A DNA stretch of 64,000 bases, from NCBI GenBank assembly GCA_018993265.1, contig JAGKSW010000041.1:1-64000 (forward strand), written 5' to 3'. The position numbers and the translations under genes were made by a program. This document shows positions 1 to 64,000 of the stretch, piece by piece (position 1 is the first letter of the stretch; the number at the start of each line of letters is the position of its first letter). Under the pieces are notes generated by a model that was not told the DNA's origin, searched no databases, and saw only the letters and a program-made list of their open reading frames with translations. The stretch comes from Nostoc sp. TH1S01 (GTDB lineage: Bacteria; Cyanobacteriota; Cyanobacteriia; Cyanobacteriales; Nostocaceae).

Positions 1-789
1 CATATTAGACCTGAATCCTTACAACATAACTTGCAGCGGTTGAATGATGCTCTGACTTTTTGTGAGCAAAATCAAATTCGCCTCTATCGTATGACTTCTA
101 ATTTATTCCCAATGAATGATTTAGAAGACAAAATCGGTGAAAATATCTTAGAGCAAATGCGTGATGAGTTGAGCAAAATTGGTCAACGAGCAGTCGCGCT
201 TGGTATCAGAATGGTACTACATCCTGATCAATTTGTGGTGCTGAGTTCCGATTCGCCGGAAGTTGTGCAAACAAGTATCAACATATTAGCCAGACACGCG
301 CGGGATTTAGATTTACTTGGTTTACCTCGTTCGCCTTGGTCGTTGATGAACATTCATGGCGGTAAATCGCAACGCGCCGAAAAGTTGGTAAAAGTTATTT
401 CTCAGTTACCAGAAGCTATCAAAAGTCGCTTAACTTTAGAAAACGACGAATACGCCTATAGCGCCAGTGAAATTTTAGCAGTGTGTGAAGAAGCTAAAAT
501 TCCCTTGGTATTTGACGCACATCACCATATTTGCCACGAAAATTTAGACAGCTACAATGATCCGAGTGTGGCTACTATGTTTGAGGCGGCGAGGGAAACT
601 TGGAAAAATCCAGATTGGCAATTAGTTCATATTTCCAACGGCGAAACAGCCTTTAAAGATAGAAAACACAGTGATTTTATTACCGATATGCCTGATATCT
701 ATCATCAAGCACCGTGGATAGAAGTGGAAGCCAAACGCAAAGAAGAAGCGATCGCTCATTTGCGTAGTTGGTGGCTTATGAGACAATAA
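1..789 (+). CDS. uvsE: UV DNA damage endonuclease UvsE/UvdE, 5' truncated by window edge
   Basis: The reading frame is open from base 1, and the codons before the first possible start (TTG at 31) already encode family-like sequence (HIRPESLQHNLQRLN). The true start is therefore outside the window. About 262 residues are visible, against roughly 300 for the family. Family-type motifs are HPDQFVVLSS, NIHGGKSQRAEKL, LENDEYAYSASEIL and DAHHHICHE; these supply the His, Glu and Asp ligands of the metal centre in a TIM barrel. Known members nick DNA 5' of UV photoproducts and start an excision repair pathway independent of UvrABC. The next gene starts 46 bp downstream on the same strand, but nothing suggests a functional link. 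Family assignment is firm; activity is inferred. Confidence 0.86.
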   Translation, partial: HIRPESLQHNLQRLNDALTFCEQNQIRLYRMTSNLFPMNDLEDKIGENILEQMRDELSKIGQRAVALGIRMVLHPDQFVVLSSDSPEVVQTSINILARHARDLDLLGLPRSPWSLMNIHGGKSQRAEKLVKVISQLPEAIKSRLTLENDEYAYSASEILAVCEEAKIPLVFDAHHHICHENLDSYNDPSVATMFEAARETWKNPDWQLVHISNGETAFKDRKHSDFITDMPDIYHQAPWIEVEAKRKEEAIAHLRSWWLMRQ

Positions 790-835
790 TTTTTTGTGAG
801 AAAAATTTGGCGCTGTATGGAATAATTAAGAGACT

Positions 836-2434
836 ATGGCGATCGCAATCGATTTTGGTACTAGCAACACAGTCATTGCCCGTTGGAATCCCGTCACCCA
901 ACAGGCGGAAACTCTGAGTTTACCTGGTTTATCAATTCAACAAAGTCTCAATCCCCCACTGATTCCCAGTTTGGTGTATGTGGAGGATGCAGCCCAAGGT
1001 AAAGTTTTAGTAGGGCAACAAGTACGTGATCGCGGTTTGGATCTCAAAGGCGAATCTCGATTTTTTCGTAGTTTTAAGCGTGGTATCGGCGCAGAAATTC
1101 AAGGCTTTTTACCAGAATTAGATGGACAAGCCGTCACCTTTGAGCAAGTTGGACAATGGTTTATCAATCAAGTTATTGAACAACTTGCACCCTTAGAAGG
1201 TGGATTAGACTCCCTGATATTAACCGTCCCCGTTGATAGTTTTGAAGCTTATCGCCACTGGTTAGGTAAAGTTTGCCAAAGCCTCCCAGTCGAACAAGTG
1301 CGGATGTTAGATGAACCTACAGCCGCAGCCTTGGGTTATGGTTTGGCGGATCAAGAAAATCTCTTAGTGATTGACTTTGGTGGCGGGACTTTAGATTTAT
1401 CTTTAGTTAAGTTAGATAAAGGCGCACAAGGTAATACTAAACCCATCGGATTTTTGCTGAAGTGGGGGAATAAATCTTTAGCAGAAGACTCAAAACAAAA
1501 AGTCAAAACGGCGCGTGTGTTGGCAAAAGCTGGGCAGAATTTAGGTGGTACAGATATTGATAATTGGTTAGTTGATTACTTTGCCAAAACTCAAGGATTG
1601 GCGATAAGTCCATTAACAACGAGATTAGCGGAAAAAGTCAAAATTCAGCTATCAACTCAAAATCAAGCCAGCGAAGTATATTTTGATGATGAAACATTTG
1701 AAAGTTACGAATTAAATTTAGACCGCGATAATTTAGAAAATATCCTCAAAGAACACGCATTTTTTGAGCGACTAGATGAATCAATGACAAATCTGTTACA
1801 ACAAGCACGCCGCCAAGGAATTGAATTAGCAGATATTAATGCTGTGTTGTTAGTTGGGGGAACTGTCCAACTACCAGCAGTGCAGACATGGGTAAAACAG
1901 TATTTTGAGCCAGAAAAAATCAGGTGTGAAAAGCCTTTTGAAGCGATCGCCCAAGGTGCATTACAGTTATCTCAAGGCGTGGAAATCAAAGACTTTCTCT
2001 ACCACAGTTACGGAATTCGTTATTGGGATCGACGCAATCAACGCCACAGTTGGCATCCGATTATTAAATCGGGACAAGCTTACCCGATGAATCAACCCGT
2101 GGAATTATTTTTAGGCGCATCTGTGGAGAATCAACCCAGCATTGAGTTAATTATTGGGGAATTAGGAGCAGACACAGGTAATACCGAAGTTTATTTTGAT
2201 GGCGATCGCTTAATTACCCGCCGTCTTGATAGCGGTGAAACCACTGTTAAGCCTCTGAATGATAGCGCAGGCGCGAGAACCATTGCTCAACTCACACCAC
2301 CAGGGTATCCGGGAAGCGATCGTGTGAAAATCCTCTTTCAAGTTGATGATCAACGCTTTTTACGCATCACCGTTGAGGATTTGTTAACGAATGATACCTT
2401 GTTAGAAAATCAACTCGTGGCACAGTTGAGTTAA
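836..2434 (+). CDS. Hsp70-family (DnaK-like) ATPase, non-canonical
   Basis: This 532-residue protein has the actin/Hsp70 nucleotide-binding signature. Phosphate-1 is MAIAIDFGTSNTVIARW at the N-terminus, the connecting motif is DEPTAAALGYG near residue 160, phosphate-2 is VIDFGGGTLDLSLV near 180, and the adenosine motif is VLLVGGTVQLPAV near 340. It is shorter than DnaK (about 640 residues). It lacks a normal EEVD-like or lid C-terminus and carries an extra segment after phosphate-2, around residues 200-225. It is probably one of the extra Hsp70-like proteins common in cyanobacteria rather than the housekeeping chaperone; no grpE or dnaJ lies nearby. The ATG at 836 gives an N-terminus that begins directly at the phosphate-1 strand. 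The client is unknown. Confidence 0.85.
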   Translation: MAIAIDFGTSNTVIARWNPVTQQAETLSLPGLSIQQSLNPPLIPSLVYVEDAAQGKVLVGQQVRDRGLDLKGESRFFRSFKRGIGAEIQGFLPELDGQAVTFEQVGQWFINQVIEQLAPLEGGLDSLILTVPVDSFEAYRHWLGKVCQSLPVEQVRMLDEPTAAALGYGLADQENLLVIDFGGGTLDLSLVKLDKGAQGNTKPIGFLLKWGNKSLAEDSKQKVKTARVLAKAGQNLGGTDIDNWLVDYFAKTQGLAISPLTTRLAEKVKIQLSTQNQASEVYFDDETFESYELNLDRDNLENILKEHAFFERLDESMTNLLQQARRQGIELADINAVLLVGGTVQLPAVQTWVKQYFEPEKIRCEKPFEAIAQGALQLSQGVEIKDFLYHSYGIRYWDRRNQRHSWHPIIKSGQAYPMNQPVELFLGASVENQPSIELIIGELGADTGNTEVYFDGDRLITRRLDSGETTVKPLNDSAGARTIAQLTPPGYPGSDRVKILFQVDDQRFLRITVEDLLTNDTLLENQLVAQLS

Positions 2435-2598
2435 GGTATTTATTTCAGTTGCAATCACACTCACGATACTGCACCTGCTTTGATTTGAGGTTGTGCAAAT
2501 TCACGAGACCGGCACATAAAAAGTTTCCTTATTCTGAGGTGGCAAAGCGACAGTTGCGACCTGAACATATTAGAGATAGAATACTTTAAAAGCGACTT

Positions 2599-2835
2599 AT
2601 GCGACATAAACGACAAGAACAAGAAAATAATAGTGTGGAAAAGTCACAGCTTTTAACTACTCATGAAATAGCAGAGATTCTTCGAGTTCATCAGAGAACT
2701 GTGCAACGATGGATCTCATCTAATCGGTTGAAAGCCATAAAAGTAGGGCCAAAAATTTTGAGAGTTCGTCAACAAGATCTCAACGAATTTCTCGAAAATC
2801 AAAATAAAGATTACCAGGAAAAAGCAGAAAGTTAA
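2599..2835 (+). CDS. Excisionase/MerR-type helix-turn-helix DNA-binding protein
   Basis: A 78-residue protein with a single HTH_17-type domain at about residues 17-68 (LLTTHEIAEILRVHQRTVQRW, then KVGPKILRVRQQDLNEFLE). This is the pattern of the excisionase and BldC-like family, in which a winged HTH binds short direct repeats. Its TAA stop (2833-2835) is followed immediately by the ATG of the methyltransferase gene at 2836, so the two are almost certainly one transcript and probably translationally coupled. Position suggests a controller of the restriction-modification locus, analogous to C proteins, or a DNA-targeting subunit. It is not a classical C-protein by sequence. The role is inferred. 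Confidence 0.75.
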   Translation: MRHKRQEQENNSVEKSQLLTTHEIAEILRVHQRTVQRWISSNRLKAIKVGPKILRVRQQDLNEFLENQNKDYQEKAES

Positions 2836-4152
2836 ATGGCAACAGGAATACCAAGCAAACGTAAAAGTAACGGCACTTCGAGGAATGGTAATGGAAAGTC
2901 TTTCAGATTAGAATATGAAGGAAAGGTAGAAGTTGAAGAAATTTTTAATGTCTCGCCAGCACAGTTGAATTGCGTTATTAGTGTAGAAAAACAACCTAAA
3001 AATCGATTGATCTATGGTGAAAATTTAAGGGTTATTAGGGCGTTATTAGATGATGTTAATATTGCTGGCAAGGTAAAATTAATCTATATTGATCCACCCT
3101 ATGCTACAGGCTCTGGTTTTGAATCCAGAAAGCAGAGCCATGCCTATCATGATTTGATTAACGGGGCTGATTACTTAGAATTTCTCCGTCAAAGGTTAAT
3201 TTTGCTTAAAGAAATACTCGCTGATGATGGCTCTATATATGTCCATCTAGATGACAATATGGCTTTTCCTGTTAAAGTTTTAATGGATGAAATTTTCGGT
3301 TCTAAAAACTTCCGAAATTGGATTACAAGAAAGAAATGTAACCCCAAGAACTATACTCGAAAGCAGTATGGAAATATTTCAGACTACATATTGTTCTATA
3401 CTAAAAGCGAAAGTTATGTATGGAACCAAGCGTTTGAAGCCTGGACGGCTGATACAGCTAAAAAAGAATATCAGTATCTTGAAAAAGAAACTGGAAGATA
3501 TTATAAAAAGGTTCCTATTCATGCTCCAGGAATAAGAAATGGTGCTACAGGTCAAGCGTGGAGAGGAATGCTTCCCCCACCTGGGAAGCACTGGCAATAC
3601 ACGCCTGAAAAGCTGGATGAGATGGATGCAAGAGGTGAAATTTACTGGTCGTCAACAGGTAATCCGAGACGAAAAGTTTATCTCGATGAAAGTAAAGGAA
3701 TTCCAGTTCAGGATATTTGGCTTAATTTCAAGGATGCTCATAATCAAAATATAAAGATTACAGGCTACCCAACTGAAAAAAACCCAGAAATGCTTAGGCG
3801 AATTATCCTTGCTTCTTCTAATAAAGGTGATCTAATCCTAGATGCTTTTTCTGGCAGTGGTACAACAGTTGCGGTTGCAGAAGAATTAGAAAGGCAATGG
3901 ATAGCTATAGATAATTCTCCGCTTGCGATAGAAACAACAGTTCATCGCCTAGCTAGAGGAACTGAATTAATGGGTGACTTTGTTAATACCAATGAAACAC
4001 ATATACAACAAACATCTTTATTACACACTGGTAGAGTGTTACGTAATGGACTAGATTTATATGTCGAGATATCATCAGATTTACAAAGTATTTCAGAAAC
4101 TTTAGTCGAAGAGTGGCAGAGTAAACTCAAATTTCAAGCCAATCTCTGGTGA
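2836..4152 (+). CDS. Site-specific DNA methyltransferase (beta class, probably N6-adenine)
   Basis: A 438-residue protein in which catalytic motif IV (IYIDPPYATGSGFE, near residue 86) precedes the S-adenosylmethionine-binding motif I (DAFSGSGTTVAVAEE, near residue 336). This is the circular order of beta-class amino-methyltransferases. DPPY favours N6-adenine over N4-cytosine chemistry. The segment between them (LEFLRQRLILLKEILADDGS, then IYVHLDDN) is typical of the family, and the variable middle region would hold target recognition. It starts 1 bp after the HTH gene. Its last 26 bp overlap the end of a convergent gene that is probably the cognate endonuclease. Target sequence cannot be read from the protein. 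Type II is favoured over type III because no helicase-type Res gene is present. Confidence 0.88.
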   Translation: MATGIPSKRKSNGTSRNGNGKSFRLEYEGKVEVEEIFNVSPAQLNCVISVEKQPKNRLIYGENLRVIRALLDDVNIAGKVKLIYIDPPYATGSGFESRKQSHAYHDLINGADYLEFLRQRLILLKEILADDGSIYVHLDDNMAFPVKVLMDEIFGSKNFRNWITRKKCNPKNYTRKQYGNISDYILFYTKSESYVWNQAFEAWTADTAKKEYQYLEKETGRYYKKVPIHAPGIRNGATGQAWRGMLPPPGKHWQYTPEKLDEMDARGEIYWSSTGNPRRKVYLDESKGIPVQDIWLNFKDAHNQNIKITGYPTEKNPEMLRRIILASSNKGDLILDAFSGSGTTVAVAEELERQWIAIDNSPLAIETTVHRLARGTELMGDFVNTNETHIQQTSLLHTGRVLRNGLDLYVEISSDLQSISETLVEEWQSKLKFQANLW

Positions 4153-4987
4153 ATCTCTCATCTAACATTTTGAGAGTACATACCATCACTCTTCCTTTAC
4201 CGTATTTCTCAAGAGCAGCATAATCATTCCACATAGAACCAAGCGTAAGTCCTGGGCCGTCATTGAGAAAAAATACTTTTAGAGGTAACTTATATGTATC
4301 CGCGTATCTGAGAAGATCGGTGACTTTATCTCTGTTTCCACCCGTTCTATCATCCTCTTGCGATCCTCCTCGATCTGAATCGTAACGGGCAAAACCTATA
4401 ATCAATGGTGTTCCATCATTACAAGAAATAAGTATATCTGCTGGTGTTTTTCTATCCCAATCCTTTAAAACTTCATCAAGCATTACATCTCTGCCAGCAC
4501 GTACTGGGCCTTGAATTAAATACTCTGAACCAAAATTGGACTCGAACCATAAAAAGAAGGCTTCTGTTAGTTCGTATCCTTTCTGTCCCCGGCTTTTATA
4601 CTCTATGAGAATAGCCATAAGGGCTTCATCAGGGTTGGGGCGATTTGCTAAATTTGCTCGAACTTGCTCTATATTTCTAAATCTATGGCCATAATCTTCA
4701 ATAATGTTTGGAATTTTCTTCTTAACTTTTAACATCTCAACTGAAGTGTCTGGTGATACATATTTGCGGAAAACTCGTAACAATTGAGTTCTAGATGGAT
4801 TTGGTTTATCTGCAATGCTTGTCAGCAATTCAGCAGAACTGCTAGCTATATTAGCTAACTCAGAAAACTGCTCTATAACACTGCCATAAATGATTCTTGC
4901 TTCATCAAGATAGTCTGGGTAGAACTCTGAGTCAATGAAAGTAATATATTGAGAAGCTCTAGTTTTATAATCACTAAATGAGGTCAA
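4127..4987 (-). CDS. Probable type II restriction endonuclease partner of the adjacent methyltransferase
   Basis: A 286-residue protein. The start is TTG at 4987: an AGGAG Shine-Dalgarno lies 7 bases upstream and no ATG occurs before residue 84. The C-terminal half contains PADILISCNDGTPLIIGFARYD followed by SDRGGSQEDDRTGGN and KVTDLLRYADTY. This acidic, Gly/Arg-rich block is plausible as a PD-(D/E)XK-like active site, though I cannot place it in a named family. The N-terminal half is helical and unfamiliar. Its 3' end overlaps the convergent methyltransferase gene by 26 bp, the arrangement of many type II restriction-modification pairs. The endonuclease call rests mainly on this context and on the acidic block. 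Confidence 0.6.
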   Translation of the reverse strand: MTSFSDYKTRASQYITFIDSEFYPDYLDEARIIYGSVIEQFSELANIASSSAELLTSIADKPNPSRTQLLRVFRKYVSPDTSVEMLKVKKKIPNIIEDYGHRFRNIEQVRANLANRPNPDEALMAILIEYKSRGQKGYELTEAFFLWFESNFGSEYLIQGPVRAGRDVMLDEVLKDWDRKTPADILISCNDGTPLIIGFARYDSDRGGSQEDDRTGGNRDKVTDLLRYADTYKLPLKVFFLNDGPGLTLGSMWNDYAALEKYGKGRVMVCTLKMLDERFTRDWLEI

Positions 4988-5145
4988 GAGATATCTCCTT
5001 AACAGTTAATAGCTATCGCTTCTATTGTCTTCAAATAGGAAGTTATCGCACAAGACCATCGTGGCTTCAGCAATATTATTACTGCAAAGATAATGCTGTA
5101 GATTGCCTGGTGTAACCCTTGGTTTTACCATTTTTGAACAACTTC

Positions 5146-5550
5146 CTATAGCTCTTCGCCTTCAACTCCACCAGCATTGAAGCCGTAACCAATCAAATCT
5201 TCAAGCGTGAGTTCGAGAACCTGCTCGTCCTTGAGGTGAGCAGCTATCAAAGCCAGTCGATGTAATTCTTGTTCAATTTCAAAAATCCGGTTACAAAGTT
5301 GTTGAATTTCTTGTTTTTCCTCGCTAGAAATATCATCTTGCGAGAAGAGAGTATAGCCGCTTCTAACGCCATGACCATAATCGTATCGAGAACTACGAAT
5401 CATGTAGGAACGGACTTTTTTCGTGTCTTGCAGGAATGTGTCTAGCACCTGATTGCGTTTATCAAGACGTGCTTGAAGTTGCTGTTGGCGTTGTGCTATG
5501 GCTTGTTTAATCTCTTGTCCTGTTTTGTGAAAGGTAATGTGGATAGACAT
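5146..5550 (-). CDS. Small coiled-coil protein of unknown function
   Basis: A 134-residue protein with a Gln/Arg-rich helix at residues 12-45 (KQAIAQRQQQLQARLDKRNQ), a Tyr/Arg stretch (MIRSSRYDYGHGVRSGYTLF) around 50-70, and a second helix with heptad character at 75-110. The C-terminus is acidic (GYGFNAGGVEGEEL). I do not recognise the family. It lies 158 bp from the start of the probable endonuclease gene, on the same strand and upstream of it, so it could belong to the restriction-modification locus, but no direct evidence supports this. The ATG at 5550 is the first in the frame. No signal peptide or membrane segment is visible. Confidence 0.55.
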   Translation of the reverse strand: MSIHITFHKTGQEIKQAIAQRQQQLQARLDKRNQVLDTFLQDTKKVRSYMIRSSRYDYGHGVRSGYTLFSQDDISSEEKQEIQQLCNRIFEIEQELHRLALIAAHLKDEQVLELTLEDLIGYGFNAGGVEGEEL

Positions 5551-5581
5551 TTGAAAGTGTTTTATTAGAATTTATTGAAAC

Positions 5582-5740
5582 TTAACAACTGAGAAAATTC
5601 GGGTCGAGAATTTGATCTATTGTATAAGGGCATTCAGTAGGAAATATTTCTGGTCGTATTTGCGTTTCCTTGGCTGCATCTCTACGCGCACGTTGATAGT
5701 ATTTATCTAGTTTGATGAAGTCATTTTTCCGCCGCGCCTT
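5582..5740 (-). pseudogene. 3' relic of a DUF29-family gene
   Basis: Reading the minus strand into the TAA at 5584-5582 gives about 52 residues including YYQRARRDAAKETQI and FPTECPYTIDQILDPNF. This matches the C-terminal end that I know from cyanobacterial DUF29 proteins (…CPYTIEQVLDP-F). The frame stays open only to about 5799, and the upstream part does not resemble the roughly 100-residue N-terminal body of DUF29, so the gene is truncated. It is a scar beside the restriction-modification locus, probably from an earlier insertion or deletion. Confidence 0.6.
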
Positions 5741-6117
5741 TGGTATGGAAGAACTTAAGGAGACAGAAGAGAATCCCCATAAATAAATAATGAAGATTTA
5801 ATCCTTCAACTGCGATAATTAATGACCAAGGATCAGCTGAGACTTTATCGTAATTTCAAAATAATTATCTTCAAATACGGATGCCAACTTTCTTCTAGAA
5901 AAGCTATTAATGGCTAGTAGTACCTCAACAATCTAAATTGCTGATTTGCTACGGGAAATTAATCAAGCGATCGCCCAACTTATTCAACTTTCCTGTATTT
6001 TACGTCATGCAGTTTCGATCTTCAAAGCCAAGAGCAATAATCTTTCCTCCTGAACCCCAATTGATGTAGTAGCTCACAAACCATAACCAATAACTAATGA
6101 CCATTGACTCTTGACTT
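5741..6117. other. Non-coding spacer with degenerate sequence
   Basis: No credible gene is seen. A plus-strand stretch near 5941-6030 reads LLREINQAIAQLIQLSCILRH and may be another decayed fragment, but it has no start and no recognisable family. The last 30 bp (CAATAACTAATGACCATTGAC) belong to the CAATAGT-type short repeats seen elsewhere in the window and abut the ATG of the CheW-like gene. Confidence 0.4.
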
Positions 6118-6831
6118 ATGACCACTCAAGTAGAACATTGTTGGAATATGATTGGTATTGAGGGCGATCGCACTTGTTCGGAATTATCTACACATGCTCA
6201 TTGTCGCAATTGTCCGATTTATTCGGTGGCTGGTCGCTGTTTACTAGAACTCCCAACACCAGAAAAAAATTGTCATGAGTGGACACAACTAATAGCAGAA
6301 TCTCCCACCAACAAAAACCCGCATTTGCCTACCTATGCTGTGCGAACTACAGAAATTTTAACAGTTGTAATTTTTCGCTTGCAACAGGAATGGCTGGCGC
6401 TGCCGGCGCAAGTTTTCAAAGAAACTACCCATCCGAGTGTGATTCATACCTTACCCCATCGCCAAAACCAAGTCTTGCGGGGATTAATTAATATTCGTGG
6501 TGAATTGCTGTTGTGTGTTTCCTTAAGCCATTTGTTGAATATTGAATCTAGCGACACTCCTAAACAAGGGCCAAGTCCAGTAATGCATTCGCGGATGGTA
6601 GTAATTGAGAAAGCGGGTAACGCTTGGGTATTTCCTGTCGATGAAATATATGGGATCTACCGATTTCATCGTCGAGAATTGCGCGACGCATTTCGCAAGA
6701 TAACTCCAGCAACCCAAACTTATACTAAAGGGTTATTTTCCTGGCAACCTGCAAATTTCCCAACATCACACACAGTTAGCTATTTGGATGACGAACTCTT
6801 ATTTACTAGTTTGGCGAGGAAGGCGCAGTAA
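6118..6831 (+). CDS. CheW-like chemotaxis adaptor with N-terminal cysteine motif
   Basis: A 237-residue protein. Residues from about 80 to the end form a CheW domain (LALPAQVFKETTH, VLRGLINIRGELLLCVSLSHL, VFPVDEIYGIYRF), which couples receptors to CheA-type kinases. The N-terminus carries five cysteines in the pattern CWN-IG…TC…HCRNCP…C (residues 8, 19, 28, 31 and about 41). I recall this extension from CheW proteins of some chemosensory clusters, where its function is not established; metal or redox binding is a guess. No che genes are nearby, so it acts with kinases encoded elsewhere. The ATG at 6118 directly follows a repeat-derived spacer. Confidence 0.82.
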   Translation: MTTQVEHCWNMIGIEGDRTCSELSTHAHCRNCPIYSVAGRCLLELPTPEKNCHEWTQLIAESPTNKNPHLPTYAVRTTEILTVVIFRLQQEWLALPAQVFKETTHPSVIHTLPHRQNQVLRGLINIRGELLLCVSLSHLLNIESSDTPKQGPSPVMHSRMVVIEKAGNAWVFPVDEIYGIYRFHRRELRDAFRKITPATQTYTKGLFSWQPANFPTSHTVSYLDDELLFTSLARKAQ

Positions 6832-6926
6832 TAATACTCTGATTCTCCCAAAATTAAATTGTGCCAAATATCAGCCATGTGAGAGACTGAGCATTGACAC
6901 AATTACTCTGGAAATATTTGTTTAGA

Positions 6927-8189
6927 TTAACCGAAGATACCAGCAAAGAAGTCAAGGGTGTCCTTTAGTGCTTTGATGAATACGTCAATTTCCTCGCGGG
7001 TATTGTAGAAAGAGAAACTTACCCGTGCGGTTGCTGGCAAACCTAAATAACGGTGTAATGGTTGAGTACAGTGGTGTCCAGAACGGATAGCAACGCCTTC
7101 TTGATCTAATAATGTCGATAAGTCGTTAGCGTGGATATCTCCGGCTGTGAATGCAGCTAAAGCCGCTCTACCTTCACCATTGGCATCAGGTTTGGGGCCA
7201 TAAATCCGAATTTGAGGAATTTTCTCTAATTGTTGGAATAAATAAGCAGTCAACTCCGCTTCGTAGGCATGAATTTTATCCATACCAATACTTGATAGAT
7301 AGTCTATCGCAGCACCGAGGGCGATCGCTTCCCCAATTGCAGGTGTCCCGGCTTCAAATTTATGGGGTAATTCGGCATAGGTAGAATGATCTAAATATAC
7401 CTCGGCAATCATTTCGCCACCGCCGAAAAATGGTGGCATTGCTTCTAACAATTCCAGCTTGCCATATAAAAAGCCGATGCCTGTTGGCGCACACATTTTA
7501 TGTCCTGAAGCAACCAACCAATCACAGCCTATTTCTTGCACATCCACAGGCATGTGAGGCACACTTTGACAAGCATCAACTAAGAATTTCGCACCGTATC
7601 TGTGAGCAATATCAGCAATTTCTTTCACTGGATTAATACAACCCAAAGTGTTAGAAACATGAACAATGGACACCAGTTTTGTTTTCTCAGAAATCAGTTG
7701 TTTAAACTGTTCTAAATCAAAAGTTTGTTCTGGTGTTAATCCAACAAACTTTAGAACTGCACCCGTTTTTTGCGCCACAAATTGCCAAGGTACAATATTG
7801 CTGTGGTGTTCCATCACCGACAGAATAATTTCATCACCTGGCTGTAAATTGTTCATTCCCCAGCTATAAGCTACTAAGTTAATTGCTTCGCTGGCGTTGC
7901 GGGTGTAGACAATTTCTTGACGAGATGCAGCATTAATAAATTTAGCAACTTTATCTCGCGCTGCTTCGTAAGCATCAGTAGCTTTGGCACTGAGGGTATG
8001 AGCGCCACGATGCACATTGGCATTGTATTGTTCGTAATAATTCCGGAGGGCATTTAATACGAGCAAAGGTTTTTGCGAGGTCGCCGCATTATCGAGATAA
8101 ACCAAGGGTTTACCATTGACTTCCTGATGTAATATCGGGAAGTCAGCGCGGACTGTATCGGCGAGGGTTTTGGTAGCTGTAAAAGTCAT
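6927..8189 (-). CDS. sufS: Cysteine desulfurase SufS
   Basis: A 420-residue class V aminotransferase-fold, PLP-dependent enzyme that removes sulfur from cysteine and passes it to the SufBCD scaffold. The PLP lysine is in [16 protein letters not shown] (near residue 228) and the active-site cysteine is in [16 protein letters not shown] (near 370). Length and motifs are those of group II desulfurases. It is the last gene of sufB-sufC-sufD-sufS. It is separated from sufD by 178 bp of heptanucleotide repeats, so its expression may not track sufBCD exactly. No sufE or sufU is in the window. Confidence 0.95.
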
Positions 8190-8200
8190 TGGTTAAGAAA

Positions 8201-8365
8201 AAGTATGAAGTATAAAGTATGAAGTATGAAGTGTGAAGTAGGAAGTATGAAGTATGAAGTGTTAAATATATAAGTTTCTTCCTTAAGTTTTTAACCTTCG
8301 GCTTTTAGAATTTCATTCTTCATGCTGCAATTTTTTTCAGACTTCAGACTTCACACTTCAGACTT
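8201..8365. repeat. Inverted heptanucleotide short tandem repeats in the sufD-sufS spacer
   Basis: Positions 8201-8261 are a run of AAGTATGA-type heptamers on the plus strand. Positions 8338-8365 carry the complementary type (CAGACTTCAGACTTCACACTT). The two runs lie in opposite orientation about 75 bp apart, so the sufD-sufS transcript could fold a long imperfect hairpin across the spacer. The inner part contains no gene. Confidence 0.8.
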
Positions 8366-8367
8366 TT

Positions 8368-9729
8368 TTAGTCATTTGTTAGAGACTTAAAGCTAGTGAC
8401 TGTGTTTAGCAATATGTCTCTCAGGGAAGAAACAGGAACTTTATTGATGATTTCAGCAGCGAAGGCGTTAATTAATAAATTACGTGCTGCGTGTTCATCA
8501 ATTCCTCGGCTTTGTAAATAGAAGATTTCATCATCTTCTAACTGACTCACAGTTGCACCGTGAGCGCATTTCACGTTATCAGCGGTAATTTCTAATTGAG
8601 GTTTGGTGTCTACTCGCGCTTTGGAGGATAGCAGTAAATTGCGATTTAACTGGGCTGCGTCGGTTAACTGTGCTGGCTTAGGTACAAATACTTTACCATT
8701 GAAAATTGCATGAGCGCGATCGCCAACAATACATTTGTGCAATTGTTCACTTTTACCATAAGGATAATTGAGAGCGATCGCACTATGAGTATCCGCAACT
8801 TGCTGACCAGCTATCATCGCCAAACCGTTGAGCGTAGTTTCAGTTTGCTCACCAGTTTGTAAAATCTCCAAATTGTGCCGCGATAGCTTTGCCCCTAAAG
8901 TAAAAGCATTACAGGTATAGCGACTATAGCGAGCTTGGTTAACCGCAGTCTTGCCAATGTGAAACGCCTCTGAGCCTTCCATTTCAACCCTAGTATGGCT
9001 TACTTCAGCATTCTCACCAACCCAAACCTCAGTCACCGCATTGGTAAAGTAACTCTTACCCTCCGCGCCCTCTGCGCCTCTGTGGTTCGTAAACTCTTCT
9101 ATCAAAGTCACCTGCGAACCAGTTTCCGCCACCACCAAACAACGCGGCTGAGAAATAGTCGCCGTCTCACCAGCAACCGAAATAAACAGCAGATGAATAG
9201 GTGTATCAACTACGACATTTTTACCCACCCATACAACTGCTGCATCAGTCAACCCAGCAGTATTGAGAGCCGTGAATACTTCTAACGCTCCCTCAGCTTG
9301 AGCGAGGTACTTGCGGATGCGATCGCCTTCAACTGTTAAACCAGTTAAATTACCAACTACAATACCATCAGGTAAATTAACAGCAGATAACTCCGGCGCA
9401 TAAACACCGTTAACAAACACCAACCGATTATCAGTTAGAGACGTTAAATTTAACATCTCTACATTATTAACTGGCTGCGCCTTGCGAAATTCCACACCCC
9501 GCAATTCTGACAAATCAATAAACCGCCATTCCTCCTCGCGGGTAGTAGGGATAGTTGAATGACGTACCCAATTTGCAGCTTGTTGACGTAATTCCTCTAA
9601 CCCATCAGCTTGAGAAACACTGACTTGATTTAACAACCCAGTCAAATAACCATCTCTATCCAACAGAGAAGACACCAAACTGACTGCATCTGAGTTAGGA
9701 ATAGCACTAGGAGAAACTTGAATAGACAT
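8368..9729 (-). CDS. sufD: Fe-S cluster assembly protein SufD
   Basis: A 453-residue member of the SufB/SufD beta-helix family and part of the SufBC2D scaffold that builds [Fe-S] clusters. Characteristic segments are STIPTTREEEWRFIDLSEL near residue 60, FTLGAKLSRHNLEI, TTLNGLAMI, and KCAHGATVSQLEDDEIFYLQ with SRGIDEHAARNLLINAFAAE at the C-terminus. Its ATG shares one base with the sufC stop (TAATG), indicating translational coupling. Around residues 213-225 the sequence TNHRGAEGAEGKS interrupts the fold. It is encoded by a dispersed cyanobacterial repeat inserted in frame and is probably a tolerated surface loop. The stop codon lies next to the repeat-filled spacer before sufS. Confidence 0.95.
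   Translation of the reverse strand: MSIQVSPSAIPNSDAVSLVSSLLDRDGYLTGLLNQVSVSQADGLEELRQQAANWVRHSTIPTTREEEWRFIDLSELRGVEFRKAQPVNNVEMLNLTSLTDNRLVFVNGVYAPELSAVNLPDGIVVGNLTGLTVEGDRIRKYLAQAEGALEVFTALNTAGLTDAAVVWVGKNVVVDTPIHLLFISVAGETATISQPRCLVVAETGSQVTLIEEFTNHRGAEGAEGKSYFTNAVTEVWVGENAEVSHTRVEMEGSEAFHIGKTAVNQARYSRYTCNAFTLGAKLSRHNLEILQTGEQTETTLNGLAMIAGQQVADTHSAIALNYPYGKSEQLHKCIVGDRAHAIFNGKVFVPKPAQLTDAAQLNRNLLLSSKARVDTKPQLEITADNVKCAHGATVSQLEDDEIFYLQSRGIDEHAARNLLINAFAAEIINKVPVSSLRDILLNTVTSFKSLTND
9058..9090 (-). repeat. Dispersed repeat inserted in frame within sufD
   Basis: On the minus strand this reads AACCACAGAGGCGCAGAG followed by GGCGCGGAGG. It is the familiar ACCACAGAGG(C/A)GCAGAGG spacer repeat of filamentous cyanobacteria, encoding NHRGAEGAEG inside SufD. 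Related sequence is in the sufB-sufC spacer (10537-10586) and near 31686-31715. Confidence 0.8.
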
Positions 9730-10517
9730 TACACACCCACCTCAACAGCAGTTTCCTCCAAAATCCAGTCATAACCGCGCGACTCTAACTCTAACGCCAG
9801 TTCCTTACCACCACTGGTGAGAATTCTGCCCCGCGCCATCACATGCACAAAATCCGGCACAATATAATTCAACAAGCGTTGATAGTGGGTAATCATAATC
9901 GTCGCATTTTCAGGATTCGTCAGTTGATTTACCCCATGCGCGACAATTTTCAGCGCATCAATATCTAAACCAGAGTCTGTCTCATCCAGAATTGCCAACT
10001 TTGGTTCTAACAAAGCCATTTGCAGAATTTCATTCCGCTTTTTCTCACCACCAGAGAAACCTTCATTCACACTGCGGTTGAGGAAAGCTGGATTCATTTT
10101 TACAACTTCCAGCTTTTCCTCAATCAAATCATCAAAATCAAATGCGTCTACCTCTTCCAACCCCTGCGCCTTCCGCCGAGAATTGTAAGCCACCCGCAAG
10201 AAATCCAAATTACTCACACCAGGAATCTCTAGAGGATACTGAAACGCCAAAAACACCCCAGCCCTAGCACGTTCTTCCGGCTCCATTTCCAACAAATTTT
10301 GCCCTTGGAAAATCACCTCGCCGCCAGTCACCTTATACGCCGGATGTCCCGACAACACCTTAGAAAAAGTACTCTTACCAGAACCATTCGGCCCCATGAT
10401 GGCATGAATTTCACCAGCCCGAACTTCCAAATTTACACCCTTCAGAATCGGCGTACCATCAACCTCAGCAGTCAAATCTCTCACCGACAGCACAACTGCA
10501 CTATTTTCAATAATCAT
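9729..10517 (-). CDS. sufC: SufC, ABC-type ATPase of the Fe-S assembly complex
   Basis: A 262-residue ATPase with Walker [17 protein letters not shown] near residue 40, the Suf-specific signature [18 protein letters not shown] near 158, and Walker [18 protein letters not shown]. These features, especially GGEKKRNE, separate SufC from transporter ATPases. It binds SufB and SufD in the cytosol and drives the scaffold's conformational change. It is separated from sufB by 72 bp of repeat-like sequence and overlaps sufD by one base. Confidence 0.96.
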
Positions 10518-10589
10518 GTTCTCTCTCTCTTCTCTCTCTTCTCTCCACGTACCTTTGCGCGTACCTCCGCGCCCCTTTGCGTTTAAAAC
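10518..10589. repeat. Repeat-derived sufB-sufC spacer
   Basis: The spacer combines a TCTCTCT/CTTCTC pyrimidine run (10520-10545) with CGTACCTTTGCGCGTACC and CGCGCCCCTTTGCG. On the transcript strand this reads as the CGCAAAGGGGCGCGGAGG type of dispersed repeat, related to the insertion inside sufD. No promoter or terminator is evident. The AGAGAGAGAG tract on the minus strand may help to place ribosomes at sufC. Confidence 0.6.
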
Positions 10590-12029
10590 CTAACCCACAC
10601 TACCCTCTAGTTTCAGACTCAACAACTTATCAGCCTCCACCGCAAACTCCATAGGTAGCTGATTAAACACATCCTTACAGAAGCCGCTAATCATCATCGA
10701 AATCGCATCTTCCGCAGAAATGCCGCGTTGAGCAAAGAAAAATAGCTGATCCTCGCCGATTTTAGAAGTTGAAGCTTCATGCTCAACTTTAGCTGTATTA
10801 TTTTGTACTTGAATATAAGGGAAAGTATTGGCGTGGGCATTATCCCCAATTAACATTGAGTCGCACTGAGAATAATTTCTTGCGCCTTCAGCCTTCGGGT
10901 TAATTTTCACCAAACCGCGATAGCTATTACTAGAATTACCTGCGGAGATTCCCTTAGAAATAATCGTACTGCGAGTATTTTTGCCGATGTGGATCATCTT
11001 CGTCCCAGTATCGGCTTGCTGCATATTATTGGTTAACGCCACCGAGTAAAATTCACCTACGGAATTATCACCTACCAACACACAGCTAGGATACTTCCAA
11101 GTAATCGCAGAACCAGTTTCTACTTGAGTCCAAGAAATCTTAGAATTCACACCTTGACACAAACCGCGCTTGGTAACGAAATTGTAAATACCGCCTTTAC
11201 CGTTAGCATCGCCAGCGTACCAGTTCTGCACTGTGGAGTATTTAATTTCAGCGTTATCCAAAGCCACAAGTTCTACTACTGCGGCGTGGAGTTGGTTGCT
11301 GTCATACATCGGCGCAGTGCAACCTTCCAGGTAAGAAACGTAGCTACCTTCTTCAGCGACAATCAAAGTCCGCTCGAATTGTCCCGTATCACCAGAGTTG
11401 ATGCGGAAGTAGGTAGACAATTCCATTGGGCATTTCACGCCTTTGGGAATGTAGACAAAGGAACCATCGCTAAATACAGCAGAGTTTAAAGCAGCAAAGT
11501 AATTGTCTGCAATGGGAACAACGCTACCCAAATATTTCTTGACTAACTCTGGATGTTCCCGCAGCGCCTCGGAAATGGAACAGAAGATAACGCCATCTTT
11601 AGCTAATTTTTCTTTGAAGGTTGTAGCGACAGAAACGCTATCAAAAATTGCATCTACGGCGACGTTTGCCAGGCGCTTTTGTTCAGAAAGGGGAATACCT
11701 AGTTTCTCGAAGGTTTCCAGGAGTGTCGGATCTACTTCTTCTAAGCTGTTGAGTTTTTCTTTCTTTTGCTTTGGCGCAGAGTAGTAAATGATATCCTGAT
11801 AATTAATTGGTGGATAGTTGACGTTAGGCCATGTTGGTTCTGTCATTTTTAGCCACTGGCGATAGGCTCTCAGACGGAACTCCAGCATGAATTCCGGCTC
11901 GTTCTTCTTCGCGGAAATCAAGCGGATAACGTCTTCATTGAGTCCACGCGGGATTGTATCGGCTTCAATTTCGGTGACGAAGCCGTACTTGTATGGTTGG
12001 TTAACTAGGGATTTGACAGTGGCACTCAT
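10590..12029 (-). CDS. sufB: Fe-S cluster assembly scaffold SufB
   Basis: A 479-residue scaffold protein of the SufBC2D complex. Family segments are [95 protein letters not shown] and [16 protein letters not shown]. Length and content match cyanobacterial and plastid SufB. It is the first gene of the operon and divergent from sufR, with a 225-bp shared regulatory region holding two SufR-type palindromes. Expression is therefore expected to rise under iron limitation or oxidative stress. Confidence 0.96.
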
Positions 12030-12155
12030 CTGTAATAATCTCTTGTGTTCCGAAATGGGATCTCTTGAAGGATGGAAGACGGGCTGGTTTCTCGCCGATG
12101 CCGGTCTCGCTTTACCGAGTGGTTTACACGGCTGTTACAATAAGGATGAAGAATA

Positions 12156-12175
12156 AAACAACATCCATGTTGTTT
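12156..12175. promoter_or_regulatory. sufR box: SufR operator 1 (perfect 9-bp palindrome)
   Basis: The arms AAACAACAT and ATGTTGTTT are separated by CC and contain CAAC-N6-GTTG, the palindrome reported for SufR binding upstream of sufBCDS in Synechocystis. It lies 127 bp upstream of the sufB ATG and 80 bp upstream of sufR, where it could control both divergent promoters. Confidence 0.85.
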
Positions 12176-12199
12176 AATGTATCTTCATTTTACGCTAGA

Positions 12200-12221
12200 T
12201 TAACAACAATGATGTTGTTAA
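12200..12221. promoter_or_regulatory. sufR box: SufR operator 2 (perfect 9-bp palindrome)
   Basis: The arms TTAACAACA and TGTTGTTAA are separated by ATGA and again contain CAAC-N6-GTTG. It lies 33 bp before the sufR start, so it probably mediates autoregulation. The two boxes are 45 bp apart centre to centre, about four helical turns, which would place bound dimers on similar faces of the DNA. Confidence 0.85.
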
Positions 12222-12254
12222 AGTCAAATTTTCTTAAAAAAATTTAGGACGACG

Positions 12255-12959
12255 ATGGCGACTACCCAGCAGTCCTCAACCAAGCAAGAGATCCTCGAAT
12301 ATCTGCTCAAACACTCACAAGCAACCGCTTTTGAGCTTTCTGAAGTTTTAAATGTTACCCCCCAAGCGATTCGTCGTCATCTCAAAGATTTGGAGGCGGA
12401 AGAATTGATTGTCTACGCCTCAACGACGCAGGCGGGAATGGGACGACCACAGCATATTTATCAGTTAAGCCGTCAGGGACGCGATCGCCTGCATCGGACA
12501 GTGAGCGATCGCTTTGGTGATGGTTACGGCGAATTTGCAGTTTCGCTGCTGGATACCTTAGCCGAAACCGTCGGCCACGACAAAATGAAAACAATTTTAC
12601 AAAAACAATGGGAACGCAAAGCCCAAGAGTACCGCGATCGCTTGGGTAAAGGTTCCTTAAAACAACGGGTGGAAACTTTAGTTGAGTTACGCAAAGCTGA
12701 AGGATTCATGGCAGAATATCACTCTGTGGAACCAGATGATGATCACCCGACTGATAGGGTGGGCGATCGCTTTGTTTTAATAGAACATAATTGTGCAATT
12801 TCCAACGTTGCTGAGTCTTTTCCTAGCGTTTGTGGCCATGAACTAGAAATGTTTGCGGCTGTACTGCCAGACTGTATAGTAGAGCGTACCCACTGGATTA
12901 TCAACGGTGAACATCGCTGTGGCTATTTAGTCCAGGCTCGCAAGCAAGAACAGAATTAA
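12255..12959 (+). CDS. sufR: SufR, Fe-S-sensing transcriptional repressor of suf
   Basis: A 234-residue protein with an N-terminal DeoR-like winged HTH (ATAFELSEVLNVTPQAIRRH, residues 20-40) and a C-terminal cluster-binding region. That region shows the exact spacing C-X12-C-X13-C-X14-C (CAISNVAESFPSVC … CIVERTHWIINGEHRC), the known SufR pattern. The [4Fe-4S]-loaded dimer represses sufBCDS and itself; loss of the cluster derepresses. The ATG at 12255 has AGGA six bases upstream. Divergent orientation and paired palindromes make this the best-supported regulatory circuit in the window. Confidence 0.96.
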   Translation: MATTQQSSTKQEILEYLLKHSQATAFELSEVLNVTPQAIRRHLKDLEAEELIVYASTTQAGMGRPQHIYQLSRQGRDRLHRTVSDRFGDGYGEFAVSLLDTLAETVGHDKMKTILQKQWERKAQEYRDRLGKGSLKQRVETLVELRKAEGFMAEYHSVEPDDDHPTDRVGDRFVLIEHNCAISNVAESFPSVCGHELEMFAAVLPDCIVERTHWIINGEHRCGYLVQARKQEQN

Positions 12960-13213
12960 TTTATAAAGTCTGAAGTCTGAAGTCTGAAATTTTAAGAAAA
13001 ATACTGACTCAGCACCAATGGTAGAGGCTAAAAGATAAACAACACTTAAGCATATAAAACCAAGAGACTGGAAGTCTAGGGCTATAAAAACAAAGCCTTC
13101 CTAGCCTATCGGCAACGGCAAAGCTGAACGCAGGCTAGTTGTATGATGATTTGGTATAAGATGATTCCAAACTTTATACTTCATAATTCATACTTCACAC
13201 TTCATACTTTTCT
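12960..13213. repeat. Spacer bracketed by inverted heptanucleotide repeats
   Basis: AAGTCTGAAGTCTGAAG-type heptamers at 12966-12988 and the opposite type (ATACTTCATAATTCATACTT) at 13175-13210 flank about 190 bp without a gene. The right-hand run ends three bases before the ATG of the next gene and so occupies its ribosome-binding region. The orientation matches the sufD-sufS spacer. Confidence 0.75.
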
Positions 13214-13474
13214 ATGGATTTACCATCTCAACAACCATCAACACAGTTTTTAACCTTGGAAGAGTCAGCACAAGTTGATGCTGCTTTACTATCTTCCCCA
13301 GAAAAGTTTTTAACAAGATTGACTATTTCATCACAAAAACTCTTGCAGCAAATTGCTCAAGAATACAACGTGAGTATTGAAGATTTAACTACACAGCAAA
13401 TAATTAATTGGTTTGAGAAAGATAGCAAAATTAGGCGAGAGCAAGGAATTGAAGCTTCATTTTTGAAGTGGTAA
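13214..13474 (+). CDS. Small conserved-looking protein of unknown function
   Basis: An 86-residue hydrophilic protein, mostly helical, with LEESAQVDAALLSSPEKFLT near the N-terminus and a C-terminal IRREQGIEASFLKW. There is no signal peptide, membrane segment or recognised motif. Normal codon use and an ATG start support a real gene. The start lies directly after a heptamer repeat array, and no clear Shine-Dalgarno is present. A strong bidirectional terminator-like hairpin follows at 13627. Function unknown. Confidence 0.55.
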   Translation: MDLPSQQPSTQFLTLEESAQVDAALLSSPEKFLTRLTISSQKLLQQIAQEYNVSIEDLTTQQIINWFEKDSKIRREQGIEASFLKW

Positions 13475-13626
13475 TTAGCGATTTATAGATGTTCAGGAGT
13501 TGAGCTACTACTTACCAAAGCTCAACAACGAGAAGGCAAATTGCTAAAATCTCATTCCCCCGTGACATCTGCATCTCTGTGGTTATATTTTTCATGACCT
13601 GTGCGTAAGTCCTGATAATGAAAAAG

Positions 13627-13671
13627 CAGCCATTTATAATGGTTGCTTCCTGTAACCATTATAAATGGCTG
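13627..13671. terminator. Bidirectional terminator-like hairpin with perfect 18-bp arms
   Basis: CAGCCATTTATAATGGTT and its exact complement are separated by a 9-base loop, with AAAAA before and a T-rich tract (TTAATTTTT) after. It therefore reads as an intrinsic terminator from both sides. It lies between the convergent small gene (ends 13474) and cysC (ends 13726). Confidence 0.8.
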
Positions 13672-13725
13672 TTAATTTTTAAAATTTTATTGCTGAGGCG
13701 CTTTAGATTTTTGCCTAAATTCTTA

Positions 13726-14304
13726 TCATCCTATTCCCTGTAGTGACAAGAGTTTTGTTTGAACTTCGTGTCCGTTGTCTAGATGTTGTTTTATTTGAGA
13801 TAAAACCTTTTCTACACTTTCTTCCAAAGTTTCTTTATCTGTACGACATTCAACTTCTGGATTCAAAGGTGGTTCATAAGGGTCATCAATTCCGGTAAAG
13901 TTTTTAATCTGGCCTTCTCTAGCCTTTTTATATAAACCCTTAACATCCCGATCTTCACAAACTTTGAGAGGCGCATTTACGTAAACTTCGATAAAATCTC
14001 CAATCTTGTTACGTACCTCATCTCTCACACTACGGTAAGGAGATATGGCTGAAACTAAAACAATCACACCATTACGAGTTAGTAAGTGAGACACAAATCC
14101 TATACGACGAATATTCTCATCTCTGTCTTCTTTACTAAAAGTTAATCCCTTTGTCAGATTTGTACGTACTACATCGCCATCTAAAACTTCTAACTTGTAA
14201 CCATCTTCACGCAATCTTTTTTCCAAAGCTTGACATATAGTAGTTTTGCCAGCACCGCTTAAACCAGTTAACCAAACTGTTACACCACGTTGATTTAGCT
14301 GCAT
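13726..14304 (-). CDS. cysC: Adenylylsulfate (APS) kinase CysC
   Basis: A 192-residue kinase with P-loop LTGLSGAGKTTICQALE (residues 13-29), LDGDVVRTNLTKGLTFSKED near 41, and RTDKETLEESVEKVL at the C-terminus. It phosphorylates APS to PAPS, the sulfuryl donor for sulfotransferases and, in some organisms, the substrate for sulfate reduction. It stands alone: no cysN, cysD or sulfotransferase gene is adjacent. The link to the suf genes about 1.5 kb away is probably coincidental. The ATG at 14304 immediately precedes QLNQRGVTVWLTG, as in the family. Confidence 0.93.
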   Translation of the reverse strand: MQLNQRGVTVWLTGLSGAGKTTICQALEKRLREDGYKLEVLDGDVVRTNLTKGLTFSKEDRDENIRRIGFVSHLLTRNGVIVLVSAISPYRSVRDEVRNKIGDFIEVYVNAPLKVCEDRDVKGLYKKAREGQIKNFTGIDDPYEPPLNPEVECRTDKETLEESVEKVLSQIKQHLDNGHEVQTKLLSLQGIG

Positions 14305-15743
14305 ATAAATCCTCTATTTTCTATGACAAGACTGGTTTAATGTAAGAGCAGGTTTGGAAATTACTCTTGTAGGTAGCAAAACTTTCTAAAACCACTTAAA
14401 TCCCAAATGAAAAGGTAAGCTGTTTTATTCACTAAAAAGCCAATTTTACAAGTGTATCAACACAAAAATCAGTTATTGCAAAAATTTTATTGACTTATGA
14501 GCCTAGCAAGCGGAACTATAGTGGATTTATTGAATTAGTAATTGTTGGATTGCAAGCTCCATAAAATTTTTGGATGATACTATCGTCCCAATTTATCTAG
14601 AAATATGTTCATCATTAATTGAAAAACTCTTCCTAAGATATATTGTTTAATTGGGTTTTTTAGGATTTAGTTTTGCTGAATACACACTATTACTAGTAGA
14701 TCACTTTAGCGAATTTTGATAAATATCTTTACCATAAATTTAAATTAAAAATTCTTGTAAAATTATAATCAAGTTAAAAGTAATCATCATTTTAAATTTA
14801 ATATTTTATCAGAAATATTTATTTTACTAATGAAAAAAGTGATATCTGATGAAATTCCGTTTGTTTATTGATGAAAACACATTCTCTTACTGTGCTGAAA
14901 AACTGGTTTCTGTATGAAAATATACTAAACAAATATAAAAAAATATTATAAATATCCGCTGCTTTTATCATTGTTAAATCAAGAGTGGAGTTCATACAAT
15001 CTTTATACTTAGGACTTACGCAAAGCACCTCTCAAACTATCGTTTCTCCGTACCCTCTGCGGTTAATTCTTTTTTTCCGTACCTCAGTGAGTTAAGAACC
15101 GCTATAATTGCTAAAACTTACGCAAAAACTCTCTGGAACTTTTATTTCTCCCTTCCCTGTCCTTTGGATGCCCTGGGTAATTCAGGCGGAGAATCTGGAA
15201 CAGGCTCAAGCGATTGTCAAAAGTAGCCCTCGTGCTAAAGCTATCCATTATAAACATCTTTCTTAACATTTCGAGAGTATTAACTCACGTCTCTAGAACC
15301 CTGATTCGTTCGTTTTTCATTCTCAAGAAAAACACTGTTTTAGCGAGAAGAATAAATGATTATTTGTCAAGCAGGCTTAAAGTTTTAGTCCTTAAGATGC
15401 CTATAGAGTAAGGATTTTAAGATTGTAAAGAAAGATGTAGGTAACGCATAGAAAGATGGGATTAGGACTTAGGCATCGTACATTAGTACTATACGCAACT
15501 AGGGTAGTTTAACCATGTTTAGCACCCAGCGATCACAAATGAGGGAATAATTCAGGGTGAAGCGAAGCGCCTGAAACGACCAAATACCGTAATACACATT
15601 ATGCTTAATTTGTATAGTGCGTAAGCACTAGGGATGTTAGCAGACTCCGCCAGAGTGGTGGAGTGGGAAGTGCATATTGGCCGCGATCGCTTTTTGTCTG
15701 ATTAAATGCTAACTTTAGCTCACAAAAATTACCTGTCTTAATT
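14305..15743. other. Long AT-rich non-coding region with repeat and gene fragments
   Basis: About 1.4 kb without a convincing gene. The first 700 bp are very AT-rich. TTAGGACTTACGCAAA at 15011-15026 is a common Nostocales spacer motif, recurring in part near 15113 and 15465. A frame at 15137-15268 reads LWMPWVIQAENLEQAQAIVK and SSPRAKAIHYKHLS before a stop; it looks like the tail of a decayed gene that I cannot name. The 200 bp upstream of the PEBP gene contain a HIP1 site but no recognisable promoter. Confidence 0.5.
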
Positions 15744-16331
15744 ATGATTCAAGGCAGATTTTTAATAGGTTACAGCATCGCTATAGTTGGATTATTAGGA
15801 TTAACTATGATCAGTTGTAGTCATCCTAGTAATAGCAAAATTGTTGCAAGCGATCGCAACCAATCTCATCAGGAAATCAAAAGCATGAAACTAGCAAGCA
15901 CAGCCTTTAATGCTAATGCTTTAATTCCTTCTAAATATACCTGTGATGGTAATGATATTTCCCCGCCTTTAGCCTGGAACGACGTACCAAAAGATACACA
16001 AAGCATAGCACTAATTGTAGATGACCCTGACGCACCAGGAGGAACATTTGTGCATTGGGTGGTTTATGATCTCCCTGCTACAGTTAGTCAATTACCTGAA
16101 CAAATTACATCCCTAAATTTGCCAGGAATACAGGGAAAAAATGATTTTGGTAAGCTTGGCTATGGCGGCCCTTGTCCACCAAGTGGAACTCATCGCTACT
16201 TTTTCAAACTTTATGCTTTAGATAAAAAGTTAGGTTTGACACTAGGTGCGACGAAAGAGCAAGTTTTAACAGCAATGAAAGGTCATATTTTAGCACAAGC
16301 AGAATTGATAGGAAAATATAGCAGGGAATAG
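15744..16331 (+). CDS. PEBP / YbhB-YbcL family lipoprotein
   Basis: A 195-residue protein with a lipoprotein-type signal (hydrophobic stretch ending MISC-SHPSN, Cys near residue 25) and a phosphatidylethanolamine-binding-protein fold. Family motifs are YTCDGNDISPPLAW, DDPDAPGGTFVHWVVYDLP and YGGPCPPSGTHRYFFKLYAL, which form the anion-binding pocket. Bacterial members are small ligand-binding proteins of unclear role. Here it is probably anchored at the periplasmic face. A strong terminator follows 20 bp downstream, so it is likely a single-gene transcript. Confidence 0.9.
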   Translation: MIQGRFLIGYSIAIVGLLGLTMISCSHPSNSKIVASDRNQSHQEIKSMKLASTAFNANALIPSKYTCDGNDISPPLAWNDVPKDTQSIALIVDDPDAPGGTFVHWVVYDLPATVSQLPEQITSLNLPGIQGKNDFGKLGYGGPCPPSGTHRYFFKLYALDKKLGLTLGATKEQVLTAMKGHILAQAELIGKYSRE

Positions 16332-16351
16332 GGAACAGGTGACAGAGCTTT

Positions 16352-16389
16352 AGCTCACCGACTTCTTGAAAAAGTCGGTGAGCTTTTTG
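16352..16389 (+). terminator. Rho-independent terminator after the PEBP gene
   Basis: AGCTCACCGACTT pairs perfectly with AAGTCGGTGAGCT around a CTTGAAA loop, followed by TTTTT. The core ACTTCTTGAA…AAGT recurs in hairpins at 44027 and 60462. Confidence 0.88.
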
Positions 16390-16431
16390 TTCATGAATGA
16401 TTTAGGACTGTTATATGAAATAAAATCTTTT

Positions 16432-17067
16432 CTAAGAACGATAAGTATTAGTCCGAGGGCTGCGAACACCAGCAATAGCACCTATTAATGAAGCAGCCAA
16501 ACTTAATAAAGAACCAAGAACAAACCACCATAAAGCTCTAGATGTAGCCGCAGCAGCCTCACGAGTTTGTTGTGCAGTTACATTAGGTACGTTTTGTGGT
16601 ACTGCTAAACCACCAGGTTGTTGTACTTGGTTGATAATTTCTCCAGCATTAGAAGCCGCAATTCCAAAAGCACCAGATACCCCACTAGCTAATAGCCAAG
16701 AACTCAGCGCCAAAGTGGTAGCCCAAAGAATTGCACCATTTAGCAAAGCTGTATTGCGGTTCATTGGGCCACACGCACGGCTTGTTACCCATCCCCCAAC
16801 AAATAGTGACAGTAACAAAGCTACAGTTGACCAAATTCCTACATTACCAGCCACATCAGGAGCTATTGTTCGAGGTGCGCCAGAATCTGCTACTCTACCT
16901 GCACCAATCGCTGCAAAAAATGCACTTAAAATTAACTGCGTAGCTAAAGCAATTAACACCCCAGAAATTATCGGGCCCCAGCGAACACGGTCATGATACT
17001 CACTGACTCTATTTACTACCGCTGGATCAGTAACAATATCGTCACCTGTGCGATTTACGTATGACAT
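16432..17067 (-). CDS. Membrane protein of unknown function, four predicted transmembrane segments
   Basis: A 211-residue protein. After a short charged N-terminus (VSEYHDRVRWGPIIS) come hydrophobic segments near residues 33-53, 80-97, 108-130 and 183-205. Between the third and fourth lies a Gln/Pro/Val-rich loop (INQVQQPGGLAVPQNVPNV). The family is unrecognised; similar WGPI-SG-L-A proteins occur in many bacteria as uncharacterised membrane proteins. It is transcribed away from ybjQ-like DNA with a 327-bp AT-rich spacer upstream, which probably carries its promoter. The ATG at 17067 is the only suitable start. Confidence 0.7.
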   Translation of the reverse strand: MSYVNRTGDDIVTDPAVVNRVSEYHDRVRWGPIISGVLIALATQLILSAFFAAIGAGRVADSGAPRTIAPDVAGNVGIWSTVALLLSLFVGGWVTSRACGPMNRNTALLNGAILWATTLALSSWLLASGVSGAFGIAASNAGEIINQVQQPGGLAVPQNVPNVTAQQTREAAAATSRALWWFVLGSLLSLAASLIGAIAGVRSPRTNTYRS

Positions 17068-17306
17068 AGTTTATTTGCTCCTTGACTATTTTTTAGTAAA
17101 GTTTTCTTGCTATATTGATGCTTACGTTAAAATTAAATTGCTATTTTCAATTTTTAATATCTATCAACAGAAAGACTTGTTTTCTCTATCTAGAGTAAGA
17201 ATAGGTAGAAAACATGAATTAATATCAAATTTACGGAGGAAATTTAGAATTTTTAATCTAGCTAGATAATAAATAATTAGACAAAATTAATTGCTATTTT
17301 AGCAAC

Positions 17307-17349
17307 CGCTAATAAGTAATTTTATTTATGCCAGAATTACTTATTAGCG
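17307..17349. terminator. Stem-loop with perfect 15-bp arms downstream of the YbjQ-like gene
   Basis: CGCTAATAAGTAATT and its exact complement flank a 13-base loop. It lies 45 bp past the stop of the minus-strand YbjQ-like gene and is probably its transcript end, although the T-tract is weak on that strand. Confidence 0.55.
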
Positions 17350-17394
17350 ATTTTTAAGATATTATTGAATATTTGTCAGTAAAAAATGAAATAA

Positions 17395-17721
17395 CTAACG
17401 CATTCTTACGGCGGTACCTGTTGCCGTAATCAGCATTAAAACTCCGGACTGGTCAACATTGATTGTACCTGTATCGATTTCAATACCAATGACTGCGTTT
17501 GCGCCTAATCGTTGTGCGCGTTGTTCTAATTCTAAGAGTGCTTTTCTTTGACCTTCTTCAAATAAACGTTCATAGCTAGCAGTTCGTCCACCAATTACAT
17601 CTCGAATGCTGGCAAAAAAATCTCGTAAAAAATTGCTACCATAAACAACTTCCGCAGTTACAATTCCTAAATATGAATCAATCACTGCACCTTGAATCAC
17701 ATCGGTTGTCGTTAAAATCAT
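17395..17721 (-). CDS. YbjQ-family (UPF0145) protein
   Basis: A 108-residue protein with the family pattern: short N-terminal strand MILTTTDVIQG, the core LGIVTAEVVYGSNFLRDFF, RTASYERLFEEGQRKALLELE, and AQRLGANAVIGIEIDTGTI. Members form small pentameric assemblies with a putative heavy-metal-binding annotation that is poorly tested. Full length for the family. No neighbours in the same operon. Confidence 0.88.
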   Translation of the reverse strand: MILTTTDVIQGAVIDSYLGIVTAEVVYGSNFLRDFFASIRDVIGGRTASYERLFEEGQRKALLELEQRAQRLGANAVIGIEIDTGTINVDQSGVLMLITATGTAVRMR

Positions 17722-18291
17722 AGGTTAATCACATAGGTGAGCAGGTCAAGAAATATTGTACGTCTGAGATTGTTATTATTGGGTACTTCCAGAAATTAAA
17801 TTATTCAACTACTAACCATCAAAGATATTGATCAGAATCTGTTTCTCCCTATGCACCTATGCTCCTCGGCTTTCTCTGCTACCCTCATGATTGGATATTT
17901 TTTTAATTGGAAGTCCGTTAGGGTAACTGCTTACTTAAAATTAAACTTAGTGCTTGAAAGCAAGATAAAAATTTATACAGGCAATTATTGTTTTGCGGTT
18001 TAACATTAAAATACTATTGCAAAATTGGTAAGCAAGTATCAAGTTGTTCACAAAAAAAGACTTAAGTAGGCTATTTAATGATTTACAGATTAAGATGAGG
18101 AGTATACGGAATATTGAATACTTAGAAAATATATCTTTCAGTAGAAACTCTGGAAAATTTGTGTAATTTACATCAGGACAGTTTAAAAATTATTAATATT
18201 TCGTAAAACAGAATAAATACAGTTTTCAAAAATCCATATTTTTGTTTTAATGTACAAGAAAAAAGATTGCTAGAAGTTCAGGAAATTTACT
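17722..18291. other. AT-rich intergenic region upstream of the TPR gene
   Basis: 570 bp between divergent genes with no open frame of note. It should hold promoters for both the YbjQ-like and TPR genes, but I cannot place -10 and -35 elements with confidence. Confidence 0.4.
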
Positions 18292-18972
18292 GTGTACAAA
18301 CGTATATCACTTATAGCTAGTGTTCTTTTATTAGGATGTAGTGTTGTTACGATTCCTTCAACAGTTCAAGCTCAGGTATTAGTTGCACAAGCCAAAAACC
18401 CAGAATTAAAGGAATTGTTTGAGGAAGGTCGTAGACAAGTTGATGCTGGTGATTATAATGGAGCGATCGCTACATATCAAAGAGCCGCAGCCCTAGACCC
18501 CAAGAATGCTAAAGTATACTCTGGCATGGGTTACTTGTACGCTCAACAAGGAAATTATCAAGCTGCCTTAGTTGCTTATCGTCGGGCATTGGGTCTTGAC
18601 CCTGATAATAGCGATTTCTTTTATGCTGTCGGTTACATCAAAGGTAATTTGGGTGACACTAAAGGCTCCAGAGATGCTTACCGTCGAGCCATTCAGCTAA
18701 ACCGTAACAATATTAATGCTTATCTGGGATTGGGAGTCACCCAAGCTCGTTTGGGTGACTATGAAGCAGCGAATTGGGCTTATGAGCAAGCTATTAACAT
18801 AGATCGCAACAATCCGCAGATATATGAGTTTATGGCGGCGATGTTTAAACAACGTCGCCAGACAAAGCAAGCAAATAACTTACTACAAAAAGCTCGTAGC
18901 TTATACCAACGCCAAAATAATGCTGATGGGGTTGAAAGAGTAGAAGCAATGTTGCGCGAGTTAGGAGGTTGA
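18292..18972 (+). CDS. Secreted or lipoprotein-type TPR protein
   Basis: A 226-residue protein. The start is GTG at 18292 with AGGA eight bases upstream. The N-terminus is a signal sequence (ISLIASVLLLGCSVVTIPST) containing a cysteine that could be lipidated, and ending near AQA. Residues 40-205 form about five tetratricopeptide repeats (GDYNGAIATYQRAAALDPKN, GNYQAALVAYRRALGLDPDN, and so on), a superhelix for protein binding. It probably acts as an exported assembly scaffold, but the partner is unknown. It converges with the ABC ATPase gene with a 2-bp gap. Confidence 0.85.
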   Translation: MYKRISLIASVLLLGCSVVTIPSTVQAQVLVAQAKNPELKELFEEGRRQVDAGDYNGAIATYQRAAALDPKNAKVYSGMGYLYAQQGNYQAALVAYRRALGLDPDNSDFFYAVGYIKGNLGDTKGSRDAYRRAIQLNRNNINAYLGLGVTQARLGDYEAANWAYEQAINIDRNNPQIYEFMAAMFKQRRQTKQANNLLQKARSLYQRQNNADGVERVEAMLRELGG

Positions 18973-18974
18973 AA

Positions 18975-19877
18975 TTAATCTAACTGTCGTCCAGTTAATT
19001 CCACAAAAATATCTTCTAAATTAGAGGGACGCACCATCATTCCGGTTTTATCTGGCTGTTGATTTAGATAATTGTTTGCTTCTTCTAAAGTAGGGAAAAA
19101 TAGATATTCCCAACTTCGGGCGCTTTCATTACCCGCCTCGGTGATTCCTAATTGTTTCATGACCAAACCTTCACCGTGAGCAGAACGCAACTGTTGGAGC
19201 GTTCCTAAAGATATAAGTTTGCCACTATCCATAATCCCAATGCGTCCTGGCCCAGCAGCTTCAAAAGCTCCACATAAGTACTCGACTTCATCCATATAAT
19301 GAGTCGTGAGTAACATTGTCATCCCTTGCTTGTTGAGATCCCGAATAATCTCCCAAAGTCGGCGACGAGTTTGGGGGTCTAGTCCGACAGTTGGTTCATC
19401 CAAAAATAAAATTTGTGGTCGGTGGAGTAAAGCCCTGGCTATTTGTAATCGTCGTTTCATCCCGCCAGACAGAGTTTTGACCAAATCATCTCTTCTGTCT
19501 GCTAGTTCCACATACTCTAGCCACTGATTAATCAGTCGTTGTCGCTGTGGGTTGGCTATACGATGTAGCCGCCCATGCACTTCCATATTTTCCCAAACAC
19601 TTAAATCACCATCTATACTAGTTTGCTGCAAGACAACGCCAATGCTTTGTTTTGCTTGTATTGGTTGTTTGACAACATCATAACCAGCCACTTCTATATG
19701 TCCTTGAGATGGCTTGGTTAATGTCGTCAACATCCGAATTGTGGTTGATTTACCTGCACCGTTAGGGCCAAGTAGCGCAAAGATTTCTCCAGGTGCGATC
19801 GCAAATGATAAATCATTAACTACAGGAATATTTTTGTAAAATTTGAAGACATTCTCTAACAGAACAGCAGCAGTCAT
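18975..19877 (-). CDS. ABC transporter ATP-binding protein, DrrA-like
   Basis: A 300-residue ATPase with Walker A LLGPNGAGKSTTIRML (near residue 35), signature LSGGMKRRLQIARALL (near 138), Walker B ILFLDEPTVGLDPQTRR, and H-loop LLTTHYMDEVEYLC. The C-terminal extension ending MVRPSNLEDIFVELTGRQL is typical of the drug- and polysaccharide-export subfamily that pairs with ABC-2 permeases. No permease gene is adjacent, so the partner must be elsewhere. The substrate is unknown. Confidence 0.9.
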   Translation of the reverse strand: MTAAVLLENVFKFYKNIPVVNDLSFAIAPGEIFALLGPNGAGKSTTIRMLTTLTKPSQGHIEVAGYDVVKQPIQAKQSIGVVLQQTSIDGDLSVWENMEVHGRLHRIANPQRQRLINQWLEYVELADRRDDLVKTLSGGMKRRLQIARALLHRPQILFLDEPTVGLDPQTRRRLWEIIRDLNKQGMTMLLTTHYMDEVEYLCGAFEAAGPGRIGIMDSGKLISLGTLQQLRSAHGEGLVMKQLGITEAGNESARSWEYLFFPTLEEANNYLNQQPDKTGMMVRPSNLEDIFVELTGRQLD

Positions 19878-20085
19878 GGATAACTTAACTTAATATTTCA
19901 TTCCTCACTTAGACTATCATTCGTTGAGTATTGATTGCTGAGGGACTTCCAAGGGAATTCCAATTTAAAAAATATACAATCACGTTCATGGCAAGGGGGC
20001 AAGGAGCAGGGGGAAGACAGTTGTTTTGAAGCAGATAATTGGATAATTAATTTTCTGGAAGTCCCTGAGTAAATACGAATTGCTA

Positions 20086-23000
20086 TCACTCCCATTCTTG
20101 AAATTCATCGTTTGTGTTGCGAAGTAGGCTATTAAGTTGGGTGCGGTGAGTTTCAAAGTTAGCGGCGATATAAATTAGTAAAATGCCAACTAACAAACCG
20201 ACAATCCATTTTAAAAAGGGATAACGTAAGCTGAAAATTACTAATTGGTAAATACTAGTAATTAAAAAAGTACCTGTACCAACGTACAGAAAAGCGCGAA
20301 TACGTAAAGCTAATCCGGCAAAAATAGCGATGAGGCTGAAAATTCCGGGAATGATGACTATATCTTGATGAAACACCACCGCCCATCCGCAAATTAAACT
20401 GATACCTACCAGCCGGACAATGTGCCGAGATGATTTATATTCTGGCAGTTTTAGTTGTGGATCAACTTGGGCAATGTATAACAGAGAGAGTCCAACGGCG
20501 GTACAATACCACAAAGCATCAGTAATATTTAATTGGTGTAACCATTTCCAGGCTGCCCAATCAATTAAGGCAACGGTGATATATGTCAGGCGGATATTCT
20601 CACTCACCTTGGCTAAGATGATGTAAAATGCAGCCGCAATGACTAGAGTTATGGGGTAAACTTGCAGTTTGGTTTCCCACAAAATGATTAATGGCAGAAT
20701 GTAGGCGGCGAGTTGCCAAGGTCTTTTTGACCAACCCCAATTTTCCCAGGGTAAGCTGTATAAAAAGTAGGCTATCACACAAGCGATCGCACCATTCCAA
20801 GGTACTAACGGCCCGGCTAACCACTGTCCCACGGCGGTTTCTCGCCAATAAACCCGCATTCCCAATACTTCTAATAAGCCGAGGTAAACCCACATCTCTT
20901 CGGTGGTAATTCTGCCAAAAACCCGTGGTGTATTACTATTACCTCGTCCTTGGAAGATGGCATACATAATTAATAATCCCCCTGTACCCAACCCGACAAG
21001 GCGATTAGCTTGAATTGGCACGGCAATGGCCAGGGTTAATAATACACTACTCCAAGCCCAGTGCAGATGAGCAATACCTTGGATTTCTGGCAAGCTGAGG
21101 CGTAAGTATTGGCTCAACCACGGTGCTAATCTACTGTAAACTAGCATGATGCTTGTCCCTAAAGCAGACATAGCAATTAAGCCATCACCAAATGCACCGC
21201 CTTGAGCTTGGGACATTTGATAAAACAATAATTCATAAAATGAAATTGATACACCAATAATGCCGCAGTACAGTAGAGGTTTGAAGTCTGGGTGTCGTCT
21301 CCCGATACCAATGACGATTAAGGCTACACCCAAGGTAAATAAACCAGTCCATTCGGTAAAAACGTTTAACCGCAGGACAACACTCAATGCACCATAAACT
21401 AAGGGCAGAATATGTAAACTGTTAGGAAGTTTGGCGGGATGATATCTTCGTCGCCACCATTCGCCTAAAAGTTGGGTGAATAAACCTAAAGCAATATTGG
21501 CGATCGCAACTTTGATTGTAGAATGTTCACCAAAGCTCAATACTTCGGCGATGAATAATTCTACACACCAACCAATACCGTAAAAGGCCCAATCTGTTGG
21601 TTCACGCCAGCTACGATAAACAATGGCGAGTAAAGTGATTGTACTTGCGACTAAATACCAAACTCCGGGGATAACGACGGCATCATAAACTAAATATGAG
21701 TGGATTGTCAGGCTTAAGAGTACAGTACAACATACAGCGATCGCCCATTTATCACTAGCATCTGCATATATACCTGCTAAGTCATGGTTGCGTTGTTGTA
21801 GTAATTTTCGCATTAACCATAAACTAAAAGAGGCGATCGCACCTACGACTAACCAACCTGCAATAGCTAGGCGGGGTAATCCTGCTATCCCTTCCCACAG
21901 CAACGCCGCTACAAAACTCAGTCCTAAACCGATGGTGAATCCCGCAGTTGGTTGATTTCTTAAATAGCGGGTGTTGAAATACATTACCGATGCACCCACA
22001 GCCAAACCGATTAATCTCGTTCCTGGGAGGGAAATAGTTAGCAATTGCGCCATTGCTACAGCCAGAAGACTCAAGAAACTTCTTGTAGTGCGACGTTGTG
22101 CTGTGGTGCGAATGGCTAAAATTGTCAGGGATAAAGGTGTAACTAGCCACATTACTCCCCAATATTCTTGAGTCAAAGTTGCACTATCCCAAGATGAAAC
22201 GAGATTTACCCACAAAAGAATAAAACTGACGAGAGATAGTCCTAAGCCGATGTTCCATGCACTACGTTGCCATACACCACTGCCGAGACTAAATCCCCAT
22301 TCTGCCACCATCACGCCTAACACAACACCAGCCCAGAGGTAATTCGGGAGACTTGGTAGTAACAAATCAATCACTGAGAAAAGTGCCAGTATCCCGATGA
22401 AGTGAGTCAGGTAGATTAAAGGCGTGGAAGATGGCGAACGGCGTTTGCTGACAACAGCCAAAGTAATAGTTGAAAAAACTAGATTTAGCGATCGCAAGGT
22501 AGGATTAATTGTGGCAATGACAGTTAAAAAACTGCCAAACATCACCGCTAATGCTTCACCGAAATTTGCCAAATCTCGTTTCTCGGCATGACGCAAGCGA
22601 TCGCACAGCCATACCATAAAAATTAAATAAGGAAATAATGCCACACTCAGCAATGCCCAAGGTTCATTTTGCGCCTGCGTGAGATTCGTAGCAATTGCAA
22701 TGATTGATTGTCGCGTTCCTGGTGGTACTATTCGCCAACCCTGCCAAATCGACTGTAAGCCAACCACAAACAACACTGCTAAATCAACGTTGAGGCTATA
22801 TCTCTGCAAACGCTGACTTACATACCACAAAGCCAAACCACTCACAGCCAAAGCTTGTCCCGGATAATCTGCTACAGCCACAGCCCAACCGAGGAAGAGT
22901 AAAAGGCTACCTAAAATTTCCCAAACGGGGTGAAGTGCTGAGTGCTGAGTGCTGAGTGCTGAGTGCTGAGTGCTGAGTGCTGAGTGGGAAGAAGTTTCAG

Positions 23001-24000
23001 TAAATCTTTCTCCTTCTACCCCCTGCTGCTGTACTAACCAAGTAATCAACCAACCGCAAATCCCAATGGCTAACCCTAGTTGGGTGACATTTACCCCAGC
23101 AACAAAAATTGCCCGTGACAGCAGTAGGATTAACGAGTAAACAATGACGGTGGCAAATAAACTAAGTTGATTTTTTCCAGTGTTGCGTTGCTGGCGATGA
23201 ATGTAATAGATAGTTAGTAAAGTTGTGCCTATCATCGCTGCATACACAGCAATTAAAGGAAAGACTGTGATTTTCCAACCCCAATGTAAATAACTCAGCG
23301 CCAGGATATTAATTAGCGGTAACTTTCTCGTGCGCGAGTTGGGAAAAACTGTACGATTGCTGCACAGTAAAACTGTAATATAAGTCAGGGTAGGAGCAGC
23401 GATCGCAATTGTCAACCAGTTAAGCGGATTCAGCCACAACCCAAAACTGTCCATTGCCCAAAAATTTACAGGCACTAAAAATAAAGTGACAATCAATAAC
23501 GTCTGAGTTGTTAATCTCAGGTTTGCTTGTCTCCCAGTCCAAAAGCTGAAACCCCAAAAAGTCAAAGTATAAGCAAATAAAACTCCATACTGTCCCGCAG
23601 CGGGAAATCTTTCCCATTGACTTGCAGCCAATACCCCAGAGGACAGCACTACTAAAAACACACCTAAAAATAGTAGCCAGCGCACACTCAGTTCTTCCCC
23701 CAAAGATTGCAACATCCTCGTGGCGAAATTGGGTTGAGAAGGTTTTTTTGGCGGTGCTGGCGAATAAGCAATTAATGGTTTTGCTGGCTGTTTGGGAGTT
23801 GCAACCGCTACAACTGGTTCCGGTTCGACTTGCGGTTGTAACACTACTAAACAAGTGAGATATTCCTTACATAACTGCCTAACTTGGGCATCAGATATCA
23901 AACCTAAGCGCAGCCATAAATCCAATCCTTCTAAGAGTTGCGGATGGGAAGATGGTAGGGTGAGGTGAAGTTTTAACGGACGCTCTGGGGAAGATGACAT
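20086..24000 (-). CDS. Very large polytopic membrane protein (DUF2157-like N-terminus)
   Basis: A 1304-residue protein. Residues 1-55 form a soluble helical domain (LLEGLDLWLRLGLISDAQVR) like DUF2157. A Pro/Ala-rich linker runs to about 95, and more than 25 hydrophobic segments then fill the rest. The C-terminus is short and cytosolic (NSLLRNTNDEFQEWE). I know similar giant membrane proteins from cyanobacterial genomes with no assigned function. Residues around 340-356 (SALSTQHSALSTQHSAL) are encoded by a seven-copy AGTGCTG array lying between two membrane segments. The gene stands alone; the ABC ATPase starts 209 bp downstream on the same strand and has no evident link. Confidence 0.8.
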   Translation of the reverse strand: MSSSPERPLKLHLTLPSSHPQLLEGLDLWLRLGLISDAQVRQLCKEYLTCLVVLQPQVEPEPVVAVATPKQPAKPLIAYSPAPPKKPSQPNFATRMLQSLGEELSVRWLLFLGVFLVVLSSGVLAASQWERFPAAGQYGVLFAYTLTFWGFSFWTGRQANLRLTTQTLLIVTLFLVPVNFWAMDSFGLWLNPLNWLTIAIAAPTLTYITVLLCSNRTVFPNSRTRKLPLINILALSYLHWGWKITVFPLIAVYAAMIGTTLLTIYYIHRQQRNTGKNQLSLFATVIVYSLILLLSRAIFVAGVNVTQLGLAIGICGWLITWLVQQQGVEGERFTETSSHSALSTQHSALSTQHSALHPVWEILGSLLLFLGWAVAVADYPGQALAVSGLALWYVSQRLQRYSLNVDLAVLFVVGLQSIWQGWRIVPPGTRQSIIAIATNLTQAQNEPWALLSVALFPYLIFMVWLCDRLRHAEKRDLANFGEALAVMFGSFLTVIATINPTLRSLNLVFSTITLAVVSKRRSPSSTPLIYLTHFIGILALFSVIDLLLPSLPNYLWAGVVLGVMVAEWGFSLGSGVWQRSAWNIGLGLSLVSFILLWVNLVSSWDSATLTQEYWGVMWLVTPLSLTILAIRTTAQRRTTRSFLSLLAVAMAQLLTISLPGTRLIGLAVGASVMYFNTRYLRNQPTAGFTIGLGLSFVAALLWEGIAGLPRLAIAGWLVVGAIASFSLWLMRKLLQQRNHDLAGIYADASDKWAIAVCCTVLLSLTIHSYLVYDAVVIPGVWYLVASTITLLAIVYRSWREPTDWAFYGIGWCVELFIAEVLSFGEHSTIKVAIANIALGLFTQLLGEWWRRRYHPAKLPNSLHILPLVYGALSVVLRLNVFTEWTGLFTLGVALIVIGIGRRHPDFKPLLYCGIIGVSISFYELLFYQMSQAQGGAFGDGLIAMSALGTSIMLVYSRLAPWLSQYLRLSLPEIQGIAHLHWAWSSVLLTLAIAVPIQANRLVGLGTGGLLIMYAIFQGRGNSNTPRVFGRITTEEMWVYLGLLEVLGMRVYWRETAVGQWLAGPLVPWNGAIACVIAYFLYSLPWENWGWSKRPWQLAAYILPLIILWETKLQVYPITLVIAAAFYIILAKVSENIRLTYITVALIDWAAWKWLHQLNITDALWYCTAVGLSLLYIAQVDPQLKLPEYKSSRHIVRLVGISLICGWAVVFHQDIVIIPGIFSLIAIFAGLALRIRAFLYVGTGTFLITSIYQLVIFSLRYPFLKWIVGLLVGILLIYIAANFETHRTQLNSLLRNTNDEFQEWE
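22934..22982. repeat. Seven-copy AGTGCTG array inside a coding sequence
   Basis: Seven perfect tandem copies of AGTGCTG plus a partial eighth. Because 7 is not a multiple of 3, the protein repeat is 7 residues long per three copies (STQHSAL). Copy changes of three keep the frame; any other change breaks it. The same heptamer occurs in spacers at 48732-48820 and 63331-63379. Confidence 0.95.
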
Positions 24001-24385
24001 AAGCAGCAGCCGTGTAGGTATATACTTAAATCTTGGTAGAAGTCCAGTATATGTTGGCTCAACTTGTGCCAGTTAGTCGAGCGATCGCCAGAATGTTTTA
24101 AGATGAGTGCGATCAAACTCTCCTCAAAGAGTCTCTGAGTTTTACCCCTCCCTAACCCTCCTTGTGAAGGCTACGGTATACACACAAGTTATCAAATGAG
24201 TTCCAGTTCTTGGATTACCCCTCCCTAACCCTCCCCTTGTAAAGGGGAGGGAACAATTTCCCCCCTTTCCAAGGGGGGATTAAGGGGGGTAATTAGACTT
24301 GTTTGTACACTATAGCCTTGTAGAGCAGAGGAATAGAAGCGGGGTTTCTTATATCCAATGTACCAAACTGTAACTTTTAACTCTT
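24001..24385. repeat. Intergenic region with C-rich palindromic repeats
   Basis: CCCTCCCCTT-GTA-AAGGGGAGGG (24229-24251) is a perfect 10-bp hairpin. It is followed by CCCCCCTT…AAGGGGGG (24260-24278) and a further TTAAGGGGGGTAATT. A partial copy of the leading CCCCTCCCTAACCCTCC lies at 24146-24162. These are the widespread CCCTCCCTAACCCTCC-type palindromes of cyanobacterial spacers. No gene is seen. Confidence 0.8.
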
Positions 24386-25027
24386 CTATTGCTGAAACTG
24401 GCACATTAACCAAGCGCAAACTTCCGATTGATTCATTTCACGGCTACGGCGTAAGGCTTCTTCTAAAATTGCCCTTACCAGTCCAGGTAAAACTTGTGAT
24501 TCTTGAATACGTTTGCTACCCTGATCTGCCATAGTATGTGCAATGATTTGAGCATTCTGCACATCTACTACCCAGTATTCAGCAACGCCTAATTCTTCGT
24601 AGAGAGAGCGTTTTGTTCCCAAGTCATCAAGTAGAAAAGTTTTTGCAATCTCAATCACTAAATCTGGTACAGGGTAGCGTTCAAGGTTGACAATTCCTGT
24701 ACCAGATGGGATGCTTTGAGCGCGTTCTCTGAGATAATACGCTACATCAGGCTGACAATCCTGAATTCCTGTTTTAGGAAAAGTTGTGGTGTCTAAACCT
24801 GTAGCTAAAATTCCTTTCAGTGTGGCAAATAGAGTCACCGCAAATATAATGATCACATGGTCTTGACCATGATCAAAACTAACTGGAGCCATTTCCAGCC
24901 TCATGTATCCTTTGTAATAATAACTTTTTGCTTTATCAGTCTGTAGTTCAGTGATTACCTGCAAATATTCTGGCCAAGAAGCAGGAAGCCATACGTCCGT
25001 CGGTAATTGGGTTTGAGTTTCACTCAT
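24386..25027 (-). CDS. Uma2-family (DUF820) putative endonuclease
   Basis: A 213-residue protein with the restriction-endonuclease-like fold of the Uma2 family. Catalytic-region motifs are QDCQPDVAYYLRERAQSIP, PDLVIEIAKTFLLDDLGTKR, and SLYEELGVAEYWVVDVQNAQ. Residues D, E and K are placed as in the PD-(D/E)XK core. The protein is full length, from the ATG at 25027. The family is strongly expanded in cyanobacteria and is generally linked to mobile or accessory DNA; cellular role unproven. It is the outermost gene of the repeat-rich accessory segment, 46 bp from 21-bp array A. Confidence 0.88.
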   Translation of the reverse strand: MSETQTQLPTDVWLPASWPEYLQVITELQTDKAKSYYYKGYMRLEMAPVSFDHGQDHVIIIFAVTLFATLKGILATGLDTTTFPKTGIQDCQPDVAYYLRERAQSIPSGTGIVNLERYPVPDLVIEIAKTFLLDDLGTKRSLYEELGVAEYWVVDVQNAQIIAHTMADQGSKRIQESQVLPGLVRAILEEALRRSREMNQSEVCAWLMCQFQQ

Positions 25028-25073
25028 TGTCTAACCCTTTTGCCATCAAGTTATATCTTTTGTAACTTACATT

Positions 25074-25304
25074 CCGAGTTTTTTGCTCGACACTTTGACA
25101 TCTGAAGTGGGATGTTCGAGTTCGGAAGGCGAAGATTCAAGTTCTGAAGGTGAAATTTCGAGTTCTGAGGTGCAACGTTGGTGTTATAAGGGTGAAACTT
25201 CGAGTTTGGAAGACGAAGTTTCGAGCTTTTTGCTCGGATGTTGGTGTTCTAAGGTCGGAATTTGGTGTTATGAAGTGGAACTTTTGAGTTCTGAGGTTAA
25301 ATGA
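25074..25304. repeat. 21-bp degenerate tandem repeat array A (11 units)
   Basis: Eleven consecutive 21-bp units with no insertion, in register from 25074. Units resemble TCGAGTTCTGA followed by AGGTGAAATT; some positions (leading T-G, central TCT, trailing AA-TT) are well kept. One unit carries TTTTTGCTCG as in arrays B and C. The period equals seven codons, so several frames stay open on both strands, but the peptide is low complexity and no start context is visible. I treat it as non-coding. It fills the gap between the Uma2 gene and the end of the STAND gene. Confidence 0.9.
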
Positions 25305-25344
25305 TGGTGATTGAATGGACAATCACCTCATTTATGACTTCAAT

Positions 25345-28300
25345 TTATTCTCCTTTAATACCAGCCTCAATTGCTTTTACAAATGGGCTGACCCACCACT
25401 GATCAGAAGCTTTCTGAAGTGCCTCAAATATGAATGCTTTTCCTCCAAGTTCTACACGTTTCATCAAAGTTGGATTTTGCTTTACTTGTTCCACTGCTGC
25501 TGTAACAACTCTTTGTTTCTCCACTTCAGTTGAGGGTTGGTAATTCTCTGTAAGGCGGTTGAAAATTTGCTGGATTTCATCAAACGCATCTATTAAGTTT
25601 TTTTCCTGAGCATAATTGTGTTGAATTTGATCTCCATAGATAGTGCTGTTAATATTAGCAGCGTTTACATTATTATTGAAGTTAATGATTGGGTTGCTTG
25701 GTTCTTGCATAATTAGATAATTTGCTTGAATCTGTGTACTTTGAGATTCTATTTTATTACTAACAATTTGGAGAATCTCTTCTGGCTTAAATGGTTGCCA
25801 TGTTTGGCGACGAGCTAAAGTCTCAGCTTCTAGTAATCTCCATTGCAATTTGTCTTTTAATTCTGGAAGCTCACGGATAATTTTGCGAAGTGCTTCATAG
25901 GCTTGGACAGTACCACGTTCTTGTAGACGCTGCGGAATATAGTTTTTCCACATCTTGACATCATCAATTTCTCCTACTATTACAGCTTGTATACCAATGA
26001 TTTCTTCAGACTCATGCTGATGCTCTTCAATATCTGGGTATTGTTCGGCAAGAAAAATATATAAATCGGCTACATATTCTTCTTTTAAATGCTGTTCAAT
26101 TTCACCGTCGGCGGCAGCTTGGAACGCGATAGACCTCAATACTTCTCGACCAAATTCACAATCTTGCTGTATCGCTGACCATATAATTGACCAACTAAAA
26201 TTGTCTGCATGAAGTATAAGTGTACGAGCAGCTACGACTGCTTTATCTCTTGCTTCCCCAGACATAGGCACTGAAGGAGAAATTAAAGATACCGCAAAGG
26301 CTCTAGCTTCATCAATTTCTTCAGTGAAGATATCTGCCAATAAAATTTCCAACATACCAGCATTTAAATCTTCATTTTTGACATTGTTAATTATTGCTTT
26401 TGCAAGAGGTTCATCCAATAAATTTTTAGTTAAACGATAAACATCATTTGGATAAAAAGTACGAGGCTGATAATTGTGTTGCATCATCAAAACTATCAGT
26501 GTTTCTATGAACTCATTAGGAATGCTTTGATATGCTGTTCGTACTATTTCGCGTTCATGTTCATTATTCTTTTCTTTATTTCTGTCAGAAAAACTTATAG
26601 ACCTTAAAATAACTGGTATCCACTTTACCCATATATTAGACGAAATAGTTGGGATAAAGTCTGGCTCTTGCTTTGACAATAAATGCAGTGCCTGATAGCC
26701 AGCAAATGGTGGATGAGAAAAATTATTTGTTCCCAGCCATGTTTGAGTTTCTGGTTCTCCAGCATCAAGATAAGCTTTTGCTGCCTTGATAATCCTAACT
26801 TTCGTATCTGTATCTGCTTCTCCCCATCCAGGAAGTTTGGTTATATCTGGTTCAAAAATCTTATCGATGTTGTAACGAGTGCTGGTTGGTATGAGAGTCA
26901 TTTCGGCGCACACTTGCCACCATAGCTCAGGATGACTTGATTCAATTCTTTCTAACGCTGCAACTACTTTCTGTTTTGGAGGTGGTTTTAGCAAAGGTTT
27001 TTTTTCACGAGGCTTTAACAAATTTTGTAGTTCTAGGTAGCTCACCTTTGCTTGTTCGGCTCTGGGAGAACCAAGCTCCATAGGTTCTAACTCTAATGCA
27101 AATTCTGCTTTCAGACTACAATTATGCTGACTAGCTGTAATAACAGTACTGACTTGATCTGAATTATTCCAATCAAGTTTCCAGCGTATCAACTTGGCAT
27201 AAATCTTTTGTACACGTTCAGATTCCGATAACTGTAAACGTTGAAACAGCCATGAGAAATCTTGTTTCAAAGGGGTTAACGAACTATATTCACTATATCC
27301 AGCTAACCACAGAGGTTCTTGTTCCGAATCGGGTAAGAGCGAAATGATTTCTTCTATTAGTTGACGGCGTTTACATTCGTCAACTTCTAACTGTTGTTTA
27401 AATGATGAATTTTCAGTTTCATCTATGTTACCAATAATTTCGTCATGCTTCTTCAGTCTTAAGTAAGCTATTTTAGCGAATCCTTCAAGAATTTCTGATT
27501 CATAGAGATGCTCCCAAGCTTTCAACATAATTGCATCTGATAACGCTCCAAAAGGATAGTGTAAATCGCGTCTAGTAATTTGCTTTTCTAGCCACCTTAA
27601 AGCTACTGGTAAATCAGATATTTGAAGATGTTCTGCAAGCTCTCTTGCTATAAAGGCTTGATATCTTCCACCAATGGATTGAGATACTGGTTGTATTAAT
27701 GTGTCAAACAGTTCTTGTGCTGTAATGTTAACCGGCCAAACTGCTCGGAGTCCAAAACCTTTTAGCTGTTCTTCTACGTCATTTTTGATTTTTGCAACTG
27801 CTAAAGGTTTTAATCTTGCTTTGGTTTTCTCATCACCAAGATTGCATACAGCCTCTGCTGCATTGATGCGAACCCAAGAATGTTGCTGAGGATCAAGAGC
27901 AACATTAGCAAGATACTCCTGTACATCTTTGACATTACAGGCTTCTGCAATATCTATTGCTACGTTCCGTGCATTAATACTCTTTGTTGAATAGCAAATA
28001 TAAGGTAGAAGCTGATCAGGTAAATTAGGATGATTTAGATTTTGGTAGAGCCAAGTATTATATTGGTAAGTTAATTTTTCATCATTATGTAGTTTTAGAA
28101 GAGATTCAATTAGAGAAGCTTTCTCATTATCACTGGCAGTAGCAACATCGCTTTGCAGTAATACATGAGGATCAGTTTTCATAACTTCCTGAAATACTTC
28201 AGGTAAAAGACTAGCTAGCCAAGCCACTGTTTCATACAACTGAGGAATAATCCTGTTCTCAGGATCATCAGGATGAACTATAAGTTTTAGTATTTGAGGT

Positions 28301-29442
28301 AATTTTATCTGACGTTCTTTGAGATACCATGCAGCCAGAAATTCAGCATAAGTTTGGTGCGCCCATCCTATACGGCTTAACTCACCACGAGATGAGAATA
28401 AACCAGTGTCTAAAACTTCGTCAACAGTTTCTTGCTTAATTTCAAAGTCTCTACTGTCAACATTTTCTGTTCCGTGACATATTCTCTCTTTGAGTACGTC
28501 ATCATCTGGAACATCACCCCAGTCTATACCAGTCCAAATAGCAGATTTATTACCAAAGATTGTAATAGCTGCAATCCTAGCGGCAACAATTAAACGCTGT
28601 TGCCTATCAAGTTCTCCTTTTAATTTTGATGAAACACGGCTTGAATTTCGTTCTTCACAAAGCCAGAGACATCCTTCAAAATAAAGTTCATGTAGCCTTT
28701 GATTATCAGGAAATTTCCCACCGTGGCGATGATAAGTCTTGATAAGAAACTCTAATGTAATAGGCTTAATAGCCAAAGGTACAACATTTTTCTTATTAAT
28801 TTCTTCTAAAAAGGCTTCAGAATCTTGGATACCAGCAATTTTTGCTGCTTGACTAACATCCACACGGCGAAGCGGAGCTAGTTTATAAATTCCTACATTA
28901 TCTTTATCCCAAATTTCTTTTAATCCTTCTTCTAAGATGGCTGGCCAAACTGCTGTCCGGCAAGCAATACGCAGATTTAATCTGTTAATTTCATCACGAT
29001 ACTCTTTAAGTTCATCAATCAAGAGTGTGGCTAATGTATCTATACGTAATAAACACTCATCAAAGCTATCTAAAAAAATATGTAATTGATGATTACCTTG
29101 TAACCATTCATTAAATTTTGGATTGTTGAAGATTTTGTTAACTAATCTCTTTTCATCTCCAATAGAACGGATATCTAGCGCAAGTACTTGACCACCTTGT
29201 TGTTGAATTTTACGGAAAATTTGTTTTTGCTGAGTTTCTAAAGCACGGCTTTTGCCAATTCCTGGCTCACCCAGAAGTGCTAAACATGGTAAAGCTGATA
29301 TCGCTTCAAAAGTCACTAAGTCTGGATTATAGATGTTTCCCCACTCAACTTCGGGGTCACACAGATAACCATCATAAGACAACTTAATCTGACTTGAACG
29401 AGGACACCAAAACCTTTTCCAGCCGTAATCTTGACTTGGCAT
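25345..29442 (-). CDS. STAND/NACHT-type NTPase, candidate defence or signalling protein
   Basis: A 1365-residue protein. A short N-terminus is followed by Walker A LLGEPGIGKSRALETQQ (near residue 60), Walker B LHIFLDSFDECLLRID near 120 with the DxxDE-like acidic run of NACHT ATPases, RIACRTAVWP (sensor region) and a winged-helix-like segment. Residues from about 300 to 1200 are helical and HEAT-like (YLANVALDPQQHSWVRINAAEAVCNL is one clear repeat). The C-terminus has an Asn-rich stretch INFNNNVNAANINSTIYGD then IQHNYAQEKN, and a helical domain. I recall this ending from many cyanobacterial signalling and pentapeptide proteins. No N-terminal effector is obvious; the C-terminal domain may be the output. 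It is flanked by 21-bp arrays on both sides. Confidence 0.82.
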   Translation of the reverse strand: MPSQDYGWKRFWCPRSSQIKLSYDGYLCDPEVEWGNIYNPDLVTFEAISALPCLALLGEPGIGKSRALETQQKQIFRKIQQQGGQVLALDIRSIGDEKRLVNKIFNNPKFNEWLQGNHQLHIFLDSFDECLLRIDTLATLLIDELKEYRDEINRLNLRIACRTAVWPAILEEGLKEIWDKDNVGIYKLAPLRRVDVSQAAKIAGIQDSEAFLEEINKKNVVPLAIKPITLEFLIKTYHRHGGKFPDNQRLHELYFEGCLWLCEERNSSRVSSKLKGELDRQQRLIVAARIAAITIFGNKSAIWTGIDWGDVPDDDVLKERICHGTENVDSRDFEIKQETVDEVLDTGLFSSRGELSRIGWAHQTYAEFLAAWYLKERQIKLPQILKLIVHPDDPENRIIPQLYETVAWLASLLPEVFQEVMKTDPHVLLQSDVATASDNEKASLIESLLKLHNDEKLTYQYNTWLYQNLNHPNLPDQLLPYICYSTKSINARNVAIDIAEACNVKDVQEYLANVALDPQQHSWVRINAAEAVCNLGDEKTKARLKPLAVAKIKNDVEEQLKGFGLRAVWPVNITAQELFDTLIQPVSQSIGGRYQAFIARELAEHLQISDLPVALRWLEKQITRRDLHYPFGALSDAIMLKAWEHLYESEILEGFAKIAYLRLKKHDEIIGNIDETENSSFKQQLEVDECKRRQLIEEIISLLPDSEQEPLWLAGYSEYSSLTPLKQDFSWLFQRLQLSESERVQKIYAKLIRWKLDWNNSDQVSTVITASQHNCSLKAEFALELEPMELGSPRAEQAKVSYLELQNLLKPREKKPLLKPPPKQKVVAALERIESSHPELWWQVCAEMTLIPTSTRYNIDKIFEPDITKLPGWGEADTDTKVRIIKAAKAYLDAGEPETQTWLGTNNFSHPPFAGYQALHLLSKQEPDFIPTISSNIWVKWIPVILRSISFSDRNKEKNNEHEREIVRTAYQSIPNEFIETLIVLMMQHNYQPRTFYPNDVYRLTKNLLDEPLAKAIINNVKNEDLNAGMLEILLADIFTEEIDEARAFAVSLISPSVPMSGEARDKAVVAARTLILHADNFSWSIIWSAIQQDCEFGREVLRSIAFQAAADGEIEQHLKEEYVADLYIFLAEQYPDIEEHQHESEEIIGIQAVIVGEIDDVKMWKNYIPQRLQERGTVQAYEALRKIIRELPELKDKLQWRLLEAETLARRQTWQPFKPEEILQIVSNKIESQSTQIQANYLIMQEPSNPIINFNNNVNAANINSTIYGDQIQHNYAQEKNLIDAFDEIQQIFNRLTENYQPSTEVEKQRVVTAAVEQVKQNPTLMKRVELGGKAFIFEALQKASDQWWVSPFVKAIEAGIKGE

Positions 29443-29567
29443 TTTTACTGAGAGTAGACAGAAAATATTTTTACTATACTAACTTAACTAAACTCTTAGT
29501 GATGTGTTATTGCGAATTAGACATTTAATATAAATTGCTTATACGATCGCCTTCTTAACTTCATCTT

Positions 29568-29777
29568 TCAACCTTTGAACTCGAAATTTTGTCCTCAGAA
29601 GTCGGAAAGTCAAGCTTTTTACTCGAAACTTCGACTTCAGAACTCAAAACGCCAAGCTTTTTACTCCAAAAATCAAGCTCAGAACACGAAACGCCGAGCA
29701 AATTACTCCAACATCCGAGTTCTGAGCTTCAACGTTGCACCTTACAAGTGCAACTGTCGAGTTATTTTCTACAACGT
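29568..29777. repeat. 21-bp degenerate tandem repeat array B (10 units)
   Basis: Ten 21-bp units in direct orientation to array A; for example, CCGAGTTCTGAGCTTCAACG here matches TCGAGTTCTGAGGTGCAACG in A, and the two following units also correspond. Units alternate between an AAGCTTTTTACTC type and an AAGCTCAGAAC type, giving a 42-bp higher-order period. The array overlaps the last three codons and the stop of the following minus-strand gene. Confidence 0.9.
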
Positions 29778-30242
29778 TGCTGCTTCAGGCTTGGCTTTCC
29801 GGGATTTACGCGCAAATCTTTGCCCCATCTCCCCAACTACAGCATCTAATCCTCCCGTTTGTCCACTGGCTTTAGCATAGTTATATACCTGCAACGCGGC
29901 TGCATAAGCTTCACTACCCACCGCCAGAGAAGTATCATCAACCAATTCTTGCAACTGAGTCAACGCCAGCAATAATGGATACAACGCTTCAAATAATTGC
30001 ACATCCTTTCGCATCTCGTCTAAGTCAAAAGAACGTGGTAAAAACTCTGGGTTCTGTGTCGCTACCTCTAATGCTTTACTAACAAAGGCGCGGCTTTTAT
30101 CTCCCATCTTGGGTAAAGCTTTGCGCTCTTCGTTACTCAAATCAATTAAAAATGGTAGCTTTTCTTTGATTGTAGCGATCGCTTGCAACAACGCATCCTT
30201 ATCTGTTGCACTCAGCGTTGCACTTACAGGACTCCTGGCCAT
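29769..30242 (-). CDS. Small helical protein of unknown function, 3' end in a duplicated repeat segment
   Basis: A 157-residue soluble helical protein (LQAIATIKEKLPFLIDLSNE, MGDKSRAFVSKALEVATQNP, MRKDVQLFEALYPLLLALTQ, TGGLDAVVGEMGQRFARKSR). I have seen this type annotated only as hypothetical in bacteria. The N-terminus MARSPVSATLSATDKDALL is chosen from the first ATG, with no obvious alternative. Its stop codon (TAG, 29769-29771) lies inside repeat array B. The last 53 codons are duplicated 1.7 kb away as a pseudogene. It lies between the STAND gene and the toxin-antitoxin pair, which suggests accessory origin. Confidence 0.7.
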   Translation of the reverse strand: MARSPVSATLSATDKDALLQAIATIKEKLPFLIDLSNEERKALPKMGDKSRAFVSKALEVATQNPEFLPRSFDLDEMRKDVQLFEALYPLLLALTQLQELVDDTSLAVGSEAYAAALQVYNYAKASGQTGGLDAVVGEMGQRFARKSRKAKPEAATL

Positions 30243-30506
30243 AGACCTTGATCTCCAGTATGGGTTTCTGATTTAGAGTTCCCATATATACAAGCCAAAT
30301 TTATAAGTATAAACACAGTTTTAATCGCATCAATGCTGTATTTCAGCGTCAACAGTGAAGATATTTCCAGATTATCTCTACTATTGATAGCATCACAAGT
30401 GAAGTTAGGCGATCGCACTCCTCAAACTTCCAAATACCCATCAAAGCCTAATAGCGATCCCTGCGGCGGACTGCGCCCATGCTACTTTCAATTACCATAA
30501 ATTAAC

Positions 30507-30884
30507 CTAAGCAGGAATAACATTTACACCATATTGGCTAAACTGAGCATCTTTGCTAATAATTATCAAATTTTCGCTCATGGCCTGAGCGATCAACATT
30601 CTATCAAAAGGATCGTTATGATAATTTGGCAAACTTCCAGCTTTCAAACCATGTTCGATGGTAATTAAAAGTACTTCAAAGCAGTTCACCGAAATTGCTT
30701 CTGCAAGATTATCTGGTGCTGATAACTTGCCAATTGCTTTTTTAATGGAAATTTCCCACGCACTAACTGCACTAACAAAAATTACATTTTCTGGATTAGC
30801 AATAATTTGTTTTGCTTCTGTAGACAGCTTGTTGTCATTATCTAACCACCATAACAATGTATGTGTATCTAATAAATAATTCAT
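30507..30884 (-). CDS. vapC: VapC-type PIN-domain toxin
   Basis: A 125-residue PIN-domain ribonuclease of type II toxin-antitoxin systems. MNYLLDTHTLLWWLDND holds the first catalytic Asp, SAVSAWEISIKKAIGKL the conserved Glu, and NDPFDRMLIAQAM the later Asp pair. All acidic residues of the metal site appear present, so the toxin is probably active against RNA. Its ATG overlaps the antitoxin stop by one base (TAATG). The downstream 264-bp spacer holds no gene. Confidence 0.92.
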   Translation of the reverse strand: MNYLLDTHTLLWWLDNDNKLSTEAKQIIANPENVIFVSAVSAWEISIKKAIGKLSAPDNLAEAISVNCFEVLLITIEHGLKAGSLPNYHNDPFDRMLIAQAMSENLIIISKDAQFSQYGVNVIPA

Positions 30885-31117
30885 TATTCACCCATAAAAG
30901 CATTAATAATTTCATTGGGTGTCACATCAAAATCATCAGCCATTTTTACCTTTCCAGCCCAAAAACCTGGAATTCGGTGAGTAGTATTAGGAGAATAACG
31001 AACCAATTTAACTAAAGGTTTACCAGCTTGACTAATAATTACTTCTTCACCCTGTAAGGCATATTCGATTAATTGAGAAAGATTACTTTCTGCTTCATTA
31101 ATATTTGCTAATTTCAT
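30884..31117 (-). CDS. vapB: Phd/YefM-type antitoxin
   Basis: A short protein beginning MKLANINEAESNLSQLIEYA, typical of the Phd/YefM DNA-binding N-terminus. It continues LQGEEVIISQAGKPLVKLVR and ends in a toxin-wrapping tail (VTPNEIINAFMGE). I place the start at the ATG at 31117 (77 residues) rather than at a TTG 15 bases upstream, because this gives the normal family N-terminus. It is translationally coupled to the PIN toxin. It would repress its own promoter, in the spacer near 31118-31165. Confidence 0.88.
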   Translation of the reverse strand: MKLANINEAESNLSQLIEYALQGEEVIISQAGKPLVKLVRYSPNTTHRIPGFWAGKVKMADDFDVTPNEIINAFMGE

Positions 31118-31279
31118 TTTTTTAACTGCCAAATTTAGACTAATACTAATTAGTATAGAATATGTGATTTCCCCAGATAAAGTAAAACATTATAAATCAA
31201 TGAAGTTAGGCGATCGCAATCCTACATCCCCAAAATTCCCATCCAACCCAAACCGCGATCGCTCTGTTAACTTCACCCT

Positions 31280-31489
31280 TCAACCTTTGAACTCGAAACT
31301 TTGTCCTCAGAACTCGGAAAGTCAAGCTTTTTACTCGAAACTTCAACATCCGGACTCAAAACGCCAAGCTTTTTACTCCAAAAACCAAGCTCAGAACACG
31401 AAACGTCGAGTAATTTACTTCAACATCCGAGTTCTGAGCTTCAACGTTGCACCTTACAAGTGCAACTGTCGAGTTATTTTCTACAATGC
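31280..31489. repeat. 21-bp degenerate tandem repeat array C (10 units), duplicate of B
   Basis: Ten units collinear with array B without any gap (constant offset 1712 bp). The homology extends beyond the array on both sides, from about 31256 to 31642 (B: 29544 to 29930), so the array was duplicated as part of a 387-bp block. Scattered substitutions show that the duplication is not recent. Confidence 0.9.
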
Positions 31490-31642
31490 TGCTGCTTCCG
31501 GCTTGGCTTTTTGAGATTTACGCGCAAACCTTTGCCCCATTTCCTCAACTACAGCATCTAATCCTCCCGTTTGTCCACTGGCTTTAGCATCGTTATATAC
31601 CTGCAACGCGGCTGCATCAGCTTCACTACTCACCGCCAGAGA
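31481..31642 (-). pseudogene. Duplicated 3' fragment of the 157-residue gene
   Basis: The minus strand encodes 53 residues (SLAVSSEADAAALQVYNDAK … KSQKAKPEAAAL) ending in the same TAG. They differ from the intact copy at only a few positions (for example Y to D twice, G to S, R to Q, T to A). No start or 5' part exists; homology ends at 31642, next to the inverted-repeat element. Confidence 0.9.
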
Positions 31643-31644
31643 TA

Positions 31645-31765
31645 GTTATAGCAATCCTATCTGAGTTGTGAAAAATATTCTTTTTAACGAACCGCAAAGG
31701 ACGCAAAGGACACAAAGAAAGAGAAGAAAGAGAATTTCACAAATGATTTAGGATTGCTATAGTTC
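31645..31765. mobile_element. MITE-like element with terminal inverted repeats
   Basis: TATAGCAATCCTA (31647-31659) and its exact complement (31749-31761) bound about 115 bp. The homology between the ends extends imperfectly inward (TTGTGAAA…TTTCACAAATG), to roughly 35 bp. The interior carries CGCAAAGGACGCAAAGGAC, the dispersed-repeat type also found in the suf operon. No coding capacity. It sits exactly at the edge of the B/C duplication. Confidence 0.65.
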
Positions 31766-31795
31766 TATAAATGTTTAACAACTGATCAGTGTCAG

Positions 31796-33439
31796 CTAAG
31801 GACGTATTTTTTGGGAATAAAACGAAGCTGATTCTTGGTTTTTGGCACAGTCTTGGGCAAACTTAATTAAATGATGTCCCACTAGCCCAACATGAATTAA
31901 GGACTCAATGTTCCCTGATTTGAGTGCAGGTTTAGCCATTTTCCAAAAAGTTTGGCGATAGTTACCAAATACACCAACACGCAATAAAATATTAGTTAAA
32001 TAAGTTAAGCCTTTGCGAATATTTGCCCAGGAAGTCCGAGCGGGACTGTTAGGTACAGCGATGCGATTTGGATAAGTATGTTCCATATTGTAGGCAAACC
32101 GCTGATAGAGAAACTCTGGCTGATATGCTTCGGTAATACAACGTTGCCACATCTCTACAACTTGCTGATATGGCATCAAAAACTCAACATTTGATTCCCG
32201 ACTGTCATCAAAAACGATTCTTCCTTCTGCTTCTAACCTCCGCCATAAAGGAGTTCTGGGCAACGCATGAAGTAGGTTGATTGTCAACATCGGAATTTGC
32301 GACAGCCGAATAAATTCGAGGATGCGGTCTGCGGTTTTTGGTGTATCTGTATCTAACCCGATGATGATGCCTGATACGACTTCCATACCATAGCTATTCA
32401 AAACCTTAATAGCTTCTAAAATTGGCATACTGAGATTTTGATCTTTAGAAATCGAGTGCAGCGCCTCTGGTTCTGGGGTTTCAATACCGCAAAATACCGT
32501 ACAAAAATAGGCTTCGCGCATCATCGCCAGCAGTTTTGGACTTTGCGCGAGGTTAAGGGTAGCTTCACAGGCAAATTGAATCGGATAGCCATTGCGCTTT
32601 TGCCAATCAATTAAGTGAGGTAATAGCTGCATCGTGGCGCGGCGATCGCCCACAAAGTTATCATCAACAAAATATACTGCTCCGATATTCCCAGATTCAA
32701 GCATCGCATCCAGTTCCGCCAAAACTTGCTCTGGGGCTTTCATGCGCGGGTTTCTACCATAAAGTTCGGGAATATCACAAAACTCACAGCGATAAGGACA
32801 ACCGCTAGAAAACTGCACATTTGCCAGAAAATAATGATTTAGATTCACCAAATGATAAGCAGGAGTCGGGAATTCGCTTAAAGGTAAACGTTCCTTGGTT
32901 TCAAAGCGAATTTGTTGTGGTGGACGTTGGTGATATTGGTCGAGATACTCAATCATGCGATCGCTAGCATCTCCTAATTCACCCAAATGTAAAATATCAA
33001 AGTCAGGATAATATTCTGGACAGCCAGACACAGAAGGGCCGCCCAAAACAGTAATTTTGCCTTCCTGATGAGCAAGTTGATTAATTTGATTAATCTGCGG
33101 TTTTTGGATGTGCATACCACTGACAATCACCACATCCGCCCATTGATAATCAGCTTTTTTGGCTGGGTGCAAATTTTCATCAATAAAGCGTACTTCCCAT
33201 TCTGGCGGTAAGTAAGCCGCCACAATCAAAATTCCTTGGGGTGGCATAAAAGCCCGAACATTACCCATCAATGGATAAGCATGATGAAACGTGCCGAAAG
33301 AACGGCTGTACTTAGGGAAGATGCAGAGAATGCGTCGATGATGTAAGGGAACGTAACGGGATTTTTTAGTAGTAGGAGCAGGTGTCAAATCAGTCCCTAC
33401 AGGAATTTGCTTCTCAAAAGACTTTAACTGCACAGTCAT
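31796..33439 (-). CDS. B12-binding radical SAM protein, HpnP-like (candidate hopanoid C-2 methylase)
   Basis: A 547-residue protein. The N-terminal cobalamin-binding domain (residues 33-170) includes RRILCIFPKYSRSFGTFHHA, PPQGILIVAAYLPPEW and TVLGGPSVSGCPEYYP. The radical SAM core follows, with the cluster motif in SSGCPYRCEFCDIPELYG (C-X3-C-X2-C, near 215-222). The C-terminal region is of DUF4070 type. The opening FGTFHHAYPLMGNVRAFMPP resembles HpnP, which methylates hopanoids at C-2, as I recall it. Related paralogues with other substrates exist, so the substrate is open. No hpn genes are adjacent. Confidence 0.8.
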   Translation of the reverse strand: MTVQLKSFEKQIPVGTDLTPAPTTKKSRYVPLHHRRILCIFPKYSRSFGTFHHAYPLMGNVRAFMPPQGILIVAAYLPPEWEVRFIDENLHPAKKADYQWADVVIVSGMHIQKPQINQINQLAHQEGKITVLGGPSVSGCPEYYPDFDILHLGELGDASDRMIEYLDQYHQRPPQQIRFETKERLPLSEFPTPAYHLVNLNHYFLANVQFSSGCPYRCEFCDIPELYGRNPRMKAPEQVLAELDAMLESGNIGAVYFVDDNFVGDRRATMQLLPHLIDWQKRNGYPIQFACEATLNLAQSPKLLAMMREAYFCTVFCGIETPEPEALHSISKDQNLSMPILEAIKVLNSYGMEVVSGIIIGLDTDTPKTADRILEFIRLSQIPMLTINLLHALPRTPLWRRLEAEGRIVFDDSRESNVEFLMPYQQVVEMWQRCITEAYQPEFLYQRFAYNMEHTYPNRIAVPNSPARTSWANIRKGLTYLTNILLRVGVFGNYRQTFWKMAKPALKSGNIESLIHVGLVGHHLIKFAQDCAKNQESASFYSQKIRP

Positions 33440-34143
33440 CGCTAATTTTTCAACCAGAAAAAAGAGCAGCTAATTTCGGCAATAAATTGTCAAATTAGCT
33501 GTAATTTCAAAAAGCTTACTGTGATCTTTTAAAATTCTGTAACTGTCCAAATATACACCTTTTTCTAGAAGCACCAAATGATTGGGCATGGACAAGATAG
33601 ATTCTCATCCTTTCTTTGTTTGATGCAATCGCATGAGGGTCTGTGATGAATTTGATTAATTTTCTTGTGTGTCCGGCTTGGGGAGATGGTAGCGATCGCA
33701 CTTTGCCATCGTCAGCCGCGTCACTGCCAAATTTGTATCTGAGGCTCGGTTGTCTCGACTACGCCGAGGGATAGATAAGCAGCGATTTCACCCACAACAC
33801 CGCGATCTCTATTGAGAAAACACTAGTACAGTAAGGCGTACATAAAGCAACCACGATAAATTGCTGAAAAGCTTACTATGATGGTTTTTTCATTTCATAC
33901 TTCAGACTTCATACTTCAGCCTTTTTGTACTAGTTACAATTCGAGGGTTTTGTGGATAAACTGCCACAAAAAATTCCTCAAATCCAGACTCTGTATCGAG
34001 TGTGACTGTTAATCAAGAAAAGGGATGTATTATGGAAAATCCTTATGTAAAATTAGAAAGTCGCAAAAATTAAAAATTGCCAACAGTTCTAGCTAACAGT
34101 GCTAGAGTTTCAAAAATTAATTAAAAATTTTCAGCGGGTATCA
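33440..34143. other. Intergenic region with short repeats
   Basis: About 700 bp without a supported gene between divergent genes. It contains a CTCGACTACGCCGAGGGA motif near 33755 (a relative of the CCCTGAGC…GTCGAAGGG palindrome found at 48853 and 63495). It also holds an ACTTCAGACTTCATACTTC heptamer run at 33896-33920. The promoter of the lytic transglycosylase should lie in the last 150 bp, but no clear element stands out. Confidence 0.5.
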
Positions 34144-36345
34144 ATGCTGAAGCAACTCAAAAAAAACCAGGTTACTTTAATTATTGGCGCAGCAGTTTTT
34201 GCCTTTTCGGCTGGGGCAATGGTATCAGCACCAGAGATTGGCAAAACATTAGCACAATGGCTGAAAATTAGTCAAAATCAGTCAGAACAGCTATCAGAAG
34301 CAAATAAAATCAAATCTGCTGTGTTTCCACTGGTAGCACAATCACCAGTGGAAAGAGCCGCAAAATTAGAAGCGATCGCTAAAGGCTCGGCTTCAGCAGA
34401 CCGCAATCGCGCTCGTTATCTTTTAGCCAGTGATTTACTTGAAACCAGAGATGCCCAACAAGCCCTAGATTTATTGACGGGATTGGAAAAAGACTATCCT
34501 GTGTTAGCACCCTACATCTTGCTAAAACAAGCCCAAGCACAGGATATGTTAGGTGAACAAGGCAAAGCTTCCGATTTGCGCCAAAAAGTCCTAAAAGTCT
34601 ACCCCAAAGAAGCAGCAACGGCGAAAGCATTGTATTTAATTGGTCAGCCAGAAACTCAAGATAGGGCGATCGCGCAATTTCCTTCCCATCCCCTCACCTG
34701 GGAAATTATTCGCAAACGCTTGCAAGAAAATCCCCAACAGCCAAATTTACAATTAATCTTGGCGAAATATGCCTACAATCAGCCAGGAATAGTTGGGATA
34801 TTAGATCAATTGGTGAAACTGCCAAATCTCAAACCCGCCGATTGGGAGGTAATTGGCACAGCTTATTGGGAAAATACACAATTTCGCAAAGCAGCGATCG
34901 CTTATACTAAAGCCCCAAAAACACCCCAAACACTCTACCGGATAGGAAGAGGGTTACAAATAGGTGGTCAAAGCCAAGATAGAGAAAAAGCGATCGCTAC
35001 CTACAAACAATTAGTACAACAATTCCCCGATGCTCAAGAAACGGGAACTGCATTGTTACGTTTGGCAGACACCGCCAAAACCCGTAAAGATGCCATACCA
35101 TATCTCAATCAAGTCATAGCGCAATTTCCAGAACAAGCCCCCACCGCATTAGCCACCAAGGCTAAAATTCTTCCTAGTCTGAACGATCAAAAATCGGCGC
35201 AACAAGCCTGGGATTTACTTCTTAGCAAGTATGGAAACTCCGATGAGGCGGCAGAATATCGTTGGCAGATTGCCTTAGATAAAGCCAAAGCCAAAGATTA
35301 TGTTACCGCTTGGGAATGGGCGCAACCAATTACCACCAATAACCCTAACAGCATATTGGCTCCCAGAGCCGGGTTCTGGGTAGGGAAATGGGCTATTAAA
35401 CTCGGCAAGCAACCAGAAGCTAAAACAGCTTTTGAGTATGTAGTTAGCCAGTTTCCTCAGTCTTATTATGCCTGGCGATCGGCTAATATTTTGGGGCTAA
35501 ATGTCGGCAACTTTAACAATGTACGCGACCTAAATCCGGAAGTTGTTCAGCGCCAGCGCCCAGTTCCAACCGCCGGTTCAGATACCTTCAAAGAATTGTA
35601 TTTATTAGGTCAAGACCGCGATGCTTGGTTGCAATGGGAAACGGAATTTCTCAACAAAAAGCAGCCGACAGTTGCCGAACAATTTACTGAAGGGTTGATG
35701 CGTCTAGCTAGGGGCGAAAATCTTTCGGGAATAGATATTATTTCTAAATTGGAAGATAGAGAAACAGCCCAAGAAAAAGCCGAATATCAAACCTTAAGTA
35801 AACAAATCACTTACTGGCAAGCTCGTTATCCCTTTCCTTATCTCAAAGAAATTGAAAAATGGTCTGCCGAACGTAAACTAAATCCCTTACTAGTTACAGG
35901 TTTAATTCGTCAAGAATCGCGGTTTGAGCCGAAAATTAAATCAGTTGCTGGTGCTGTCGGTCTCATGCAAGTACTACCCAGCACAGGTCAATGGATAGCC
36001 TCAAAAAATAATTTGGATGGTAAAAACTTTGATTTAACCGTTCCCAATGACAACATTAGTTTAGGTACATTGTATTTAGATTATACTCATCAGCAGTATG
36101 GTAATAATTCCTTGCTGGCTATAGCTAGTTATAATGCTGGCCCTGGTAATGTTTCTAAATGGTTGCAAACTCTTCCCAAAGAAGACCCTGATGAATTTGT
36201 GGAAGAAATTCCTTTTGATGAAACCAAAAATTATGTCCGCCAAGTTTTTGGTAACTATTGGAACTATCTGCGACTTTACAATCCAGAAATTTCTGGCATA
36301 GTGGCAAAATACTCAAAGGAACATCCAAAATTGCCAACTCAGTGA
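34144..36345 (+). CDS. TPR-containing soluble-type lytic transglycosylase
   Basis: About 733 residues from the ATG at 34144, where MLKQLKKNQVTLIIGAAVFA forms a signal anchor. A GTG at 34099 would add 15 residues and has no Shine-Dalgarno. Residues up to about 570 are alpha-solenoid and TPR-like (YAYNQPGIVGILDQL, AAIAYTKAPKTPQTLYRIGR). The C-terminal SLT domain has LIRQESRFEPKIKSVAGAVG with the catalytic Glu, LMQVLPSTGQWIA, and ASYNAGPGNVSKWL. It cleaves peptidoglycan glycan strands with formation of 1,6-anhydro-MurNAc, on the periplasmic side. The arrangement is that of Slt70. Confidence 0.9.
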   Translation: MLKQLKKNQVTLIIGAAVFAFSAGAMVSAPEIGKTLAQWLKISQNQSEQLSEANKIKSAVFPLVAQSPVERAAKLEAIAKGSASADRNRARYLLASDLLETRDAQQALDLLTGLEKDYPVLAPYILLKQAQAQDMLGEQGKASDLRQKVLKVYPKEAATAKALYLIGQPETQDRAIAQFPSHPLTWEIIRKRLQENPQQPNLQLILAKYAYNQPGIVGILDQLVKLPNLKPADWEVIGTAYWENTQFRKAAIAYTKAPKTPQTLYRIGRGLQIGGQSQDREKAIATYKQLVQQFPDAQETGTALLRLADTAKTRKDAIPYLNQVIAQFPEQAPTALATKAKILPSLNDQKSAQQAWDLLLSKYGNSDEAAEYRWQIALDKAKAKDYVTAWEWAQPITTNNPNSILAPRAGFWVGKWAIKLGKQPEAKTAFEYVVSQFPQSYYAWRSANILGLNVGNFNNVRDLNPEVVQRQRPVPTAGSDTFKELYLLGQDRDAWLQWETEFLNKKQPTVAEQFTEGLMRLARGENLSGIDIISKLEDRETAQEKAEYQTLSKQITYWQARYPFPYLKEIEKWSAERKLNPLLVTGLIRQESRFEPKIKSVAGAVGLMQVLPSTGQWIASKNNLDGKNFDLTVPNDNISLGTLYLDYTHQQYGNNSLLAIASYNAGPGNVSKWLQTLPKEDPDEFVEEIPFDETKNYVRQVFGNYWNYLRLYNPEISGIVAKYSKEHPKLPTQ

Positions 36346-36358
36346 ATTTAAAATAATT

Positions 36359-36383
36359 ACCGAAAAAGTTACAATTTTTCGGT
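36359..36383 (+). terminator. Stem-loop after the lytic transglycosylase gene
   Basis: ACCGAAAAA pairs with TTTTTCGGT around a 7-base loop, 14 bp past the stop codon. The stem is short and no T-tract follows, so it is a possible rather than certain terminator. Confidence 0.5.
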
Positions 36384-36464
36384 GATTAGGTGTAGAAAGC
36401 ATAGGTTCTCTGGTTATTTCTGATAACTCAAAATCTCCCAATTGGGCAAAGTGTTTATCAATAG

Positions 36465-36501
36465 AATTAACGTGCGTCTTATTGAAAGATTCACGTTAAT
36501 T
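36465..36501. terminator. Stem-loop downstream of the PEP-CTERM gene
   Basis: AATTAACGTG and its exact complement CACGTTAATT flank a 17-base loop, just past the end of the minus-strand PEP-CTERM gene. Plausible transcript end; could instead be a small palindromic repeat. Confidence 0.4.
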
Positions 36502-36523
36502 ACAAATGATGAATTAGTATGTA

Positions 36524-37153
36524 TTAATTCTGGTGCATAGAGACAAATTTTCTTTTGATGGCAATACCAAAGCCAGCCGCAGTCAAGCTACCAATAATAG
36601 TTAGAGGTTCAGGCACAGATGCCCCAGTTGATGCCTGAAAGTTAGCGTAAGTTAGTTCTGTAAAATAGAAAGTTGAAGCATTAATTGGTGCTATTGGAAA
36701 TAAACCAATATTATGCTCATCAATTACTCCGCGCCACCAACCTGCGCCAAGACCATTACTAACAACAAAGGGAATATTCCATTGATGAGATAAGTTTCCG
36801 TCAATATCTTCTATTTTTGAAAATAAATTATCTGATGATTCATAGAAATTAATTAAGGTTTGCCAAAGAGTTGTACCTGCCTTTTGAGCATCGCTTTGAT
36901 TTACATAAAAAGTTGTAATTCCTCTGTTTATCGGCGATAAATCTTCAAAAGTTCCAGTAACAAAATTTACGTCATACTTTTTACCTAAAACTTCTAAGCC
37001 TCTGATAGCCTTTAAGGAATTTTTTTCTTCATTCAGAATAAATGTTGGGTTATTTTGATCAGGAGTAATGCTAAAAGCTTCAGCCTTATTTATCAAACCA
37101 CTGCACATAAGTGCCAATGCTGCGGTTGCAACAGCGAGAGATTTTTGGATCAT
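36524..37153 (-). CDS. PEP-CTERM-sorted secreted protein
   Basis: A 209-residue protein with an N-terminal signal peptide (MIQKSLAVATAALALMCSGL…AEAF). The C-terminal sorting signal is complete: SVPEPLTIIGSLTAAGFG, a short hydrophobic helix, and the basic tail AIKRKFVSMHQN. Exosortase (EpsH/XrtA-type) is expected to process VPEP; none is in the window. The middle 150 residues have no recognised domain and look like a beta-rich extracellular protein (FYVNQSDAQKAGTTLWQTLI). Probably a surface or exopolysaccharide-associated protein. Single-gene unit. Confidence 0.88.
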   Translation of the reverse strand: MIQKSLAVATAALALMCSGLINKAEAFSITPDQNNPTFILNEEKNSLKAIRGLEVLGKKYDVNFVTGTFEDLSPINRGITTFYVNQSDAQKAGTTLWQTLINFYESSDNLFSKIEDIDGNLSHQWNIPFVVSNGLGAGWWRGVIDEHNIGLFPIAPINASTFYFTELTYANFQASTGASVPEPLTIIGSLTAAGFGIAIKRKFVSMHQN

Positions 37154-37318
37154 ATAATTAAAATCAATTTTTTTGACGTTTATTTGCTGTAGCTTTTAAA
37201 GCTAAATTTCTTTTATCGCGTTTTATTGTTCTTTAGCAATATTTATGTAAAGTTTATATAAAAAATTTAATACAACACCTTGATAGTTTTTAGGGGTAAG
37301 AAAGGTGTAATTTGTAAT

Positions 37319-40300
37319 TTATTGCCTAAAACATAAAGCGCGATCGCTCTTGCTGACTTTAGGATTAGTCTGCAAATAATCATGTAATAAATCGCAACCC
37401 CGCCTCAGCAAATTTTCTAGTTTAATATCTGCTAAAGGCCTGAAAATTACCATTCCTTTACCACTACCTGCGGCCAGAGTATGACCATCTGGGCTAAAAC
37501 TCACACTAGTTAATTCTTCCTTATCGCCTTTGAGTGCAATTAGTAATATTCCATCACGGTTCCATAGCTTGAGTTTGTCTTCGCTGGCCGCTACGATCCT
37601 TTTGCCATCGGGACTAAAACTCACACTAATGAAACTATCACCGTCTCCCGAAATATTATTGAGTAGTTGACCGTCTCGGCTCCAAATTTTTACTGTGCTA
37701 TCAATACTAGCGGAAGCTAAAGTTTGACCGTTGGGCGACCAAGCCACACCATTTACTGGACGGTTGTGACCTTTTAAAGTTTTTTGTAGTTTGCCATCCC
37801 GATTCCAAATCATCACTGTTTTATCATCGCTGGCGGAGGCTAATAATTGACCATCAGGACTAAAATCCACCCAATTTACAGCGTCTTGATGTGCTGTTAA
37901 AGTGTGCAGCAGTTTGCCATCCTGACTCCACAGCTTGACTGTTTTATCTTTACTAGCTGAGGCGATAATTTGACCATCAGGCGACCAAGCTACAGCCAAT
38001 ACTGTATCTTGATGTCCTGTAAAAGTATGCAGTAGTTTACCGTCACGACTCCACAGCTTGACTGTTCTATCTTTACTACTAGAAGCAATTTTTTGACCAT
38101 CTCTTGACCAAGCCACACCCCAAACTTGACCGTTGTGACCTTTGAAGGTGCGTAAAATTTGCCCTTGGCTATTCAAGATTTTGACAGTGGAATCTCGACT
38201 GGCGGCGGCGATGTTGCGGCTATCAGGGCTAAAACTGATACTTGTAATCCAGTCGGCTTTGTCACTGTTGGGGTTACGTAACAGCACATCATCCCAGCGC
38301 CAAAGTTTGACAGTTTTGTCACGACTAGCGGAAATCACAGTCCGACTGTCAGCACTAAAACTCACACTATTCACCCAATTATTATGACCTCTGAGAGTTC
38401 CCAACAGTAAACCTTGTGGACTCCACAACTTTACAGTTTGATCAAGACTAGCAGAGGCAATTGTATGACCATCGGGACTAAAACTCACACTGGTAATTTC
38501 TGCTGTATGACCGGAAAAAGTTCTGATGAGTTGACCTTGGAGATTCCAGAGTTTAATTGTCTTGTCTAAACTGCCAGAAACAAGCGTTTTACTGTCGGGC
38601 GACCAAGCTAGGCTTTTCACAGCATCATCATTTGCTTGCCAACTTTTCAGTAATTTACCTTCCCGGTTCCACAGCTTAATAGTTTGATCAGCACTAGCAG
38701 AAGCCAGAGTTTGATTATCGGGCGACCAAGCAACATCTAAAACAGAACTTTGGTGTCCGGTTAAGGTGCGGAGTAATTTACCGTCACGACTCCATAATTT
38801 TATGGTGTTGTCGGTGCTGGCGGAGGCGATAACTTGCCCATCGGGACTGAAACTAACGCTATTAACTACAGCAGTATGACCTTTGAGGGTGTGGAGTAAT
38901 TTACCTTCTCGGCTCCATAATCTCACGGTCATGTCTTGACTACCAGAGGCGATGATTTGTCCATCGGGACTAAAACTAACACTATTGACTATATCTTCAT
39001 GTCCCAACAGAGTTTTGAGTAAAGTGCCATCAGCCCGCCAGAGTTTAATTGTATTATCGGCGCTACCGGAGACAATTAAAGAGCGATCGCTTTGCCAAAG
39101 CCCAGGGCTAACGCGGCTAAATACGGCACTATTCACCCCACCAGTATGACTTTCTAACCTGTTAACCTCCCTGATTCCCGAAATTGCTTGGTATAACGCT
39201 GTTTGTACTTGCTGTCTGGTTGAGGGGTCTACCCATAAGGCTTGTTGTAATTTCCTCCCGGCTTTGATTCCTTCTTTTAAAGCATCGATACCTTTTTGAG
39301 ATGCAAACAAAGCTTCACTAGAAACACTCAGGGTTTTAATTTCACTATCTAAAACGGTGATGACAGAAATTGATAAGCCAAAGATAGCTAAAAATGCTAC
39401 TGACAAAGCCACTTTCAGAGAACGATTTAATCGCGTTTCGTTGAGTTGTTGTGTTTCTTTAGCTTCTGCTAGTTGTGCTGTTAATTCTTTTTCTTTCAGC
39501 ACCGACCTTAATTGTTCAATTTCTACCTGACTTAGTTCTTCGCGCTTGCGTAATTCTCGCAGTTCTGTAACTAAATCTAACCCTTGCTGGGGTTGAGCTT
39601 CTGGGAGTCTAGCTTGTTGCTTTTTTTGTTGGAGTTCGCTTTTGAGTCGTTGAATTTCAAATTCACTTTGATCAACTTTGCGGCGTAACTGATCAAGTTT
39701 AGCTTGTAAACTCGATTCTTGTTCTTGCAAGTAACGAATCAAATCTACTAAATAATCATGAATTAATTGATAGCGTTCTGGCACATCAGGAAATAACACA
39801 ACTAACCCAGAACTCACCAAAATATTTAAGACTAATTCTAATTTACCTGCATCTTCTAGTTCCGAAATTTCTGTAGCTAATTCGGCACGAGTTTTAAAAG
39901 GTCTTTGATTGGTTTCATCTGTGAGTAAATATAAAACGAGTAAAGCGGCTCGCTCATTTTCGGGGCCGCAGTCTTTGATTAATTCTTTAATATAACGCTC
40001 AATTAATTTATTCGGGCGATATGGTTGATATTGCGCTAAAGTATTAATCCGCTCGTCTTGGAGTTGTGCGCCGACAACTTGTAATTCAATGGGTCTGACT
40101 TCGCCCAAATCTGCTGATAAATCTTCCACCAAAGCATCAATTAACGCAGGTTCTAAATTCATTTGCGATCGCTCTGTTAACTTTTGAATGATAACTTTGG
40201 CATATTCGGGGGAAAAATTATTCAATTGATAACGAATACTTTTATCAAGAATATTATAATTAATTGCTTCTAAGGCTGACAGATTTTTAAATTCTAACAA

Positions 40301-42427
40301 GCGATGTAAATAATCTTCTCGGATAGAAAAGACTATTTTCACAAAGGAAACATTTAAACAATCTCGCAAAAATCTATCAAAATTTTTCCTCTCTATTTGC
40401 TGACTACAAGTAAAGAAAAATTCTTCAAATTGGTCAAAAATTAAAACTGTAATTAAATGTTTATTCGCATTTTCATTTAATTTTGCCAAAATATCAGCGG
40501 TAGTGAGCGGGATGTTGAGGTTAGATACAGGTACTTCTAAGGCTTCTTCTCCCTGAATTTGCGACATCGCTGCTGTTAAAGCTTTACTAAATTCTCGCAC
40601 CCAATCTGTATAAACTTGCATAACTACAGGCACAGCAATTTGGTCGCCGATGGTACGATTTTGTAAGGCTGGTACTAGTCCGGCGCTGACGGTGGAACTT
40701 TTACCTACACCTGATTGACCGTGAATGACCATCAACTTTTGGTCGGTGCGACCAATTTTGCCAATTAAGTTATTAATATCGCCTTCTCGACCAGAAGCAG
40801 CAATTTCTAAGGCGACGCTGCTAGTACCAGAAGGTGACATCAAGGCGGGGTTAGTTGCTTGTCTTTGGGGTTGCAAGCGTCCCGCGCCAATAAAAGCGCG
40901 AAAGCCATATTGTTGCTCTACAGAACGCCGTTTTTGTCGGATAGTGTAAGCTTCTGAATATCGCCCAGCCGCAAAGTAAAGCGATCGCAGCGTCCGTAAT
41001 AAGCGAATATAACGATGGGGATTATATTGATGGGCGCTATTTTCTAACGCATTCGGTAGTTCGTTCGCCGCTTTATCTAAATATTCGTTAGCAATTTTAT
41101 GGTCGCCTAAACTTTGTTGGGCTTCGGCTAAAATTAAATAATAAATTTGCGCTAGCAATAAGGGAAATAAATATTGATGGGTAGCGCCTTGTCTTTGAGC
41201 TTCTCCTAATTTTAGTAAAGATACATGGGCTAAAATACTTGCCTGCATCCACCGCGACTGCTGCAAAGCTACTTGTGCTAAAAAACCATAGTCACAAGCA
41301 AGTTGAATTTGACTACCATAAATTTGATGCAATTCTAAAGATTTTTGCGCTACCGTCTGTAACTCTGACCACTCTTCTAGATGCTCTAAAACTTCAGCAA
41401 GTTGACTAATAAATTCGGCAACGATATCAAGTCTCTGCGCTAACTGCAACACATTACATGATTGCTGTAAATAAGATTTAGATTCATCCCAACAACGGCG
41501 GTTTTCAATTTGATTTTGCTCGGCGAGGCGGATATAACATAATCCCAAATAATAAAGTAATACACCTTGGCGGACTAACGGCGAAGTGTGATTACTGAGA
41601 ATATCTAATTCCGTAGTCCAAGTATTTGGAATTGTTTGGAGAGAATTTTCTGTAGCATTTTCTAATGCTAATTGCTGCCAAACTTTTAAGCTTTGTTGAA
41701 AATGAGTTATGGCTCGCTGAATGCGATCGCTCACATAATTATCTAACCCAAACACAAATTCTAAACTGGCGTATAATTCTGGTTCTAAAGTAATTCCCCG
41801 ATGTCGTAATTCCTTAATAGCAAAATGAAGTTCATCGTTATGTTCCCAGACTTGCTCTAAGGTAGAATATTGCTCTGTACCTGAATTATCTTGATGTTGT
41901 GTAGGTAAAACTGTCGCAAATAACGAGTCTGTTTCTTGGCGTAAAAAATCTTGCAATTGAGTTGTCGTCATTTCAAACCGAATTGGTGTCGCCGCCCAAC
42001 TCGCAAAATCTGGTGCTAACCGCACTACTTTTTGCAATATCTCATCATTCACCCAAAAAATCATTGGGAATGGGTGACGCTTGGGAAATTCATCCCGAAT
42101 TTGATTTATAGAACTGAGTAAATCATCAATACGTTCGACGGACTCTAAACCCAAAATATTCAATGCAGATGGTTGCTGTTCATCACTCCGCAATTGAATA
42201 TGAATTGTGCTGTAAAGACTTCTCGCATTTTGGGGGATAACTAGTTGCTTGATTGAACTTGATGCAGACGCTTCTAATTGTTGGAGTATTTGCGCTTGCA
42301 AGACGCGGTAGTTACAACACACCAAAACTACAGAGAATTGACCCCGTGACAGGGAAATCGCTCTGCTTAAACTCCGCAACGCCCGCTCGTTAGCTGATTT
42401 TATATCTGCTTGTGTGTGTTCAACCAT
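37319..42427 (-). CDS. STAND NTPase with coiled coil, transmembrane helix and 14 WD40 repeats
   Basis: About 1702 residues. An N-terminal region with TPR-like helices is followed by a STAND ATPase with Walker A VIHGQSGVGKSSTVSAGLVP (near 570) and Walker B TVLIFDQFEEFFFTC. Next come a long coiled coil (QLRRKVDQSEFEIQRLKSEL), one transmembrane helix (ALSVAFLAIFGLSISVITVL), and 14 WD40 units ending in (S/A)S-D-TVKLW, enough for two seven-bladed propellers. I place the start at the ATG at 42427 rather than a TTG at 42475; this overlaps the upstream ATPase gene by 28 bp. Members bind a ligand through the repeats and switch on ATP-driven oligomerisation. The role here (signalling or defence) is not known. 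Confidence 0.88.
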   Translation of the reverse strand: MVEHTQADIKSANERALRSLSRAISLSRGQFSVVLVCCNYRVLQAQILQQLEASASSSIKQLVIPQNARSLYSTIHIQLRSDEQQPSALNILGLESVERIDDLLSSINQIRDEFPKRHPFPMIFWVNDEILQKVVRLAPDFASWAATPIRFEMTTTQLQDFLRQETDSLFATVLPTQHQDNSGTEQYSTLEQVWEHNDELHFAIKELRHRGITLEPELYASLEFVFGLDNYVSDRIQRAITHFQQSLKVWQQLALENATENSLQTIPNTWTTELDILSNHTSPLVRQGVLLYYLGLCYIRLAEQNQIENRRCWDESKSYLQQSCNVLQLAQRLDIVAEFISQLAEVLEHLEEWSELQTVAQKSLELHQIYGSQIQLACDYGFLAQVALQQSRWMQASILAHVSLLKLGEAQRQGATHQYLFPLLLAQIYYLILAEAQQSLGDHKIANEYLDKAANELPNALENSAHQYNPHRYIRLLRTLRSLYFAAGRYSEAYTIRQKRRSVEQQYGFRAFIGAGRLQPQRQATNPALMSPSGTSSVALEIAASGREGDINNLIGKIGRTDQKLMVIHGQSGVGKSSTVSAGLVPALQNRTIGDQIAVPVVMQVYTDWVREFSKALTAAMSQIQGEEALEVPVSNLNIPLTTADILAKLNENANKHLITVLIFDQFEEFFFTCSQQIERKNFDRFLRDCLNVSFVKIVFSIREDYLHRLLEFKNLSALEAINYNILDKSIRYQLNNFSPEYAKVIIQKLTERSQMNLEPALIDALVEDLSADLGEVRPIELQVVGAQLQDERINTLAQYQPYRPNKLIERYIKELIKDCGPENERAALLVLYLLTDETNQRPFKTRAELATEISELEDAGKLELVLNILVSSGLVVLFPDVPERYQLIHDYLVDLIRYLQEQESSLQAKLDQLRRKVDQSEFEIQRLKSELQQKKQQARLPEAQPQQGLDLVTELRELRKREELSQVEIEQLRSVLKEKELTAQLAEAKETQQLNETRLNRSLKVALSVAFLAIFGLSISVITVLDSEIKTLSVSSEALFASQKGIDALKEGIKAGRKLQQALWVDPSTRQQVQTALYQAISGIREVNRLESHTGGVNSAVFSRVSPGLWQSDRSLIVSGSADNTIKLWRADGTLLKTLLGHEDIVNSVSFSPDGQIIASGSQDMTVRLWSREGKLLHTLKGHTAVVNSVSFSPDGQVIASASTDNTIKLWSRDGKLLRTLTGHQSSVLDVAWSPDNQTLASASADQTIKLWNREGKLLKSWQANDDAVKSLAWSPDSKTLVSGSLDKTIKLWNLQGQLIRTFSGHTAEITSVSFSPDGHTIASASLDQTVKLWSPQGLLLGTLRGHNNWVNSVSFSADSRTVISASRDKTVKLWRWDDVLLRNPNSDKADWITSISFSPDSRNIAAASRDSTVKILNSQGQILRTFKGHNGQVWGVAWSRDGQKIASSSKDRTVKLWSRDGKLLHTFTGHQDTVLAVAWSPDGQIIASASKDKTVKLWSQDGKLLHTLTAHQDAVNWVDFSPDGQLLASASDDKTVMIWNRDGKLQKTLKGHNRPVNGVAWSPNGQTLASASIDSTVKIWSRDGQLLNNISGDGDSFISVSFSPDGKRIVAASEDKLKLWNRDGILLIALKGDKEELTSVSFSPDGHTLAAGSGKGMVIFRPLADIKLENLLRRGCDLLHDYLQTNPKVSKSDRALCFRQ

Positions 42428-43734
42428 GATTGAAATTTTTGCGTCTCCGCGATAACTGGGTTGACAGCAAACCAAGCACCTCGATGATCACGATATTCAA
42501 AAACAAATAAGCTACGTAAAAGAGCGTGATAGGCGATATCACCACCAACTCTTTGCTGTTCTACCACCTGAAAAATTAGTTCCCATTCTTCTGGGTCGAT
42601 GGCGTGGGCGCGGTAGTCTCGTTGACGTTGAATCACTAGTTCTACGCAGTCGCGCTCAAAAGGTGGATCTTGTTCTCTCAAGCAGTCGAACAGCAACCCT
42701 AGTAAATCCCGGACGTGACCACCGCTAATTAAGCACAATCGATCTAAAGTTTCCAGATTATCAAATATCTCTGTAACTAAGCTTAAGCGATCGCTCACTT
42801 CAATGTCAGGAAAAGCCCTAGCTAACACCATCTGTCGCATCAGTGATAGCCCCTGGTTAAATATTTCCCCAGAACGCAAACGCACAGGTATCATTGGTAA
42901 AACCTTGGGCGCAACCCCACCACCCAAACGATGTTGCAGTTCGGCGCTATCGTTAGAAAAGATTAAAGATAAAGGGATTGTGTAAACTAAGTGACACGCC
43001 AGTTTACGTAATTGTTCACCACGTTCAATAAATAAATATTCTGGCAGCGATCGCCCCGATGGTACAGGACGAATCGCTACCCTATCCAAGTTATCAACAA
43101 TCACGACTAGACCTTTTTTACCTTGATTCTTCAGTTCGTTGTTGGCGCGTTCTAGTAGTTCTTTATTAATTGACTGCAAAATATTTTGGGTACGCGGTTC
43201 GAGATAATCTCTTAAGCGTCGCCGCAGTTGGGGACTTTCTTTAGTTTTGGCGGTAATTTTCGCTATCCCCACAGATAATTCTCCTTCCACTCCCAAGTCA
43301 ATTGGTGTTTGGAGAAAATCGACAACTTCTGTAAATAATTTGGCGAAGTAACTCGGCTTGAGCCGGATTTTATTGGCTTCCAGACTTTCGCTCACTTGAC
43401 CCGCGATCGCCAATAAAATATCTGTTATATCTACATCTGCCATTTCTAAGACATGGGTAGACTCAAAATAAACCACATGGAATTTTTGCTCTTCTAACTC
43501 GGCTTTTAACCGCAACAATTCTGTCGATTTTCCACAACCCAAATGTCCCGTAAACAATTGACAAGTGGGAGTATCAGGCGAAATGCGCGTAATTGTCCGC
43601 AGCAAAGCCTCAATGATTTTGCCACCCCGCACCGCCGCAAAATCGATATAATAGCGGCGATCGCTTGCATCTCCCATTACCAAAGGGCGACTAGGATTGC
43701 AAGCCTGATAAAATCTTTCTAAATCTAAAGGCAT
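42400..43734 (-). CDS. P-loop ATPase coupled to the STAND-WD40 gene
   Basis: A 444-residue ATPase with Walker A CQLFTGHLGCGKSTELLRLK (near residue 63) and Walker B GLVVIVDNLDRVAIRP (near 200). Sensor and winged-helix-like segments follow (LISGGHVRDLLGLLFDCL). It resembles AAA/KAP-like ATPases often encoded directly before WD40-STAND proteins in cyanobacteria. The 28-bp overlap with the downstream gene argues for equal production and perhaps a complex. MPLDLERFYQACNPSRPL at the N-terminus is family-like. No transmembrane helix. Function inferred only from domain type and coupling. Confidence 0.82.
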   Translation of the reverse strand: MPLDLERFYQACNPSRPLVMGDASDRRYYIDFAAVRGGKIIEALLRTITRISPDTPTCQLFTGHLGCGKSTELLRLKAELEEQKFHVVYFESTHVLEMADVDITDILLAIAGQVSESLEANKIRLKPSYFAKLFTEVVDFLQTPIDLGVEGELSVGIAKITAKTKESPQLRRRLRDYLEPRTQNILQSINKELLERANNELKNQGKKGLVVIVDNLDRVAIRPVPSGRSLPEYLFIERGEQLRKLACHLVYTIPLSLIFSNDSAELQHRLGGGVAPKVLPMIPVRLRSGEIFNQGLSLMRQMVLARAFPDIEVSDRLSLVTEIFDNLETLDRLCLISGGHVRDLLGLLFDCLREQDPPFERDCVELVIQRQRDYRAHAIDPEEWELIFQVVEQQRVGGDIAYHALLRSLFVFEYRDHRGAWFAVNPVIAETQKFQSWLNTHKQI

Positions 43735-44026
43735 AATTAATTTTATTTACTTTGTAAACAATCAGGGATAGTGCAACCTGCTCAATAAATATATTTATTT
43801 TGATTAATTTAGGTATTTATACAATAAAAATTACTGAGTATTCCTACGTTAATTAGTATTTTTTAGATTAATTTATATTTATTTTTTTATATCACACAGT
43901 AGCAGTCAATGTAGGGCAATCACACAAATTCTATCCGCATGCATCCGCGTGCATCTGCGGTTAATTATTTCTTCTTGTACTTCACTGATTCTATAACCGC
44001 TATATATTTTTTATCAAATAAAAATA
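43735..44026. other. AT-rich intergenic region with dispersed repeat
   Basis: No gene. GCATGCATCCGCGTGCATCT at 43938-43957, followed by GCGGTTAATTATTTCTTC, is a dispersed spacer motif; a similar CTGCGGTTAATTCTTTTTTTCC is seen near 15056. The promoter of the ATPase-STAND pair should lie near 43740-43800. Confidence 0.4.
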
Positions 44027-44057
44027 GATCCCCAACTTCTTGAAGAAGTCGGGGATC
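44027..44057 (-). terminator. Rho-independent terminator of the TPR gene
   Basis: On the minus strand GATCCCCGACTTCTT pairs with AAGAAGTTGGGGATC (one G-U pair), followed by TATTTTTATTT. It is 55 bp past the stop of the TPR gene at 44113. The core is shared with the hairpins at 16352 and 60462. Confidence 0.8.
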
Positions 44058-44112
44058 TTGTCTTTCAACGCATATTTTAATCAATGGTTGGTAAGAACCA
44101 ATCCCGTGAACA

Positions 44113-45252
44113 TCAATTTCGCTTTTTCTGCAACTTTGTTAATCTATCTTTTAATACAAGTTCGCGTTTAGTATCTTCTAGAGTATTGGCGATCGCAATT
44201 GCTCTTTCGTAAAAATTTTTGGCAGTAGAATAATTACCTAAATGCTCGTAGAACTCAGCATAAGATTCAAACGACTTTAACTGTTCTGGGAGATTTTGTA
44301 ATTCTTGAGCGATAACTAAACGCTCTTGGAGTAATTCAAAAGCGCGTTCATTGCGTCCCACAGAAGTATGCGCCTTTACTAAACCATCAATGGCGCGTAA
44401 TTGAATAGTGCGATCGCCATTGAGTCTCGCCAGCCGCATTGCTAATCCATAAGCGCCGATTGTATCTTGATAATTTCCCGCAGCCAGATAAGCATCACCT
44501 AAATTATTCAAAGTGTTGGCTTCACCAGTTAAATCATTTTTTTGACGGCGATAAGTCAAAGCAGTTTCATACAGTTTAATCGCCTGATTGTATTCACCCA
44601 ATCTCGCAGCCACTAAACCTAAATTACTCAAAGAAAGTCCTTGACCTTCGATATTGTTTACCCCTTGAGCAATTGTCAATGCTTCTTGAACAGTCTGTCC
44701 TGCTGCTACAGTTTCATCTTCTTGCAGGAGAATTGCGGCGATATTATTTAAAGCAAAAATTTGCGCTTGAAAATCTTTGGTATCGCGTGCGATCGCCAAT
44801 CGTCGGCGTAAAGCATCTTCCCCTTCTTTGTAACGCTCTTGTTGAATATAAGCTTTAGCTAATAATTCATAAGTTAACCCTGTAGCTCTTACATCACCAA
44901 TTGAATGATAAATATCTAAAGCTTGTAAGCAAGAGTCGATAGTTTTAGCCGCATTTCCTGAGCGATATTGTTGTTCACCAATCCGCAGCAAACTATCAGC
45001 TTCATCTCTCGAATATTGCCAACTGGAACTGCTTAAAGGACGATGAAGTTGTTGAGTAATATCACTGGCATTTGCAGCAATTGGAGTTAATAAAAAAGTA
45101 ACAAGTAAAAAGAAAAAACTAAAAAATGGGAATTTATCAACCCGTCGCCCGATAGTGATACCCTTAATAAGCCAAAACCCGTAGTTTCTAGAGTTAAAAG
45201 TGTTAGTGAAATCCAAAACGGTATGCTTTGGGAATAAATGCCGTTGCTGCAT
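44113..45252 (-). CDS. Exported tetratricopeptide-repeat protein
   Basis: A 379-residue protein. An unusually long N-terminal region precedes the membrane-targeting helix at residues 41-62 (FPFFSFFFLLVTFLLTPIAA) with a cleavage-like ANA site, so the export signal could begin at an internal start. The rest is at least six TPRs of the Rapsyn/LGN type (GEANTLNNLGDAYLAAGNYQ, EGQGLSLSNLGLVAARLGEY). It is a binding scaffold, probably periplasmic. It lies upstream of a good terminator and 90 bp from the sigma-like gene on the same strand; co-transcription is possible. Confidence 0.82.
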   Translation of the reverse strand: MQQRHLFPKHTVLDFTNTFNSRNYGFWLIKGITIGRRVDKFPFFSFFFLLVTFLLTPIAANASDITQQLHRPLSSSSWQYSRDEADSLLRIGEQQYRSGNAAKTIDSCLQALDIYHSIGDVRATGLTYELLAKAYIQQERYKEGEDALRRRLAIARDTKDFQAQIFALNNIAAILLQEDETVAAGQTVQEALTIAQGVNNIEGQGLSLSNLGLVAARLGEYNQAIKLYETALTYRRQKNDLTGEANTLNNLGDAYLAAGNYQDTIGAYGLAMRLARLNGDRTIQLRAIDGLVKAHTSVGRNERAFELLQERLVIAQELQNLPEQLKSFESYAEFYEHLGNYSTAKNFYERAIAIANTLEDTKRELVLKDRLTKLQKKRN

Positions 45253-45342
45253 AAAACTTACCCGTGAAAATTCGGCTTAGAGTATAAAGTTTCTGTAAAA
45301 GTTTTATTGTGTGCGGCATAATTACCATACATATCAGCGATA

Positions 45343-45981
45343 TTACGTAGTTGATGAAGGAACTAAATCTTCGCCCAAGTAGATAGCGCGGATGTCAGCA
45401 GGTAATTTGTCCTCTAGCATACGATAGCCTTCTTGGAGAAAATTGGCTACTTCGGCAGGGGCAATTCTTTCGCCCTCAGCTTGCAAATAAGCTGCAATTC
45501 TGGTTTCACTCCAATGAAAAGTTTGTGCCATCAACACCATCAAGCGTAATATCGGTGGTAATTGGTCTAAGGCTTTTTCTACATAACACCATAAAGGCGG
45601 GGAAGTTGCTTGCAGCGAATAATGAATTGCTTCTGTTGGTGGTAGTTCAATCTCGTTAATACAAAAAGCTGTAATATTAATGATCCAATTTTGTAAAGTT
45701 AAGCCTTCTTGCCCTGGTTGGGGGTTTTCTAAATCTAACCCGCCCAATTCGTAATAGATATGTCGCCAAGTCAGGGCAAATAGATAATCTGCCTGCACAG
45801 GCGATCGCGCCGAATGTTGAATTAAGGTATAAACTATTGGGCTATAACGACAAAAAATCACCGTAAAGTACTTGCCAGCCTCTGGATATCTTTGAAAGAG
45901 ACTCAGTAGTTCCTGGTCGTTGTGATGAAACAGCGATTTAACTAGCGGGTGATTTGTTTCAGGAAAATGAGGAATTTGCAT
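45343..45981 (-). CDS. Sigma-70-family-like factor (divergent, ECF-like)
   Basis: A 212-residue protein. An N-terminal region like sigma region 2 (LLSLFQRYPEAGKYFTVIFC, VQADYLFALTWRHIYYELGG) is followed by a C-terminal helix-turn-helix region like sigma 4 (ALDQLPPILRLMVLMAQTFH, WSETRIAAYLQAEGERI). The order and spacing fit short alternative sigma factors found in cyanobacteria and annotated as sigma-70 family. Sequence is divergent and lacks the strong basic DNA-contacting residues of region 2.4, so promoter recognition is uncertain. No anti-sigma gene is evident; the downstream exported TPR protein could be functionally linked. Confidence 0.65.
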   Translation of the reverse strand: MQIPHFPETNHPLVKSLFHHNDQELLSLFQRYPEAGKYFTVIFCRYSPIVYTLIQHSARSPVQADYLFALTWRHIYYELGGLDLENPQPGQEGLTLQNWIINITAFCINEIELPPTEAIHYSLQATSPPLWCYVEKALDQLPPILRLMVLMAQTFHWSETRIAAYLQAEGERIAPAEVANFLQEGYRMLEDKLPADIRAIYLGEDLVPSSTT

Positions 45982-46179
45982 AAGGCTTTTCGCTAAAAGT
46001 TGTTAAGATTAATGTTTATAACAATAGCCCCAGAGTGCAACCCGTAAAATTTTTGTTTAGGTCTGTTTGCTGTCGAAGCTCAGACTACTTTAGTATTGAT
46101 ACACTAGAAACAAAGACTTAATCTTAGTCTTTATCAATAAAAATAGAAGCGGCTCCCTTATACAATCTTCAATTTGTTC

Positions 46180-46776
46180 ATGGTTATAGCAGCTAATGTG
46201 ATGCAGTTTTTGCTTGCCCCCTTGACTTTAGGCTCATTTTTACCATCCCTGCCCTTAGATAGTCTGTTTTCGACTCAAGGCATTATGGTAATGCTGCTGG
46301 CGGCTTATGCTGGTGCTATGTGGATGTTTCTTAGCAGTGCGCCCAAAGTCCACACTGTAATGGTGTCAGATTTGGAAATTGCCCGACAGTTGTACGAAGG
46401 GCTGCTCGATTTGCCAGCCGCGGAAGTGCCTCTGCACTACTATTACAACTATGAACAAACCATCGGCACAACGGCGATAGATCCTTTGTATATGTCCACA
46501 AGTCCCAGTTGGTCTAGCAAAACAATGAATAATGCCAACGAAGGACTCTGGTATCAACTGAAAAAGAATACCCAGCTACACGTTATTACTGGAGCGAGTT
46601 TAGGTAGCAAAAATCAACAGCGTCACGTTTGTTTTGACCGTGACTGCTTAGAAATGATTTTATTGCGGGTAGAAACCCGTGGGTTAAAATTCAAAATTCG
46701 CAACCAAAAGCCTTTAAATTTCTTAATTAAAGACTATGAAGGGCGGGTTATTGAATTAGCTGAAGTAGCAAATTAG
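46180..46776 (+). CDS. Membrane-anchored VOC/glyoxalase-like protein
   Basis: About 198 residues from the ATG at 46180; a TTG six bases upstream is the only longer option. Two hydrophobic segments (MVIAANVMQFLLAPLTLGSF and GIMVMLLAAYAGAMWMFLSS) anchor it. Residues from about 65 form a VOC-like domain (TVMVSDLEIARQLYEGLLDL, then CFDRDCLEMILLRVETRGLK), where VSDLEIA-LYEGLLDLP mimics a glyoxalase opening. I know this architecture as a conserved cyanobacterial protein with no defined activity. Metal ligands are not obvious. A strong hairpin follows at 46854. Confidence 0.75.
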   Translation: MVIAANVMQFLLAPLTLGSFLPSLPLDSLFSTQGIMVMLLAAYAGAMWMFLSSAPKVHTVMVSDLEIARQLYEGLLDLPAAEVPLHYYYNYEQTIGTTAIDPLYMSTSPSWSSKTMNNANEGLWYQLKKNTQLHVITGASLGSKNQQRHVCFDRDCLEMILLRVETRGLKFKIRNQKPLNFLIKDYEGRVIELAEVAN

Positions 46777-46853
46777 TTTAGAAGTGCTGAGTAGGGTGCA
46801 TTAACTCAGCATCCAGCACACTATTATGCTGTTAAATTACAAATTACTATTTC

Positions 46854-46898
46854 AAACAGCTATAATTCTTGATTCTGAATTAAGAATTATAGCTGTTT
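46854..46898. terminator. Hairpin with perfect 17-bp arms between the VOC-like gene and cutA
   Basis: AAACAGCTATAATTCTT and its exact complement flank an 11-base loop, and TTTTG includes the last arm bases. It lies 78 bp after one gene and 24 bp before the next on the same strand. It could terminate the first transcript or act in the cutA leader. Confidence 0.7.
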
Positions 46899-46921
46899 TG
46901 CATTGATAGCTAAGAAAAATT

Positions 46922-47236
46922 ATGATGAAGATTGCGCTTACGAACTTGCCTCCAGAAGACGGAGAACGGATTGCTCGGTTACTTGTAGAAGAGCATCTTG
47001 TCGCCTGTGTTAACTTATATCCGATTAAGAGTTTCTATTTTTGGCAAGGAGAACTGCAATTTGACTCCGAAGTGACATTGATGATGAAGGTTTCTACAGC
47101 AGGAGTAGAGCGTTTAAAAAACCGCATCCTTGAACTTCACCCTTATGAATTGCCTGAGTTTTTAGTGCTTGATGTTGATAATGAAGCTTCTTTGCGGGAG
47201 TATATTGATTTCGTTCAGGCTGAAACCCATCTTTAA
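46922..47236 (+). CDS. cutA: CutA1 divalent-cation tolerance protein
   Basis: A 104-residue protein with the trimeric ferredoxin-like fold of CutA1: LPPEDGERIARLLVEEHLVA, CVNLYPIKSFYFWQGELQFD, then LMMKVSTAGVERLKNRILEL and HPYELPEFLVLDVD. It is the usual full length for the family. CutA1 binds copper and other divalent metals in vitro; its role in cyanobacteria is unresolved. ATGATG at 46922 offers two adjacent starts. It is preceded by a strong hairpin and converges with the S4 protein gene. Confidence 0.95.
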   Translation: MMKIALTNLPPEDGERIARLLVEEHLVACVNLYPIKSFYFWQGELQFDSEVTLMMKVSTAGVERLKNRILELHPYELPEFLVLDVDNEASLREYIDFVQAETHL

Positions 47237-47272
47237 ATCAACACCAGCAAAAATTACTCTATTCAGTCTTGT

Positions 47273-48052
47273 TTACATATATCGCGTTAGTTGAACACGG
47301 TAACGGTCTTTTTTAGTAATCGCCACTTCGCCTACTTCTAAACGCCCTTTACCGCGAATGGCAACTAAATCGCCGGATTTGACTTGAAAACTAGCTTGGG
47401 TAATTTCCTTCCAGTTAACGCGCACATCGCCACCATCGATTAAATCTACCATTTTGCTGCGAGACATCCCAAAACCAGCACTGGCGATCGCATCTAATCT
47501 TAAAGAAGCCTCTACAGTTGTTAATTCTTTTTTCTTGGGTTCCCGAATTTTTAATTCGCTAATCTCAATCCGTTGGGTTTTTACGGGAACTGAGCGCACC
47601 TGTTGCAAATTCATCTCTAAAAATTCTGCCATTTCTGGCACAACAATTACCTGCGCTCCTCGCTCTCCCAAAACAATAATGTCTCCAGTCTTCTCCCGCA
47701 CAATTCCGGTTCCCAACATTGCACCTAAAAAATCACGGTGACTAGCGGTATCAAATAAAAAATTACCTGCAATTTCTAAAGCAACAATATCCACTTGTGA
47801 TTGATCTAAGGGGATTTCTCCACGAGCGATCGCAATTCGTTGGCGTTCAGCTTGGGGATATCCGCCCCATGCTAATAACTGCACCTCAGTTAATCGATTA
47901 AAAACCCGTTGAATTTCCGCTAATTCTGGCGGAGACAAAAAATCCGTCAAAACTACTTCCCAAGTTTTGATCGCTTGCTCCGCCTGATCAATCACACGCG
48001 CAACAGTATCTCGATTTTCTACACCCTTTAAAAGTTCTTCTCGTGGCAACAT
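47273..48052 (-). CDS. Photosystem II-type S4 RNA-binding protein (YlmH-like)
   Basis: A 259-residue protein with an N-terminal YlmH-like domain (VLTDFLSPPELAEIQRVFNR, GGYPQAERQRIAIARGEIPL, FLGAMLGTGIVREKTGDIIV) and a C-terminal S4 domain (GFGMSRSKMVDLIDGGDVRV, VKSGDLVAIRGKGRLEVGEV). Cyanobacterial members form the PSII S4 domain family. The S4 fold binds structured RNA; a role in photosystem II biogenesis is presumed from the family name. Full length. It converges with cutA with a 36-bp gap. Confidence 0.92.
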   Translation of the reverse strand: MLPREELLKGVENRDTVARVIDQAEQAIKTWEVVLTDFLSPPELAEIQRVFNRLTEVQLLAWGGYPQAERQRIAIARGEIPLDQSQVDIVALEIAGNFLFDTASHRDFLGAMLGTGIVREKTGDIIVLGERGAQVIVVPEMAEFLEMNLQQVRSVPVKTQRIEISELKIREPKKKELTTVEASLRLDAIASAGFGMSRSKMVDLIDGGDVRVNWKEITQASFQVKSGDLVAIRGKGRLEVGEVAITKKDRYRVQLTRYM

Positions 48053-48119
48053 TATTAAAAGTCAATAGTCATTGGTCAATGGTCTTTAGTCTGAAGACAG
48101 GAAGCTAAAAGATAAATTT

Positions 48120-48178
48120 CCCACTTCCCACTTCCCACTTCATACTTCATAATTCATACTTCATACTTCATACTTCAT
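48120..48178. repeat. ACTTCAT-type heptanucleotide array
   Basis: Runs of CCCACTT then CATACTT/CATAATT heptamers. The array overlaps the stop codon (TGA, 48175-48177) of the following minus-strand gene, so its last bases are read as coding on that strand. The spacer before it (48053-48119) has CAATAGT-type sequence. Confidence 0.85.
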
Positions 48179-48672
48179 GTGTCAGCATAACCTTGAATAT
48201 TTTCTGGCTCAAACTGACGTAATATTCTGGTGGCTTGACGAGTCAAGGTTTCCGAACCTTGAACCACAATTAAGTATTTTCCAGCATCCAAGCGGTTGCG
48301 ATAGGGTAGCGCATCTCCACTACCTGTAATCAACCCTACTCCACCACCAACGAACACAGCACCCATAGCGCCACTACCAGCCCCCAGTAATCCTCCAATA
48401 ACGTGATTACCAATTTCACCAGCCCAAGCAAAGGTATTTAACCCAGTGATGAAACTGAAGGTAAAACCCGCAAAAAAGCCGAATGGTACTAACCAAAATG
48501 TCATCAGTTTTGCTTGCTTCTTAGCTTGCTCTTTGGGATCAATCAAACCAAACTCGTCAGCAGTTTTATATCCCTTACCTAAGATTGTGCTATTGATGCT
48601 GTCTTTTTCTAGTGCTAAATAAGCAGCTTCAGCTTGGATACGGTCTGGTAATACAGCAACAAGGTAATTCAT
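48175..48672 (-). CDS. Conserved membrane protein with two glycine-rich helices
   Basis: A 165-residue protein. A ferredoxin-like N-terminal part (MNYLVAVLPDRIQAEAAYLA) is followed by two hydrophobic segments, LMTFWLVPFGFFAGFTFSFI and the glycine-rich HVIGGLLGAGSGAMGAVFVG. The C-terminal strand-helix unit is YLIVVQGSETLTRQATRILR. I recognise it as a conserved cyanobacterial and plastid-type hypothetical, with no function assigned. The stop codon is supplied by an adjacent heptamer array, which may have altered the C-terminal end. Confidence 0.75.
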   Translation of the reverse strand: MNYLVAVLPDRIQAEAAYLALEKDSINSTILGKGYKTADEFGLIDPKEQAKKQAKLMTFWLVPFGFFAGFTFSFITGLNTFAWAGEIGNHVIGGLLGAGSGAMGAVFVGGGVGLITGSGDALPYRNRLDAGKYLIVVQGSETLTRQATRILRQFEPENIQGYADT

Positions 48673-48731
48673 TGATCTAACAACAGTTTCCTGAAAGAAG
48701 TTCGCCTTAATTAACAGGGTATCAGGAAAAA

Positions 48732-48872
48732 AGTGCTGAGTGCTGAGTCTTGAGTGCTGAGTGCTGAGTCTTGAGTGCTGAGTCTTGAGTGCTGAGTGCT
48801 GAGTGCTGAGTGCTGAGTGCTTTACACTGAGCGACTTGTACTGAGCTACTTGCCCTGAGCGTAGTCGAAGGG
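48732..48872. repeat. AGTGCTG/AGTCTTG heptamer array and adjoining palindrome
   Basis: Positions 48732-48820 are about 12 heptamers, AGTGCTG interspersed with AGTCTTG. Positions 48853-48872 are CCCTGAGCGTAGTCGAAGGG, an imperfect palindrome also seen at 63495-63513. It fills the spacer between two minus-strand genes; no gene lies within. Confidence 0.9.
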
Positions 48873-48882
48873 AGTCGAGGTG

Positions 48883-49281
48883 CTACTCCCCATTCCCTAC
48901 TCCCGACTTAATCGTATCCAATGGTTCACAAAAATTATTTACGCCTTGCTTGAGGACGTAGATTAAAACTGGTGTCGCCAAAATTTTGGGGAAAGTTGGC
49001 ATTGTTTTGAGATGTGCCATCATCTCTAAAATCGAGCTATTTAACAATTCTTCTCTAAATTCTGATTCACAAATTACTGCTCGCCATTTTTTCGCCAAAG
49101 CATCCAACCATTCAGAATTTGCTTGTTCTGGTTCTTGTCCGGCTTTGATAGCGAGTGTCATAGCTGCATCTTCTAAATCTCCTTCACAGTCTTCAATCAA
49201 ATCCAGTGCTTCCATAGCGACGGGATCATCTATTAACTGAGAACGAAATAAAGCAATTTCTTGAGATGTAACTTGAGTCAT
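48883..49281 (-). CDS. Small helical protein of unknown function
   Basis: About 132 residues from the ATG at 49281 (MTQVTSQEIALFRSQLIDDP). A TTG at 49311 gives ten more codons, but those bases are a CAATAGT-type repeat and should not be coding. The protein is acidic and helical (MEALDLIEDCEGDLEDAAMT, SEWLDALAKKWRAVICESEF), with a hydrophobic C-terminal helix (FPKILATPVLIYVLKQGVNN). I recognise it only as a conserved cyanobacterial hypothetical. Upstream repeats separate it from the TolC-like gene. Confidence 0.65.
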   Translation of the reverse strand: MTQVTSQEIALFRSQLIDDPVAMEALDLIEDCEGDLEDAAMTLAIKAGQEPEQANSEWLDALAKKWRAVICESEFREELLNSSILEMMAHLKTMPTFPKILATPVLIYVLKQGVNNFCEPLDTIKSGVGNGE

Positions 49282-49283
49282 GG

Positions 49284-49393
49284 GTAGTCCATAGTCAATA
49301 GTCCATGTCAATAGTCTAGAGTCAATAGTCCAGAGTTAAAAATTTCCACTCTCAGCCAGAACTATTGACCATTGACTAATGACCATTGACTAA
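49284..49393. repeat. CAATAGT/CCATAGT short repeats in inverted pairs
   Basis: TAGTCCATAGTCAATAGTCC-type heptamers at 49284-49336 and the complementary ATTGACCATTGACTAATGAC type at 49366-49391. The latter ends at the stop codon of the TolC-like gene. The same family occurs near 6088, 48062, 60353-60400 and 60634-60672. Confidence 0.8.
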
Positions 49394-51634
49394 TTAACGA
49401 AATGACCTGGTAGTAACTGCACGCTGTAATCGAGCTAAAGCCCGGTTGTAATTTAAGATAGCGGTGACTCGATTACCTTCTGCTCTTGTTAAGTCAGTTT
49501 CGGAGTTAATCACATCAGTCTGGGTACCTACCCCGGCTTGGAAGCGTAGCCGCGCTAAACGTAGAGCTTCTCTGGCTTGTTCTAGGGCTGTGTTAGCTGT
49601 TTGCACGTTGTCTAAATTAGACCGTTGGGTAGAAAAAGCCTGTTCTACTTGGAAGCGGACTTGGTTACGTTGCTCGGCAAAGTTGGTTTCTGCGATCGCA
49701 ATATTGGTTCTGGCCTGAGCTGCTCTAGCGCGTGCTGCACCACCATCAAATAAATTCCAGCTAGCTCTCAACCCAACAGAATAACCATCAGTAACGCTGA
49801 CACTATCATCAAACTGATCCAACAAGTTGTAGTTAGCAATAAAACTCAATTGTGGTAGATTCGCTGCTAGGGCTTGTCGGCGCTGTTGTTCACTAATATT
49901 TCGTTGCGCTAACTGCTGTTGTAGTTCTGGACGATTTTGAAAAGCCAGAACAATAGTGTCTTCTAATGACCTATTCCACAAGCCAGCTAACTGCACTGTA
50001 TCTGCTGCACTAATAGTAATATCTTGTGGCAAACTCAGGGTAGTGACTAACTGTCGTCTGGCTATTAGCTGATTGGAAATCGCATTAGTTAAATCTTGTT
50101 GAGCATTAGCTAAATTGACTTGCGATCGCAAAACATCAAAGCGAGTACCAACTCCCGCACGCTCTAAAGCTTCCGCATCACGCAAACTTGCTTGGGCATT
50201 TTCCACGGCGGACTGGTTAATTCGGACTTGCTCATCGGCTTCTTGCAAGTCGTAATATTGCGTACTCACATTCAGGCGAATTTCCTCAGATTGGCGTTCT
50301 ACATCCAATTCATTGAAACGCACCTGTTCTTCAGCCTCTTTAATAGCTGCTTGCCGTCTTCCTGAAGTGAAAATGTTATATGTCAACTGGGCTTGACCAT
50401 TAAAACCAGTGCTAGGTTGGTCTTGGTTAGAACTTAAACCTGCACGTCCATTCAACGTATCTTGCAGCTGACTAGAAGCTGATTGACTGCGAGTGATATC
50501 CGCATTCAGATCCAAAGTCGGATACAAGGCGGCTTGGGCTTCCCGTAAAGCTCCTCGGCTACGTTCTAGCTGTAATACCGATATCTGTAATTCCCGATTA
50601 TTCCTTTTTGCTAACTCCAAAGCCTGTTCTAAAGTAATCGGTTGGTTGCTTTGAACAGTGACTTCCTCTGCTTTGGTGGGAAATTGCAGCGGATTAGCCG
50701 TAGGGATCAGATTTTCGGGAACTTGGACAGCACCACTAGCAGCAGGACTAGTATTGCTGGGAACGGGAGCATTTGCAGGTGCTTCCACTGGAGTTGGACT
50801 AGCTGCTGGTGCTGTTTCAATTGGAGTGGAACCAGAATCACTAGTGCTAGGCACAGTAGTAGAATCTGGTGCTACTTCCGCAGGTTCTGGCGTGGCTGTA
50901 TTGTTTTGTGCCGTTAGCTCTCCAGTTAATTTTTGCTGCTCACAACCTCTAGAGTACAAAGACAAAGTAGTCGATATGCCTATTTGCTGTGAGCAACTGC
51001 GTGCTGATAACAGTTGCGCTGCCCCTGCACCCTTAAGTACCGTTGTTTGAGCTATTGGCAACTGAGTTTTTAAATTTGGCTTTGACTGTGCCGATTGTTG
51101 AATCGAAGATAAGAAAACAGGTTTTTTTTGAATAGCAGAAGCTTGGGAAGTAGTAGAATTGACAGAGGTATTACTAAATTTCTCTCTAGCAGCAGTAGCT
51201 GATTTTCTTTGTTTTTGAATTCTGCGTGAATTACGCTGCTCTGACTTTTGAGAAAAATTTAAATTTGGTGTCGAATTGGCAAAACCAACTGGATTTTTCT
51301 GAGATATTTGTGCCAGCGTTATACCAGTATTTTCTGTCAATGTACCTGGATTACTTTGACTATTTAAAGTAGGCACATTGAATGCAGTTAACTCAGAATT
51401 AGAGACTGCATCTGGAAACATCTCGGTTGCAGCTTTAGGCAGTTGTGTATTGTCGGCTACTAAGTTGTGACTTTCAGTTAAGGTCACAACACTAGGAGCG
51501 GATTTTTGTTGTACGCTACTTATCTTCACTGTGTTAGCCAAGGCGGGCTGGGTTGTTAATACCGCTGCTGTTACGCCAGGTAAGAAAGTATGAAATAATT
51601 GCTGTCTTCTATGAAATAATTGCTGTCCTTTCAC
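49394..51634 (-). CDS. TolC-family outer-membrane efflux protein with long N-terminal extension
   Basis: A 746-residue protein. The start is GTG at 51634 (GAGGGG upstream). A signal sequence (HTFLPGVTAAVLTTQPALAN) is followed by a 300-residue Ser/Thr/Gln/Pro-rich extension. The TolC barrel and helices start near 330 (ITLEQALELAKRNNRELQIS, LYPTLDLNADITRSQS, ALEQAREALRLARLRFQAGV, GTQTDVINSETDLTRAEGNR). The outer-membrane channel would serve type I secretion or RND efflux. In Anabaena the TolC homologue HgdD is needed for heterocyst glycolipid export; whether this is its orthologue cannot be settled here. It follows the kai genes on the same strand. Confidence 0.88.
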   Translation of the reverse strand: MKGQQLFHRRQQLFHTFLPGVTAAVLTTQPALANTVKISSVQQKSAPSVVTLTESHNLVADNTQLPKAATEMFPDAVSNSELTAFNVPTLNSQSNPGTLTENTGITLAQISQKNPVGFANSTPNLNFSQKSEQRNSRRIQKQRKSATAAREKFSNTSVNSTTSQASAIQKKPVFLSSIQQSAQSKPNLKTQLPIAQTTVLKGAGAAQLLSARSCSQQIGISTTLSLYSRGCEQQKLTGELTAQNNTATPEPAEVAPDSTTVPSTSDSGSTPIETAPAASPTPVEAPANAPVPSNTSPAASGAVQVPENLIPTANPLQFPTKAEEVTVQSNQPITLEQALELAKRNNRELQISVLQLERSRGALREAQAALYPTLDLNADITRSQSASSQLQDTLNGRAGLSSNQDQPSTGFNGQAQLTYNIFTSGRRQAAIKEAEEQVRFNELDVERQSEEIRLNVSTQYYDLQEADEQVRINQSAVENAQASLRDAEALERAGVGTRFDVLRSQVNLANAQQDLTNAISNQLIARRQLVTTLSLPQDITISAADTVQLAGLWNRSLEDTIVLAFQNRPELQQQLAQRNISEQQRRQALAANLPQLSFIANYNLLDQFDDSVSVTDGYSVGLRASWNLFDGGAARARAAQARTNIAIAETNFAEQRNQVRFQVEQAFSTQRSNLDNVQTANTALEQAREALRLARLRFQAGVGTQTDVINSETDLTRAEGNRVTAILNYNRALARLQRAVTTRSFR

Positions 51635-51738
51635 CGCATCCCCTCACACGAAAATCAATCTAGCGGCAGAAACCTTTTCTTCACCACAGAATATAGCACG
51701 ATACTAAATTGAAGAAGGGATATAGCACGATACCAAAT

Positions 51739-53298
51739 TTAGGAATCGGTACTCCTTTTGTCTTCAAAACTTTTGACTATGCGAGAAAGTTCTGCCTTTT
51801 CGTCGATGCTAACGCGGGTAGGCGCACCGCTGACAATGCGTTCGTAATTCCTGAAAGAATCTTTAATTTCTGGGCCGTCAGCCGTAATATTATATTCACG
51901 AATTCCCTTATCATGCCACGAACCTCGCATTTTAAATACGTTAATTGCCCGCGACATTTCCCCACGAATTTCTACGTACTGCAACATCAAAATTGTGTCA
52001 GTAATTGTGGAAATATGTGAGTCAGTAATCGAATGAGAACCCATAAATTGGTCAGTTGTATTCGTAAAAAAACCAGTTATCTCTTCTTGTTTGGCATAAC
52101 CTGTAACACCAATCACAAACTGACGAAAAGCATTATTACTTACGCCTCTTGCCAAGGCTGAAAGTGAGTCAATGGCAATTCTTGCTGGTTTAAAATTAGC
52201 AATTTCTGACTTAATAATTTGCAAGTGATCTTCTAAACCAGTAGATTCAGGATAGGTACAAATGATTTTCAGTAATCCTTGATGTTCCAATTCCTCAAAA
52301 TCAATTCCCCAAGAAGAAGCATTACGTGACAGTTGAGCGCGTGATTCTTCATAAGCAAATAAAATGGCGCGTTCACCGTTGATACAACCATCTTGTAAAA
52401 ATTTACTTACAAGTAGTGTTTTCCCAGTACCAGTAGCTCCTGTTGCTAAAATAATCGAATCTTTAAAGAATCCACCACCACACATTTCATCCAAGGTTTT
52501 GACACCCGAAGAAACGCGAACATTAGAAGACCTTTGAGTCAAGCGCATTGCGCCTAGAGGGAAGATGTTAACTCCAGCATTGGTAATTGTAAAAGGATAC
52601 TCACCTTTCATGTGAGTTGTACCACGTAACTTGAGGATTTCGGTCGTCCGACGACGGCGTTCTCCTTCTAATACATTCCGCACAATTACCACGTTATCCG
52701 AAACAAATTCTTCAACTCCAAAAGAAGCCACAGGCCCATATTCTTCACCCCGTTCGGTGGTAATGATGGTAGTAACATTCAATTGTTTCAGGCGAGCTAC
52801 AAGGCGGAAGATTTCGCGTCTGACGACTCCCACCGCTTCATACTGTTGAAATACGGCGGTAATAGAATCAATAGAAACGCGTTTGGCTTTGTATTTACGA
52901 ATTGCATATTGTAACCGCTCAATTAATGCTGAAAGGTCAAAATTCCCAACAATATCTTGACCTTCTGGGTCTGGAGAAGCATCGAGAATAAATAACTTAC
53001 CTTCATCAATTAAACGTTGTAAATTCCACCCAAAAATATGAGCATTTTTAATAATGTCGCTGGGTGATTCTTCAAAGGTCACAAATACACCAGGTTCATC
53101 AAAATAAGTAATGCCGTTGTAAAGAAACTGAAGGGATAATAAGGTTTTACCTGTACCAGAGGTGCCACTGACTAAGGTGGTTCTGCCTACAGGTAAACCA
53201 CCATGACTAATATCGTCAAAGCCCTCGATCATCGTCCGAATTTTTTCTACACCCCCAATCGGTGTTTGGTTTTGCTCTTTTTGCTCGTTTTCGCTCAT
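51739..53298 (-). CDS. kaiC: Circadian clock ATPase/kinase KaiC
   Basis: A 519-residue protein with two RecA-like halves: CI Walker A LVSGTSGTGKTLLSLQFLY (near 45) and CII Walker A LATGATGTGKTLLVSKFLQ (near 285). Catalytic glutamates follow in VTFEESPSDII and FAYEESRAQL. The CII phosphorylation pair lies in SHSITDSHISTITDTILML (Ser-Thr equivalent to 431/432). The hexamer autophosphorylates and sets circadian timing with KaiA and KaiB. The C-terminal tail (the KaiA-binding region) is present. It is co-oriented with kaiB (76-bp gap) and kaiA. Confidence 0.97.
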   Translation of the reverse strand: MSENEQKEQNQTPIGGVEKIRTMIEGFDDISHGGLPVGRTTLVSGTSGTGKTLLSLQFLYNGITYFDEPGVFVTFEESPSDIIKNAHIFGWNLQRLIDEGKLFILDASPDPEGQDIVGNFDLSALIERLQYAIRKYKAKRVSIDSITAVFQQYEAVGVVRREIFRLVARLKQLNVTTIITTERGEEYGPVASFGVEEFVSDNVVIVRNVLEGERRRRTTEILKLRGTTHMKGEYPFTITNAGVNIFPLGAMRLTQRSSNVRVSSGVKTLDEMCGGGFFKDSIILATGATGTGKTLLVSKFLQDGCINGERAILFAYEESRAQLSRNASSWGIDFEELEHQGLLKIICTYPESTGLEDHLQIIKSEIANFKPARIAIDSLSALARGVSNNAFRQFVIGVTGYAKQEEITGFFTNTTDQFMGSHSITDSHISTITDTILMLQYVEIRGEMSRAINVFKMRGSWHDKGIREYNITADGPEIKDSFRNYERIVSGAPTRVSIDEKAELSRIVKSFEDKRSTDS

Positions 53299-53374
53299 TG
53301 CCTGATCATAAATAGGGTTTTTAACCCAGTTTTTCTATTACTAAAGGTACTAATTTGTCATCAAAAAATTTAGA

Positions 53375-53704
53375 TTAAATATTATTATGCGATTCTTCCC
53401 AGTCTTCTTCACTCAGTTCTTCATAAAGTAAATCCAATCCAATTAATACTCTTTCTCTGTCTGAAAGATCACCAATAATTTTCCGAACGGGTGGCGGCAA
53501 GATTTTTGATAGTGTTGGTGTGGCTAATATTTTATCTTCTTCCGCTAGTTGAGGATTTTTCATTACGTCGATGACTTTCAGTGCATAAACACCTTGAAAC
53601 TCCTGCTCTAATATGTTTTTTAGGGTTTTTAATGCTCGGACTGAATTAGGAGTGTTCCCAGCTACGTAAAGCTTGAGAACATAAGTTTTTCTGGCTTTAT
53701 TCAT
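53375..53704 (-). CDS. kaiB: Circadian clock protein KaiB
   Basis: A 109-residue thioredoxin-like, fold-switching protein: [80 protein letters not shown]. Length and sequence match KaiB. It binds the KaiC CI ring and sequesters KaiA to reset the phosphorylation cycle. It sits between kaiA (120 bp) and kaiC (76 bp), the classical order. Confidence 0.97.
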
Positions 53705-53824
53705 AAAGATCCAAACTTAAACATAAGAAATAAAATAAAATCTGATTTTCGGGAATTTAAGAAAATACATAGTTGTTTGATGGTTGTGATTGTTGAGTAT
53801 ATTCTGGGTGATGGGTGCAATGGA

Positions 53825-54406
53825 CTATTTAGACATTGCACATCTATAGGCTTCACATAGGTGTGCTAAAACATCTATAAGAGTCAATCGGTAATCAAGT
53901 AATGTGTCATCACTCCTTCCTTCTAATTTTAGCTGTTTAGAAAATTCATCAATGAGTTCCATGTGAATTTCGATGATTTGAGGCACAGGAATATTAGCAC
54001 AAAACACTGTATTGATAAATTTATCAATTTTTTCTTTCAAGGTTTTGTCTGTAGTAAAGTAATCTATAAGAATCTGGCGATAATCAGATTTAATTTGTTG
54101 TAACAATAACCGCTGATCCACTTGAGTCATTTGCTGAAAAACCTGTTGTGGTTTTTGCTGCTGGCACGCAAACACGTAAAAATATTTATCTATAAAATTT
54201 TGATTAAGATTCGCTGGCAACCAATTTAGTAAGGAGTAAAGTCTAGCTGTGGTGGCGGCAACCAGAGTTGATGTGCTAAATTGAGCAAAATTAGTCTGAA
54301 GACAGTACCCATATACTGGGTTCAATATTAATTCAGTGCCTAGCTGATCTAGGTTATCTAAAATTTTTTTAACATTTGGTTGGAAAAGTAGTATAGGTAG
54401 TAGCAT
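53825..54406 (-). CDS. kaiA: Circadian clock activator KaiA, shortened form
   Basis: A 193-residue protein against about 284 in Synechococcus and, as I recall, about 102 in Anabaena 7120. Residues from about 85 match the KaiA C-terminal dimerisation and KaiC-binding domain (QQIKSDYRQILIDYFTTDKT, FINTVFCANIPVPQIIEIHM, DTLLDYRLTLIDVLAHLCEA). Residues 1-80 (LFQPNVKKILDNLDQLGTEL and so on) may be a remnant of the pseudo-receiver domain, but I cannot match it clearly. It should still stimulate KaiC phosphorylation. Input sensing through the N-terminal domain may be altered. ATG start at 54406. Confidence 0.9.
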   Translation of the reverse strand: MLLPILLFQPNVKKILDNLDQLGTELILNPVYGYCLQTNFAQFSTSTLVAATTARLYSLLNWLPANLNQNFIDKYFYVFACQQQKPQQVFQQMTQVDQRLLLQQIKSDYRQILIDYFTTDKTLKEKIDKFINTVFCANIPVPQIIEIHMELIDEFSKQLKLEGRSDDTLLDYRLTLIDVLAHLCEAYRCAMSK

Positions 54407-55048
54407 TTATATATTTAAACATCTTGCTGAATCACTCCAACCAAAGTTGGTTAAGTTGAACAAAGTTTGAGAAAAACTTGAGAGAACCTGACTAATAATA
54501 AATCATGTTGTTAGTCAATTCTCAATTACCGCTCTAGATAAACAAATTTCTACAGTGGCTCAACAACCACAAATCACTAGTGAGTAGGAAGATTGATTGA
54601 GCGGCTGATGAGGTGTTCGTTATAGAGGATGCATTAGTTGATCGAGATTCGCATATGTATATCTATCAGAATGTAGATTTTTTGATTTCACCCCTAAATA
54701 GGATACTTAAACTAACTTAAAGTAGGCGCGTATTCTAAATCATTATAATTCCTCAAGGTTCTAAAGCGAATCTTTGGAGCCATAATTGTTTTAGCTGTCA
54801 CGCTTGATCAGGAGTGACAATAGTAGTAAAACCCTGTAAGGTTATTTCCCCAAAGTTAGAAAGTGGCAAAGGCAAAGTCAACTAGCAAGGCTATGTCTGA
54901 AACAATTAAATCGACCACGGCAAAGCTAAAACCAGAATTGGGGAAATGAATCTGCTGATGAGGATGTGACTGTAAGCGCGAACACTATCTATCCGATCGC
55001 CAATGCTCCAGTCAAGTGCCGCTAGAGGAAGAATAACCCCAAAGCCTT
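54407..55048. other. Intergenic region between kaiA and the hybrid kinase
   Basis: 642 bp between divergent genes with no open frame of note. It should contain the kaiA promoter and that of the histidine kinase. I find no confident -10 or -35 elements and no repeat array. Confidence 0.45.
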
Positions 55049-58000
55049 ATGTCAATGCTACAGTACCCGCTTTATAACTTTCTCGCAACCGTACCCAAAT
55101 GCGGCGAAACAAGTACGTTAGTAGCGGCTTTAGAAGTTTTTGAGCAAGAACGGTGCGATCGCTTAGTAGTAGTCAATCAACAGCAAGAACCGATTGGGTT
55201 GTTAAAATCAGCCCAGTTAACTCAAAAACTTTTGGCAGAATCGCCAGAAGAACAATATTTGGATCTGTTGCAACAGCCACTGGCACTCTGGAAGCAAAGT
55301 ATTTTTGAGCCATTACAAATATTAGCAGCAAGCGATCGCGTTGAGCAATTTCTTCAGTTTTTACGTTACTATTCTGCCCAAGCTAATCACAATGTTAATT
55401 GGACATTGATTGATGCCGCAGGCAGATTTGTCGGGCTGTTAGATAGCACTCGTTTATTGCGATTATTAGCCCAAGAAAAAGCTGGCATCAATACAGCAGG
55501 CAAAAAATATTCTAATTCTTTGCGCTCGTCTGGTAAGGTGGCGCTCGAACAACCAGACACATCTAGTAGTAAAGTGAAAACTCACTGGCGATCGCGCAGA
55601 ACGCAGCAATTTCAGCCCTTGCTGTACAAACCACTAATTAAATTACTTGAACAACTGCCCTGGCCATTGATGCTGCAAACCAGTACTGGTGAAATCGTCA
55701 CACAAAACCCTGCTTGGTGGCAGCAGTTAGGAGGTTTGAAAGACCCGGACGACGTGCGACGACAAGTAGCAAATATTCTGTCTCCAGCCTTGAGCAAGCA
55801 ACCAGAGTATATTAGTCAAATGGCTGTGAAAGTTCCCCCTTGTGAAGACGACACATTATCACAACTAAAGTTAAATTCAGTAGAACATACTTGGGCGGTT
55901 AAGCACGAAGCCTTACCCCATAACAATTTACTCTCACAATCACCAGCAACAGCACCCACTTGGAATCACCGACAAGAAGCAGCAGTTTATCCTACCAACA
56001 CCTTTAATCGCTGCTTTTTGGATAGCCAAATGGGTACTTGTACTTGTGTTGTTGAAGAACAAAACGGCCAGGAGCGCATCTGGCAATTTGCGAAAATTCC
56101 CCTAGATAGCCCAGAATTGAAAGCTTTGGATGAGCAGCCAGCCGAAAATCTGGCTCATTTTTGGTTGGTATTGGGAACCGATGTCACCGAACAGCAGCAG
56201 TTATGTAAAGAACTCGCAGCCAAAAATGCCGACTTGATTCAACTCAATCGTTTAAAAGATGAATTTTTAGCTTGTATTAGTCATGAACTCAAGACTCCGC
56301 TCACGGCGGTTTTGGGATTATCACGGTTACTGGTAGACCAACAGTTAGGGGAATTAAACGAACGACAAGCCCGCTACGCCGGACTAATTCATCAAAGCGG
56401 TCGTCACTTAATGAGTGTAGTCAACGACATTTTAGACTTGACCCGGATGGAAACTGGGCAGATGGAATTAGCACTCGCACCAGTGAATATTCAGGCTGTG
56501 TGCGATCGCGCTCTAGCAGAAACCACTGCTATCCACACTCAAAGCAGCAAAACAGTACCCAGCAGTCAAGCCTCTACGATCACTCCTGTAGTGCCAAAAT
56601 TTACCTTGGCAATTGAACCAGGCTTAGAGCAAATGGTGGCTGATGAATTGCGCTTGCGTCAAATGTTGATACATTTGCTTTCCAACGCTTTCAAATTCAC
56701 AGAGACATCCGGCGAAATTGGTTTGCGAGTTAGTCGTTGGGAAGGCTGGATTGCTTTTACGATTTGGGATACAGGAATTGGTATCCCCGAACACCAGCAA
56801 CATTTAATTTTTCAAAAATTCCAACAACTCGAAAACCCCCTGACTAGACAATTTGAAGGAACTGGTTTAGGACTAGTTTTAACCAGAGCTTTAGCCCGCC
56901 TGCATGGAGGCGATGTCAGCTTTTTATCTCAAGAAGGCAAAGGCAGTCAATTTACCTTATTGTTGCCACCGATTCCGCCAACCACGGGTTTTACTGATAC
57001 CGAAATTAGTAATCAAGAAGATAGAACCCAACAAAATATTGGTATCCAAAAAGTTTCTCTTTCCGTAGCTTCCCCAGTTAACAATTCTCAGCATCTCCCC
57101 GGTTGCTCTCAAAGGTTAGTGCTGATAGTCGAAGCTGTGGCTCGATATATTGAAGACTTGGCAGAACAACTCAAAGGTTTGGGTTATCGAGTGATTATTG
57201 CTCGCTCAGGTACAGAAGCCGTCGAAAAAGCCCGTCGCTTACAACCCCAAGCTGTATTTTTAAATCCTTTATTACCATTACTTTCGGGGTGGGATGTCCT
57301 GACATTGGTAAAATCTGACGCGGCGACGCGGCATATACCCGTAATTGTCACCGCGACAGCCGCAGAAAAAGAGCAAGCATTCGCTAACAAAGCTGATGGT
57401 TTCTTAAGCTTACCTATAGAAAATCAGGCTTTAGCACCTCTGTTGGAAAAGTTGTGTACCAAACCCATAATTTCAGCGTCAGAGGTTGACACTACTCCAG
57501 CTACTGCCGAAAATCAACCATTACGAATTCTCAGATTGGTACATCCAGAATTAGTATCTATTAACCCCCACCCCTCACTGCGTGAGCATCGGGTTATAGA
57601 AGTGGATAACCTAGATCAAGCAGAACTTTTAGCTAGGGTTTGGCAATTTGATGTCATCTTATTGGATGTAGAAGGTTCTTTAGCCCAAACTTATTTAGAC
57701 CAATTAGTTCAACACCCGCGTTTGGTAGCTCTCCCCCTAGTAACTTGTGATGTTGCTACTAGCTTGGCAGCATCTCAAATACCTGGACTGTCGGTATTTC
57801 CCTGCTTAACACCCTTTGGCAAGAACAATCACAGCCGCACTGATAAAGTTGATCCCCTGTTATCAGTCTTACAAATTGCCTCTGGTATTTGTTGCCCACC
57901 GAGTATTTTAGTGGTGGATTTGACAACGCTACATGATTTACCCCAAATCAGGCGTAAACAGGTGAGACATAATCGCCCATTGAAAAATGCGTCAATAAGT

Positions 58001-58429
58001 AATGTTGCTGCTGCAAGAGGAACTGAGTGGTTTCAAGCTTTAATTCAATATCTCCAGACAGCAGGTTTAAGAGCCGCAATTGGGCGTTGTTGGACAGAAG
58101 TTAACCAACAAATTCGCCACAATAGCGTTGATTTATTGCTGATTTGCTTGGGAGAAGCTCCAATTCATCAGGATGTACTCAAAGCACTGAAAACATTACA
58201 GGATTCAACTGCAAATTTGCCACCGATTTTGGTAATTGATCAACGTTCTGATTGTGATCAAAGTAATTCTTCACAAGCAATCAAGCAGCATAAAAATAGC
58301 AGCCGAGATTATGTAAACCAATCATTGAGGGCGATCGCTACAGAAATTTTACCCCGTTCCATCTCAATGGAAGATTTACTGCATCATATTAATCAAGCTT
58401 TACTGCATCATCAACCAGAAAAAAGTTAA
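55049..58429 (+). CDS. Hybrid sensor histidine kinase with CBS-like N-terminus and degenerate receiver domains
   Basis: A 1126-residue protein. Residues 1-165 resemble a CBS pair (VAALEVFEQERCDRLVVVNQ, WTLIDAAGRFVGLLDSTRLL). A PAS-like region follows (PLMLQTSTGEIVTQNPAWWQ), then the HisKA H-box ISHELKTPLTAVLGLSRLL (near 412), the N-box LIHLLSNAFKFTETSG, the G1 box DTGIGIP, and GTGLGLVLTRALARLHGG. After the kinase come three receiver-like segments (about 690-805, 825-925, 985-1075). In the first, the phospho-acceptor position is Asn (VFLNPLLPLLSGWDV) and the acidic pair is missing, so it is a pseudo-receiver. Divergent from kaiA; a clock input or output role is only suggested by position. Confidence 0.85.
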   Translation: MSMLQYPLYNFLATVPKCGETSTLVAALEVFEQERCDRLVVVNQQQEPIGLLKSAQLTQKLLAESPEEQYLDLLQQPLALWKQSIFEPLQILAASDRVEQFLQFLRYYSAQANHNVNWTLIDAAGRFVGLLDSTRLLRLLAQEKAGINTAGKKYSNSLRSSGKVALEQPDTSSSKVKTHWRSRRTQQFQPLLYKPLIKLLEQLPWPLMLQTSTGEIVTQNPAWWQQLGGLKDPDDVRRQVANILSPALSKQPEYISQMAVKVPPCEDDTLSQLKLNSVEHTWAVKHEALPHNNLLSQSPATAPTWNHRQEAAVYPTNTFNRCFLDSQMGTCTCVVEEQNGQERIWQFAKIPLDSPELKALDEQPAENLAHFWLVLGTDVTEQQQLCKELAAKNADLIQLNRLKDEFLACISHELKTPLTAVLGLSRLLVDQQLGELNERQARYAGLIHQSGRHLMSVVNDILDLTRMETGQMELALAPVNIQAVCDRALAETTAIHTQSSKTVPSSQASTITPVVPKFTLAIEPGLEQMVADELRLRQMLIHLLSNAFKFTETSGEIGLRVSRWEGWIAFTIWDTGIGIPEHQQHLIFQKFQQLENPLTRQFEGTGLGLVLTRALARLHGGDVSFLSQEGKGSQFTLLLPPIPPTTGFTDTEISNQEDRTQQNIGIQKVSLSVASPVNNSQHLPGCSQRLVLIVEAVARYIEDLAEQLKGLGYRVIIARSGTEAVEKARRLQPQAVFLNPLLPLLSGWDVLTLVKSDAATRHIPVIVTATAAEKEQAFANKADGFLSLPIENQALAPLLEKLCTKPIISASEVDTTPATAENQPLRILRLVHPELVSINPHPSLREHRVIEVDNLDQAELLARVWQFDVILLDVEGSLAQTYLDQLVQHPRLVALPLVTCDVATSLAASQIPGLSVFPCLTPFGKNNHSRTDKVDPLLSVLQIASGICCPPSILVVDLTTLHDLPQIRRKQVRHNRPLKNASISNVAAARGTEWFQALIQYLQTAGLRAAIGRCWTEVNQQIRHNSVDLLLICLGEAPIHQDVLKALKTLQDSTANLPPILVIDQRSDCDQSNSSQAIKQHKNSSRDYVNQSLRAIATEILPRSISMEDLLHHINQALLHHQPEKS

Positions 58430-58471
58430 TTGTGATCAGAAAATTGTCAGATACCTGATTTTTTCAAAAGA

Positions 58472-60346
58472 TTAAGTATATTTCTGTTCAGGTACTACGG
58501 AAATATCTTGCTTTTGTTGTTGCATTTTTTTGAAAGAAATCCTAATCAATTGATAAGCACCTTTTGAGGCTAAGTTTTCATAATCATCAGGCTGTAAATC
58601 CATTCTGACAACATTTCTATGTTCTGCCAAAACCAATAAAGAAGGAGATTTGACAGGCATATTCGTTTGATTTTGGATATAAATAACAGCATCTTTGGTA
58701 AATTTGATAAAATTTACCTGTTGATGACTGTAGAAAACTACACTCGGCTTTTTAAAGCCAACCATGAGCAATTCTTCGTTTGGTTGTTTTACCTGAGCAA
58801 CAACAGCAGAGATTTCTCTTAAAGGCAGTTGTCGTTCCTGATCCATCAAAAACATTGCAGGCATCAAAACAACAATTAAAAATACTACAAATCCTAATAA
58901 ATTTGCACCAATAATTCCTGGCCAACGCCGCGTTAGTAATAAAAATGCCACGCTGACAGCACTTAATAGCCAAATGTAACCTCCTAGTTCTGTCACCCCA
59001 GAATTTTGCAGGGTTTGGCGAAAGTTTGGCGCAGCTTGATCGCTACCTAAAAACTGGGTTACTTGAAACATTGCCACTGATAATGAAGAGAACAAGGCAA
59101 CATTTGTCCAGCCACTAAACCAAAAGAATTTCTGTGGGGTGCGAGAACTAGATGTAGATGGTGTGGGAAAATAATCGCTCCACAATAAAGCTACTAAAAT
59201 AGCAGCGGCTGGCATTAGAGGTAAAACATAGCTAGGTAGTTTGGTAACAGCAATTGTGAAAAAACCAAACACTCCCAAAAACCAAATGCAAGCAAATAAA
59301 CCTAATTGCTGAGAGCGTTCTTGAACTAACCATTGCGATCGCTGCCAAAATTTTAAGCGAGCAAAAGCCGCAGGTAAATACACAGAGTATGGTGCAAAAC
59401 CCAACAACACTACCAAAAAATAAAAATACCAAGGCGCTGAGTGACCATTCACTACTTCTGTAAAACGGTCTATATTGTGATAGCCAAAAAAGGAATTAAT
59501 ATAATTCCAGCCATTGCGCCAAATTACTAAGGCATACCAAGGAATTGATAAAACCACAATAATCAGTAATCCAAGCAGCGGCCGCATTTCTCGCAGAACT
59601 TCGCGTAACTTGCCCAAGTAGAGCAAAAAAGCCAGAATTATGATCCCAGGTAAGACGATGCCCACAGGGCCTTTAGTTAAAATTGCCCCAGCAATTAATA
59701 CATAACAAGCTAAGTACCATTTGTTAGGGAGTAGGGCGCTTTTCTCTGCTCCCGATTCCCGACTTTCCGCTTTACTTGCATAGCCCAGAAAAAAACATAA
59801 CAAAGCAGAGGCTATACAGCCAGTTAGTAACATATCCGAGACACCTGTTCTTCCCCAGACAATCATCTCAGGATTGAGTGCCATGACAGCTGCGGCGATC
59901 GCAGCTGTTAAGTAACGACGGGTAGGACGCTGAATTTCCTCGGCTGCGTCTTGCTTTCCCAAATACCACTGGACGGTATAAAAAGCCAAACTAATAACTG
60001 TAATTGCTGCGATCGCCGAAGGGACACGCACTGCCCACTCATTTACACCGATGATTGAGTAAGCGATCGCCTGACACCAGTAAATTAAGGCAGGTTTATC
60101 AAACCGAGTCACACCATTAAAAAACGGCGTAATCCAATCACCAGTGACAAACATTTGTCGGGATGCTTCCGCAAACAGTGGCTCTGTTTCATCCACTAAG
60201 CCAATATTGCCTAAATTCCACCCATAGCCTATCCAACCAATCAGCATCAACCACAAAACCGATAAAGTCACCACTAGAGATGGACGCTGTGCTATTTTGT
60301 TGAACCATCGGTCAACAGTGTGGAAATTACTCAATTTCATCCTCAT
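58472..60346 (-). CDS. GT39/ArnT-like polyprenyl-phosphate-dependent glycosyltransferase
   Basis: About 624 residues from the ATG at 60346; a second ATG at 60340 is equally possible. A TTG at 60361 lies in a repeat and is rejected. After the first membrane helix comes the acidic GLVDETEPLFAEASRQMFVT, typical of the catalytic loop of GT39/ArnT enzymes. About 11 further hydrophobic helices follow (TKGPVGIVLPGIIILAFLLY, KLPSYVLPLMPAAAILVALL). The C-terminal periplasmic domain has EELLMVGFKKPSVVFYSHQQ. Enzymes of this type transfer a sugar from a lipid carrier on the outer face of the membrane. The acceptor is unknown. Confidence 0.88.
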   Translation of the reverse strand: MRMKLSNFHTVDRWFNKIAQRPSLVVTLSVLWLMLIGWIGYGWNLGNIGLVDETEPLFAEASRQMFVTGDWITPFFNGVTRFDKPALIYWCQAIAYSIIGVNEWAVRVPSAIAAITVISLAFYTVQWYLGKQDAAEEIQRPTRRYLTAAIAAAVMALNPEMIVWGRTGVSDMLLTGCIASALLCFFLGYASKAESRESGAEKSALLPNKWYLACYVLIAGAILTKGPVGIVLPGIIILAFLLYLGKLREVLREMRPLLGLLIIVVLSIPWYALVIWRNGWNYINSFFGYHNIDRFTEVVNGHSAPWYFYFLVVLLGFAPYSVYLPAAFARLKFWQRSQWLVQERSQQLGLFACIWFLGVFGFFTIAVTKLPSYVLPLMPAAAILVALLWSDYFPTPSTSSSRTPQKFFWFSGWTNVALFSSLSVAMFQVTQFLGSDQAAPNFRQTLQNSGVTELGGYIWLLSAVSVAFLLLTRRWPGIIGANLLGFVVFLIVVLMPAMFLMDQERQLPLREISAVVAQVKQPNEELLMVGFKKPSVVFYSHQQVNFIKFTKDAVIYIQNQTNMPVKSPSLLVLAEHRNVVRMDLQPDDYENLASKGAYQLIRISFKKMQQQKQDISVVPEQKYT

Positions 60347-60664
60347 TTGGTTATTGGTCAATAGTTATTAGTCAACAGTCAATAGTTATTAGTCGTTAAC
60401 GAGACAAATTTTGTTCTTTGTACAGGTGGTTCATCACATTAATTTGCTGGGCTGCTAGAACCCCGACTTCTCAAAGAAGTCGGGTATCTGACCACCACCA
60501 AACAGTCAGAACTAATGGGACAAACCACTAATCATCAACTAACACACTATCATCGACCTTTGGTCGAGGGAACAGGGAACAGGCAACAGAGAACAGTTGG
60601 GATTGGTTAGAGGGAAAAGTGTTTGTTACCTGTTCACTATGGACTATAGACTTTAGACCTTTGA
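60347..60664. repeat. Spacer of CAATAGT-type repeats and a short hairpin
   Basis: GGTCAATAGTTATTAGTCAA (60356-60375) continues as further repeats to about 60400, and CACTATGGACTATAGACTTT lies at 60634-60653. CCCGACTTCT…AGAAGTCGGG (60462-60484) is a perfect 10-bp hairpin sharing its core with the terminators at 16352 and 44027. No gene. Confidence 0.75.
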
Positions 60665-61294
60665 CTATTGGCTAAGAACCAGCAACCATTCTTTAGTTTG
60701 GGCGTTCCATGTCGGTAGAGAAGTTTCACCCACAACATACGGCCCCCAGTAGCGGCGGGAACCATCTTGAGCAAAAGCGACTAAAATATCTCCTTTTTCT
60801 AGCTTGAGGTTGCCATTGGGTAAAGAAAGCAACAACCCTTTGCCACTACCTTCTTGTGGTGCAAAATCCCAATGGGCTGGAATATCGTTACTCTTGCTCT
60901 CAGCAGAGCTTTTACCTTTTAATTGCCGTGCTAATAAAGCCAGACGCACTGGCTGATCAGTTTGATTGCTCATTCGCAAAGTACCTTGGGTTTTGGCATT
61001 ACCAGCCCCATTAGGACGATTAACCAAAACAGCCTGAACTTCGTTAGTGCTTGGTTCTACTTGGTTAACTGGTATTGTTGTCTGATTGGAAACATTTGTA
61101 GAAGTAGTTGTAGCATCTAAAATCGGCAAATCTGAATTACTTTTTGACACAGAAGTAGTATTAGATGCCTTGTCAGATATATCAGGATTCGTCGTCTCAA
61201 ATGACACACTTAAATCTAAACATCCCACTAGCAATCCAAGCAGCCCCAAGCTACAAGCTGTCACAGCAGCCTTACGATACACCTGAGATTTCAT
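60665..61294 (-). CDS. Lipoprotein of unknown function
   Basis: A 209-residue protein with a lipoprotein signal (AAVTACSLGLLGLLVGCLDL, lipobox LVGC, Cys at residue 25). A Ser/Thr/Asn-rich linker follows to about 80. The C-terminal domain of about 120 residues (VLVNRPNGAGNAKTQGTLRM, SNQTDQPVRLALLARQLKG, LEKGDILVAFAQDGSRRYWG) looks like a beta-sandwich. I do not recognise the family. Expected at the periplasmic face of a membrane. It precedes the GT39 gene on the same strand, separated by 318 bp of repeats. Confidence 0.75.
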   Translation of the reverse strand: MKSQVYRKAAVTACSLGLLGLLVGCLDLSVSFETTNPDISDKASNTTSVSKSNSDLPILDATTTSTNVSNQTTIPVNQVEPSTNEVQAVLVNRPNGAGNAKTQGTLRMSNQTDQPVRLALLARQLKGKSSAESKSNDIPAHWDFAPQEGSGKGLLLSLPNGNLKLEKGDILVAFAQDGSRRYWGPYVVGETSLPTWNAQTKEWLLVLSQ

Positions 61295-61923
61295 TTTGAT
61301 ATTGGTTAGAAATAATTATTATTCGTCTAGTCTTGGCCAAATCTTAGCCTATTCTCTGCCGTCAGGATTATAGAAATTTGCTGACTTGTCTACAATAGAC
61401 TCTCGTGAAATGAAGTTATGTAATGTATCCTACTTATCATTTCTCAGAAATAACCATTTGCATGAATGATTACTTTAATTTTACTGAAAGAAGCAGGCTA
61501 TATGTGATTGATTCGTTGAGTTTTACAGTGTATTTTCCATTTTACGCAAATGATATTACATAAAAATAAATACACCTCAGTATAATTACAGACAAAAATT
61601 TTTAGCTAGGGCGTAATCTGAACAACAACAGGTTTCTTGTGAAACCCTGAGAGATATTGCCTCTAAAATATTTACATTTTTTAACAATCTATGATTTATC
61701 ATGGTTATTTTATTCTTGCCATTAGTTACAGCATATTTTGGGTACATGAGGTACAAGCGTAAAACCTCAAACCATGTAGAGACTTTACATGTAACGTCTC
61801 TACCGTATTTCACGAATATCGAAACTGCTGTAAATAAAATATACATCTAATTAAACATGGATAATATTATTCAAATATAGTCGCTTGCTCAAAATGATCT
61901 GAATAATTGAGAGTATTGAATTC
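61295..61923. other. Intergenic region with a small palindromic repeat
   Basis: No gene supported over 629 bp. GTAGAGAC-N12-GTCTCTAC (61776-61803) is the well-known TGTAGAGACG…CGTCTCTACA palindrome type of Nostocales spacers. The rest is AT-rich and should include divergent promoters for the lipoprotein and ycf20. Confidence 0.6.
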
Positions 61924-62256
61924 ATGCAAAACACTCGAATCAATAATTTATTAGATGCTATTGCTAGTAGTCTTAGGCAAGTATTTCTCAATCCTTGGCG
62001 AAGATTATCGCTTTTAATTATTAGTTTTTTATTTGGTTTTTTTCTGGGTACAGCTATTTCAACAATAGCAGGACAAAAAGCAGAATTAGACATTTTTGTA
62101 GCAGCATTTTTAGTGATGTTAACCGAGCTTACTAGCAGAATATTTTATAGTCGGGGCTTTTTTGCTAGAAGGGCGCTCTGGGTAGAATCTCTGAATATTC
62201 TCAAGGTGGGATTTACTTACAGTTTGTTTGTAGAAGCCTTTAAGTTAGGCTCTTAA
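61924..62256 (+). CDS. ycf20: Ycf20-like membrane protein (DUF565)
   Basis: A 110-residue protein: MQNTRINNLLDAIASSLRQV and NPWRRLSLLIISFLFGFFLG, then VAAFLVMLTELTSRIFYSR. Two or three membrane segments are visible. This is the pattern of Ycf20, encoded in algal plastids and cyanobacteria. Plant and algal homologues have been implicated in non-photochemical quenching. It is 33 bp before the glycerate kinase gene on the same strand, so co-transcription is likely. Confidence 0.88.
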   Translation: MQNTRINNLLDAIASSLRQVFLNPWRRLSLLIISFLFGFFLGTAISTIAGQKAELDIFVAAFLVMLTELTSRIFYSRGFFARRALWVESLNILKVGFTYSLFVEAFKLGS

Positions 62257-62289
62257 GAAACTTTGTGCTGCTTTTGAGGAAATTGATAG

Positions 62290-63333
62290 ATGTATTCTTG
62301 GTTGGAAGAGATTATAGCAGAGGAAGTCACCGAGTTAACTTGGCAGCAAGCAACAGCAGCGGCACTGGCTGATATACCAAGGGCAGAAGCATTTGGCATA
62401 ACATCAGCAAATGCGGATGTTATGATCCAAGCACGATCGCACTTACTCAAATCTGTTCTGCCAGATTTTCGGCAATTTTGCCAAAGTAGCTTGCATGTCA
62501 ACTACGAGACAATGTTAGCGGTGTTGTGGGATTTATGGCTACCGCTGGGAATGAAATTAGCCGCACACCGCCGCAGCCTCAACCGTCCTCTAATTCAAGG
62601 AATTTTGGGCGTACAAGGTACAGGCAAAACTACCATGTGCCAAGTTTTATCCTTGATTCTCCAGCAGTTGGGATACCGGACTTTAAGTTGGTCGTTAGAT
62701 GACTTATACAAAACTTACAGCGATCGCTTGGCTTTATTACAGCAAGACCCGCGCTTGATTTGGCGGGGGCCACCAGGAACTCACGATATAGATTTAGGCT
62801 TAAATGTATTAGATCAAATTCGTCAAGGCGAAACTTCGGTTACTGTGACTCGGTTTGATAAATCGCTTCATGCCGGTGCAGGCGATCGCACCACTCCAGA
62901 AATTGTTACTAATATCGATATCGTATTATTTGAAGGTTGGTTTGTCGGTGTACAACCCATTGATTCAAAGGTATTTGATATCCCGCCGCCACCGATTATT
63001 ACAGATGCAGATAAAGCATTTGCCCGTGATATGAATGAGCAACTGAGTAATTATCTGCCCTTGTGGGAGCGATTAGATAGTTTGATTTTGCTGTATCCTA
63101 CCGACTATCGCAGTTCCCTAGAATGGCGCAAGCAAGCAGAACAACAGATGGTGGCTACTGGTAAATCAGGGATGAGTGATGCACAAATTGAAGAATTTGT
63201 CAATTATTTTTGGCGATCGCTCCATCCAGAATTATTCCTCAAGCCGATGCTGCGATCGCCTTCAGTTGCGGATTTGGTAATTGAAATTTGTCCAGACCGG
63301 ACTTTTGGGGCAATTTATCACAATGAGTGCTGA
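62290..63333 (+). CDS. glxK: D-glycerate 3-kinase (plant-type)
   Basis: A 347-residue kinase with P-loop GILGVQGTGKTTMCQVLSL (near residue 107). SWSLDDLYKTYSDRLALL and IWRGPPGTHDIDLGLNVLDQ are diagnostic of the plant/cyanobacterial GLYK family, as are FDKSLHAGAGDR and IVLFEGWFVGVQPI. It phosphorylates D-glycerate to 3-phosphoglycerate, the last step of photorespiratory 2-phosphoglycolate salvage. The symbol glxK is borrowed from bacterial usage. The stop codon and last codons (GAG TGC TGA) belong to a flanking AGTGCTG array. The upstream ycf20 gene is 33 bp away. Confidence 0.94.
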   Translation: MYSWLEEIIAEEVTELTWQQATAAALADIPRAEAFGITSANADVMIQARSHLLKSVLPDFRQFCQSSLHVNYETMLAVLWDLWLPLGMKLAAHRRSLNRPLIQGILGVQGTGKTTMCQVLSLILQQLGYRTLSWSLDDLYKTYSDRLALLQQDPRLIWRGPPGTHDIDLGLNVLDQIRQGETSVTVTRFDKSLHAGAGDRTTPEIVTNIDIVLFEGWFVGVQPIDSKVFDIPPPPIITDADKAFARDMNEQLSNYLPLWERLDSLILLYPTDYRSSLEWRKQAEQQMVATGKSGMSDAQIEEFVNYFWRSLHPELFLKPMLRSPSVADLVIEICPDRTFGAIYHNEC

Positions 63334-63560
63334 GTAGTATAGCAAAGTGCTGAGTGCTGAGTGCTGAGTGCTGAGTAGGAACTCAGTATTTTCAGGAGTT
63401 TCAGCCACCAACATAGTCCTAACCTATGCTTCGACTGCTATAACAAGAGTACTCAGTACTTTCGCACTTGTTAAAAGCTCCACCTCTTGCAATGCCCTGA
63501 GCTTGTCGAAGGGTAGGTGGTTTTCTAACTCAGCACTCAGCACTTTCTACTCAGCACTCT
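63331..63560. repeat. Spacer of inverted AGTGCTG repeats
   Basis: AGTGCTG units at 63338-63379, starting within the last codons of the glycerate kinase gene, are in inverted orientation to ACTCAGCACTCAGCACTTTC at 63527-63560. Between them is CCCTGAGCTTGTCGAAGGG (63495-63513), a palindrome of the type also at 48853. No gene. Confidence 0.85.
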
Positions 63561-63563
63561 TCT

Positions 63564-64000
63564 CTATAGAGCATCAGGGTCTACACCCAAAGCGCGTAAT
63601 GTTTCTCGTAAACGGGCATTTTCTTGTTCAGCTTTTGCCGCACGTTCATCACCAGTCAGCAATAGATTTCCTTGGTCATCCCACCAACGTAGCCAAGGTA
63701 AAGTCGCATTGAGATAATAACCTTGCCAAATACCTAACTCCACACCCAAAGGAGAGATAGAATAATTTCCTCGTTCATTGGGCAGCATCATTTCATAGCG
63801 ACCAGCAACAAGCTGATATATTTCGACGCTGGCCTTTTTAACTTCATAAATACCATAGTAAGCGGGACGAATCACCTGTTCATAAATCCAAAACTTACCT
63901 TCTAAGGGTGTGTTGTCTCGTTCTTCTTGCCCATCACCAGAGACGAATTCTAGAACAATTAAAGGCGCAATCAATTCTTGCCATAAAACGTAAGAACGAC
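63564..64000 (-). CDS. Uma2-family (DUF820) putative endonuclease, truncated by window edge
   Basis: The minus-strand frame is open to the last base. Codons beyond the first possible start at 63974 already read RSYVLWQELIAPLIVLEFVS, which is Uma2 sequence, so the 5' end lies outside. Visible motifs are VLEFVSGDGQEERD with the catalytic Glu region, LEGKFWIYEQVIRPAYYGIY, and a C-terminal coiled tail (RAAKAEQENARLRETLRALG) typical of one Uma2 subgroup. About 145 residues are present of an expected 230. Nuclease-like fold; role unproven. It converges with the glycerate kinase gene across a repeat-filled spacer. Confidence 0.88.
   Translation of the reverse strand, partial: RSYVLWQELIAPLIVLEFVSGDGQEERDNTPLEGKFWIYEQVIRPAYYGIYEVKKASVEIYQLVAGRYEMMLPNERGNYSISPLGVELGIWQGYYLNATLPWLRWWDDQGNLLLTGDERAAKAEQENARLRETLRALGVDPDAL

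Follow-up and report, generated by a model that had tools for sequence, protein, structure and literature searches.

A heptamer array in frame in a Nostoc membrane-protein gene resembles a tolerated repeat rather than an on/off switch

We analyzed a stretch of 64,000 nucleotides from Nostoc sp. TH1S01 (contig JAGKSW010000041.1, positions 1 to 64,000; "the window"), in which a perfect tandem array of the heptamer CAGCACT lies within the gene for a large membrane-type protein. The frame-preserving lengths of the loop that it encodes, and the other repeats that related species carry in the same loop, make the array look like a tolerated passenger and not an on/off switch. We consider it probable (roughly 0.83) that the array is a copy of a dispersed STRR-like tandem repeat, tolerated in a disordered loop of the membrane protein, that selection keeps the loop at frame-neutral lengths, and that the array does not serve as a dedicated switch.

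Results

The array and its host protein

Tandem Repeats Finder (TRF) reports an array of 53 nt with period 7, 7.57 (7.6) copies and a 100% match (Table 1). Its seven whole copies are the AGTGCTG array that the earlier note had placed at 22934-22982. The note was also right that the array is in frame in a gene for a protein of 1304 residues, that it encodes STQHSAL, and that it lies between membrane segments (two helices in our model). The window contains 15 occurrences of a 14-mer made of two units, AGTGCTGAGTGCTG, and 100 dinucleotide shuffles contain none. Further tandem arrays of the window, at 8201-8260, 29568-29711 and 31305-31405, are AAGTATG (8.6 copies) and a pair of similar arrays with 42-nt repeats. 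By eye, a G-rich stretch shortly upstream of the array resembles the loops of relatives, and it may be what is left, after decay, of their GGCAGGA-type repeat in the same loop, although the resemblance is weak.

Table 1. Coordinates of features in the window, and loci at which CAGCACT/AGTGCTG arrays lie inside other open reading frames
Feature	Position or locus	Strand	Remarks
Host gene	20086..24000	-	membrane-type protein of 1304 aa with multiple helices; DUF2157 match is weak
Heptamer array	22934..22986	-	AGTGCTG on +, CAGCACT on coding strand; residues 339-356
G-rich stretch	23007..23031	-	on coding strand, shortly upstream of array; by eye against relatives' loops
Sibling AGTGCTG array	48732..48821	+	interrupted; outside called ORFs
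Sibling AGTGCTG array	63346..63376	+	4.4 copies; outside called ORFs
Sibling array	63528..63544	-	2.4 copies; opposite orientation, in spacer
Internal array, PriA	L113		
Internal array, GcvP	L141		
Internal array, TrpD	L124		between its two domains
Internal array, M20 and M16 peptidases	L120, L122		
Internal array, UPF0102	L123		
Internal array, FGE/DinB protein	L138		
Internal array, ORF	L133		no Pfam match
In-frame array, SMC	L193		selected case
In-frame array, CheA-type kinase	L191		selected case
In-frame array, protein with two ABC domains	L189		selected case
In-frame array, U32 peptidase	L195		selected case

Read on the CAGCACT strand, the repeat gives the same seven residues, STQHSAL, in all three frames and contains zero stops. 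On the opposite strand TGA is met in every frame, so that a long array fits inside a gene in one orientation only. Gain or loss of one or two copies in the window array brings a stop at residue 360-368; with three copies more or fewer, the frame is kept and reading continues to the natural stop. The earlier expectation that a change of one copy shifts the frame and truncates the protein therefore holds, and its figure of about 340 residues was nearly right.

Pfam gave DUF2157 as the only match to the host protein (E 7e-5, 23 bits), under the gathering score of 32.4, and an NCBIfam search of the protein gave no match. An AlphaFold model of residues 95-650 (556 residues, from an alignment of 55 sequences) is helical throughout, with a mean pLDDT of 81 and a pTM of 0.69. 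The sole internal stretch with pLDDT below 50 is at the array (model residues 249-261, protein residues 343-355), between model helices 211-245 and 262-281. The array region is thus disordered in the model. A PDB fold search with the 556-residue model returned nothing at E <= 0.001.

The dispersed repeat family and its other hosts

The two-unit 14-mer has 470 matches in the source genome and between 5 and 344 in each of ten congeners, and the reversed 14-mer, used as a control, has 0 in all 11 genomes. We took a census of arrays in 41 stretches (814 kb including the window) that were picked mostly around known array sites and are not a random sample. In them we counted 56 arrays 17 nt or longer, a total in which two arrays appear twice as L140 overlaps the end of the window. 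Inside ORFs of at least 150 aa lie 18 of the 56, and 17 of these 18 are read in the stop-free direction. The array was met only at the ORF edge in L109 and L111, and it may precede the true start in L126 and L134. Four further hosts are selected cases, fetched as a search had pointed to them. CAGCACT arrays are in frame in conserved genes other than the window gene (Table 1). L192 has an array and no Pfam match, and the arrays of L194 lie outside any long ORF.

Nine distinct pairs of ORFs in the source genome flank an array with a geometry that could indicate a split gene; this test is limited to arrays that have a long open frame to either side on one strand. Splitting was rejected for seven of the nine, which Pfam resolves into two distinct genes each: two full-length PsaA_PsaB proteins, RNA polymerase beta and Rpb1-type subunits, ribosomal L11 and L1, an epimerase and a radical SAM protein, HMGL/LeuA and Uma2, ZnuA and ABC, and an NMT1-like protein and a permease. 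Of the remaining two, L109 has a Pfam match on one side and the window pair at 62290-63709 has none. Other dispersed elements, e.g., a NATCFKSGNPPxAVAP stretch, adjoin the heptamers in the loops of PriA (L113, 15123-17795) and SMC (L193, 1328-5035).

GcvP, TrpD and PriA loops across the genus

In each of the 11 genus genomes the GcvP loop is in frame. Its length is 45 nt in five of them and 63, 66, 66, 87, 90 and 108 nt in the other six. In four of the longer six, the excess over the shortest is a multiple of 21 nt (21, 21, 42 and 63 nt); the other two are longer by 18 and 45 nt, which are not whole 21-nt steps. Among the 45-nt loops, those of L155 and L157 have exactly ACTCAGCACTCA at the site and the other three have variants of it, and one of the 66-nt loops (L149) has instead an array of the ACTCCCC type. 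The TrpD loop (54-111 nt) is likewise in frame in 11/11 genus genomes, with CAGCACT-like, ACTCCCC-type or G-rich stretches depending on the species. For PriA, the loop holds mixed repeats and is in frame in all eight distinct genomes with both flanks, a count that leaves out G001, G007 and G008, which could not be joined at the loop.

In G001, a single contig, PriA residues 1-468 are encoded at C1:6308023-6309420 and residues 675-891 at 4115650-4116300, about 2.19 Mb from the first piece (L201 and L202 cover both). The first piece stops at the repeat-bearing loop. The separation may reflect rearrangement, decay or an assembly error.

The orthologous loop in relatives

Named relatives of the window gene are from Nostoc and other Nostocales. 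We kept 80 of 154 from named genomes and added 11 genomes through a genus search. With both flanks required, 76 loops could be compared: the window's own, those of three congeners, and 72 of the 80 named-genome loci. Omitted were loci that repeat others (L010, L012, L013, L015, L017, L018), loci with a contig end inside the loop (L083, L084, L086, L088, L089, L092, L094, L095) and the split L019/L020. The species in this set, and in the larger survey of 137 in-frame loops below, share ancestry, and the counts are not independent.

All 76 loops are open and in frame. Their lengths range from 30 to 369 nt and all 76 are different, although identity in the flanks reaches 96% for some pairs. Tandem arrays of 5-12 nt units are present in 51 loops, with a best period of 7 in 17, 8 in 21, 9 in 12 and 12 in one; the units include GGCAGGA, GGGGAGCA, GACAAGGA and CCTCATCTC types. 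For example, L048 and L106 encode proteins with 96% identity, and their octamer arrays have 10.2 and 13.2 copies, a difference of three copies or 24 nt that keeps the frame. For two units, we compared the unit of the loop with the commonest repeat family of the same genome; a link between them is suggestive at best.

At the array site, the sister species L014, L016, L028 and L029 have short degenerate ACTCAGC tracts and L027 has one unit-like remnant. These tracts make the window array look like an expansion in place; judged by eye from the loop sequences, it probably grew from a short ACTCAGC tract of this kind.

TRF found repeats elsewhere in the ORF as well (103 rows in 61 of the 76 loci, mostly of 2-4 copies). 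A second repeat-bearing loop lies at about residues 530-590 in L034, L049, L052, L054, L055, L068, L070 and L103, with longer arrays in some species (e.g., L054 and L070). The array loop is favoured by repeats, though it is not unique in the ORF.

Two loci have unusual forms of the gene. The window gene is matched over 5579 nt in L077 (4001-9579, Nostoc mirabile CHAB5784), about 1.6 kb above the other loci; the loop accounts for 132 nt, so the extra sequence is elsewhere in the gene. L067 (540-4415), a copy of the window gene from a MAG, has an open frame of just 440 aa, with the loop in frame.

Such turnover could be adaptive, if frame-neutral changes in loop length or composition alter the activity of the protein and the variants are selected. 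The distinctness of every loop, with flanks that are nearly identical in some pairs, and the neutrality of the turnover for the frame speak for this reading. Against it, composition is not conserved between species (G/R/Q/E-rich, SSP-rich, or STQHSAL), some relatives have loops of merely 30-39 nt, and similar turnover occurs in the unrelated enzymes described above. We regard adaptive tuning as improbable.

Frame survey across the family

A family-wide survey matched the gene in 194 of 217 genomes at E <= 1e-50, and the figures here cover the 149 of these 194 matches that were listed. The gene is one full-length alignment in 122 of the 149 (one of which, G180, has a TAG elsewhere) and partial alignments in a single open frame of at least 1280 codons in 14. 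We fetched nine of those 14, and their loops are in frame; in the remaining five the loop lies within the aligned region. In ten genomes a contig ends inside the loop, and in G113 the loop is in frame in a shorter frame. One of two rows for G105 was omitted from the tally. Altogether, 137 of the 139 readable loops among the matches listed are in frame.

In the other two, G049 and G160, the frame is broken within the loop. Both loops are G-rich arrays that mix GGGGAGCA and GGGGGAGCA units, in which a single G sets the frame, and the breaks may be either real off alleles or assembly errors in G runs. The earlier note had advised looking for non-multiples of three, and among the readable loops listed these two genomes are where the frame is broken.

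The note had proposed that the array is a slippage-driven on/off switch. In a contingency locus of this kind, copy number would shift in single cells and the truncated protein would be the off state. The window array has the expected form, a repeat of perfect copies inside an ORF with a unit that is not a multiple of three, in which changes of one or two copies truncate the protein, and the two broken loops could be off states. There is precedent for heptamer switching in neuO of E. coli K1, a proven phase switch with the unit AAGACTC, for which 42 of 64 complete genomes are out of frame (PMC13001214). As in neuO, the 7-nt unit here lies inside the gene, three copies encode seven residues and the frame is kept at every third copy number.

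However, in- and out-of-frame alleles are not both common between species in our loop: two of 139 are out of frame among the matches listed, against the 22 in frame and 42 out of frame for neuO. The contrast is plain, although the Fisher p of 9e-25 is too small, as the genomes are related and the data sets differ (species here, strains for neuO). The repeat is also not conserved at the locus among relatives, whose units and lengths differ, and it begins at residue 339 of 1304, deep in the gene, unlike the 5' repeat of neuO. Filamentous cyanobacteria have several chromosome copies per cell, and slippage in one copy would not silence the cell, which counts further against a switch. We consider a switch very unlikely, given how rarely off states occur between species, the lack of conservation of the repeat and the presence of sibling arrays in conserved enzymes. 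The earlier note had itself named absence of the array from relatives with no change of frame as evidence against the switch, and this is largely what the 76 loops and, among the matches listed, the 137 of 139 show; its alternative, a tolerated insertion, agrees with the other repeats that relatives carry there with the frame kept.

That the repeat acts in mRNA or DNA (as a hairpin, translational pause or G-quadruplex) and is not a passenger is hardly credible: G-rich and C-rich arrays are paired in the loops of L056 and L058, with low absolute folding energy, but the window array is not G-rich and the six loops folded have z of +1.80 (window), -0.46, -0.18, +1.18, +0.86 and -0.16. RNA structure as the function was rejected, none of the six being clearly more stable than its own shuffles.

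Discussion

Comparison with known repeats

Heptameric STRRs of filamentous cyanobacteria have long been known as dispersed, mostly intergenic repeats, described there as being of unknown function (PMC2670836). Heptamers vary in the P6b loop of the trnL intron of Nostoc (PMC3488679), and STRRs are placed in the RNase P RNA gene by the title of a reference cited in PMC4748335. The family described here shares with them its tandem 7-nt units and its many dispersed copies in a genome of the heterocystous cyanobacterial type (470 two-unit matches). Its unit is CAGCACT/AGTGCTG, and it differs in being in frame in protein genes and in that the loops hold other units in relatives.

The G-rich heptamers GGGGA(C/T)T of Xanthomonas and Nostoc PCC 7120 (Rehm et al., 2015; PMC4692102) are also genome-wide and variable in copy number; their unit is another one, and in Nostoc they are reported to be under-represented in coding regions. 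Haemophilus influenzae likewise has tandem heptanucleotide arrays of varying copy number, in the hmw1A and hmw2A promoters and in some ORFs. They are mostly located in promoters or are candidates for phase variation, with frameshifted alleles reported (PMC2651432).

Insertion of a dispersed repeat in frame into unrelated conserved proteins is known from the palindromic elements of Rickettsia (PMC10969869), and the arrays in the enzymes of Table 1 are alike in this respect. The Rickettsia elements are about 150 bp long with a conserved ORF of their own, whereas we found simple tandem arrays of 7-9 nt units. The window array, of 53 nt, is no palindrome of that type, and the RNA of its loop folds worse than most shuffles.

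Frame-keeping repeat turnover in protein loops of Nostocales was not found in a literature search over titles and the starts of abstracts, whose coverage of papers behind subscription was small and lacked one about very small mobile repeats of cyanobacteria.

How the array may have arisen

We infer the following course for the tolerated repeat. A member of the STRR-like family of short tandem repeats dispersed in the genome would have grown in place in the unstructured loop, probably from the short ACTCAGC tract. The loop may tolerate it because the region is predicted to be disordered and all three frames of the CAGCACT strand are free of stops. Slippage or unequal exchange would then alter the copy number. 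With a 7-nt unit most such changes would break the frame, and the frame statistics suggest that purifying selection removes them. Survivors among species would be those with net changes in loop length divisible by three, which for a pure heptamer array means steps of three copies, or 21 nt and seven residues.

Implications

A repeat within a gene may have a non-triplet unit and yet not be a switch, and frame counts over orthologues can separate switches from tolerated repeats. The same loops call for caution, as at their repeats the assemblies are prone to breaks and perhaps to frame shifts.

More tentatively, Nostocaceae genomes may have recurring permissive sites in conserved proteins (this membrane protein, PriA, GcvP and TrpD) that are repeatedly recolonised by whichever tandem-repeat family spreads in the lineage. 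Loop length would then evolve in frame-neutral quanta of three units, and might be exploited as a tuning device. We think this generalization rather unlikely as it stands. A dispersed bacterial repeat family that is read as peptide in conserved enzymes is nevertheless a natural map of the loops in these proteins that tolerate insertion.
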